Source: Rhodopila sp. (GTDB lineage: Bacteria; Pseudomonadota; Alphaproteobacteria; Acetobacterales; Acetobacteraceae). From it: DNA of 35,268 nucleotides. Numbering within the stretch: position 1 is the first letter of the stretch; every line of letters begins with the position of its first letter. Positions 1 to 35,268 of this stretch are shown here, piece by piece. Where the stretch lies: the NCBI GenBank assembly GCA_031291715.1, contig JARLIN010000315.1, positions 1 to 35,268 of the forward strand. Direction: 5' to 3'. The notes below the pieces were generated by a model that searched no databases, was not told the origin of the DNA, and saw nothing but the letters and a program-made list of their open reading frames with translations. A program made the translations under genes and the position numbers.

Positions 1-137
1 AACGCGGTGGGGGGGGGGCGGGGGGGGGGGGGGCCCCCTTGGGGGGGGGGGGGGGCGGGGGGCCCCCCCCCCGCCCGGGGGGCCCCCGCCCCGGGGCCCG
101 GGGGGGGGGGGGGGGCCCGCCCCCCCCCCCCCCCGGC
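1..137. other. G/C homopolymer low-complexity stretch, probable contig-edge artefact
   Basis: Almost every base is G or C in long runs (runs of ten or more G, then runs of C). No codon structure is believable here; the ORF that begins in it encodes only Gly/Pro/Ala. This looks like sequencing or assembly junk at a contig end rather than genomic sequence. Confidence 0.85.
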
Positions 138-338
138 CCATGACGATAGAGCGAAGCCCATGCTTCGTCCGCAGAGAGAAGCCACGCTTCATCCGCACCC
201 TTATCCTGATGCGTATGGGGCCAAGCCCGGCCATCACACAGAAGCAAAGCGTCGTGCCCGCTCCCCTAAGTCAACGGCTACGGGGCTTGAACCCGGGGAT
301 GGCGTGGACAGGGAACTCCGCCCGCATCCACGCCGGCA
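138..338. other. Non-coding stretch at the left edge, no gene recognised
   Basis: Together with the hairpin that follows, about 300 bases lie between the homopolymer run and the end of the acyl-CoA dehydrogenase gene. ORFs across it are shadows. It contains an imperfect direct repeat with a 25-base period (GAAGCC..GCTTC.TCCGCA, near 153-173 and 178-197), each copy itself a small inverted repeat. It also holds an 8-bp inverted repeat, GGCGTGGA at 301-308 and TCCACGCC at 327-334. No tRNA could be folded. Confidence 0.5.
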
Positions 339-385
339 CCGCAAGGCGTCATGGCGGCCCCGCGGCCGCCATGACGCCTTGCGGT
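338..385 (-). terminator. 22-bp perfect hairpin downstream of the beta-oxidation operon
   Basis: ACCGCAAGGCGTCATGGCGGCC at 338-359 is the exact reverse complement of 364-385, with a four-base loop CCGC. It sits 57 bases past the stop codon of the minus-strand acyl-CoA dehydrogenase gene, so transcription termination or mRNA 3' protection is the natural reading. No T-run follows on the minus strand, so it is not a textbook intrinsic terminator. A dispersed palindromic repeat or a fold-back artefact near the contig edge are alternatives. Confidence 0.5.
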
Positions 386-442
386 TGGTGCGCCACCTTT
401 GGCGACCCGATTATTTCGCCTCGAACCCTGAAGGCGACGACG

Positions 443-1588
443 TCAACCCGGCAGCTCCAGCACGTTCTTGGCCAGGATGTTGCGCTGGATTTCGTTGGAC
501 CCAGCATAGATGGTGGACGGACGCGATTGCAGGAACAACCCAGCCGGATTGAGGTCGCGGTTGCCTTCCATCGGTCCGAGCCCGCCGCCGTATTCGCCGG
601 CGATGTCCAGCATCGTCTCGGTAATCCGCTGAAAGAGCTCGGTCTGATTGACTTTCAGCATCGACACATCCTGTCCGAGGCTCTCACCGCGGCGGACCTT
701 CTCCACGAAGGTTTCATAGAGGTCCTTGTGGTCCTCAAGATCGAGCCGCAGGCGCGTGTAGCGGTCCTGGAACTGGTCGTCGTCCCAAACGCCCACCCGC
801 TCCGCCAGCAGCTTCAGCCGCTTAAGCGCATAAGCCGACTGGCGTGGGGAGCCGGAGCCGATCCGCTCGAACCCCAGCAGGGCCTTGGCCATGGTCCAAC
901 CCTTGTTGATCTGGCCGACCAGGTTGTCCTTGGGGACGCGAACGTTGTCGAAGAAGGTTTCGCAGAACTCGTCCGCCATATCGATGTTGGTGATCGGCCG
1001 GACGGTGATGCCGGGTGTGTCCATCGGCACCAGCAGGAAGCTGATGCCGTCCTGCTTCTTCGCCTGCTTGTCGGTGCGGACCAGGAGAAAAATCCAGTTC
1101 GCGTCCATGGCCAGAGATGTCCAGATCTTCTGGCCGTTGACCACCCAATGGTCACCGTCAAGAACCGCCTCGGTGCGCAACGACGCCAGATCCGATCCGG
1201 CGTTCGGCTCGCTGTAGCCCTGGCACCAGATGTGCTCGCCCGAGAGGATTTTCGGCAGGAAGTACTGCTGCTGCTCCGGACGGCCGAACTTGATCAGCAG
1301 CGGGCCGATCATCATCATGCCCATGTCGTTCAGGCGGGCGCAGCCGTAACGCTCCTTCTCCTCCAGGAAGATAAGCTGCTTGCTGGCGGAGATGCCCATA
1401 CCGCCGAACTCTTTCGGCCAGTTCGGGCAGAGCCAACCTTTATCGGCCAGCTTCATGTACCAAGGCTTGTTGTCCTTGAAGTGCAGGCGCTGCGGCGGAT
1501 TGCGGATCTCGGCGGGGTAGTTCGCCTCGATCCACGCACGCACGTGCATGCGGAACTGGTCGTCGGTAAGAGAGTCGAGATCGTTCAT
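443..1588 (-). CDS. Acyl-CoA dehydrogenase family protein
   Basis: FAD enzyme expected to oxidise an acyl-CoA to the 2,3-enoyl-CoA. The 381-residue length fits a single-chain acyl-CoA dehydrogenase. The N-terminal helical domain contains the PNWPKEFGGMG motif, the middle beta domain contains WCQGYSEPNAGSDLASL and GQKIWTS, and the C-terminal end has YAGSNEIQRNI. In medium-chain enzymes the last motif is YEG with the catalytic Glu; here that position is Ala362, so the base must be elsewhere, as in isovaleryl- or long-chain-type enzymes. The ORF track starts at a TTG at 1606 that overlaps the upstream stop; I prefer the ATG at 1588, 10 bases after that stop. It is last in a minus-strand unit with the bifunctional beta-oxidation enzyme. 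Substrate unknown. Confidence 0.92.
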   Translation of the reverse strand: MNDLDSLTDDQFRMHVRAWIEANYPAEIRNPPQRLHFKDNKPWYMKLADKGWLCPNWPKEFGGMGISASKQLIFLEEKERYGCARLNDMGMMMIGPLLIKFGRPEQQQYFLPKILSGEHIWCQGYSEPNAGSDLASLRTEAVLDGDHWVVNGQKIWTSLAMDANWIFLLVRTDKQAKKQDGISFLLVPMDTPGITVRPITNIDMADEFCETFFDNVRVPKDNLVGQINKGWTMAKALLGFERIGSGSPRQSAYALKRLKLLAERVGVWDDDQFQDRYTRLRLDLEDHKDLYETFVEKVRRGESLGQDVSMLKVNQTELFQRITETMLDIAGEYGGGLGPMEGNRDLNPAGLFLQSRPSTIYAGSNEIQRNILAKNVLELPG

Positions 1589-1598
1589 GGAAACACCG

Positions 1599-3713
<2,115 letters not shown>

Positions 3714-3760
3714 GGTTCCGTTTCTGTTGGCGCGAGGTTAGGCGAAGCCGGGGCGTTCGG

Positions 3761-4795
3761 CTACAGCACGGCCTCCGCCACCACGCGCAGAACATCGACG
3801 CTGCTGCCCTTCAGCACCATCGTGCCGACATGCCCGGCCTTGGCGACGTCTTTCCACGCCGCCAGCCGGTCCTTGATCCGTTCCGCGGGGCCGCATAGCG
3901 AAATCGCATCGATCAGCGCGTCCGGCACCGCCGCGGCAGCCTCGTTCTTCTTGCCGTCCAGATATAGATCCTGGATGGCTTTCGCCTCGCCCTCGAACCC
4001 CATCTTCGTGACCATATCATTGTAGAAATTTTTCGACCGGGCGCCCATCCCGCCGATATACAACGCCAGTTCCGGGCGGATGGCATCACGGCACGCGGCG
4101 ACATCCGGGCCCATCTTGGCCCGCACGAACGGCGCGGTATCGAAACCCTCCATCGTCTTGCCGACCTTCCGGCGCCCTTCCAGGGTCGGCCCCGTCACGA
4201 CGTCCGGCGCATCCGGCGAGAAGAAGATCGGCAGGTTGCCATCGGCGACCTCACCGGCCGTACGCAAGCCGGCGGGCGTGATCGAGGCCGTGTAGAACGG
4301 CACATTCGGATCGCCATGTGCGATACTGCGCAACGGCCGCCCGAGCCCGGTCGCGTCAGGGCCGTCATAGGGGATGGAATACTGGTCGCCGTGGAACTCC
4401 AGCGGCTTCTCGCGCGCCAGAACCTGCTTGATGATGGCGATGTATTCCTTTGTCCGTTGCATCGGCTTGCCGAAGCGCACGCCGTGCCACCCCTCCACGA
4501 CCTGAGGGCCGGATGGCCCGATCCCGCAGATGAAACGATTGCCCGACAATGCCTGCAGCGAAAGCACGGTCATCGCCGCGCAGGCTGGCGTGCGGGCGGG
4601 CATTTGCATGATGCCCGTCCCGGCCTTGATCCTGGTTGTCCGCGCCAGGATCCAAGCGGCGGGCGATACCGCATCGGTGCTGTAGGATTCCCCAGTCCAG
4701 ACCTGGGAGAATCCCAGCCGCTCCGCTTCCAGGATCATATCCATATCGAGTTTCGGGTGCGGCCCCGACATACCCACCGTGATACCAAGCTGCAT
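3761..4795 (-). CDS. LLM class flavin/F420-dependent oxidoreductase
   Basis: A 344-residue bacterial-luciferase-like TIM-barrel protein. The N terminus MQLGITVGMSGPHPKLDMDMILEAERLGF and the motif FICGIGPSGPQVVEGWHG (the GxG.SGPQV segment of the family) support the call. These enzymes use FMN or coenzyme F420. F420 use is favoured here because the F420 synthesis genes are within a few kilobases, but this is inference. The start ATG lies 2 bases after the stop of the upstream LLM gene, so the two are probably co-transcribed, with the beta-oxidation genes following. It is only distantly similar to the two neighbouring LLM proteins. Substrate unknown. Confidence 0.87.
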   Translation of the reverse strand: MQLGITVGMSGPHPKLDMDMILEAERLGFSQVWTGESYSTDAVSPAAWILARTTRIKAGTGIMQMPARTPACAAMTVLSLQALSGNRFICGIGPSGPQVVEGWHGVRFGKPMQRTKEYIAIIKQVLAREKPLEFHGDQYSIPYDGPDATGLGRPLRSIAHGDPNVPFYTASITPAGLRTAGEVADGNLPIFFSPDAPDVVTGPTLEGRRKVGKTMEGFDTAPFVRAKMGPDVAACRDAIRPELALYIGGMGARSKNFYNDMVTKMGFEGEAKAIQDLYLDGKKNEAAAAVPDALIDAISLCGPAERIKDRLAAWKDVAKAGHVGTMVLKGSSVDVLRVVAEAVL

Positions 4796-4797
4796 GA

Positions 4798-5751
4798 TTA
4801 ACGAACCTTCGCCATAACGTCGTCGCGGAATCGGCGCAGATTGCCGATTGTTGAATCCAAATCGGCGCCGAACAGACCGAAGTCGAACGCGGTCACGCCG
4901 ACATCCTGAAGCGCCTTTATATCGCCAGCGTAATCCGCCGCGCCGCCAGTGAACAGTTTCCGCTCGCCATCGACCGTGCCTTTCGGCTGGGCCTCGGGAT
5001 TCGAGGACACACGATACGCCAGCGCCACCGCCGCCGGATTCCGGCCAGCCTTTTCCGTCAGCGCCCGCAGCTTGGCGGCACCGGCCTTGAACCGGGTCAG
5101 CGTGTCCATCGGGAACTGAGGATTGGTGCCGATCGGGTACCAGGCGTCGCCATACCGCGCTGTCCGCCGCATCGCCGGGCCGCTCTCGCCGCCCACCCAG
5201 ATCGGGATCGACCCCTGCGGCGGTTTCGGCGGAAACAGCACGTCCTTGAACTGGACGTATTTGCCGTTGAACTTCGGCTCATCCGCCGTCCAAAGTTCCT
5301 TGCAGACCGCCATGAATTCGTCGGTCACGGCGCCGCGTTCGGCGAATGGCGGGGCGCCGATGGCGATGAATTCTTCCTCGCACCAGCCGGCGCCGATCCC
5401 CAGCGTCAGCCTGCCCTTCGACAGGTAGTCGATCGTGGCCAGGATTTTCGCCGTCAGCACCGCCGGCCGGTGCGGCACGACCATCACCGAGGTGACAATC
5501 CGCAGCTTTTTCGTGGCCGCCGCGATGAACGTGGCCGCGGTCAACTGCTCCAATCTTGGAGCCGCCGCACCCGACGGAAATTCGCCGGAGTCGGAATACG
5601 GATACCGCGACGCGATGCTGGTCGGGATCATCACGTGATCGCTCACCGTGACGTAATCGTAGCCGAGCGTTTCCGCTTCCGTGGCGATACGCAGCAGGCT
5701 GTCGGGTTCGATCAACGGGCCGCTCGTCGGGGCGCTGCAACCGATCTGCAT
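4798..5751 (-). CDS. LLM class F420-dependent oxidoreductase (TIGR03619-like)
   Basis: A 317-residue luciferase-like protein. Motifs seen: YVTVSDHVMIPT near the N terminus, VVPHRPAVLTAKILATIDYLSKGRLTLGIGAGW in the middle, and IPIWVGGESGPAMRRTARYGDAW. These match the family of probable F420-dependent oxidoreductases common in mycobacteria. The ORF track starts at 5793, but the ATG at 5751 is preceded by a good ribosome site (AGGAGG seven bases upstream) and gives the expected N terminus MQIGCSAPTSG. It is the first gene of the minus-strand unit. It is divergent from, and clearly paralogous to, the plus-strand LLM gene at 5832, with only 80 bases between them. Substrate unknown; F420 rather than FMN is inferred from context. 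Confidence 0.88.
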   Translation of the reverse strand: MQIGCSAPTSGPLIEPDSLLRIATEAETLGYDYVTVSDHVMIPTSIASRYPYSDSGEFPSGAAAPRLEQLTAATFIAAATKKLRIVTSVMVVPHRPAVLTAKILATIDYLSKGRLTLGIGAGWCEEEFIAIGAPPFAERGAVTDEFMAVCKELWTADEPKFNGKYVQFKDVLFPPKPPQGSIPIWVGGESGPAMRRTARYGDAWYPIGTNPQFPMDTLTRFKAGAAKLRALTEKAGRNPAAVALAYRVSSNPEAQPKGTVDGERKLFTGGAADYAGDIKALQDVGVTAFDFGLFGADLDSTIGNLRRFRDDVMAKVR

Positions 5752-5831
5752 TCGTTCCTCCTGCTTGGATTGTGTTATCCAGCCCGATAGCACACGATGC
5801 GGCGCAAAGAGGCAACGGGGGCGGTTCCAAG
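5752..5831. promoter_or_regulatory. Shared divergent promoter region between two LLM genes
   Basis: These 80 bases separate the start codons of two divergently transcribed paralogues. They must hold the upstream signals for both the LLM/beta-oxidation unit and the LLM-fbiC unit. The minus-strand ribosome site AGGAGG is clear. I could not assign -35/-10 boxes with confidence. Confidence 0.5.
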
Positions 5832-6788
5832 ATGGACTTCGGTATCCACATCGGCACGCGCGGCTGTCTGACCACGCGTGAGAACATTATGGCAATGGCG
5901 TCCAGCGCAGAGGCGAGCGGTTACGCCATTATCGGCGTGGCCGATCACCTGATCGTCCCGGTCCACACGGATGTGCGCTATCCCTATACCGCCGACGGGA
6001 TCTGGCCCGGCGCCCCGACCGGGGAGTGCTTCGACGCCATCGCCACCCTGACGTTCCTCGCCGGATTCACCCAACGGATCAAACTGCTGACATCCGTGCT
6101 GGTGGTCCCTCACCGGCCGGCGGTGCTGACGGCGAAGCTGTTCACCACCGCCGATGTGTTGTCCGGTGGCCGGGTTATCGCCGGCGTCGGTTCGGGCTGG
6201 ATGAAGGAAGAGTTCGCGGCGCTGGAGACCCCGCCGTTCGAGGATCGCGGCGCCGTGACCGACGAATATATCCGCGCCTGGAAGTCGCTGTGGACAGAGG
6301 ACCGGCCTTCGATCGACGGCAAATTCGTGAAGTTCGACAACGTGGTGTTCAAGCCGAAGCCGGTATCGAAGCCGCATCCGCCGATCTGGGTCGGTGGCGA
6401 GAGCGCCCCTGCCCTGCGCCGGGCGGCACAGATGGGCGATGGTTGGTATCCGGTGTCGAACAATGCTCACATTCTGATGAACACGCCCGCCACGCTGAAG
6501 GCCGGCATCGACCGCCTGTACCGGGCGGCCGAAAAGGCCGGACGCGATCCAACGTCGATCGACATCGCCTATGTCTGGTTCATGCCGCCGCACTGGACCG
6601 CCAAAACCAATGCCGAAGGCCAGCGGCAGATGTTCACCGGAAGCGCGGACGATATGCTGGCGGACGCAGCCGCTTTCCGCGACGTCGGCGTCAAGCACTT
6701 GATCGTCTATCCGCAACAGCCGACAATCGAGGCAACACTGGACGTCCAGCAGCGCTTTGCCGAGGACGTAGTACGGAAGTCATCATGA
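5832..6788 (+). CDS. LLM class F420-dependent oxidoreductase (TIGR03619-like), co-transcribed with fbiC
   Basis: A 318-residue luciferase-like TIM-barrel protein, paralogous to the product of 4798-5751. Shared segments include ADHLIVPV, LVVPHRPAVLTAKLF, ERGAVTDE/DRGAVTDE and PPIWVGGESAPALRRAAQMGDGWYP. The ORF track extends to 5772, but the ATG at 5832 gives the normal family start MDFGIHIGTRG. Its stop overlaps the fbiC start by four bases (ATGA), indicating translational coupling to an F420 biosynthesis gene. This is the strongest local argument that the cofactor is F420. The substrate cannot be read from sequence. Confidence 0.9.
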   Translation: MDFGIHIGTRGCLTTRENIMAMASSAEASGYAIIGVADHLIVPVHTDVRYPYTADGIWPGAPTGECFDAIATLTFLAGFTQRIKLLTSVLVVPHRPAVLTAKLFTTADVLSGGRVIAGVGSGWMKEEFAALETPPFEDRGAVTDEYIRAWKSLWTEDRPSIDGKFVKFDNVVFKPKPVSKPHPPIWVGGESAPALRRAAQMGDGWYPVSNNAHILMNTPATLKAGIDRLYRAAEKAGRDPTSIDIAYVWFMPPHWTAKTNAEGQRQMFTGSADDMLADAAAFRDVGVKHLIVYPQQPTIEATLDVQQRFAEDVVRKSS

Positions 6789-9136
6789 TCGATCTGACCT
6801 GGCTGGAATCCGCGCCTCTGCCCGAGTTGATGGCACAGGCGGCGCAGAAGCGCGACGAGGCATTCGGGCGAAATATCTCGTACTCCCGAAAAGTCTTCAT
6901 CCCGCTGACGAAGCTGTGCCGTGACGTCTGTCACTACTGCACCTTCGCGGAACGTCCCCGTGCCGGACATGCGGCCTATCTGTCGGCGGACGAGGTCCTG
7001 GCCATCGCCCGTGCCGGTGAAGCCGCCGGCTGCACCGAGGCATTGTTCACCCTCGGCGACAAACCCGAACTGCGTTACCGCGCGGCGCGGGAAGCGCTGG
7101 CGGAACTGGGCCACGAGACGACGATCAGCTACCTGCGCGAGATGTGCGCGCTGGTGCTGAAGGAAACCAGCCTGCTGCCGCACGTGAACCCCGGCGTCAT
7201 GACGCGGGAGGAAATCGCCAGCCTGCGGGAGGTATCCGCCAGCCAGGGCATCATGCTGGAATCCACCAGCGAACGCCTGTGCGAACAAGGCGGCGTCCAC
7301 TACGGCTCCCCCGACAAACTGCCGGCGGTGCGGCTGGAAACGATCCGGCTCGCCGGCGAGCTGGCGGTGCCGTTCACCACCGGCATCCTGATCGGGATCG
7401 GCGAAACCCGAGCGGAACGTCTCGATGCGTTGATCGCGATCCGCGACCTGCATGAAACCCACGGGCACATCCAGGAAGTCATCGTTCAGAACTTCCGCGC
7501 CAAGCCTGATACCAAGCTGGCGAACGCCGACGAACCCGACTTGCTCGACCTTCTCTGGACCATTGCCGCCGCCCGGCTGATCCTGCCGGCCGACGTGCAT
7601 GTCCAGGCGCCGCCCAACCTGTCACCGGGCGTCTATCAGAAGCTCATCGGCGCCGGCATCGACGACTGGGGCGGGGTGTCCCCGGTCACGCCGGATCACG
7701 TCAACCCGGAAGCGCCGTGGCCGGAACTGGAAGCGCTGGGACTGCGCACGGCGGAGATGGACAAGATCCTGGTGCCGCGCCTGCCGGTCTATCCGGCCTG
7801 GGCGGCGGAGCCTGGGCGATGGCTGCATCCCAAGGTGGCGACGCGGGTGATGCAGTCAGCCGACGCCGAAGGCTGGGCACGGGACGATGACTGGGCGCCC
7901 GGCCTGACCTTCGCCCCGAAAGCGCGCGGCATTCTACTGAACAAGGTCGATCCCGCGCTGGAACGGATCATCGACCGGGCAACCGCCGGCAAGCGGCTGG
8001 ACGAACCCGAGATCGTCCGCCTGTTCGGGGCTCGCGACGCAGATTATGAGCGAGTCATCACGGTGGCCGACGAACTCCGCAAGGCGGTGAGCGGCAACAC
8101 GGTTCGTTACGTCGTCAACCGGAACATCAACTACACCAACATCTGCTATTATCGCTGCAAGTTCTGTGCGTTCTCCAAGGGCAAGACGCACGACGCATTG
8201 CGCGGCACGCCGTACGACCTGGAGATGGGCGAGATCGTCCGCCGATCGCAGGAGGCCTGGGATCGCGGCGCCACGGAAGTCTGCCTGCAAGGCGGCATCC
8301 ACCCGGACTATACCGGCGACACCTATGTGAACATCTGCAAGGCGATCAAGGCCGCGGTCCCGGGGATGCACATTCATGCGTTCTCGCCGCTGGAGGTCCA
8401 TCAGGGGGCGGCGACGCTGGGACTGTCGTTGACGGAATTCCTGGCACGCCTGAAGGACGCCGGATTGAGCACCCTGCCCGGCACCGCGGCCGAGATCCTG
8501 GACGACGAAATCCGCGCCATTATCTGCCCGGACAAGATCAACACGCAGGAGTGGGTTGATGTCGCTCGCGCCGCGCACGGACTGGGGCTGCGGACGACGT
8601 CCACCATCATGTATGGACATGTCGAAACGCCGCTGAACTGGGCTCGGCATTTGCTCGTGCTGCGCGACCTGCAGGCGGAAACCGGCGGGTTCACGGAATT
8701 CGTTCCCCTGCCCTTCGTGCATATGGAAGCGCCGATGTATCTGCGCGGCCTGGCCCGCAAGGGTCCGACGTTGCGGGAGGCGATCCTGATGCACGCCGTC
8801 TCGCGCCTGGTGCTGCATCCGCTGATCACCAACATCCAGACGTCGTGGGTGAAGATGGGGCCGGAGGGCGCGGCCATGTGCCTGAACGCGGGTGCCAACG
8901 ACATGGGCGGCACGCTGATGAACGAAAGCATCTCCCGTGCCGCCGGCACCCAGCACGGTCAGGAATTCCCCCCCGAGGCGATGGAACAGTTGATCGGTTC
9001 CCTGGTCCGCACGCCGACGCAACGCGATACGCTGTATCGTCCGGTTGGCAATGAGCGGCGGGTGGTGTCGTTCAATGCGGCGGAGCTTGCGCCGATTGTG
9101 CAGACGCCACCTCGGAAGGTGATGGCGGCGGAGTAG
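6785..9136 (+). CDS. fbiC: FO synthase, fused CofG-CofH (FbiC)
   Basis: Makes the deazaflavin core of F420 (7,8-didemethyl-8-hydroxy-5-deazariboflavin, FO) from tyrosine and 5-amino-6-ribitylamino-uracil. The 783 residues hold two radical-SAM domains. The first [4Fe-4S] motif is CRDVCHYC (C45, C49, C52; CofG half) and the second CYYRCKFC (C454, C458, C461; CofH half, followed by AFSKGK). Fused enzymes are typical of actinobacteria; separate CofG and CofH are typical of archaea. The ORF track starts far upstream at 6026 in the shadow of the LLM gene; the real start is the ATG at 6785 in the ATGA overlap. It is slightly shorter than mycobacterial FbiC. The rest of the pathway lies on the opposite strand downstream. 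Confidence 0.96.
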   Translation: MIDLTWLESAPLPELMAQAAQKRDEAFGRNISYSRKVFIPLTKLCRDVCHYCTFAERPRAGHAAYLSADEVLAIARAGEAAGCTEALFTLGDKPELRYRAAREALAELGHETTISYLREMCALVLKETSLLPHVNPGVMTREEIASLREVSASQGIMLESTSERLCEQGGVHYGSPDKLPAVRLETIRLAGELAVPFTTGILIGIGETRAERLDALIAIRDLHETHGHIQEVIVQNFRAKPDTKLANADEPDLLDLLWTIAAARLILPADVHVQAPPNLSPGVYQKLIGAGIDDWGGVSPVTPDHVNPEAPWPELEALGLRTAEMDKILVPRLPVYPAWAAEPGRWLHPKVATRVMQSADAEGWARDDDWAPGLTFAPKARGILLNKVDPALERIIDRATAGKRLDEPEIVRLFGARDADYERVITVADELRKAVSGNTVRYVVNRNINYTNICYYRCKFCAFSKGKTHDALRGTPYDLEMGEIVRRSQEAWDRGATEVCLQGGIHPDYTGDTYVNICKAIKAAVPGMHIHAFSPLEVHQGAATLGLSLTEFLARLKDAGLSTLPGTAAEILDDEIRAIICPDKINTQEWVDVARAAHGLGLRTTSTIMYGHVETPLNWARHLLVLRDLQAETGGFTEFVPLPFVHMEAPMYLRGLARKGPTLREAILMHAVSRLVLHPLITNIQTSWVKMGPEGAAMCLNAGANDMGGTLMNESISRAAGTQHGQEFPPEAMEQLIGSLVRTPTQRDTLYRPVGNERRVVSFNAAELAPIVQTPPRKVMAAE

Positions 9137-9466
9137 CGGCGGCAGCGATCGACCAGAGTGGAAACCCGTCGGGCGAGCCAGCCGCCGCTGCCGCGCTCGC
9201 CACATGCGGCAACCACAGCGGCGACGGCATGGAGGCCTGTCTTATTTCCGTGCCTCACACATGGGGTGCATTCCATGGCCTGTGACGGCGCAAGGTCGAT
9301 CCGCGTTCATCTGCGTTCATCTGCGGTTCCATAACTTCTCCGGCGACCACATTCCGTCAAATCACGGGTCACGATTCGGCGGTTCAGCAAGCAGCGTTCG
9401 GGCCATCTCCGGAATTTCGTTCTTGATTTACCCCACAACCTGAGGTAGAGAACCGTCACCGAAATC
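9137..9466. other. 330-base intergenic region with hairpin and short tandem repeat
   Basis: No credible gene. Just after the fbiC stop, GCGGCAGCG (9139-9147) and CGCTGCCGC (9186-9194) can pair and may act as a transcript end. At 9303-9322 there are two exact copies of GCGTTCATCT followed by GCGG. This sequence style recurs in intergenic regions of many bacteria and may be part of a dispersed repeat. The promoter of the following gene should be near 9400-9460. Confidence 0.5.
9303..9326. repeat. Two tandem copies of a 10-base unit
   Basis: GCGTTCATCT is repeated twice head to tail and followed by a partial third unit, GCGG. It lies in non-coding sequence between fbiC and the hypothetical gene. 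Confidence 0.7.
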
Positions 9467-10126
9467 ATGCCAGCCGAGGCACAAGCCATGCCCCATCCCG
9501 CCACCATCACCGCCGCAGTCTTCGAGAAAATCCTCGCCTTCCTCGCGCCGCTGTTTGTGGGTGCTGGGACAGGCGACATCGGCGCGGCGCGGGAGGCAGC
9601 GAGCGCGACACTCAGCAGCTACGGAGCGCGGACAGATCGGGAGTTGCGCCTCGCCGCCCTCAGCATCGCTTTTGCCTTCGGTGCCCTGGATGCACTGAGC
9701 CGAGCGGCCGATCCGGAACTGGCGTTGAACCAGGTGATGCGGCTGCGCGGCAACGCCAATGCGCTGAACCGTGCGGCGCAGCAGAATGAGACCAGGTTGG
9801 AGAAGCTGCGGAAGCAACCGCCGGTTGCGATCGAAGAGGAAGCCGCGGAGGCGACACCGGAGGCGCCAACCGAAGCCCTTCCCGCCAGCAGCGCGACCGC
9901 CGACCTGCTCGCCTTCGCCCGCTCCAAGCTGAAATCCATGATGGGCGCCGCGACCCCGGCGCCCCCTGCTCCAGCGCCTGTTGTTCCGTTATCGCGCCAG
10001 CAACGGCGGGCCGCGGAACGCAAGGCGGAAAAGGTTCGGCAGCGGCAACAGGAGGAAGCAAGACGGGCGCAACGGGCGGCGGAGCGGATGGCCACGGTTC
10101 GCGAGACGGCGCGGGCGAGCGCCTGA
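9467..10126 (+). CDS. Hypothetical protein with basic C-terminal helix
   Basis: 219 residues, no domain recognised. The N-terminal half (about 10-100) looks like a compact alpha-helical unit. It is followed by an Ala/Pro/Glu-rich linker (about 105-170) and a C-terminal Arg/Gln/Glu/Ala stretch (RQQRRAAERKAEKVRQRQQEE) likely to form a long charged helix. There is no signal peptide or membrane segment. The start is uncertain: ATGs at 9467 and 9488 are in frame and neither has a strong ribosome site. It separates fbiC from the convergent cof operon and probably has nothing to do with F420. Third-position GC bias and an uninterrupted frame support it being real. Confidence 0.7.
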   Translation: MPAEAQAMPHPATITAAVFEKILAFLAPLFVGAGTGDIGAAREAASATLSSYGARTDRELRLAALSIAFAFGALDALSRAADPELALNQVMRLRGNANALNRAAQQNETRLEKLRKQPPVAIEEEAAEATPEAPTEALPASSATADLLAFARSKLKSMMGAATPAPPAPAPVVPLSRQQRRAAERKAEKVRQRQQEEARRAQRAAERMATVRETARASA

Positions 10127-10219
10127 TCGACAATAAGACCTACTCAACGCTCCCGTCCGCCGGCGCTGGACGAGTCGTTACGCTGGCTAACCGGAACGTT
10201 TCGGCCTGACAGCATCGCG

Positions 10220-10244
10220 GGGCGGGCCTCGACTCTCGCCGCCC
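10220..10244 (-). terminator. Possible hairpin between convergent genes
   Basis: GGGCGG and CCGCCC can pair with a 13-base loop, just past the cofC stop and in the gap to the convergent hypothetical gene. There is no T-run. This is weak support for a terminator. Confidence 0.25.
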
Positions 10245-10253
10245 TGTGGGCCG

Positions 10254-10901
10254 CTAAAACCCAAACCGCTCCAACAACGCCAACGTCCGTGTCGGAATCC
10301 GCGGCCGTGCCGCCATGAATGCCCGTAAGTCTGCCGGATGATCGATATCCAACCCAATTCCCGGCAGCCGCACGATCGTCGGCTCAATCCCCTGCGCCCG
10401 AGCCGCCATCAGATGCGGAAAGTAACTATCATCCCCAAATCGCAGCGGCACAGAAAACGGTGGCGCGCACAACACCGCATTCGACCCCAGCTCATCATGC
10501 GCCGGCACGATGGTGAACGACGGCGCAGGCAGACACGACGAAACCACCGCATCGATCTCCGCCGAGGTCACCCGCGGAATATCCCCCGGCACAGTCAGCA
10601 GCGCGCCCTTCCCTTCCGCCGCCAACACCCGCGCCATCCCGTTCACCGCCCCGGTATGCCCGTCCAGCGCCCCCTCGGTCACCACCCGGGCGCCATACCG
10701 TTCCGCCAACGAAGCCGCCACCGGATCGATCGTATTCACCAAAATTCCAGCCAGCCGTGTCGCCCCGGCCAATGCCGAAAGCACATCCTCCAGCATCGTC
10801 GCCGCCAGTACCTCGCGCTGCCCGGCCGTCAGAACCGACGCCGTCCGCTGCTTCGCCCCGGTAAATGCCTTGACCGGAACGGCCGCCCAGACATCGATCA
10901 T
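10254..10901 (-). CDS. cofC: CofC/FbiD-type guanylyltransferase of F420 synthesis
   Basis: Activates a three-carbon phospho-acid (2-phospho-L-lactate, phosphoenolpyruvate or 3-phosphoglycerate, depending on lineage) with GTP for transfer to FO. The 215-residue protein starts MIDVWAAVPVKAFTGAKQR, the CofC counterpart of the nucleotidyltransferase N-terminal loop. It continues with LLTVPGDIPRVTSAEID (metal/nucleotide site) and LDIDHPADLRAF. The ORF track shows it only as the tail of a 473-residue read-through; the true start is the ATG at 10899-10901, overlapping the cofD stop by four bases. It is the last gene of the fgd-cofE-cofD-cofC operon. Which substrate it uses cannot be told by eye. Confidence 0.92.
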   Translation of the reverse strand: MIDVWAAVPVKAFTGAKQRTASVLTAGQREVLAATMLEDVLSALAGATRLAGILVNTIDPVAASLAERYGARVVTEGALDGHTGAVNGMARVLAAEGKGALLTVPGDIPRVTSAEIDAVVSSCLPAPSFTIVPAHDELGSNAVLCAPPFSVPLRFGDDSYFPHLMAARAQGIEPTIVRLPGIGLDIDHPADLRAFMAARPRIPTRTLALLERFGF

Positions 10902-11866
10902 TTGCGGCCGTGGTGCCGCAAGCCACGCAGTTCCCGCCGCCGCAGGACCGCTGCCGCATCCATGACGATCTTTGCCAGAGCCTCCCGGTCCTCCATCGTC
11001 GTCATCAGCGTCTGCGCCAATGTCACCCGCGCATCGATCGAGACCACCTCCGACATATCCGCATGGTCGATTACATACCCATCCAACAGATCGGCATAAC
11101 GTTGCGCCACGGTGCCCGCCGAAGGATCCATCCCCAGCTCCGTCATCATCTTCGCCGTCGGCCCCTTCACCGCCCGGCCCGCAATGATCGGAGAAACCGC
11201 GATGATCGGCGCCTTGCATGCCATCAGCGCCTGCCGCACCCCGGGGATCGCCAGGATCGGCTCGACGCTGATGAACGGATTGGACGGGCAGATCACCACC
11301 GCCTCCAGCGACGGATCGGCCAGCGCAGCGATGAATGCCGGATGCGGCTTGGCCGCCCCCGCCCCCTGGAACTGCAATTCGCTCACCACCGGCTCGCACC
11401 GCCGATGCACGAAATACTCCTGGAAATCGAGCCACCCGAGGTCCGTTAGCAACCGCGTCCGCACCGGATCGTCCGTCATCGGCACGACCCGAGGCCCCAC
11501 GCCCATGCGCCGGCACAGATCGGCCGTCACGGCGGACAGGCTCTCCCCAGCCTTGAGCCGCCGCGTTCGCTCGACATGCAGCGCCATATCGCGGTCGCCG
11601 AGGCGGAACCAGGTCTCGCCGCCCAAAGCCTCCATCGTCTCCATGAACGACCAGGTCTCGTCGTACCGACCCCACCCGACTTCCCGGTTGGCCAATCCGG
11701 CCAGCGTATAAGCCACGGTGTCGATGTCAGGCGAAATCGACAGGCCCAGATGCTCGAAATCGTCGCCGGTGTTGACGACGACCAGCAAATTCTCGGGCGG
11801 CATGATGCGCGACAGACCGAGGGCCAGCTTGGCGCCCCCTACCCCGCCGGATAAGGCGATAATCAC
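10898..11866 (-). CDS. cofD: CofD/FbiA phospho-lactyl transferase of F420 synthesis
   Basis: Transfers the activated phospho-acid onto FO to give F420-0 or a variant. The 322-residue length matches the family. It opens with the signature LSGGVGGAKLALGL, then VNTGDDFEHLGLSISPDIDTVAYTLAG and PMTDDPVRT, and later ICPSNPFISVEPILAIPG and the conserved SPIIAGRAVKGP. The start is a GTG at 11866 within a GTGA overlap with the cofE stop, and the end overlaps cofC by four bases. Translational coupling through the whole cluster is therefore likely. Confidence 0.96.
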   Translation of the reverse strand: MIIALSGGVGGAKLALGLSRIMPPENLLVVVNTGDDFEHLGLSISPDIDTVAYTLAGLANREVGWGRYDETWSFMETMEALGGETWFRLGDRDMALHVERTRRLKAGESLSAVTADLCRRMGVGPRVVPMTDDPVRTRLLTDLGWLDFQEYFVHRRCEPVVSELQFQGAGAAKPHPAFIAALADPSLEAVVICPSNPFISVEPILAIPGVRQALMACKAPIIAVSPIIAGRAVKGPTAKMMTELGMDPSAGTVAQRYADLLDGYVIDHADMSEVVSIDARVTLAQTLMTTMEDREALAKIVMDAAAVLRRRELRGLRHHGRK

Positions 11867-12624
11867 TGGAAAAGATCCTCCTCAGGCGGCCGTATCACGT
11901 CCGCCACCGGCACATTCGGCGCGCGCCACGTCAAGCCTCTCACGACGACGACGGGTTGCGCTTCCGCCGCCTGACCCTGCAACAACGAGGCGGCGGCGGC
12001 AATCTCATCCGCGAAACCGATGATACTGACCTCCAGCGTGCGGCCGAACAGATCGGGCTGGCCGCGCAGGTCGATCACGGACGGTATGCCGGCCGACCCG
12101 ATTGCCACGCCAGCCGTGCCGCGACGCCAGGCGCGGCCGAAACTGTCACTGATCACCACCCCGACATCCGCATGCTTCGCCAGCGCGGAACGGATCGCCT
12201 CGGCCGACCCGTCCGGATCCACTGGCAACAGCAGGGCACGGTGCCGGCCATCGGGTTCGGCAACGTTGGACTGATCGACGCCGGCATTGGCCATCACGAA
12301 ACCCAGCCGGTGCTGCATGATCATCAGGTTCGGCCGGCTGCGGACCACTTTCACCGAGTCCGACAGCACGACCTCCACAATCCGTGGATCCTTGCCCACC
12401 TCCGCCGCCAGCGCGATCGCCCGCGGTGACGGCACGACGTCAGCCAGATCGACGGTGCGTCCCTCGGCCTTCGAGACGATCTTCTGGGCGATTACCACCA
12501 CGTCGCGGTCCCGCAAGACCTGGCCGGCGCGTTCCAGGCCGGCCAGAATCAGGGCGGGCAGATCGTCCCCGGCCCGCACCATCGGCAGGCCAGGGAGTGC
12601 GAAGAGCTCCAGACGGGCGGTCAT
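11863..12624 (-). CDS. cofE: Coenzyme F420:L-glutamate ligase (CofE)
   Basis: Adds the gamma-linked glutamate tail to F420-0 using GTP. It has 253 residues and only the ligase domain; it lacks the C-terminal nitroreductase-like domain found in mycobacterial FbiB. Family segments seen: DVVVIAQKIVSKAEGR, HRLGFVMANAGVDQSNV, and ISDSFGRAWRRGTAGVAIGSAGI. The ATG lies one base after the fgd stop, and its own stop overlaps the cofD GTG. With only the ligase domain, any dehydro-F420 intermediate would need a separate reductase. Confidence 0.95.
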   Translation of the reverse strand: MTARLELFALPGLPMVRAGDDLPALILAGLERAGQVLRDRDVVVIAQKIVSKAEGRTVDLADVVPSPRAIALAAEVGKDPRIVEVVLSDSVKVVRSRPNLMIMQHRLGFVMANAGVDQSNVAEPDGRHRALLLPVDPDGSAEAIRSALAKHADVGVVISDSFGRAWRRGTAGVAIGSAGIPSVIDLRGQPDLFGRTLEVSIIGFADEIAAAASLLQGQAAEAQPVVVVRGLTWRAPNVPVADVIRPPEEDLFQ

Positions 12625-12625
12625 G

Positions 12626-13633
12626 TTACCCGAAGCGTTGGCGCAGCTTCGGCAGCACCAGTTCCCCGTAGATCTTCAGGAACCGAGCCTGATCATTGCC
12701 GGGGGCGTGGAACACCAGATGCCGGAAACCCATGTCGATATACGGCTTGATCTTCTCGATATGCTCATCCGGGTCCGACGACACGATCCAGCGGCTCGCC
12801 GCCCGTTCGATGGGCAGGGCGTCCGCCAGCCGCTCCATCTCCTTCGGGTTGTGCACCGTCATCTTCTCTTCCGGGGTCAGCGCCAGCGCCGCCCAGATGC
12901 GCGTGTCCTCCAACGCCCTTTGCTTATCGGTGTCGAAGGACACCTTCATCTCGATCATCCGGTCGAAATCCGGCTTCGGCTTGGACGACAGGGCCAACCC
13001 TTCCGCCACGTTGGGCAGCAGGGTCTCGGTATACAGGTCCCACTTCTTGCCGCTGGTGCAGATGAACCCATCCGCCATCCGCCCGGCATACTTCGCGACC
13101 TGAGGCCCGGCGCCGGCCACATAAATCGGCAACGGCGCGCCCGGCTTGTCGTAGATGGTGGCGCCCTGGGTCTTGTAGTACTCACCCTCGAACGTCACCT
13201 CGTCCTCCGACCACAGCTTGCGGATCAGGCTGATCGCCTCCCGCAGTCGGGCGAAGCGTTCCTTCATTTCGGGCCATACCATACCGGTGGAGGGAACCTC
13301 ATTCAGCCCCTCCCCCGTGCCGACCCCCAGGATCACGCGGCCGGGGAACATGGACCCGAGCGTCCCGAACACCTGAGCAATCACCGAGGGATGATAGCGG
13401 AAGGTCGGCGTCAGCACGCTGGTGCCCATGACGATGCGTTGCGTGCTGGCCCCCAGCGCGCCCAGCCAGGCCAGAGCCGACGGCGCATGCCCGTTGGTAT
13501 GGTTCCACGGTTGGAAGTGATCGCTCACGAACACGGAATCGAAGCCCGCCTGCTCCGCCGCAACCGAGAAATCCAACAACAAGCGGGGAGCGAACTGTTC
13601 CGCCGAGGCCTTGTATCCAAGCTTCAAGGTCAT
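12626..13633 (-). CDS. fgd: F420-dependent glucose-6-phosphate dehydrogenase (Fgd-like)
   Basis: Expected to oxidise glucose-6-phosphate and supply reduced F420. The 335 residues align along the whole length with mycobacterial Fgd1 as I remember it: [71 protein letters not shown]. Residues equivalent to the catalytic His40, Trp44, Glu109 and Lys198 of Fgd1 are present (here H39, W43, E108, K196). The ORF track starts at 13822; the ATG at 13633 has an AAGGAG ribosome site and the expected [10 protein letters not shown] start. It is the first gene of the operon with cofE-cofD-cofC. Related F420-dependent sugar or alcohol dehydrogenases share the fold, so the substrate is likely but not proven. 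Confidence 0.92.
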
Positions 13634-13802
13634 GGACCCGTCTCCTTCAGTTGGCTTCACGCTACCGCCGCCTCGGTGTCGCGGCAATCCACGCCGGGCA
13701 GGCGACAGGTGTGCAAACCATCTGCGCAGTTGTTGACGCATGTTTAGGCGGTCGGAAACGACCTCAACCGCCGCTCCTGGCCAAATCCGCCATGCTGCGG
13801 TG

Positions 13803-13818
13803 CGGCATGGACTTTGCG
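13803..13818 (+). promoter_or_regulatory. Candidate sigma-54 (-24/-12) promoter for nasTS
   Basis: CGGCATGGACTTTGCG matches TGGCAYRNNNNTTGCW except at its two outer positions. The diagnostic GG (13804-13805) and GC (13816-13817) are exactly ten bases apart. The predicted transcript start is near 13829, 25 bases before the nasT GTG. Sigma-54 control is usual for nitrogen assimilation genes. Confidence 0.6.
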
Positions 13819-13853
13819 TCAATGACTTTCATGCGTAGCAGCGATGCACACCG

Positions 13854-14429
13854 GTGAAAGTTCTGCTGGCCGACGACGATGCCGAACGGGCCGGTGCCAT
13901 CGCGCGCATCCTCGCCGCCGACGCCGGGCTGAGGGTCGTGCGCCTCAAGCCCGGCGAGTCACTGGCCGACGCGGTCGTCTCCCTCGCCCCGGACGTGGTG
14001 CTGGTCGATATGGCACGCCCCGACCGCGACGCGCTGGACGGCATCCGTCAGGTCGTCGCCCTCAACCCACGGCCGGTGGTTCTGTTCGTGGATGAGGACG
14101 ACCCAACCTTCATGGAGGAAGCGATCAGCGCCGGCGTTTCCTCCTATAACGCGATCGGCATGCCGCCACCGGACGTCAAACCGATTCTGCGCGCCGCGGT
14201 CGCGTTGTTCCGTCGACATCAGCAGGCGCAGGATGACTTAAAGCATGCCCAGGGACGCCTGCAGGAGCGCGCGATTATCGACCGGGCCAAAGCCCTGTTG
14301 ATCAAGCAGCGCCGCCTGAGTGAGCCCGACGCCTACAAGTGGCTCCGCCGCACCGCCATGAGCAGTGCTCGGCGTATCATTGACGTCGCGAACGAACTCA
14401 TAAGGGATATGGAAGGGAGCGCGGGATGA
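13854..14429 (+). CDS. nasT: NasT-type ANTAR antitermination regulator
   Basis: RNA-binding regulator that lets transcription proceed into nitrate/nitrite assimilation genes when nitrate is present. The 191 residues comprise a receiver-like N-terminal domain (about 1-125, acidic pocket DDD near residue 6 and LVDM further on), a helical linker, and a C-terminal ANTAR domain (about 130-190: RLQERAIIDRAKALLIKQRRLSEPDAYKWLRRTAM). The start is GTG, with no strong ribosome site, 25 bases after the predicted sigma-54 transcript start. Its stop overlaps the nasS ATG by four bases. The likely RNA target, two hexaloop hairpins, lies in the nasA leader downstream of nasS. Confidence 0.93.
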   Translation: MKVLLADDDAERAGAIARILAADAGLRVVRLKPGESLADAVVSLAPDVVLVDMARPDRDALDGIRQVVALNPRPVVLFVDEDDPTFMEEAISAGVSSYNAIGMPPPDVKPILRAAVALFRRHQQAQDDLKHAQGRLQERAIIDRAKALLIKQRRLSEPDAYKWLRRTAMSSARRIIDVANELIRDMEGSAG

Positions 14430-15523
14430 GCAAGCCGATCCGCGTCGGGCTGCTGAGACTGGTTGATAGCGCCCCCGTCATCATCGCCGAAGCCGATGGG
14501 CTGTTCCGCCAGCACGGCCTCGAGGTCCAAATCAGCATCGAGCCGTCATGGTCTAACATCGCCGATAAGCTGACGTATGGCGTCCTGGATGCCGCGGTGA
14601 TGCTGCCACCATTGGCGCTCGCGGCCTGCGCCGGGTTGCGAGGACCAAAAGCCCGCCTGGTGGTGCCAATGTCGCTCAGTCAGGGCGGCAATGCCATCGT
14701 GGTGAGCCACGACGCCGCCAAGAGCCTGACGGCGGGCTGTTCACAGCCTCGGCTTCGCGTTCTGGAATGGCTCAAAGCCCAACAGGCTCGGCCTCGTTTC
14801 GCGGTGGTGCACGCCTTCTCCACACATAATCTCCTGCTGCGTTATTGGCTGGCATCCGGCGGCGCCGATCCGGACCGCGATATCGAAACCGTCGTCATTC
14901 CCCCAGAAAATGTGGTCGAGGCTCTCGCCGCGGGACGCATCACCGGCTTCTGCGCGGGCGCCCCATGGGGGGATGTGGCAGAGCGTCAGAACGCCGGACG
15001 CATCTTGATCGGCACCTCGGTGATCTGGCCGTTCCATCCGGAGAAATGTCTGTGCGTCGGGGAAGCCTGGGCCGAAGCCAATCCTGATCTTCTGCACCAT
15101 CTTCTCTGCGCCGTGCTGCGCGCCCAGATCCGCTGCGACCGGCCGGAGGAAGCGCCGGCGATTGCGCGCTTATTGGCTGATCCGGACGGCCTGCGGTTGC
15201 CGGAGGAAGCCAGCAGAGCGGCGCTGCCGGGCGGATCGGGGGCTGAGTTGATTCGATTCCATACCAGGGAAGCGTGGTTCCCTGCGCGAGCCCACGCGGT
15301 CTGGTTCCTCGGCCAGATGCGGCGTTGGCGCTGGCTGGATGAGCAAACCGATCTCGAAGGTTTAGCGGCGCGGGTTTATCGGCCGGATCTCTTGGCTTCG
15401 GCCGTGGATGCAGAAGGCCTTTATCCCGCAGCCAGCCTGCCGTCACTCGAGGGGACGGCGATGCTGCCACTGCCCGATGATGATGAATTTGCACCCAATA
15501 TGCATGGACTATCGAGACGATAA
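14426..15523 (+). CDS. nasS: NasS nitrate/nitrite sensor (CmpA/NrtA-like, cytoplasmic)
   Basis: Binds nitrate or nitrite and holds NasT inactive when ligand is absent. The 365 residues form a type-2 periplasmic-binding fold like NrtA/CmpA (IRVGLLRLVDSAPVIIAEADGLF at the start, then GVLDAAVMLPPLALA). There is no signal peptide or lipobox, so it is cytoplasmic, as expected for a sensor rather than a transport component. It is translationally coupled to nasT, the arrangement seen in Paracoccus and Azotobacter. It could be mistaken for an ABC transporter binding protein, but no nitrate ABC permease or ATPase genes are adjacent. Confidence 0.93.
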   Translation: MSKPIRVGLLRLVDSAPVIIAEADGLFRQHGLEVQISIEPSWSNIADKLTYGVLDAAVMLPPLALAACAGLRGPKARLVVPMSLSQGGNAIVVSHDAAKSLTAGCSQPRLRVLEWLKAQQARPRFAVVHAFSTHNLLLRYWLASGGADPDRDIETVVIPPENVVEALAAGRITGFCAGAPWGDVAERQNAGRILIGTSVIWPFHPEKCLCVGEAWAEANPDLLHHLLCAVLRAQIRCDRPEEAPAIARLLADPDGLRLPEEASRAALPGGSGAELIRFHTREAWFPARAHAVWFLGQMRRWRWLDEQTDLEGLAARVYRPDLLASAVDAEGLYPAASLPSLEGTAMLPLPDDDEFAPNMHGLSRR

Positions 15524-15600
15524 CTCCATATCACCTATAATATATGCATATTGATCCTACTATAATCGTTTAATGGCTATACGTTAGGCATAGCGCTTGC
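15524..15600. promoter_or_regulatory. AT-rich island upstream of the nasA promoter
   Basis: A strikingly AT-rich stretch in a GC-rich window, with ATATGCATAT (a perfect 10-base palindrome at 15542-15551) and several TATAAT-like words. It lies about 70-145 bases upstream of the predicted sigma-54 start. There it could bend DNA or bind IHF between an NtrC enhancer and the promoter. No convincing IHF or NtrC site was found, so the role is inferred from position only. Confidence 0.4.
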
Positions 15601-15641
15601 CAGCATCCGATTAAATCCTGCGCACATCAGCACCATGAACT

Positions 15642-15657
15642 TGGCATTGATCTTGCT
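15642..15657 (+). promoter_or_regulatory. Candidate sigma-54 (-24/-12) promoter for nasA-nasB-nasG-nasC-cobA
   Basis: TGGCATTGATCTTGCT fits TGGCAYRNNNNTTGCW with one mismatch. GG is at 15643-15644 and GC at 15655-15656, exactly ten bases between. The predicted start is near 15668, which places the whole two-hairpin leader inside the transcript. Confidence 0.75.
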
Positions 15658-15688
15658 GCAGGTGCTAACAGAGTTCGGGAAACTCGAC

Positions 15689-15772
15689 GGACCTGCCCAA
15701 CGAGGGGCTTGTGCCGGATCCGAAGCGCCATGCGCTTCAAGCTATCGAACGGCATGCCAACGACGGCTTGCC
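15689..15772 (+). promoter_or_regulatory. Two-hairpin NasT (ANTAR) target in the nasA leader
   Basis: Hairpin P1 (15689-15715) has stem GCCC/GGGC, an internal loop, outer pairs, and terminal hexaloop AACGAG. Hairpin P2 (15751-15772) has stem GGCATGCC/GGCTTGCC with one mismatch and hexaloop AACGAC. ANTAR proteins are known to bind paired hairpins with six-base loops having A at position 1 and G at position 4; both loops fit. Between them is a third perfect stem, GAAGCGC-CAT-GCGCTTC (15722-15738). No T-run follows P2, so the terminator it controls is not obvious; it may be Rho-dependent, or control may act at the weak nasA ribosome site. Confidence 0.75.
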
Positions 15773-15788
15773 CGCGAGTGATCCACCA

Positions 15789-16997
15789 ATGCACAAGGGC
15801 TTCCTCAAGGCCGGTCATCTGCCGACCCTCTTCGCCTCCTTCCTGTATTTCGACCTCAGCTTCATGGTCTGGGTGCTGCTTGGCCCCCTCGGCGTCGCGA
15901 TCGCCAAGGCGCTGCAGCTCGACCCCGCCCACAAAGGCCTGATGGTCGCCACGCCGGTTCTCGCCGGCGCAGCCCTCCGCGTCGTGCTCGGCCTGTTGGT
16001 TGACCGCTTCAAGGCGAAGCGGGTCGGCATCGGCGCACAGATCGTCGTCATCGCCGGGCTGCTCGCAGCCTGGGGGATCGGCATCGACAGTTTCGCCGCG
16101 ACTTTGCTGCTGGGCTGCGTTTTGGGTCTCGCCGGCGCCTCGTTCGCCGTCGCCCTACCGCTGGCATCCGCCTGGTATCCAGCCGAACACCAGGGCACAG
16201 CGCTGGGTATTGCGGGAGCAGGCAACTCGGGCACAGTCTTGGCCGCCCTGTTCGCACCGGCGATGGCCATCGCGTTCGGTTGGCAGAACGTCATCGGCCT
16301 GGCCGCGATTCCGCTCGTCCTGACGCTATGCATCTTCATTTTCGCCGCCAAGGACAGTCCCAACACGCCGGCGCCGAAGCCATTGGCCGCCTACTTCGCG
16401 CTGCTGAAGGTCGGCGACTGCTGGTGGTTCATGTTCTTCTACAGCGTGACCTTCGGTGGCTTCGTCGGCCTGGCGTCCTCGCTGACCATCTACTTAAATG
16501 ACGCTTACGGCCTCTCGCCGGTCGTCGCCGGTTACTGCACGGCTGCTGTGGTTTTCGTCGGCTCCCTCGTTCGCCCGATGGGTGGAGCGGTCGCCGACCG
16601 GGTCGGTGGTGTCCGCGCCCTGGTGGTCCTCTACACGATCGCCGCCTGTGCCTTCGCGACGATCTCCACCGGTTTGTCCACGATTTATCTGGCGATGCCT
16701 GTTTTCCTTATCGGGATGCTCGCGCTGGGGATGGGCAACGGGTCGGTATTCCAGCTCGTGCCGCAGCGCTTCAGGCGCGAAATCGGCGTCATGACCGGCC
16801 TGGTCGGCATGAGTGGCGGCGTCGGCGGGTTCTATCTCGCCTCCAGCCTCGGCTACTCGAAGCAGATGACCGGAAGCTACGGGGCCGGGTTCCTGGTCTT
16901 TGCCGTGCTGGCGGCCCTGGCTCTCGTCGGCGTCAGCGGCGTGCGCCGGCGGTGGAGCACCACCTGGGGTGAGCTCTACGGCGCGGCTCGGGTCTGA
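15789..16997 (+). CDS. nasA: NasA nitrate/nitrite transporter (MFS, NNP family)
   Basis: Inner-membrane transporter bringing nitrate (possibly nitrite) into the cell. 402 residues with about 12 membrane helices. NNP-family nitrate signatures are visible as GIAGAGNSGTVLAALF and GLVGMSGGVGGFYL. The ORF track starts at a GTG at 15711, but that codon lies inside leader hairpin P1. The ATG at 15789 gives MHKGFLKAGHLPTLFASFLYFDLSFMVWVLLGPLG, the usual family N terminus. The ribosome site is weak (GCGAGTGA). It begins the structural operon, with nasB 14 bases downstream. Confidence 0.92.
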   Translation: MHKGFLKAGHLPTLFASFLYFDLSFMVWVLLGPLGVAIAKALQLDPAHKGLMVATPVLAGAALRVVLGLLVDRFKAKRVGIGAQIVVIAGLLAAWGIGIDSFAATLLLGCVLGLAGASFAVALPLASAWYPAEHQGTALGIAGAGNSGTVLAALFAPAMAIAFGWQNVIGLAAIPLVLTLCIFIFAAKDSPNTPAPKPLAAYFALLKVGDCWWFMFFYSVTFGGFVGLASSLTIYLNDAYGLSPVVAGYCTAAVVFVGSLVRPMGGAVADRVGGVRALVVLYTIAACAFATISTGLSTIYLAMPVFLIGMLALGMGNGSVFQLVPQRFRREIGVMTGLVGMSGGVGGFYLASSLGYSKQMTGSYGAGFLVFAVLAALALVGVSGVRRRWSTTWGELYGAARV

Positions 16998-17011
16998 GGG
17001 GAGCTACAGCC

Positions 17012-19453
17012 ATGAACATGATCGCTCCCCGCCGTTCCCGCCTGATCCTGGTCGGGAACGGCATGGCCGGGGTGCGCGCCCTGGAAGAAATCCTGAGCCG
17101 CGCACCGCATGAATTCTCGATCACCGTGTTCGGCGCGGAGCCGCACGGCAACTACAACCGCATCATGCTGTCGCCCGTACTTGCCGGGGAAAAGACGTTC
17201 GAGGCAATCACGACCCATCCACGGTCATGGTATGAGGAGAACGGTATCGAACTGATCACCGGTGAACAGGTCGTCGGGATCGACCGCGTTGCGAAGACTG
17301 TGACGGGTGAGTTGGGAACCACACGTCCCTATGACATGCTGCTCCTGGCCACGGGATCCAACCCCGTGATCATTCCGGTCCCCGGCCATAAACTGAGCGG
17401 CGTCATAGGATTCCGCGACATCGCCGATGTCGATACGATGCTGGCGGCAAGCAAATCCGGCAAACATGCCGTCGTCATTGGCGGCGGCCTGCTCGGCCTG
17501 GAGGCCGCCAACGGCCTGGCGCGGAACGGCATGGACACCACCGTGCTGCATCTGATGCCGACGCTGATGGAACGGCAATTGGATCCGGTCTCGGCCGAGC
17601 TGTTGAAGGCCGACCTGGGCTCCCGCGGCATCAAGGTCATTACCGAGGCAAATACCAAGGCGATCCTGGGCGATGAGCGTGTCGAAGGCGTCGAACTCGC
17701 TGACGGTACACGCCTGGCGGCTGATATCGTGGTTATGGCGGCGGGCATCCGTCCCAATATCGCGCTGGCCAAAGAGTGCGGACTGGCCTGCGGGCGCGGT
17801 GTCCGGGTCGATGACGGCATGCTGACCAGCGATCCGGCGATCTACGCGGTGGGCGAGTGCGTGGAGCATCGCGGTGCGGTGTTTGGACTGGTCGCCCCGC
17901 TGTATGAAATGGCGAAGATCGTCGCTGACAGGGTCACACAGACCGCCGACAGCGACTATGTGCCGGCAGTAACCGGGACCCGCCTGAAAGTAACCGGCAT
18001 CGACATGTTCTCGGCCGGTGATTTCATGGGGGACGAGAACACCGACGATGTGGTGTTCCGCGATGCCGCCCGCGGCGTGCATAAGAAACTGGTGATCCGC
18101 GACGAAAAGCTTATCGGCGCCGTGCTGTACGGCGAGGCACGCGACAGCGCGTGGTATTTCGACCTGATCCGCAATGGAACCGACATTTCCGCGCTGCGCG
18201 ATACGCTGGTCTTCGGACCTGCCGCCGGCACCGGCGGCGAGGCACTGGGTGTCGAAGCACTGCCGGACACAGCGGAAATTTGTGGCTGCAACGGTGTCAG
18301 CAAAGGCACGATCCTGACGGCAATCAGCAAGTTCAAGCTGGCCACGGTCGATCAGGTCCGGTCGCGCACGAAGGCCTCCGCTTCATGCGGAAGCTGCACC
18401 TGCCAGGTGGAGAGCCTGCTGGCCCACGCCCTCGGCGGCGACTACGACGCGACGCCGAAGGTCAAAGCGGTCTGCAAGTGCACAACGGTCGGACACGATA
18501 CGGTGCGCAAGGCGATCCTGGCACAGAAGCTGAAGACCATTCCGGCGGTGATGCAAGCGATGGGCTGGACAACGCCCGATGGCTGCGCGAGCTGCCGTCC
18601 CGCGCTGAACTACTATCTGCTTTGCGCGTGGCCGGGCGAATACGTGGACGATTCCCGGTCACGCTTCGTCAACGAGCGGATGCACGCGAACATCCAGAAA
18701 GACGGTACCCACTCCGTCGTGCCACGCATGTGGGGCGGCGTGACGACCTCCGCTGAGCTGCGGGCAATCGCGGACGTGGTGGACAGGCATCAGATTCCGA
18801 CGGTGAAGGTGACCGGCGGCCAGCGGATCGACCTGTTGGGTGTACGTAAGGAGCAACTGCCGGAAGTCTGGCGCGATCTGAACGCGGCCGGCATGGTTTC
18901 GGGTCACGCCTACGGCAAGGCGCTGCGCACGGTGAAGACCTGCGTTGGCTCCGAATGGTGCCGCTTCGGCACGCAGGATTCCACTGGGATGGGGATCGCG
19001 CTGGAAAAAATGACCTGGGGATCGTGGACACCGCACAAGACCAAGATGGCCGTGTCTGGCTGTCCGCGGAATTGCGCCGAAGCGACCATCAAGGATTTCG
19101 GCGTGATCGCCACCGAGAGCGGCTGGGACCTTTATGTCGGCGGCAATGGCGGCATCAAGGTGCGGGTAACCGACCTGCTTGCAAAAGTAACGACCGAGGA
19201 CGAGGTGCTGGAGTACGCCGCCGCGTTCATGCAGGTCTATCGCGAAGAAGCCTGGTATCTGGAACGCACCGCACCGTGGGTTGAACGCGTCGGCATCGAC
19301 TATGTCCGCGCCCGGCTGAGCGATGCGAGCGGCCGTAAATTGTTGCAAGGTCGTTTCGTGGAAGATCAGCGCTATGCGCAGGCCGATCCGTGGGCCGAAC
19401 GGGCGGCGGGTACCGATGCGCATGAGTTCCGCGCCCTGGCGACGGTGGAGTAA
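17012..19453 (+). CDS. nasB: Assimilatory nitrite reductase large subunit (NasB/NirB)
   Basis: Reduces nitrite to ammonium with NAD(P)H in the cytoplasm. The 813 residues comprise an FAD/NAD(P)-binding half (about 1-400; GNGMAGVRALEEIL, GGGLLGLEAANGLA). Two BFD-like [2Fe-2S] segments follow: ICGCNGV (C424, C426) with CGSC (from C459), then AVCKC...CASC. Last is the siroheme/[4Fe-4S] nitrite-reductase domain, with CVGSEWC (C644, C650) and CPRNC (C684, C688). In Paracoccus NasB also passes electrons from NADH to nitrate reductase through NasG, and the gene order here is the same. nasG starts 5 bases after its stop. Confidence 0.96.
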   Translation: MNMIAPRRSRLILVGNGMAGVRALEEILSRAPHEFSITVFGAEPHGNYNRIMLSPVLAGEKTFEAITTHPRSWYEENGIELITGEQVVGIDRVAKTVTGELGTTRPYDMLLLATGSNPVIIPVPGHKLSGVIGFRDIADVDTMLAASKSGKHAVVIGGGLLGLEAANGLARNGMDTTVLHLMPTLMERQLDPVSAELLKADLGSRGIKVITEANTKAILGDERVEGVELADGTRLAADIVVMAAGIRPNIALAKECGLACGRGVRVDDGMLTSDPAIYAVGECVEHRGAVFGLVAPLYEMAKIVADRVTQTADSDYVPAVTGTRLKVTGIDMFSAGDFMGDENTDDVVFRDAARGVHKKLVIRDEKLIGAVLYGEARDSAWYFDLIRNGTDISALRDTLVFGPAAGTGGEALGVEALPDTAEICGCNGVSKGTILTAISKFKLATVDQVRSRTKASASCGSCTCQVESLLAHALGGDYDATPKVKAVCKCTTVGHDTVRKAILAQKLKTIPAVMQAMGWTTPDGCASCRPALNYYLLCAWPGEYVDDSRSRFVNERMHANIQKDGTHSVVPRMWGGVTTSAELRAIADVVDRHQIPTVKVTGGQRIDLLGVRKEQLPEVWRDLNAAGMVSGHAYGKALRTVKTCVGSEWCRFGTQDSTGMGIALEKMTWGSWTPHKTKMAVSGCPRNCAEATIKDFGVIATESGWDLYVGGNGGIKVRVTDLLAKVTTEDEVLEYAAAFMQVYREEAWYLERTAPWVERVGIDYVRARLSDASGRKLLQGRFVEDQRYAQADPWAERAAGTDAHEFRALATVE

Positions 19454-19458
19454 GCGTC

Positions 19459-19788
19459 ATGGATGGGGCTATATCCGTGTGGATGGATGTCGGACAGCTG
19501 GACGACATCCCCCGGCTTGGTTCGCGCGTCGTCACGACGCCGGCGATCGACATCGCGTTGTTCCGGACAGCGGACGATCGTGTTTTCGCGCTGCATGACA
19601 GATGTCCTCACAAGGCGGGCAGGCTGTCGCAGGGCATCGTGCACAGTGAATCCGTGACCTGCCCGCTGCATAACTGGGTCATCGGCCTGGCCGATGGGCA
19701 GGCGAAGGAGCCGGATGAAGGCTGTGCCCGCACCGTTCCGGTTCGGCTGGAGGATCGGCGCATCCTGCTGGCGGTGGGCGGAGCATGA
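19459..19788 (+). CDS. nasG: NirD/NasG Rieske-type [2Fe-2S] protein
   Basis: Small electron carrier paired with nitrite reductase, 109 residues. A full Rieske ligand set is visible: C49-P-H51 and C68-P-L-H71 (motifs RCPHKAG and TCPLHNW). Some NirD proteins, such as that of E. coli, lack these ligands; their presence fits the NasG role of carrying electrons from NasB to NasC. The ATG at 19459 has GGAG upstream. Its stop overlaps the nasC ATG by four bases. Confidence 0.94.
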   Translation: MDGAISVWMDVGQLDDIPRLGSRVVTTPAIDIALFRTADDRVFALHDRCPHKAGRLSQGIVHSESVTCPLHNWVIGLADGQAKEPDEGCARTVPVRLEDRRILLAVGGA

Positions 19789-22454
19789 CCGCGCCGGTCC
19801 ACACCACCTGTCCGTATTGTGGGGTCGGGTGCGGTGTGGTGGTTCAGTCGGACGAAACAATCAAGGCGGATGCGGTGCATCCGTCCAATCGAGGGCGGCT
19901 GTGCTCCAAGGGTGCCGCGCTCGGTGCCACGCTGGATGACAGCACACGGCTGACAGTACCGATGGTGCATGGGCAGGCAACAAGCTGGGATGATGCGCTC
20001 GATTTGGTCGCGGAGCGGTTTCGGGAAACCATCGCGATGCATGGTCCGGACAGTGTGGCGTTCTATGTCTCCGGCCAGTGCCTGACGGAAGATTATTACG
20101 TTGCCAACAAACTGATGAAGGGTTTCATCGGCAGCGCCAATATCGATACGAATTCGCGCCTGTGCATGGCGTCCTCGGTTGCTGGCCATGTTCGTGCCTT
20201 CGGTGAGGACGTGGTTCCCGGGGTCTATCAGGACTGGGAAGAAGCCGATCTGGTGGTGCTGGTCGGTAGCAACGCGGCGTGGTGCCATCCGGTCCTGCAT
20301 CAGCGGCTGCAGGCGGCCCGGGTGGCGCAAGGGACGAAGGTCGTTGTGCTGGATCCTCGCCGTACTGCGACCGCGGAAGCCGCTGATTTGCACGTGCCTC
20401 TGGCGCCAGGCAGCGATGTCGCGCTTTTCAACGGTCTGCTGGCGTATTTGCATCGTGCCGGAAAGGTCGACACCGCCTGGGTCGAGCGGCATACCACGGG
20501 GCTCGCCGAGGCCCTGAAGGCCGCTTCGTCCTCCCCCGGCATGACGAGGGACGAGACCCAGCTGGAATCCATCGCTGCCGAATGCGGCATCGACCCCGAG
20601 GCGCTGGAAACATTCTTCGATATGTTCGCGCGGACCGAGCGGGTGATGACGGTCTTCTCGCAGGGCGTGAACCAGTCCTCCACCGGGACCGACAAGGTCA
20701 ACGCGATCATCAATTGCCATCTGGCTACGGGACGGATCGGCCGGCCTGGAACCGGACCGTTCTCCGTCACCGGTCAGCCCAATGCAATGGGCGGCCGCGA
20801 GGTCGGTGGGCTGGCCAACCAGCTTGCCGCGCATATGCGCTTCAACGATCCGTTCGACCGGGCCGCGTTGCAGGCATTCTGGCAGTCCCCCACGCTGGCG
20901 CCGGCGCCCGGCCTGAAAGCCGTCGATCTGTTCGATGCCGTGCTGGATGGCCGGGTCAAAGCGCTGTGGATCGTCGCGACCAACCCAGCCGCCAGCATGC
21001 CCCGCGCCGATCGGGTGCGGGCCGCGCTGTCCGCTTGCCCGTTCGTGGTGGTGTCCGATTGCTGGCCGACCGATACGTCCACGCTTGCTCATGTCGTGCT
21101 GCCGGCGGCGGGTTGGGGCGAGAAAGACGGCACCGTCACCAACTCCGAACGCCGCATCTCCCGCCAGCGCGCTTTCCGCTCCGCCCCCGGTCAGGCGCGG
21201 CCCGATTGGTGGCAATTCGCCGAAGTCGGGCGGCGCATGGGATGGCCGGACGCTTTCGCCTGGCAGACCCCGGCCGCCGTGTTCCGCGAGCATGCCGCCC
21301 TGTCCGGCCACGCCAATGGCGGCAAGCGGGTGTTCGACATCAGCGCCATGAAAGATGTGGACGACGCTGGATACGAGGCGATGCAGCCATTCCGCTGGCC
21401 GCTCCCAGCGGGCGCCTCCAGCGAGGGCGGACGGCTGTTCGCGCAGGGCGGCTTCCCGACGCCAGACGGTCGCGCACGCTTCGTTCCGACCCGCTATCAG
21501 GAGCCGCCTCGGGCAGGAAAGCAGGGGTTGTTGCTGAACACCGGCCGCGTGCGGGATCAGTGGCACACCATGACCCGCACCGGTCTCGCGCCCTCGCTGA
21601 TGAGCCACACGCCGGAGCCGGTGCTGACGATCCACCCGACGGACGCGGCGGCGGCTGGCATCGAACAAGGCGCTTTGACCCGTGTCTCGACCGCCGAGGG
21701 CGAGGTTCTGCTGCGCGCTGATCTTCGCCACACGCAGCGCCACGGTGAAGTGTTCGCGCCGATGCACTGGACCGACCAGTTCGCCTCTACCGGCCCCATC
21801 GGACGGGTGGTCGGCGCGAAGCCGGACCCGGTCTCGGGGCAGCCCGAGCTGAAGGCGACCGCCGCCACGGTGACCCCAGCGCTGGTCCACTTCCACGGAC
21901 TGCTGCTGCGGCGCGCTGGCGGACCGCTTCCCGACATCTGCCATTGGGTCCGCGTGCCGGTCACCGAAGGCCAGTTGTACCGGTTGGCCGGATTGCGGCC
22001 GATGCCGGCGGGTGACGACCTGACCCGCTTCGCCGCCGCTCTGCTCGATCTTCCGGCCGGGACCGACTGGCTGGAAGTTTCCGACGTTCGCCGAGGCATG
22101 CTGCGCGTGGCGGCGGTCGTCGACGGCGCTCTCGAAGCCTGCCTTTTCCTCGCACGCGACGCCGCTTCCCTTCCGAACGAGGCTGCCATCAGCCCGATGC
22201 TGGGGGCGCCGGTGCCGGACTCCGCCCGGGCGAAGATCCTGGCGGGACGGATGTATGACGCGACGGCGGCCGAGGGCCCCAAGGTCTGCACCTGTTTCGG
22301 CGTGACTCGCGATGCGATCCGCCACGCCGTTGCCACCCATCGGCTGGGGACGGTCAAGGAGATCGGCGTTCTGCTGCACGCCGGCACCAATTGCGGTTCC
22401 TGCATTCCTGAACTTGAGGAGATCCTGCGCGATGTTCGCATGCCCGCGGAGTAA
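19785..22454 (+). CDS. nasC: Assimilatory nitrate reductase catalytic subunit (NasC)
   Basis: Cytoplasmic molybdenum enzyme reducing nitrate to nitrite. The 889 residues begin with a [4Fe-4S] motif (CPYCGVGC, C9/C12/C16, and LCSKG, C40). The Mo-bisPGD catalytic domains follow, with the likely Mo-ligand Cys127 in SRLCMASSV, and then the molydopterin-dinucleotide-binding domain. A C-terminal BFD-like [2Fe-2S] domain comes last: CTCFGV (C835, C837) and NCGSC (C870, C873). This C-terminal cluster is the expected entry point for electrons from NasG. No separate NADH-dehydrogenase subunit gene is present. The start codon overlaps the nasG stop, and its end overlaps cobA by 23 bases. Confidence 0.96.
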   Translation: MTAPVHTTCPYCGVGCGVVVQSDETIKADAVHPSNRGRLCSKGAALGATLDDSTRLTVPMVHGQATSWDDALDLVAERFRETIAMHGPDSVAFYVSGQCLTEDYYVANKLMKGFIGSANIDTNSRLCMASSVAGHVRAFGEDVVPGVYQDWEEADLVVLVGSNAAWCHPVLHQRLQAARVAQGTKVVVLDPRRTATAEAADLHVPLAPGSDVALFNGLLAYLHRAGKVDTAWVERHTTGLAEALKAASSSPGMTRDETQLESIAAECGIDPEALETFFDMFARTERVMTVFSQGVNQSSTGTDKVNAIINCHLATGRIGRPGTGPFSVTGQPNAMGGREVGGLANQLAAHMRFNDPFDRAALQAFWQSPTLAPAPGLKAVDLFDAVLDGRVKALWIVATNPAASMPRADRVRAALSACPFVVVSDCWPTDTSTLAHVVLPAAGWGEKDGTVTNSERRISRQRAFRSAPGQARPDWWQFAEVGRRMGWPDAFAWQTPAAVFREHAALSGHANGGKRVFDISAMKDVDDAGYEAMQPFRWPLPAGASSEGGRLFAQGGFPTPDGRARFVPTRYQEPPRAGKQGLLLNTGRVRDQWHTMTRTGLAPSLMSHTPEPVLTIHPTDAAAAGIEQGALTRVSTAEGEVLLRADLRHTQRHGEVFAPMHWTDQFASTGPIGRVVGAKPDPVSGQPELKATAATVTPALVHFHGLLLRRAGGPLPDICHWVRVPVTEGQLYRLAGLRPMPAGDDLTRFAAALLDLPAGTDWLEVSDVRRGMLRVAAVVDGALEACLFLARDAASLPNEAAISPMLGAPVPDSARAKILAGRMYDATAAEGPKVCTCFGVTRDAIRHAVATHRLGTVKEIGVLLHAGTNCGSCIPELEEILRDVRMPAE

Positions 22455-23208
22455 AGCGACCGGCAGCGCGACGCTGGTCGGCGCCGGACCCGGCGACCCC
22501 GATCTGCTGACGCTGCGCGCGGTGAAGGCCATCCAGCGCGCCGACGCTGTGTTGTTTGATGCGTTGATCGATCCCTCGATCCTGGACCTCGCGCGTCCGG
22601 ATGCGCGGCGGATCGATGTCGGCAAACGCTGCGGACGGCACGCGATGAACCAGGCCGCGATCAACCGGCTGATCGTGACGTTGGCCCAGTCCGGCGCTCA
22701 TGTGGTCCGGCTGAAGGGCGGCGATCCGTTCGTGTTCGGCCGCGGCGGCGAAGAACTCGACAGCTTGCGTGCCGCCGGCGTGCCGGTTGAGGTGGTGCCT
22801 GGCGTCACCGCCGCTTGCGCCGCCGCGGCCAGTTTACAGATTCCGCTGACGCATCGCGATGTGGCCCGGTCTCTGCACTTCGTCACGGGGCACGGCAGCG
22901 ACGGCGCGGTCCCGGCGCATGACTGGCGCGCCCTGGCGGCCAGCGGCGGCACTATCGCCGCCTATATGGCGAGCAAGACGTTACGAAGCGTCGCGGCCAG
23001 CCTGATCGATGCCGGCCTGCCGCCTTCAACCCCGGCCGTGGCGGTGGGGAATGCATCTCGGCTGAACGAGGCTCATTGGCATGGAACGTTGGGCACTCTG
23101 CCGGACTTACTGGACGCCAGCCGGCCCGATGGCCCAACCCTGGTGCTGATCGGTACGGTGGTCGCGCTGGCGCGCACGATTCAAGAAACCGCACGCCTCG
23201 CCGCATGA
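22432..23208 (+). CDS. cobA: Uroporphyrinogen-III C-methyltransferase (SUMT)
   Basis: Makes precorrin-2, the precursor of siroheme needed by NasB. The 258 residues carry the SAM-methyltransferase motifs VGAGPGDPDLLTLRAVKAIQ near the N terminus, RLKGGDPFVFGRGGEE in the middle and VPGVTAACAAAASL. The ORF track begins at 22312 inside nasC. The ATG at 22432 has GAGGAG upstream and starts MFACPRSKATGSATLVG. It overlaps the nasC end by 23 bases, so the two are co-translated. It carries only the methyltransferase and not the CysG dehydrogenase/chelatase part, so those steps must be encoded elsewhere. The next gene is convergent, 8 bases away. Confidence 0.95.
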   Translation: MFACPRSKATGSATLVGAGPGDPDLLTLRAVKAIQRADAVLFDALIDPSILDLARPDARRIDVGKRCGRHAMNQAAINRLIVTLAQSGAHVVRLKGGDPFVFGRGGEELDSLRAAGVPVEVVPGVTAACAAAASLQIPLTHRDVARSLHFVTGHGSDGAVPAHDWRALAASGGTIAAYMASKTLRSVAASLIDAGLPPSTPAVAVGNASRLNEAHWHGTLGTLPDLLDASRPDGPTLVLIGTVVALARTIQETARLAA

Positions 23209-23210
23209 CC

Positions 23211-23226
23211 GGACGTCTATACGTCC
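23211..23226. terminator. Small perfect hairpin between convergent cobA and sthA
   Basis: GGACGT-CTAT-ACGTCC forms a six-base-pair stem with a four-base loop exactly in the gap between the two convergent genes, overlapping the sthA stop. It is short and lacks a T-run, so termination function is only suggested. Confidence 0.35.
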
Positions 23227-24607
23227 GCCATACGGTTCCAGGCATCGAGCGCGGCGATCTTGTACGCTTCCGCCAATGTCGGATAATTGAAGGTATTCTC
23301 GATGAAGTAATCCAGCGTGCCATGCAGGTTCAGCACCGCCTGGCCGATATGTACCAGCTCGGTGGCCCCTTCGCCGACGATATGCACACCCAGCAGGCGG
23401 CGGGTCTTCAACGAGAAGATCATTTTCATCATGCCGTTGTTCAGGCCCATGATGTGACCACGCGACGTTTCCCGGAACCGGGCGATGCCGCATTCATAGG
23501 GGATGCCTCGGCGGCGGACCTCTTCCTCGCTCATGCCGACGGTAGAGATTTCCGGCACCGAATAGATGCCGTAGGGGAAGTAATCCGGCGCCGGCGGCAT
23601 CGCGATGTTGAAGGCGTGGCAGGCGGCGATACGTCCCTGCTCCATCGAAGTTGACGCCAGGCTCGGGAACCCGATGGCGTCACCGGCCGAGTAGATATGC
23701 GGCACCTCGGTCTGGAAGGTGGCGGGATCGACCTTCAGCCGCCCACGTTCGTCCGGCGTCAGACCGCAGGACTCAAGGTTCAGCGTATCGGTGGCACCGA
23801 CACGTCCGGCCGCGTAGAGCAGCATCTCCGACCGGACGCGCCGGCCGTTATCCAGGACGGTGACCGGCCAGTCGTGCTCGAACTCGATCTGCGCGACCTT
23901 GGCGCCGAAACGAATGGCCATGCCGCGGTCGCGGAGTTGATGGGTGAAATCCTCGATCAGTTCGTGATCGATGAAGTCGAGCAGGCTCGCGCGTGACTCG
24001 ACCAGGGCGACGCTGACGTCGAGCGCGCTGAAAATCGTTGCGTATTCTACACCGATCACACCACCGCCAACGACGGTAAGGCTACGCGGCAGGCGGGGAA
24101 TATCGACGATTTCGTCGCTGTCGAGGACGTTGGTGTGATTGAACGGCACATCCGCCGGACGATAAGGGCGGGTGCCGACCGCGATCATGATCTTGTCGCC
24201 CGTGACGATCCGGACATCGCCATCGTTCAACGTGATCTCGACCACGTGCGCGTCCAGGAAGCGGCCCGTACCGAACATGGTCTGAACCTTGTTGCGGGCG
24301 AACTGATGCTCCAGCACATCGACCTCATGATCCAGGGTCACGTGCAGGCGCGCCATCAGGTCCTTCGCCTCGATATCCTTCTTGACGCGGTAAGCCTTGC
24401 CGTAGAACCCACGTTCCCGCCAGCCGGTCAGATTCAAGACCGTTTCGCGCAGCATCTTGGAGGGGATAGTGCCGGTGTAAACTGATACACCGCCACCCGG
24501 CGACCCTTTTCCACCACCAGGACGGAGCGCCCGAGCTTCGCTGCCTGAATGGCAGCCCGACGCCCCGCGGGGCCGCTGCCGACGACGATGAAATCGTATC
24601 GTGTCAT
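23217..24607 (-). pseudogene. sthA: Soluble pyridine nucleotide transhydrogenase, frameshifted
   Basis: Si-specific NAD(P)+ transhydrogenase that interconverts NADPH and NADH. The start [38 protein letters not shown] is in one frame from the ATG at 24607. The continuation [37 protein letters not shown] is in another. One missing base within CGCCACCC (about 24491-24498 on the plus strand) accounts for this. Adding it restores 463 residues, the normal length. The rest is intact: VVGGGVIGVEYA, YAAGRVGATDTLNL, IYSAGDAIGFPSLASTSMEQGRIA, NTFNYPTLAEAYKIAALD. The usual GGGCxxxGT(I)PSK redox Cys is replaced by Thr/Val, as in SthA-type enzymes lacking the disulfide pair. A sequencing error is as likely as true decay. 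Confidence 0.88.
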
Positions 24608-24749
24608 TATCGAGTGGGGTGCCCCGCTGTTATAAGCAGTTTGGCGTCTTTCCGCGCCGATGGGGAGGGTAAATCGCCCGGATTGACGGCGATCCCGCGA
24701 AGTATCAGCCTCCATGCAACTTCGATCAACGAGGAACAGGGGACGTGCC

Positions 24750-26006
24750 ATGCCGCTGCCAACGGATACGGATGTCAGCACACCAAAATACCTGCGCGAC
24801 AAATACGCGATCGTCGGCATTGGCGAGACAACTTACACGCGCGGATCGGACAAAACGACGCGCGCGCTGGGCACCTGGGCGTTGCGCAACGCGGCCGCGG
24901 ACGCCGGGATCAAGACCTCGGATATTGACGGCATGTTGTCGTATTCGAACAATGACAGCACCTCCGCCACCTTCATGGCTGGCGACATCGGTGCCCGGCT
25001 GAATTTCTACATGGACTGTGTCGGCGGTGGATCATCGACCGAAGCGTTGATTGGCATCGCGATCGGCGTGATGGAGGCGGGCATGTGCAACTGCGTGGCA
25101 TTGTTCCGTGCCATGAATGGTTTCTCGCAGGTGCGGATCGGCGGTACCGGCGCCCGCTCCGCGACGCCCGTCAGCGGGGACATGCTGCACAGTCGCGCCT
25201 ATGGATGGCAAAGCGCGGGGCAGATGTTCAGCCCCACCTTCATGCGGCACATGTATGAATACGGCACGACACCGGAACAGGTGGCTATGGTGAAGGTCGT
25301 GCATTCCGAGCACGCATCCAACAATCCGAAAGCGTACTACAAGAAGAGATACACAGTAGATGACGTGCTGAGCAGCCGCATCATCTGCAAACCGCTGCAC
25401 CTGCTGGACTGCTGTGTGGAAACGGACAACGCCACCGCCATCATCATTACGCGCACCGATCGGGCGCGGGACATGCGGCACACACCGGCGCTGATTCGCG
25501 GGATCGCGGGACGGTGCAGCAAGCCGCGCATGGATATGCACTACCAGGCCGGGCCGATCACCCGGGTCGGCGGCTACTACGCAAAAGACATCTTGTGGCC
25601 GAACGCCGGCGTCGGACCCGAGGATATCGACGCCACGGGCGCCTATGACGCGTTCACCTTCACCTCGATGCTGCAACTGGAGGATTACGGGTTCTGCAAG
25701 AAAGGCGAAGGCGGCGAGTACGTGTCGTCGGGGATCACAAGACTGGGCGGACGGCGGCCGAACAACACCTCCGGCGGCCATCTGTGCGAGGGCTATACGC
25801 ACGGCATGAACATGGTGATCGAGAACGTGCGCCAGCTTCGCCACGACGCCGATGACTCCTGCCCGCTCGGACCGGACGGCAAACGCCAACACACCTACGA
25901 CTATCGGGAGGGCGGCTGCCGACAGGTGAAAGACATCGAGGTGACGGCGAATTTGGGTTGGGCCAATCCGATGACTGGCTCCGCCATGGTCATGCGGCGC
26001 GGCTGA
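24750..26006 (+). CDS. Thiolase-like protein (SCP-x/lipid-transfer type)
   Basis: 418 residues with thiolase-family order: [15 protein letters not shown] at the start, [18 protein letters not shown] where the nucleophile loop lies, and [22 protein letters not shown] near the C terminus. The canonical Cys-x-Ser/Gly-G nucleophile motif is not clearly present, which is typical of the SCP-x-like subgroup that works with a DUF35 partner. Known examples of such pairs cleave steroid side-chain aldols (Ltp2-ChsH2) or beta-keto-thioesters (BbsA/BbsB). The start at 24750 has AGGGGA upstream; the ORF track's 24714 lacks one. The DUF35 gene follows 14 bases later. Substrate unknown. Confidence 0.87.
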
Positions 26007-26020
26007 AAGGAGAACCGGTC

Positions 26021-26542
26021 ATGGCGCTTCAAGGAAATTATCTCGGTATGTCCCTGTCCATCGACGATCTGGACAAGGAGAATATCACCTACTTCAAGCA
26101 TTGCGCAGAGCACGACTTCCATCTGCAGAAATGCGACGATTGCGGGCTGCTGCGTTATCCGCCCACGACGGGCTGCCCCTGGTGCGCCAGTCCGCGTGCG
26201 ACCTGGACGGCGGTCGAAGGCAAGGGCGAGGTCCATTCTTACGAAGAGGTTCACCACGCGATCCAACCGGCGTTCAAATCCCACACGCCCTACATGGTTC
26301 TGCTGGTGGACCTGGATAGCCAGAAGGGCCAACCCTCCGAGCACGAGGCGCTGCGGGTGGTGGGGAACCTGACCACGGCGGATGGCGCCCTCGCACCGCC
26401 CGACATGGTCCGGCAGGTCGGCATCGGCACGCGCGTCCGCATGGTTTTCAGCGATGTCGGGGACGGACTATCCTTGCCGCAATGGACAATCGACACCGGG
26501 GCAAAACAGCATCCCAAGCCCTGGCGTTATCCTCAGGAGTAG
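26021..26542 (+). CDS. Zn-ribbon/OB-fold protein (DUF35 family)
   Basis: A 173-residue partner protein of thiolase-like enzymes. The zinc ribbon CDDCGLLRYPPTTGCPWCAS (two CxxC pairs) lies at about residues 36-55. It is followed by an OB-fold (about 60-150) ending in GTRVRMVFSDVGDGLSLPQW. In known pairs the DUF35 protein completes the acyl-CoA binding site. The ORF track starts upstream within the thiolase gene; the ATG at 26021 has AAAGGAGA and starts MALQGNYLG. A small membrane protein gene follows after one base. Confidence 0.9.
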   Translation: MALQGNYLGMSLSIDDLDKENITYFKHCAEHDFHLQKCDDCGLLRYPPTTGCPWCASPRATWTAVEGKGEVHSYEEVHHAIQPAFKSHTPYMVLLVDLDSQKGQPSEHEALRVVGNLTTADGALAPPDMVRQVGIGTRVRMVFSDVGDGLSLPQWTIDTGAKQHPKPWRYPQE

Positions 26543-26543
26543 C

Positions 26544-26723
26544 ATGATCTTCGACCAGGTCACGGACACCCAGATGCAGGCCGCCAGGATCCTGAGCGGC
26601 GCGACGATGGTGGCATTTCTGGCGGCCCCGCTCTTCCGTCGTGGTGCGCGGACGATACGAATAGCCGTCGCCACGGTCTACATCCTGGGGGTTCTGGGCT
26701 TCATCGGCTATTATCTTATGTAA
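26544..26723 (+). CDS. Small membrane protein, 59 residues
   Basis: Begins MIFDQVTDTQMQAARILSG. It has two hydrophobic segments (ILSGATMVAFLAAPLF and IAVATVYILGVLGFIGYYLM) separated by a basic turn (RRGARTIR), consistent with a two-helix inner-membrane hairpin. A good ribosome site (CAGGAG) and one-base spacing after the DUF35 stop argue that it is a real third gene of the unit. The ORF track shows it only as the tail of a longer shadow ORF. Function unknown; it might anchor the thiolase/DUF35 complex at the membrane, which is speculation. Confidence 0.72.
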   Translation: MIFDQVTDTQMQAARILSGATMVAFLAAPLFRRGARTIRIAVATVYILGVLGFIGYYLM

Positions 26724-26783
26724 AGTTCCCCGTTGATCCGGACCGAAATCGAAACACGATTGGCCAAATCCGCCGACAAATCG

Positions 26784-26813
26784 TTGCTTATTTCAGAAAG
26801 GTTGCACTAGCCT
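26784..26813 (+). promoter_or_regulatory. Weak candidate sigma-70 promoter for the ABC importer operon
   Basis: TTGCTT (26784-26789) and TAGCCT (26808-26813) with 18-base spacing lie in the 165-base gap before the first binding-protein gene. The match to consensus is poor. The region is more AT-rich than its surroundings, which is the main support. Confidence 0.25.
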
Positions 26814-26888
26814 ACACATAACACGGCCCGGATCGGCGTCCGTGAAAAACAGGCCCCGCAACAGGTGCCGCATAATACAGGAGGTTAC

Positions 26889-28235
26889 ATGAGGACTCAG
26901 TCAAGAAGAGTATCCCGCCGGCAAGCCTTGAAATTCGCCGCGGCTTCGGCAGCGCTTCCGCTGGTGCACATCCGAACGGGACGGGCCGCGGGCAAGCTCT
27001 CGATCGGTTTCTGGGATCACTGGGTCCCGGAAGGCAACGAGGTCATGAAGCAGCAATGCGCTGCATTCGGTGCGGCGCACCAGGTTGAGGTGCAGCCCGA
27101 CTTCATCACATCGGTCGGGATGAAAAACATCCTGACGATTGCGGCCGAGGCCCAGGCGAAGACAGGACATGACATTCAGCAATTTCCGGGATGGGAAGTG
27201 CAGAACCACGCCGACCAGCTGGAACCGGTTGACGACGTGATGAAGCGGCTGGCCGACAAATTCGGTCCCGTCGCCGCGGCAAGCCAATACCTTTTCAATA
27301 TCAAGGGCCACTGGCTGGCGATCCCGTGCAGCGCCGGCAACCAGAACAAAGGCCCGTGTGGCCGGATCTCCGTCCTGAAGGAAGTCGCCGGGCTGGACGT
27401 CGTGAAGATGTATCCGCCCTCCGCCGACGCTACGCCAGAGGCGGACAAATGGACCTACGATGCGATGCTCAAGGCCGCCGAGGCCTGCAAGAAGGCCAAC
27501 ATGACCTTCGGCATCGGGCTGGGCACCACCCCGGATTCGGTTGACACCGCCGGATCGATGTTCGCGGCCTTTGGGGCCGAGGTCATCACCGCCAAAGGCG
27601 AGGTGAATGTCCGCTCCGACAACGTCCGCCAGGTGCTGGAATACGCACAGCAACTGGTCAAGCACCTGCCGGCGGACGCGGTCAGCTACGATGACGCGTC
27701 GAACAACCGGGCGCTGATTTCCGGCCAGAGCGCACTGATCTGGAACCCGCCATCGGCCTGGGCCGTCGCGCGGCGCGACGCACCGAAGGTCGCGGCGGAT
27801 TGCTGGACCTTCCCGGCACCGAAGGGTCCGAAGGGCCGGTTCCTGCCGCTGGGCGCGTTCTCCTGGGGAATCTGGAACTTCAGCACGAACAAGACCGCGG
27901 CCAAAGAACTGATCGAGTTCCTGTCGCAGCGGGAGAATGTCGAGGCAAGGTGCAAGGTGACCCTGGGCTATGACGTCCCGCCCTTTGCCAGCATGACCGA
28001 CTTCAAGATCTGGGACGAGGTCGAACCACCGAAAGGTACCGTTTACCACTACCCGATCCGCAAGTCTCACCATCAGGAGAACTGGATCGCCGTGGCCCCG
28101 GCGCCGCCGGAGATCGCGGTGCAGGTGTACAATCGTGGCACCTTGCCGACGATGCTGGCCAAGTTGCAAAGCGGACAGTCGATCAAGGACGTGCAGGATT
28201 GGGCGCAAGACGAGCTGGAAGGCTTCGTCCGTTAG
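26889..28235 (+). CDS. ABC transporter substrate-binding protein, paralogue 1 (family 1, UgpB/MalE-like)
   Basis: A periplasmic solute-binding protein of 448 residues, with a Tat-type signal (SRRQALKFAAASAALPLVHIRTGRAAG). The mature protein begins near KLSIGFWDHWVP. It shares a near-invariant block, SYDDASNNRALISGQSALIWNPPSAWAVARRDAP, with the two paralogues downstream. The ATG at 26889 has AGGAGG seven bases upstream, better than the ORF-track start 24 bases earlier. By overall sequence it is closer to paralogue 3 than to 2 (e.g. WEVQN, GPCGRISVLKE). The family mostly binds sugars, polyols or glycerol phosphates; the ligand is not predictable here. Confidence 0.92.
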   Translation: MRTQSRRVSRRQALKFAAASAALPLVHIRTGRAAGKLSIGFWDHWVPEGNEVMKQQCAAFGAAHQVEVQPDFITSVGMKNILTIAAEAQAKTGHDIQQFPGWEVQNHADQLEPVDDVMKRLADKFGPVAAASQYLFNIKGHWLAIPCSAGNQNKGPCGRISVLKEVAGLDVVKMYPPSADATPEADKWTYDAMLKAAEACKKANMTFGIGLGTTPDSVDTAGSMFAAFGAEVITAKGEVNVRSDNVRQVLEYAQQLVKHLPADAVSYDDASNNRALISGQSALIWNPPSAWAVARRDAPKVAADCWTFPAPKGPKGRFLPLGAFSWGIWNFSTNKTAAKELIEFLSQRENVEARCKVTLGYDVPPFASMTDFKIWDEVEPPKGTVYHYPIRKSHHQENWIAVAPAPPEIAVQVYNRGTLPTMLAKLQSGQSIKDVQDWAQDELEGFVR

Positions 28236-28555
28236 TTTACGCGTGATCGGCGCTTTCGCCCCTGTCGTGGCGCCGATCGAACGTTCTATAATTCGATCCG
28301 AGGCAAGGCCCGGCCCCCGCTGGCGCCCAGTTCGCCCTTGGATCGGGAAGGCGTCCGCCAGCGTCCTGATGTCTATCGGATAACTACCATCCCGATCGCA
28401 TGACCGGATCGTGATCCGGTCCCAATGGCTGGCTCCCGGACTTTGTCCGCGGGGCTTGCCGGCGTTTCTACAAGGCGGATCGCAACCGCCTGCTCAGCTA
28501 CAGGAGAAACACGAACAAAATACGGCCTCTGGCCGCACAGGGAGATATAAACGCC
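28236..28555 (+). other. 320-base intergenic region with two hairpins between binding-protein genes
   Basis: No gene. Just past the paralogue 1 stop, GATCGGCGC (28245-28253) and GCGCCGATC (28270-28278) form a 9-bp stem. At 28402-28421, GACCGGATC-GT-GATCCGGTC is a near-perfect palindrome. Neither is followed by a T-run, so mRNA processing or 3' protection is more likely than complete termination. A ribosome site (AGGGAG) precedes paralogue 2. Confidence 0.5.
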
Positions 28556-29902
28556 ATGATCCGCTCAAACGGACTGTCACGCCGCGGCGCCTTGAAGCTC
28601 GGGGCGGCGGCCGGCGCGCTACCGCTGGTGCATATCCGTACCGCCGGCGCCGCCGGCAAAGTAAATATCGGCTTCTGGGATCACTGGGTGCCTGGAGGCA
28701 ACGAGATCATGCAAAAGCAGGTCGATGCCTGGGCCGCACAGAACAAGGTCGAGGTTCAGGCCGACTTCATCACCGGCAACGGCAACAAACTCAGTATGAC
28801 CGGTGCGGCCGAAGCGCAGGCGAAGGCAGGCCATGACGCGCTGACCTTCTTCAACTGGGACGTGCATAACTATGCCGATGCGCTTGAGCCAATCGACGAT
28901 GTGATGGCCCGTCTGGTGGCCGCCAACGGCGAGGTGACGCAAACCTGCGCGTATCTGGCGAAAGTCAAAAACAAGTGGGTCGCGGTACCGACCAGCAGTG
29001 GAACCCAGACCAAGCCACCCTGCGCCCGGATCAGTTGGTTCAAGACGCAAGGCCTCGACGTTCAGGCGATGTATCCAGCCCATCCCGGCAAGACGGATTT
29101 ACAGGATAGCTGGACCTGGGACGCATTCCTCAAATATGCCGAGGCCGCCAAGAAGAGCGGCATGACCTTTGGGCTGGGATTGGGCGGCAACAACAATACC
29201 GACGCCATCGACACGCACGGCGCCCTGTTCCGGGCCTTCGGCGCCACATTGATCGACAGCGAAGGCGCCATCCAGCTGAAATCGGATGCGGTGCACCAGG
29301 TGCTGGAGTACGCCCAGCGTCTGGTGAAATTCTACCCGGACGACGCGGTCAGCTACGATGATGCCTCGAACAACAGAGCCCTGATTTCGGGTAAGTCGGC
29401 GCTGATTTTCAACCCGCCCTCGGCCTGGGCCGTTGCAAAGCGGGATGCCCCCGCGGTGGCAGCGGACTGCTGGACCTTCCCCGCCCCGAAGGGGCCGAAG
29501 GGCCGGTTCGTTCCGACGCTCAGCTTTTTCTGGGGCGTTTACAGCTTCAGCAATAACAAGAGCGCCGCCAAGGAACTGATTGAATATCTGATGCAACGCC
29601 CGCAGGTAGAGGCCCGCTGCAACGCGACCGACGGCTACGACATCCCGCCGTATGCGAAGATGATTGATTTCAAGATTTGGGAGGAAGTCGAGCCGCCGAA
29701 GGGAACGGTTTATAATTACCCGATCCGGCCGTGGTCCGACGAGCAGCCGAGCCTTACTGCGTCCGAGGCCACGCCGGACGTGGCGGTGCAAATCTACAAT
29801 CGGGCGATCCATAACCAGATGCTCGCGCGCCTGAAAGACGGCCAGACGATCCCGCAGGTCATCGCGTGGGCGCAAGATGAGATTGGGGGCTTCCTTCGAT
29901 AG
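28556..29902 (+). CDS. ABC transporter substrate-binding protein, paralogue 2
   Basis: 448 residues, the same length as paralogue 1. Tat-type signal LSRRGALKLGAAAGALPLVHIRTAGAAG, mature start near KVNIGFWDHWVPGGNE. It is the most divergent of the three in the first half (FFNWDVHNYADALEPIDDV, TKPPCARISWFKTQGLDVQAMYPAHPG). It keeps the common core SYDDASNNRALISGKSALIFNPPSAWAVAKRDAP and the C-terminal motif PKGTVYNYPIRPW. Divergence in the probable ligand-facing half with a conserved core suggests a different but related ligand. It has no permease genes of its own, so it presumably uses the shared ones downstream. Confidence 0.92.
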   Translation: MIRSNGLSRRGALKLGAAAGALPLVHIRTAGAAGKVNIGFWDHWVPGGNEIMQKQVDAWAAQNKVEVQADFITGNGNKLSMTGAAEAQAKAGHDALTFFNWDVHNYADALEPIDDVMARLVAANGEVTQTCAYLAKVKNKWVAVPTSSGTQTKPPCARISWFKTQGLDVQAMYPAHPGKTDLQDSWTWDAFLKYAEAAKKSGMTFGLGLGGNNNTDAIDTHGALFRAFGATLIDSEGAIQLKSDAVHQVLEYAQRLVKFYPDDAVSYDDASNNRALISGKSALIFNPPSAWAVAKRDAPAVAADCWTFPAPKGPKGRFVPTLSFFWGVYSFSNNKSAAKELIEYLMQRPQVEARCNATDGYDIPPYAKMIDFKIWEEVEPPKGTVYNYPIRPWSDEQPSLTASEATPDVAVQIYNRAIHNQMLARLKDGQTIPQVIAWAQDEIGGFLR

Positions 29903-30358
29903 CAGCGGCCCTATCGGATCGGCCGGTCGGAACGGCCGATCCGACGCTTATCGCCGCCGCTTCTCGTGAACGGTCCCGTTGGATACCATATGACGGAAAA
30001 GATCGGGCCGAGGCGGAAGCGGCGTTGCGCGCCGTCACGGCAAAGGTTAGCGTGAACATCTTGGAACAGAGTATCAGGCCGACAGCCGACCTGGTGCATT
30101 GACGGGACGCCTGAGCCGCTCAAAAGGGCAGGCCAATATAGAAACGCGGTGGCATAAGCCCCCGCGACTGGGAGATATGTTCATGGGTGCGCGTTCGCGT
30201 CACAGTGACATCACATCGGAACGGTGGGGCGCGCCCTTTGCCGGCAGATACTCCTCCCGCGCACACGGACGAATGTCCATACGTAAACCGCTTGGGGCGG
30301 CGGCATAAGCCTGAGAACAAGCAGCCTCAAACCAACGAATATTCAGGAAGGATGCGAC
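29903..30358 (+). other. 456-base intergenic region before the third binding-protein gene
   Basis: No credible gene; small ORFs here lack ribosome sites and coding character. The one clear structure is the 12-bp hairpin at 29914-29944. GGCATAAGCC occurs twice (near 30150 and 30301). The gap is long enough to hold a separate promoter for paralogue 3 and the transporter genes, but I could not identify boxes. Confidence 0.45.
29914..29944 (+). terminator. 12-bp hairpin after paralogue 2
   Basis: TCGGATCGGCCG (29914-29925), loop GTCGGAA, and CGGCCGATCCGA (29933-29944) form a perfect stem, 11 bases past the stop. It lacks a T-run; partial termination or protection of the 3' end is likely. Confidence 0.5.
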
Positions 30359-31726
30359 GTGACCACGGCTAAGACGACGAACAGGAAAACGACCGGCAAG
30401 ATGACCCGCCGCAGCGCGCTTAAGCTCGCTGCCGCCTCGGCCGCGCTGCCGCTGGTGCACATCCGCTCCGGCCGAGCGGCAGGGAAGCTTTCGATGGCTT
30501 TTTGGGACCACTGGGTGCCTTCGGGCAACGCGGTGATGCAGAAGCAGGTCGATGCGTGGGCGGCCAAGAACCAGGTCGAGGTTCAGGTCGACTTCATCAC
30601 CTCTGTCGGCCAGAAGAACATCCTTACGATCGCGGCCGAGGCTCAGGCCAAGACCGGCCACGACATGCAGGCTTTCCCAACCTGGGAAGTGCAAAACAAC
30701 GCCGAGTTGCTGGAACCGATCGACGACGTGATGAAGCGCCTGACCGACAAGTACGGCCCGGTGAACGCGGTTTGCGACTATCTGGCGAAGGTCAAGGGTC
30801 ACTGGATGGCCGTGCCCACAAGTTCCGGCACGCAGTACAAGGGCCCGTGCGGCCGCATCAGCGTCCTGAAGGAAAAAGCCGGCCTGGATGTTGTCTCGAT
30901 GTATCCGGCGAAGCCAGGGCACACCGCGGCGTCCGATGCCTGGACCTGGGATGCGCATTACACGGCAGCGGAAGCATGTGCGAAAGCCGGCATGCCGTTT
31001 GCCATCGGGCTGGGCCAGACCACGGACTCGGTGGACACCGCCGGCGCGCTGTTCCGGGCTTATGGTGCCGAACTGGTGGACAAGGATGGCAACATCACCG
31101 TCAAGTCCGACAAGGTCCGGGCCGTGTTGGAACACGGTCAGAAACTGGTGAAGGTGCTGCCGGCCGATGCCGTCAGCTATGACGATGCGTCCAACAACCG
31201 AGCCCTGATCTCGGGGCAGAGCGCGCTGGTCTGGAACCCGCCCTCCGCCTGGGCCGTAGCCAAGCGCGATGCACCGAAGGTGGCGGAAGATTGTTGGACG
31301 TTCTCGGCCCCGTCCGGACCGGAAGGACGTTTTCTGCCCTATCTTCCCTATTTCTGGGGGGTCTGGTCGTTCAGCAAGAACAAGACAGCAGCAAAAGAGC
31401 TAATCGAGGCTCTGCTGCAGCGCGAACCCGTCGAGGCACGCTGCACGGAGGTTCTCGGCTACGACGTGCCGCCGTTCGACTCGATGCTCGATTTCAAGGT
31501 CTGGGAAGATGTCGGGCCGCCGAAGGGTACCGTCTATAATTACCCGATCCGGCCGTTCCACAACGCGAAGGCGCATATCGCGGCGCTGCCCGCGCCGCCG
31601 GACATCGCGGTCCAGATCTACAATCGCGGCACTATGCCTACCATGTTGGCAAAACTGAAAAGCGGCCAGTCGATCGATCAGGTCATCGCCTGGGCTAACG
31701 ACGAATTGGAAGGCTTCGCCCGCTGA
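30359..31726 (+). CDS. ABC transporter substrate-binding protein, paralogue 3
   Basis: 455 residues from a GTG start with AGGAAGGA upstream. The Tat-type signal (MTRRSALKLAAASAALPLVHIRSGRAAG) is preceded by a Lys/Thr-rich extension, so an internal ATG at MTRRSALK is an alternative start. The mature start KLSMAFWDHWVPSGN and the segments FPTWEVQNNAELLEPIDDVMKRL and YKGPCGRISVLKE make it closest to paralogue 1. The shared core is SYDDASNNRALISGQSALVWNPPSAWAVAKRDAP. It is directly followed by the permease genes, the usual position for the cognate binding protein. Confidence 0.93.
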   Translation: MTTAKTTNRKTTGKMTRRSALKLAAASAALPLVHIRSGRAAGKLSMAFWDHWVPSGNAVMQKQVDAWAAKNQVEVQVDFITSVGQKNILTIAAEAQAKTGHDMQAFPTWEVQNNAELLEPIDDVMKRLTDKYGPVNAVCDYLAKVKGHWMAVPTSSGTQYKGPCGRISVLKEKAGLDVVSMYPAKPGHTAASDAWTWDAHYTAAEACAKAGMPFAIGLGQTTDSVDTAGALFRAYGAELVDKDGNITVKSDKVRAVLEHGQKLVKVLPADAVSYDDASNNRALISGQSALVWNPPSAWAVAKRDAPKVAEDCWTFSAPSGPEGRFLPYLPYFWGVWSFSKNKTAAKELIEALLQREPVEARCTEVLGYDVPPFDSMLDFKVWEDVGPPKGTVYNYPIRPFHNAKAHIAALPAPPDIAVQIYNRGTMPTMLAKLKSGQSIDQVIAWANDELEGFAR

Positions 31727-31734
31727 TCTGATCA

Positions 31735-31762
31735 AGCCGAGCCGGCAACGACCGGCTCGGCT
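31735..31762 (+). terminator. 11-bp hairpin between binding protein 3 and permease genes
   Basis: AGCCGAGCCGG, loop CAACGA, CCGGCTCGGCT: a perfect stem 8 bases past the stop and 29 bases before the permease start. Such intercistronic hairpins commonly stabilise upstream binding-protein mRNA and lower permease expression. There is no T-run. Confidence 0.5.
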
Positions 31763-31791
31763 GACCAGGATGGGCTTCGGGAGGTAAAAGA

Positions 31792-32739
31792 ATGGCAGAC
31801 GGCACAAGCATCCCGATCGGGGCTATCGCGCCTGGGAAAACCGCGGGGCGAAGGGGCACCATGCGGAAATTCGCCCAACGGCGATCAACCATCGGGTTCC
31901 TTCTTTGCCTTCCGCTGATCCTGCTTATCGCGGGGTTCGTGATCTATCCCGCGTTCTACGCGATCTATCTAAGCATGCTGAACAAGAAGATGACCGCTTT
32001 TGTCGGTCTGGGTAATTTCGCTTTCCTGCTCCAGCGTCACACATTCCAGCTCGTTATCTTCCAAAGTTGTCTGTTCGCCATCACGGCGGTGGTCCTCAAA
32101 GCCTTTATCGGCTTCATCCTCGCACATCTGATGCACAACATCCCGGGCAAGAACCAGCGTATCTGGCGCGGCTTGCTGCTGGTGCCGTGGGTGATCCCAC
32201 TGGCTCTGTCCACCCTGACCTGGTGGTGGATGTTCGACCCGTCCTACTCGGCGTTCAACTGGGTGCTCAACCAGTTCGGGCTCGCCAACGTACCGTGGCT
32301 TGGCGTCGGCTGGATCGCCCGGTTCTGCACGATTACCGTCAACGTGTGGTTCGGTACTCCATTCTTCATGATCATGTATCTGGCAGCGCTCAAGTCAGTG
32401 CCGGAGCAGCTGTACGAAGCGGCTTCCATCGACGGTGCCGGCACGATGCAGAAGCTGTTCTTCGTGACGCTGCCGATGATGCGCAACATCATCGCGATCA
32501 CCGTGCTGTTCAGCCTGATCGTGACGTTCGCCGATTTCGACATCGTCCGCATCCTCACGGCGGGCGGTCCGCAGGACATGACCCATGTGTTCGCGACCTA
32601 TGCCTTCCAGGTCGGCATCCAGTCCGGTGATATTCCGCTAGGCGCTTCCGTCAGCCTGTTCATGTTCCCGATCCTGGCATTCGCGGCGTTCTTCGTGCTG
32701 CGTGGCGTGACCCAGCGGACGAAGGAGATCGCGACATGA
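31792..32739 (+). CDS. Carbohydrate-type ABC transporter permease (MalF/UgpA-like)
   Basis: A 315-residue inner-membrane subunit with about six helices, starting FLLCLPLILLIAGFVIYPAFYAIYLSML. The EAA loop that contacts the ATPase is EAASIDGAGTMQKLFFVTLPMM, at about residues 205-226. The ATG at 31792 has GGGAGGT upstream. Its stop overlaps the second permease by four bases. It serves the importer formed with the neighbouring permease, ATPase and one or more of the three binding proteins. Confidence 0.94.
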   Translation: MADGTSIPIGAIAPGKTAGRRGTMRKFAQRRSTIGFLLCLPLILLIAGFVIYPAFYAIYLSMLNKKMTAFVGLGNFAFLLQRHTFQLVIFQSCLFAITAVVLKAFIGFILAHLMHNIPGKNQRIWRGLLLVPWVIPLALSTLTWWWMFDPSYSAFNWVLNQFGLANVPWLGVGWIARFCTITVNVWFGTPFFMIMYLAALKSVPEQLYEAASIDGAGTMQKLFFVTLPMMRNIIAITVLFSLIVTFADFDIVRILTAGGPQDMTHVFATYAFQVGIQSGDIPLGASVSLFMFPILAFAAFFVLRGVTQRTKEIAT

Positions 32740-33632
32740 GTGCCTCTGCAACCGCACGCCGCGTGGCTGTTGCCGCCGAGCGAAAGCACAGTCTGCATCG
32801 GCAACGGCTATGGGCGCTGTGGGGCAGCTACATCGCGCTGGGCGTGTTCGTCTTCATGTTCCTGGTGCCGCCCTTCTACACTTTGATAACCAGCCTGAAG
32901 TCGTCGGCCGAAATATCCGCGCAAACGGGTAGCCCGTGGCTGGTTCATCATCCGACGCTGGACAATTTCTGGTATCTCATCACCTACCCGAACTTTCAGA
33001 CGTACTATCTGAACTCGGTGCTGGTCACGATCCTGGTGGTCGCTGTTTCGATGGTGATATCCGTATTGGCCGCGTTCAGCCTGTCGCGCATGGGTTTCTG
33101 GGGCAGCCAAACCCTCTCGACCGGTGTGTTTCTGACGTATCTGATTCCCCCATCCCTGTTGTTCATCCCGTTGTTCCAGATCATCGGCGCGATCGGCCTG
33201 ATCAACAATTTCTGGTGCCTGGTGCTGCTGTATCCGACCCTGGCCGTGCCGTTCTGCACATGGATCATGATCGGCTATTTCAGCTCCATTCCCAAGGAAC
33301 TGGACGAGGCCGCGCTGATCGACGGCGCGGGATATCTGCAGATCCTGTGGAGGATCTTCATCCCCGTGGCGATGCCGGGGATCATCGCGGCGACGATATT
33401 CGCGTTCACTGTGTCCTGGGGCGCGTTCCTGTATCCGCTGGCGTATCTCTATACGTCGAACCAGATGGTGTTGACGGTCGGCATCATCTCCGACCTGATC
33501 CGCGGCGACGTGTTCCAGTGGGGCAAGATCATGGCCGCATGCCTGCTGGCATCGCTGCCGCCGATCGTCATCTATGCCTTCCTGATGGACTACTACGTGG
33601 CGGGCCTCACGGCCGGTGCCACAAAGGGCTGA
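32736..33632 (+). CDS. Carbohydrate-type ABC transporter permease (MalG/UgpE-like)
   Basis: 298 residues with about six membrane helices, starting with LWGSYIALGVFVFMFLVPPFYTLITSLK. The EAA loop is DEAALIDGAGYLQILWRIFIPVAMPGI, at about residues 190-216. The start ATG is in the ATGA overlap with the upstream permease. It forms the heterodimeric channel with that permease. Confidence 0.94.
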   Translation: MSASATARRVAVAAERKHSLHRQRLWALWGSYIALGVFVFMFLVPPFYTLITSLKSSAEISAQTGSPWLVHHPTLDNFWYLITYPNFQTYYLNSVLVTILVVAVSMVISVLAAFSLSRMGFWGSQTLSTGVFLTYLIPPSLLFIPLFQIIGAIGLINNFWCLVLLYPTLAVPFCTWIMIGYFSSIPKELDEAALIDGAGYLQILWRIFIPVAMPGIIAATIFAFTVSWGAFLYPLAYLYTSNQMVLTVGIISDLIRGDVFQWGKIMAACLLASLPPIVIYAFLMDYYVAGLTAGATKG

Positions 33633-33700
33633 ACTTAGGACAACGATAGATGGCCGGGTCGAACCCGGCCATGAACCCCAACCGAGGAAACGGAGCAACC

Positions 33701-34804
33701 ATGGCTGAAGTGTCCTGCCGCAAAGTCGTCAAGGAATATGACGCCGGCGTGCAAGCGGTAAAAGGGATCGACCTGGACATCGCCGACCATGAGTTTGTCG
33801 TGCTGGTCGGTCCGTCCGGCTGCGGCAAGTCAACCACCTTGCGCATGATCGCCGGGCTGGAGGAGATCACCACCGGGGAAATCTGGATTGACGGCGACGT
33901 GGTCAACGACGTCCCGCCGCGCGACCGCGACATCGCGATGGTCTTTCAGAACTATGCGCTGTATCCGCACATGAGCGTCTTCGACAACATGGCGTTCGGG
34001 CTGAAGCTGCGGAAATTTCCGAAGGACGAGATCAAGCGGCGGGTGGATGAGGCTGCACGCATCCTCGATATCGTGCCATTGCTCGACCGGAAACCTCGGG
34101 CGCTGTCCGGTGGTCAGCGGCAGCGCGTGGCGATGGGACGGGCGATCGTGCGGAACCCGAAGGTGTTCCTGTTCGATGAGCCACTATCGAACCTGGATGC
34201 CAAGTTGCGCGTGCAGATGCGGACAGAGATCAAGAAGGTTCACCAGACCGTTCGCACGACAACAGTCTATGTGACGCACGATCAGATCGAAGCCATGACA
34301 TTGGCCGACCGAGTCGTCGTGATGAACCACGGCGTCATCGAGCAGGTTGGAACGCCGAACGACCTGTATCACCATCCGGCAACCCGCTTTGTCGCCGGCT
34401 TTATCGGCTCCCCGGCCATGAATTTCCTGCCGTGCCGCGTGCAGGACGGCGTGAATGGCGGCGTGGCCATCCGGTTGACGGACAGCATCACCGTGCCGGT
34501 CCCGCCCGCCCGCGCCGAACGCTATGGCAAGTTCAAAGGCAAGGAGATGGTGCTGGGCCTCCGGCCGGAGCATCTTTTCGAATACCATGAACAGGGAAAG
34601 CCCAACTGGACCCGCATCGATCTCCCGGTTGACGTCGTGGAGCCGATGGGGATGGAGACGATGGTTCATTTCTTCGTCGATGGAGCCCCGGTCTGCGCCC
34701 GCGTCGATCCGGCCACGCATGCCGCTCCGGGCGAGATGCTGCCGCTGACGGCGGACCTGAACCAGATGCATCTGATGGAAGCTGACACCGGCAAGGTGGT
34801 GTGA
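33701..34804 (+). CDS. ABC transporter ATP-binding protein (MalK/UgpC-like)
   Basis: A 367-residue ATPase energising the importer. Walker A GPSGCGKST, Q-loop FQNYALYPHM, signature LSGGQRQRVAMGRAI, Walker B VFLFDEPLSNLDAK and switch His in YVTHDQIEAMT are all present. They are followed by a C-terminal TOBE-type regulatory domain (about 235-367). The ORF track starts at 33650; the ATG at 33701 has GAGGAAACGGAG upstream and gives the usual MAEVSCRKVVKEYD start. It is the last gene of the importer operon, with a strong hairpin 78 bases after the stop. Confidence 0.95.
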   Translation: MAEVSCRKVVKEYDAGVQAVKGIDLDIADHEFVVLVGPSGCGKSTTLRMIAGLEEITTGEIWIDGDVVNDVPPRDRDIAMVFQNYALYPHMSVFDNMAFGLKLRKFPKDEIKRRVDEAARILDIVPLLDRKPRALSGGQRQRVAMGRAIVRNPKVFLFDEPLSNLDAKLRVQMRTEIKKVHQTVRTTTVYVTHDQIEAMTLADRVVVMNHGVIEQVGTPNDLYHHPATRFVAGFIGSPAMNFLPCRVQDGVNGGVAIRLTDSITVPVPPARAERYGKFKGKEMVLGLRPEHLFEYHEQGKPNWTRIDLPVDVVEPMGMETMVHFFVDGAPVCARVDPATHAAPGEMLPLTADLNQMHLMEADTGKVV

Positions 34805-34882
34805 CCGGACATCACCTGGAGCATGATCGCGCTGGGCGGAACGTCCGGAGCGCGTGAATCGTGCGATCGAACAAAGAGTTAG

Positions 34883-34920
34883 ACCACCTTCAGGCTGTGC
34901 AGTCAGCCTGAAGGTGGTTT
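34883..34920 (+). terminator. Strong hairpin terminator after the ABC operon
   Basis: ACCACCTTCAGGCT (34883-34896), an eight-base loop, and AGCCTGAAGGTGGT (34905-34918), a perfect 14-bp stem followed by TT. Although the T-run is short, this is the best intrinsic-terminator candidate in the window. Confidence 0.75.
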
Positions 34921-34921
34921 C

Positions 34922-34974
34922 GTGTCCCGAATCTGAAGTTCGCCATGATGCGACGAACTTCGGGGGCAGGACAC
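34922..34974. repeat. 53-base imperfect palindrome, possible REP/MITE-like element
   Basis: GTGTCC ... GAAGTTCG (34935-34942) pairs with CGAACTTC (34954-34961) ... GGACAC. The outer six and inner eight base pairs are perfect and a loosely pairing stretch lies between them. It lies between the terminator and the Ldh_2 gene. It may be a dispersed repeat or the end of a mobile element; nothing here encodes a transposase. Confidence 0.4.
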
Positions 34975-34975
34975 T

Positions 34976-35051
34976 TGGTGCGGGCCTCCGCTCTTGTGTG
35001 TTGAGCGCTTCGGACGATAAACGGCACATCAGCGTCGAGAGGCCCGCACCA
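34976..35051 (+). promoter_or_regulatory. 13-bp perfect inverted repeat abutting the dehydrogenase start codon
   Basis: TGGTGCGGGCCTC (34976-34988) is the exact complement of GAGGCCCGCACCA (35039-35051); the last base is the A of the ATG. The arms are 50 bases apart. If transcribed, the stem would cover the ribosome-binding region; as DNA it could be a split operator. The start has no better ribosome site than the GAGAGG that overlaps the arm. Confidence 0.5.
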
Positions 35052-35268
35052 TGGCATACGAAACCACAACCGTTCCGACGGATATCCTGCGCGGCTTCAT
35101 TGCCGACATCTTCAACGCCGCCGGCTGCGAAAGGACGGAAAGCGAGCAGATCGCGCATCATCTGCTGTCCGCCAACCTGACGGGCCATGACAGCCACGGG
35201 GTCATCCGGACGCCGCGCTACATCATCTGGCTGCAAGAGGGCAAAGTCCGGGCCGGGCAGACGCTGAC
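35051..35268 (+). CDS. Ldh_2 (malate/L-lactate/ureidoglycolate) family dehydrogenase, 5' part
   Basis: The first 72 codons of a gene running off the window. MAYETTTVPTDILRGFIADIFNAAGCERTESEQIAHHLLSANLTGHDSHGVIRTPRYI shows the family's N-terminal helices and the conserved DSHGV.R.P.Y motif carrying the catalytic-site His. These are NAD(P)-dependent oxidoreductases acting on 2-hydroxy acids, ureidoglycolate or diketo-sugar acids. Its position beside a sugar-type importer suggests a catabolic role for the imported compound, which is inference. It is absent from the ORF track because it has no stop in the window. Confidence 0.88.
   Translation, partial: MAYETTTVPTDILRGFIADIFNAAGCERTESEQIAHHLLSANLTGHDSHGVIRTPRYIIWLQEGKVRAGQTL

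Follow-up and report, generated by a model that had tools for sequence, protein, structure and literature searches.

NasR- and NasT-type proteins are textbook antiterminators. Most ANTAR RNAs do not overlap a terminator (only about 30% do), and for these, regulation at translation initiation has been proposed (Ramesh et al. 2012, PMC3369931). In actinobacteria, ANTAR RNAs often lie at the ribosome-binding site (RBS), and translational repression has been shown in mycobacteria (PMC8164766). As for the nitrate signal, NasS lets go of NasT when nitrate is present, and nas expression needs NasT (PMC5424462, PMC6759348). In the leader of the Paracoccus denitrificans nasTS-nasABGHC genes, lacZ fusions showed that mutation of hairpin HI abolished activity and that mutation of hairpin HII raised basal activity (PMC5424462).

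We describe here a leader found in a window of Rhodopila sp. DNA, by which we mean the whole stretch of 35,268 nucleotides that was analysed (contig JARLIN010000315.1). Its features are collected in Table 1. The stop of nasT is overlapped by nasS over 4 nt, and the 265 nt of non-coding sequence between nasS and nasA hold the leader; the gene order nasA-nirB-nitrate reductase is kept in sibling genomes. As in the two-hairpin RNA of Ramesh et al. (2012, PMC3369931), we find two hairpins, each with a hexanucleotide loop on a stem of 3 bp or more, an A at position 1 and a G at position 4 of both loops, a nearby ANTAR regulator (the cognate regulator being nasT), and genes of nitrogen metabolism. 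The position between nasS and nasA in a nas operon is shared with Paracoccus denitrificans (PMC5424462). There is a further likeness to the nosR leader of Bradyrhizobium diazoefficiens, where NasT released by NasS binds a hairpin of the 5' leader, as is predicted here; the mode described for nosR is interference with terminator formation, and its target genes differ from those of our locus (PMC6759348).

Table 1. Features of the leader and its surroundings, in window coordinates; hairpin loops are bracketed.
Feature	Positions	Strand	Description
nasT	13854..14429	+	Response-regulator receiver and ANTAR domain; Pfam PF03861 ANTAR, E 4e-17; PF00072, E 2e-8
nasS	14426..15523	+	Nitrate-sensor-like NMT1_2 family, NasT partner; Pfam PF13379, E 3e-68
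Sigma54-type -24/-12 promoter	15641..15657	+	TTGGCATTGATCTTGCT, GG-N10-GC; predicted start about 15668
HP0, 5' hairpin	15671..15685	+	GAGTT[CGGGA]AACTC, where the leader is predicted to begin
HP1 (P1)	15695..15708	+	GCCC[AACGAG]GGGC, hexaloop AACGAG
Middle hairpin	15722..15738	+	7 bp, GAAGCGC[CAT]GCGCTTC, between HP1 and HP2
HP2 (P2)	15751..15772	+	GGCATGCC[AACGAC]GGCTTGCC, hexaloop AACGAC, one T-T mismatch
Spacer, HP2 to ATG	15773..15788	+	16 nt; weak Shine-Dalgarno-like GAG at 15776-15778; no T-run
nasA	15789..16997	+	Nitrate/nitrite MFS transporter, 402 aa from ATG; PF07690, E 9e-37
nirB-type nitrite reductase	17012..19453	+	Next operon gene; from ORF and position
Assimilatory nitrate reductase, molybdopterin type	19785..22454	+	ORF, conserved neighbour; identity from sequence reading

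An earlier, sequence-only reading of the window had pointed to two hairpins with hexaloops AACGAG and AACGAC between nasS and nasA, and this observation stands: a degenerate pattern for the two loops matches once in the window and in none of 100 shuffles. Folded as a single sequence, the window shows no unusual stability (z = -0.58), and its minimum free energy structure lacks HP1. The case for a leader element is therefore a comparative one. Matches to Rfam in 15200-16200 (Purine on the minus strand, and mir-1005) are sub-threshold, and we set them aside as chance.

For the comparison we define the genus as the Acidisphaera/Rhodopila-like Acetobacteraceae, represented by 33 genomes; a first alignment held 13 of its leaders and a later set 23. 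A covariance model, R1, yields strong matches in 23 of the 33 genomes (10 of these 23 leaders were not used for building it), and in a search of 299 genomes of the order its matches are confined to this genus. Within the window's own genome of 6.24 Mb, R1 finds a single strong site at 113.6 bits, the sole other match having an E-value of 6.5. A second model, R2, was built from seven leaders, none of them from the window's own clade. Even with R2 the window leader ranks first in its own 6.24 Mb genome and is the only match there at E up to 1, albeit a weak one (E = 0.42); close siblings are matched at E = 4e-5 to 1e-4.

Aligning the leaders of the genus, we find that both loops are conserved and that the stems covary. 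Over the 23 leaders, A1 and A2 of the HP1 loop are present in 23/23 and G4 in 22/23, while A1, A2 and G4 of the HP2 loop are each present in 23/23; the other loop positions vary. Among the first 13 leaders, 84.9% of the HP1 and HP2 cells are paired, against 77.2% in shuffles, and nine pairs are altered on both sides, a count reached in only 1 of 500 shuffles. The covariation score of the two stems is 0.337, compared with 0.204 +/- 0.023 after shuffling, and the signal is lost when the partner is slid. HP2 taken alone has 90% of its cells paired and changes on both sides in five of its eight pairs, and RNAalifold recovers the same two helices, HP1 and HP2. Across the genus, moreover, the leader co-occurs with the nasT gene: it is present in 21 of 24 genomes with nasT, versus 2 of 9 without (Fisher p = 0.0008).

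One could suppose that the leader is a decaying relic, that NasT acts elsewhere, and that expression of nasA depends on the sigma54-type promoter alone. The unremarkable single-sequence folding would suit such a view, as would the weak preference for HP1 in some predicted ensembles. Nevertheless, across 23 diverged leaders the loop bases are near-invariant and the stems change in a compensatory way, and this, together with the co-occurrence with nasT, makes a relic very improbable. The conservation of loops and stems in the genus supports the proposal of the sequence-only reading that a target leader of the ANTAR/NasT type adjoins nasTS, and we are highly confident that the element is such a target RNA, with NasT its predicted ligand.

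Two loci depart from the usual arrangement. The window's own genome holds a second NasT-like gene (42% identity; contig C455, 687-1250), accompanied by a NasS-like fragment at a contig end; R1 gives no leader match near this gene. At one locus (L035, genome G012), the leader and nasA come immediately after nasT, and nothing in between matches nasS. NasT may escape regulation there, or NasS may be encoded elsewhere.

The linker between HP1 and HP2 contains a third stem, as had been noticed from the sequence. All 13 leaders of the first alignment have this stem in the same position, with arms that differ from one leader to another (GAAGCGC/GCGCTTC, GGGAC/GTCCC, GGAGCC/GGCTCC and others). It is weak when each leader is taken singly (p = 0.01-0.33), yet aligning all 23 leaders brings it out as a conserved helix. 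By eye, a putative hairpin like HP0 with arms changed but still complementary can be seen at the predicted 5' end of many sibling leaders. Thus, the overall layout looks like HP0-HP1-middle-HP2-AUG.

Upstream of the leader, the window carries GG-N10-GC at -24/-12 with flanks resembling TTGGCAC..TTGCT, as expected of a sigma54-type promoter. The GG-N10-GC occurs at the same place in 13/13 of the first leaders, and the consensus TTGGCACGNNNNTTGCW, also written TTGGCACG-N4-TTGCW, is matched with 0-3 mismatches in 22 of the 23 leaders (two in the window), the exception, L160, having five. The predicted leader is 121 nt long in the window and 115-126 nt long among nasA-type loci. A search for NtrC sites ahead of the sigma54-type promoter gave no convincing match. 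At the end of nasS, also upstream of that site, positions 15512-15541 hold a sigma70-like match (10/12, ending in TATAAT), which is quite possibly due to chance, with 0.4 such matches expected.

The longest open reading frame for nasA would begin at GTG 15711. The sequence-only reading had placed this codon inside hairpin 1, which is wrong: the codon begins 3 nt past the last paired base of HP1 (15708) and so lies beside the hairpin. The same reading had preferred ATG 15789 as the start, rightly so. In 9/23 leaders an in-frame stop interrupts the stretch from the predicted transcript start to the ATG; the distance from HP1 to the ATG occurs in all three frames among the 23; and in an alignment of NasA proteins, conservation starts at codon 5 of the ATG form. 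These three observations rule out the GTG call and, judged from the sequences of the relatives, the true start of nasA is ATG 15789. A start that is easily mis-called is thereby corrected.

The window leader also departs from the described systems. Compared with the RNA of Ramesh et al. (2012, PMC3369931), it has no intrinsic terminator overlapping P2, its linker of about 42 nt accommodates an extra hairpin, and 16 nt separate the end of P2 from the start codon. In Paracoccus denitrificans, HI and HII are reported to lie upstream of nasA by 137 and 91 bp and are taken to terminate transcription (PMC5424462), whereas here HP2 sits directly at the start codon, without a terminator. A terminator scan of 15500-16100 returned no terminator-like site, and no hairpin with a U-run overlaps or follows P2 ahead of the start codon. 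As far as sequence can tell, then, this leader lacks the defining feature of the attenuator subclass of ANTAR RNAs (the nasF/eutP type).

The same holds throughout the genus. Scoring a T-run as at least 6 T in 8, we find none between HP2 and the start codon in any of the 23 leaders (0/23). As a comparison set we took NasT loci from elsewhere in the class; in 31 of them a pair of A-A loops was detectable. A T-run lies within 110 nt in 27 of these 31 leaders, or 26 once L092, whose run falls in coding sequence, is discounted; the difference between 0/23 and 26/31 is highly significant (Fisher p = 9e-11). Further leaders without a T-run belong to Roseicella (L210), Plastoroseomonas (L250), a Rhodospirillaceae MAG (L193) and three further loci (L180, L091 and L092), with HP2-to-start distances of 32-53 nt. 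In the genus, by comparison, HP2 ends 14-18 nt before the ATG in 23/23 leaders, and the distance from HP1 to the ATG varies from 86 to 96 across the same leaders. The terminator thus appears to be missing from several related lineages, and most tightly in this genus. In several of the six leaders just listed, a further hairpin separates HP2 from the start codon. Seven class leaders (L111, L114, L113, L097, L137, L103 and L125) have three A1/G4 hexaloop hairpins in a row in place of the standard two, the third lying close to the terminator.

The absence of a T-run after hairpin 2 had been noted from the sequence, with the conclusion that whatever terminator is relieved is not of the standard intrinsic kind. 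The observation holds, but the conclusion presupposes a terminator, and none is visible in the sequence. Since HP2 lies 14-18 nt from the ATG genus-wide, control at, or by way of, translation initiation fits at least as well as a relieved terminator. Ordinary antitermination with an atypical terminator would require that HP2, or an alternative GC-rich stem, stop RNA polymerase without a U-tract and that NasT prevent this, as for Klebsiella nasF and Paracoccus nasA. The nas leaders under NasR/NasT control are known to work by attenuation (PMC3369931, PMC5424462, PMC6759348), and related alphaproteobacterial leaders do have terminators. We consider antitermination improbable here, however, given the lack of a T-run in all 23 leaders, the closeness of HP2 to the AUG, and the lack of both a conserved competing helix and a terminator-like match.

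If translation is the regulated step, a simple device would be a switch in secondary structure that hides or exposes the RBS. In folding models, forming HP1 and HP2 shows no tendency to open the RBS beyond that of shuffled controls: over the 23 leaders the mean change is -0.15 kcal/mol, versus -0.25 kcal/mol in shuffled sequences (p = 0.87). Nor is the RBS buried more than expected by chance over the same leaders (p = 0.89). A column scan of the 23-leader alignment for a conserved alternative helix brought out only HP2 and the middle stem; that is, the genus shows no conserved alternative pairing that would hide the RBS without P1 and P2. Forced formation of HP1 and HP2 did not consistently open the RBS, either in the first 13 leaders or in all 23, and L041, L092 and L250, each suggestive by itself, do not establish a rule for the genus. 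Most leaders could also form a lower helix, UCG/CGA, between the 5' flank of HP2 and the Shine-Dalgarno region; its columns hardly vary, so we read nothing into it. Thus, a simple secondary-structure switch is not supported by our folding models in the genus, and a protein-mediated effect or Rho remain candidates. In L092 and L250, two of the other leaders without a terminator, the 3' arm of HP2 is predicted to be able to pair with the Shine-Dalgarno region, and the modelled cost of opening the RBS falls from 12.4 to 4.8 kcal/mol in L092 and from 9.4 to 6.9 kcal/mol in L250. With this predicted pairing, a translational mode stays in play for the wider group.

Because the genus leader has no intrinsic terminator and HP2 abuts the ribosome-binding region, we regard translation initiation as the most likely mode of control. 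The sigma54-type promoter would produce a 121-nt leader of the nasA-nirB-nitrate reductase operon. By analogy with the studied NasS-NasT systems, nitrate would cause NasS to release NasT, and a NasT dimer would bind the HP1 and HP2 loops (A-A-N-G) and turn the operon on. With HP2 abutting the ribosome-binding region of nasA, the NasT-bound leader would allow more initiation at the nasA AUG; an AUG left untranslated could invite Rho polarity as a backup. That bound NasT raises initiation at the nasA AUG, possibly backed by Rho polarity, is the best explanation overall, and one that we hold at about even confidence; we infer the binding of NasT, the direction of its effect and translation as the regulated step alike. 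The reading is weakened in that a spacing fixed within one genus is partly a matter of inheritance. In the actinobacterial ANTAR RNAs at the RBS, binding represses translation (PMC8164766), whereas the nitrate logic here predicts activation; the phylum and the regulator also differ.

Five relatives (L042/L150, L044/L166, L090/L152, L155 and L167) bear on this reading, for they lack nasA and have nirB next after the leader. All five keep an ATG 15-17 nt after HP2, from which open reading frames of 20, 52, 32, 18 and 18 codons run, with little sequence in common. In four of the five, representing three lineages, the short frame overlaps the beginning of nirB as ATGA. Since nirB begins with ATGA, such an overlap would arise by chance with a probability of roughly 0.2 per lineage (a rough estimate), and alone it is weak, suggestive evidence. 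The AUG retained at a fixed distance is more telling, because an attenuator needs none and a translational device would. A retained initiating AUG before nirB would, however, also protect against Rho. Under Rho-dependent attenuation, Rho would end the untranslated leader or early nasA RNA when NasT is missing, and NasT bound to the leader would block Rho or admit ribosomes. Such a scheme accords with the missing intrinsic terminator, but a leader this short and strongly structured should be a poor loading site for Rho, and we think it rather unlikely. Returning to translational control, we put forward tentatively, as somewhat short of an even bet, that in this genus NasT activates translation initiation and not transcription antitermination, and that, in loci that lost nasA, the leader AUG has come to serve in translational coupling to nirB.

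If this is true, the terminator has been lost while both hairpins and their distance from the start codon have been kept, so that the same RNA-binding switch would be coupled to a different output. The leaders of this genus would then offer natural material for asking directly whether ANTAR RNAs of Gram-negative bacteria act on translation, as has long been suspected.

Follow-up and report, generated by a model that had tools for sequence, protein, structure and literature searches.

A genome-specific inverted repeat over the Ldh_2 start codon of a Rhodopila genome, and the hairpin it may form in read-through mRNA

The window analysed here is a stretch of 35 268 nt from a Rhodopila (Acetobacteraceae) genome, whose closest named relatives are Rhodopila globiformis, a Rhodopila sp. 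assembly and other Acetobacteraceae assemblies. At its 3′-end lies a gene of the malate/L-lactate dehydrogenase family, Ldh_2 (35051–35268, forward strand), which is truncated by the contig end at 35268, leaving an open-ended frame of 72 residues. Alignments of the orthologous proteins start with residue 1 at its ATG and indicate that the start codon is correctly placed. The genes before Ldh_2 encode three solute-binding proteins in a row (26865, 28556 and 30359), two permeases and a MalK-type ATPase. The ABC-transporter ATPase gene (MalK/UgpC type, 33650–34804, forward strand) is the 5′ neighbour of Ldh_2 here and in many relatives, among which this gene order is widespread, and a DNA match to the Ldh_2 region was found in 20 of the 33 genomes of the genus. 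From 26865 to 31726, the three solute-binding-protein genes stand in tandem ahead of one permease set and one ATPase.

A perfect inverted repeat covers the start of Ldh_2. Its left arm (TGGTGCGGGCCTC, 34976–34988) and right arm (GAGGCCCGCACCA, 35039–35051), both given on the forward strand, are 13 nt long, 100% complementary and 50 nt apart, and the spacer between them (34989–35038, forward strand) contains a CGCT/AGCG stem extension and a promoter-like pair, TTGTGT/GATAAA. Base 35051, the end of the right arm, is the A of the Ldh_2 ATG, and the same arm includes GAGG at 35039–35042, 8 nt 5′ of the ATG, which is a plausible Shine–Dalgarno (SD) sequence of Ldh_2. The sequence-only reading had described a 13-bp perfect repeat with 50-base spacing at 34976–35051, whose right arm extends over the ribosome-binding region up to the A of the ATG; this description is borne out in full. 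The contig stops 217 bp past the right arm and has poly-G junk at its opposite end, as might be the case if the repeat were an assembly artefact near a contig end, e.g. a chimeric inverted read; however, the inverted segment is just 13 bp long and both of its flanks are sensible (a dispersed repeat on one side and the Ldh_2 frame on the other), and an artefact is hardly credible. The interrupted poly-G/poly-C runs at the contig start (16–136) are probably sequencing or assembly junk.

The gap between the ATPase and Ldh_2 genes is 246 nt in the window, because members of two dispersed repeat families, A and B, occupy it. In the four nearest relatives which keep this gene pair, the distance from the ATPase stop codon to the Ldh_2 start is 27, 25, 55 and 37 nt, and no inverted repeat of at least 9 nt was found in their gaps. 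Both families occur as scattered copies here as well as in some further Rhodopila genomes. Repeat A (34816–34918, forward strand, ∼100 bp) ends in a 15-bp perfect hairpin at 34883–34918, and its family was matched in 16 of the 33 genus genomes (L041–L045 and L164–L171 among the loci). It combines a hairpin module with one of 56 nt, the latter being tandemly repeated in some genomes (e.g. G017:C121).

Repeat B (34922–34975, forward strand) was defined by aligning own-genome matches, of which the query 34870–35060 gave 52. It is a 54-nt internal-deletion derivative of a MITE-like element, the full 127-bp form of which has two imperfect palindromes and a linker (GTGTCCCGAATCTGAAG...CAGGACAC); the deletion joined the outer (left) end of the left palindrome to the outer (right) end of the right one, and an imperfect palindrome spans 34922–34974 of the gap. 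The termini of the element are GTGTCC..GGACAC, and several copies have a TA at either flank (loci L009–L040 among those seen). The family is present in G007, G009, G015, G017 and G018 of the genus, with 34 matches in G000, 29 in G007 and 31 in G017. Copies number in the dozens here and in two further Rhodopila genomes, and are fewer in three more. With many dispersed copies, terminal inverted repeats and TA flanks, repeat B has the properties of a MITE, in which the target duplication would be a putative one. Like the Correia and RUP MITEs (PMC2229807) and REP elements, it is short, non-coding, palindromic and dispersed in dozens of copies, and the TA on both sides of RUP and Correia is often seen in repeat B as well; the start-codon inverted repeat itself is not part of repeat B. 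A RAYT/REP origin of repeat B was rejected, because no Y1_Tnp gene (the REP-associated Y1 transposase) was found in this assembly. Among the listed titles and abstracts, none on Rhodopila repeats was evident.

The first base of the left arm directly follows the last base of repeat B. We considered whether insertion of repeat B regularly gives rise to the start-codon repeat and rejected this: the other copies have no such inverted repeat at their edge (7 nt at most), hence insertion does not as a rule create an arm of this kind. In G014, the closest relative as judged by this region, the DNA match begins with the right arm, at query base 64, which indicates that the right arm lies in an ordinary ribosome-binding region and that the left arm is peculiar to this genome. 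The whole 76-bp feature has no match elsewhere in its own genome, nor in 199 further genomes of the family; that it belongs to a dispersed repeat was likewise rejected, since there is no second copy in the genome and the other family genomes give partial matches of 25–43 nt only.

Among orthologues with an ATG start, the arms of any inverted repeat spanning the start measure 10 nt at most, and roughly half of these orthologues lack one of 6 nt or more; the left arm was not seen in orthologues. The check proposed in the sequence-only reading, that the same repeat be sought upstream of orthologues, thus came out negative for all orthologues examined, and as that reading itself held that a lack of conservation would weaken both an RNA model and an operator model, both are weakened. 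The best orthologue is ∼82% identical at the DNA level, so a feature kept only in very close relatives would escape this comparison. Several distant relatives have longer gaps containing palindromes at other places and of other sequences, hence the ATPase–Ldh_2 gap seems tolerant of palindromes.

Markov simulations at the composition of the window gave an expectation of 0.13–0.15 inverted repeats per window (arms of at least 13 nt, spacer up to 100 nt), and related loci totalling 303 kb contain such repeats (spacers of 20–100 nt) at ∼1.2 per 35 kb, in a sample that is biased because several of them fall in the same ATPase–Ldh_2 gap. When the model rate is scaled to the start-codon regions of ∼25 genes, it falls to ∼0.004 per window, by a criterion chosen post hoc. 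The window holds three other perfect inverted repeats of at least 13 nt, poly-G junk excluded (338–385, 22738–22830 and 34883–34918), the last of which shares the gap with the start-codon repeat. The repeat at 338–385 is a hairpin with a perfect stem of 22 bp and a loop of 4 nt. The start-codon repeat exceeds the chance expectation only locally. These rates, together with the lack of conservation, would suit a chance inverted repeat without any effect on expression, e.g. if operon transcripts end upstream of it. The strong hairpin at 34883–34918 has no T-run after it, yet it might terminate the operon transcript, in which case the start-codon hairpin would rarely form. However, a GC-rich stem of 13 + 4 bp over the SD sequence is expected to matter if it is transcribed, and the exact placement at the ATG is uncommon on the post hoc estimate. 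We consider a repeat without effect unlikely, though one to be reckoned with.

Folding of the RNA from 34970 to 35080 gave −44.6 kcal/mol, compared with −33.4 ± 3.7 kcal/mol for shuffled sequences (z = −3.04). The predicted stem has 13 + 4 bp, in which CGCT (34989–34992) and AGCG (35031–35034) pair across a 4-nt bulge. In RNA starting from the ATPase stop codon or from 34976, the predicted mean unpaired probability from SD to AUG is 0.08, i.e. both are predicted to be paired in a long transcript. The sequence-only reading had taken the arrangement as one expected for translational control, and the RNA geometry fits this; comparison with the orthologues examined does not support a control device, and the regulatory reading is upheld only in part. 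A predicted stem hiding SD and AUG would also be a feature of a riboswitch, an RNA thermometer or a trans-regulated leader, but an Rfam scan of the RNA gave no family above the gathering cut-off or near threshold, with microRNA matches at chance level only, and since the repeat is not conserved there is no covariation. A GC-rich perfect 13-bp stem is atypical of an RNA thermometer. We regard leaders of this kind as most improbable.

In phage T4, hairpins that sequester the translation start occur in read-through transcripts of genes e, soc, 49 and I-TevI (PMC3014915). For gene e the mechanism is established: internal late promoters are known, the effect has been measured, and related phages are predicted to have leaders of a similar kind (PMC3014915). 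At Ldh_2, as in the gene e type, SD and AUG lie in one hairpin strand with the partner strand just upstream, and long transcripts would be poorly translated. The best functional rival is therefore a selected insulator against read-through, in which a promoter between the arms gives short, well-translated transcripts and the hairpin silences long ones. Consistent with it, a possible promoter, TTGTGT (34994–34999)-N16-GATAAA (35016–35021), has the left arm on its upstream side and the right arm on its downstream side, and loss of the left arm raises the predicted unpaired probability from SD to AUG from 0.08 to 0.21 (RNA starting at 35022 or 35028). However, this gain is modest, and the weak −35/−10-like pair (7/12) is at background level, with 2.6 equally good positions expected per 240 bp. 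Compared with gene e (PMC3014915), moreover, the Ldh_2 hairpin is predicted from sequence alone and the structure is not kept among the orthologues examined. Selection for insulation is thus rather improbable. A further-reaching version, in which MITE-like insertions between the sugar-transporter operon and the dehydrogenase gene uncoupled Ldh_2, and a new start-codon hairpin plus an internal promoter freed it from read-through, would make the locus a recently evolved chromosomal analogue of gene e; this we put forward as a long shot.

The other suggestion in the sequence-only reading, a split operator with a repressor on both arms and the DNA between them looped, finds little support. The arms are identical and in inverted orientation, and their centres are 63 bp (about six helical turns) apart, a distance compatible with looping that proves nothing. 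However, neither arm is palindromic by itself. A third exact copy of the arm and the one-mismatch copies which were checked all lie inside long reading frames, and thus give no sign of an operator regulon, in which the sites would recur upstream of other regulated genes. Near-copies of the arm are not clearly enriched (27, versus 14 for a reversed control), no transcription-factor domain was found among the window proteins scanned, and the repeat is absent from orthologues. The split-operator model is weaker still than the model based on RNA geometry, and very improbable.

Most likely, the repeat is a local peculiarity rather than a conserved switch, and an unselected hairpin that damps operon read-through RNA is the most economical account of the data. 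We suggest, with a probability of roughly 55%, that a genome-specific hairpin passively lowers translation of Ldh_2 from read-through mRNA. In this model, dispersed palindromic repeats enlarged the gap between the transporter and dehydrogenase genes, the right arm would be the normal ribosome-binding region of Ldh_2, and the left arm would have become complementary to it through chance or a local inverted duplication. If transcription of the upstream transporter operon continues into Ldh_2, the resulting mRNA would form the 13 + 4 bp hairpin over SD and AUG, and the hairpin would passively dampen translation. It would require no ligand, protein or switch, and none is indicated. Transcripts initiated between the arms would not contain the left arm and hence would not form this hairpin.

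If the hairpin works, the locus would be a small example of repeat insertions reshaping an operon and detuning its last gene; as it stands, the main lesson is that a check of orthologues is needed before start-codon inverted repeats are named regulatory. In an Enhydrobacter assembly (L114, 2893–2978), a 31-bp inverted repeat of different sequence ends ∼20 nt before the Ldh_2 start, at the corresponding place.
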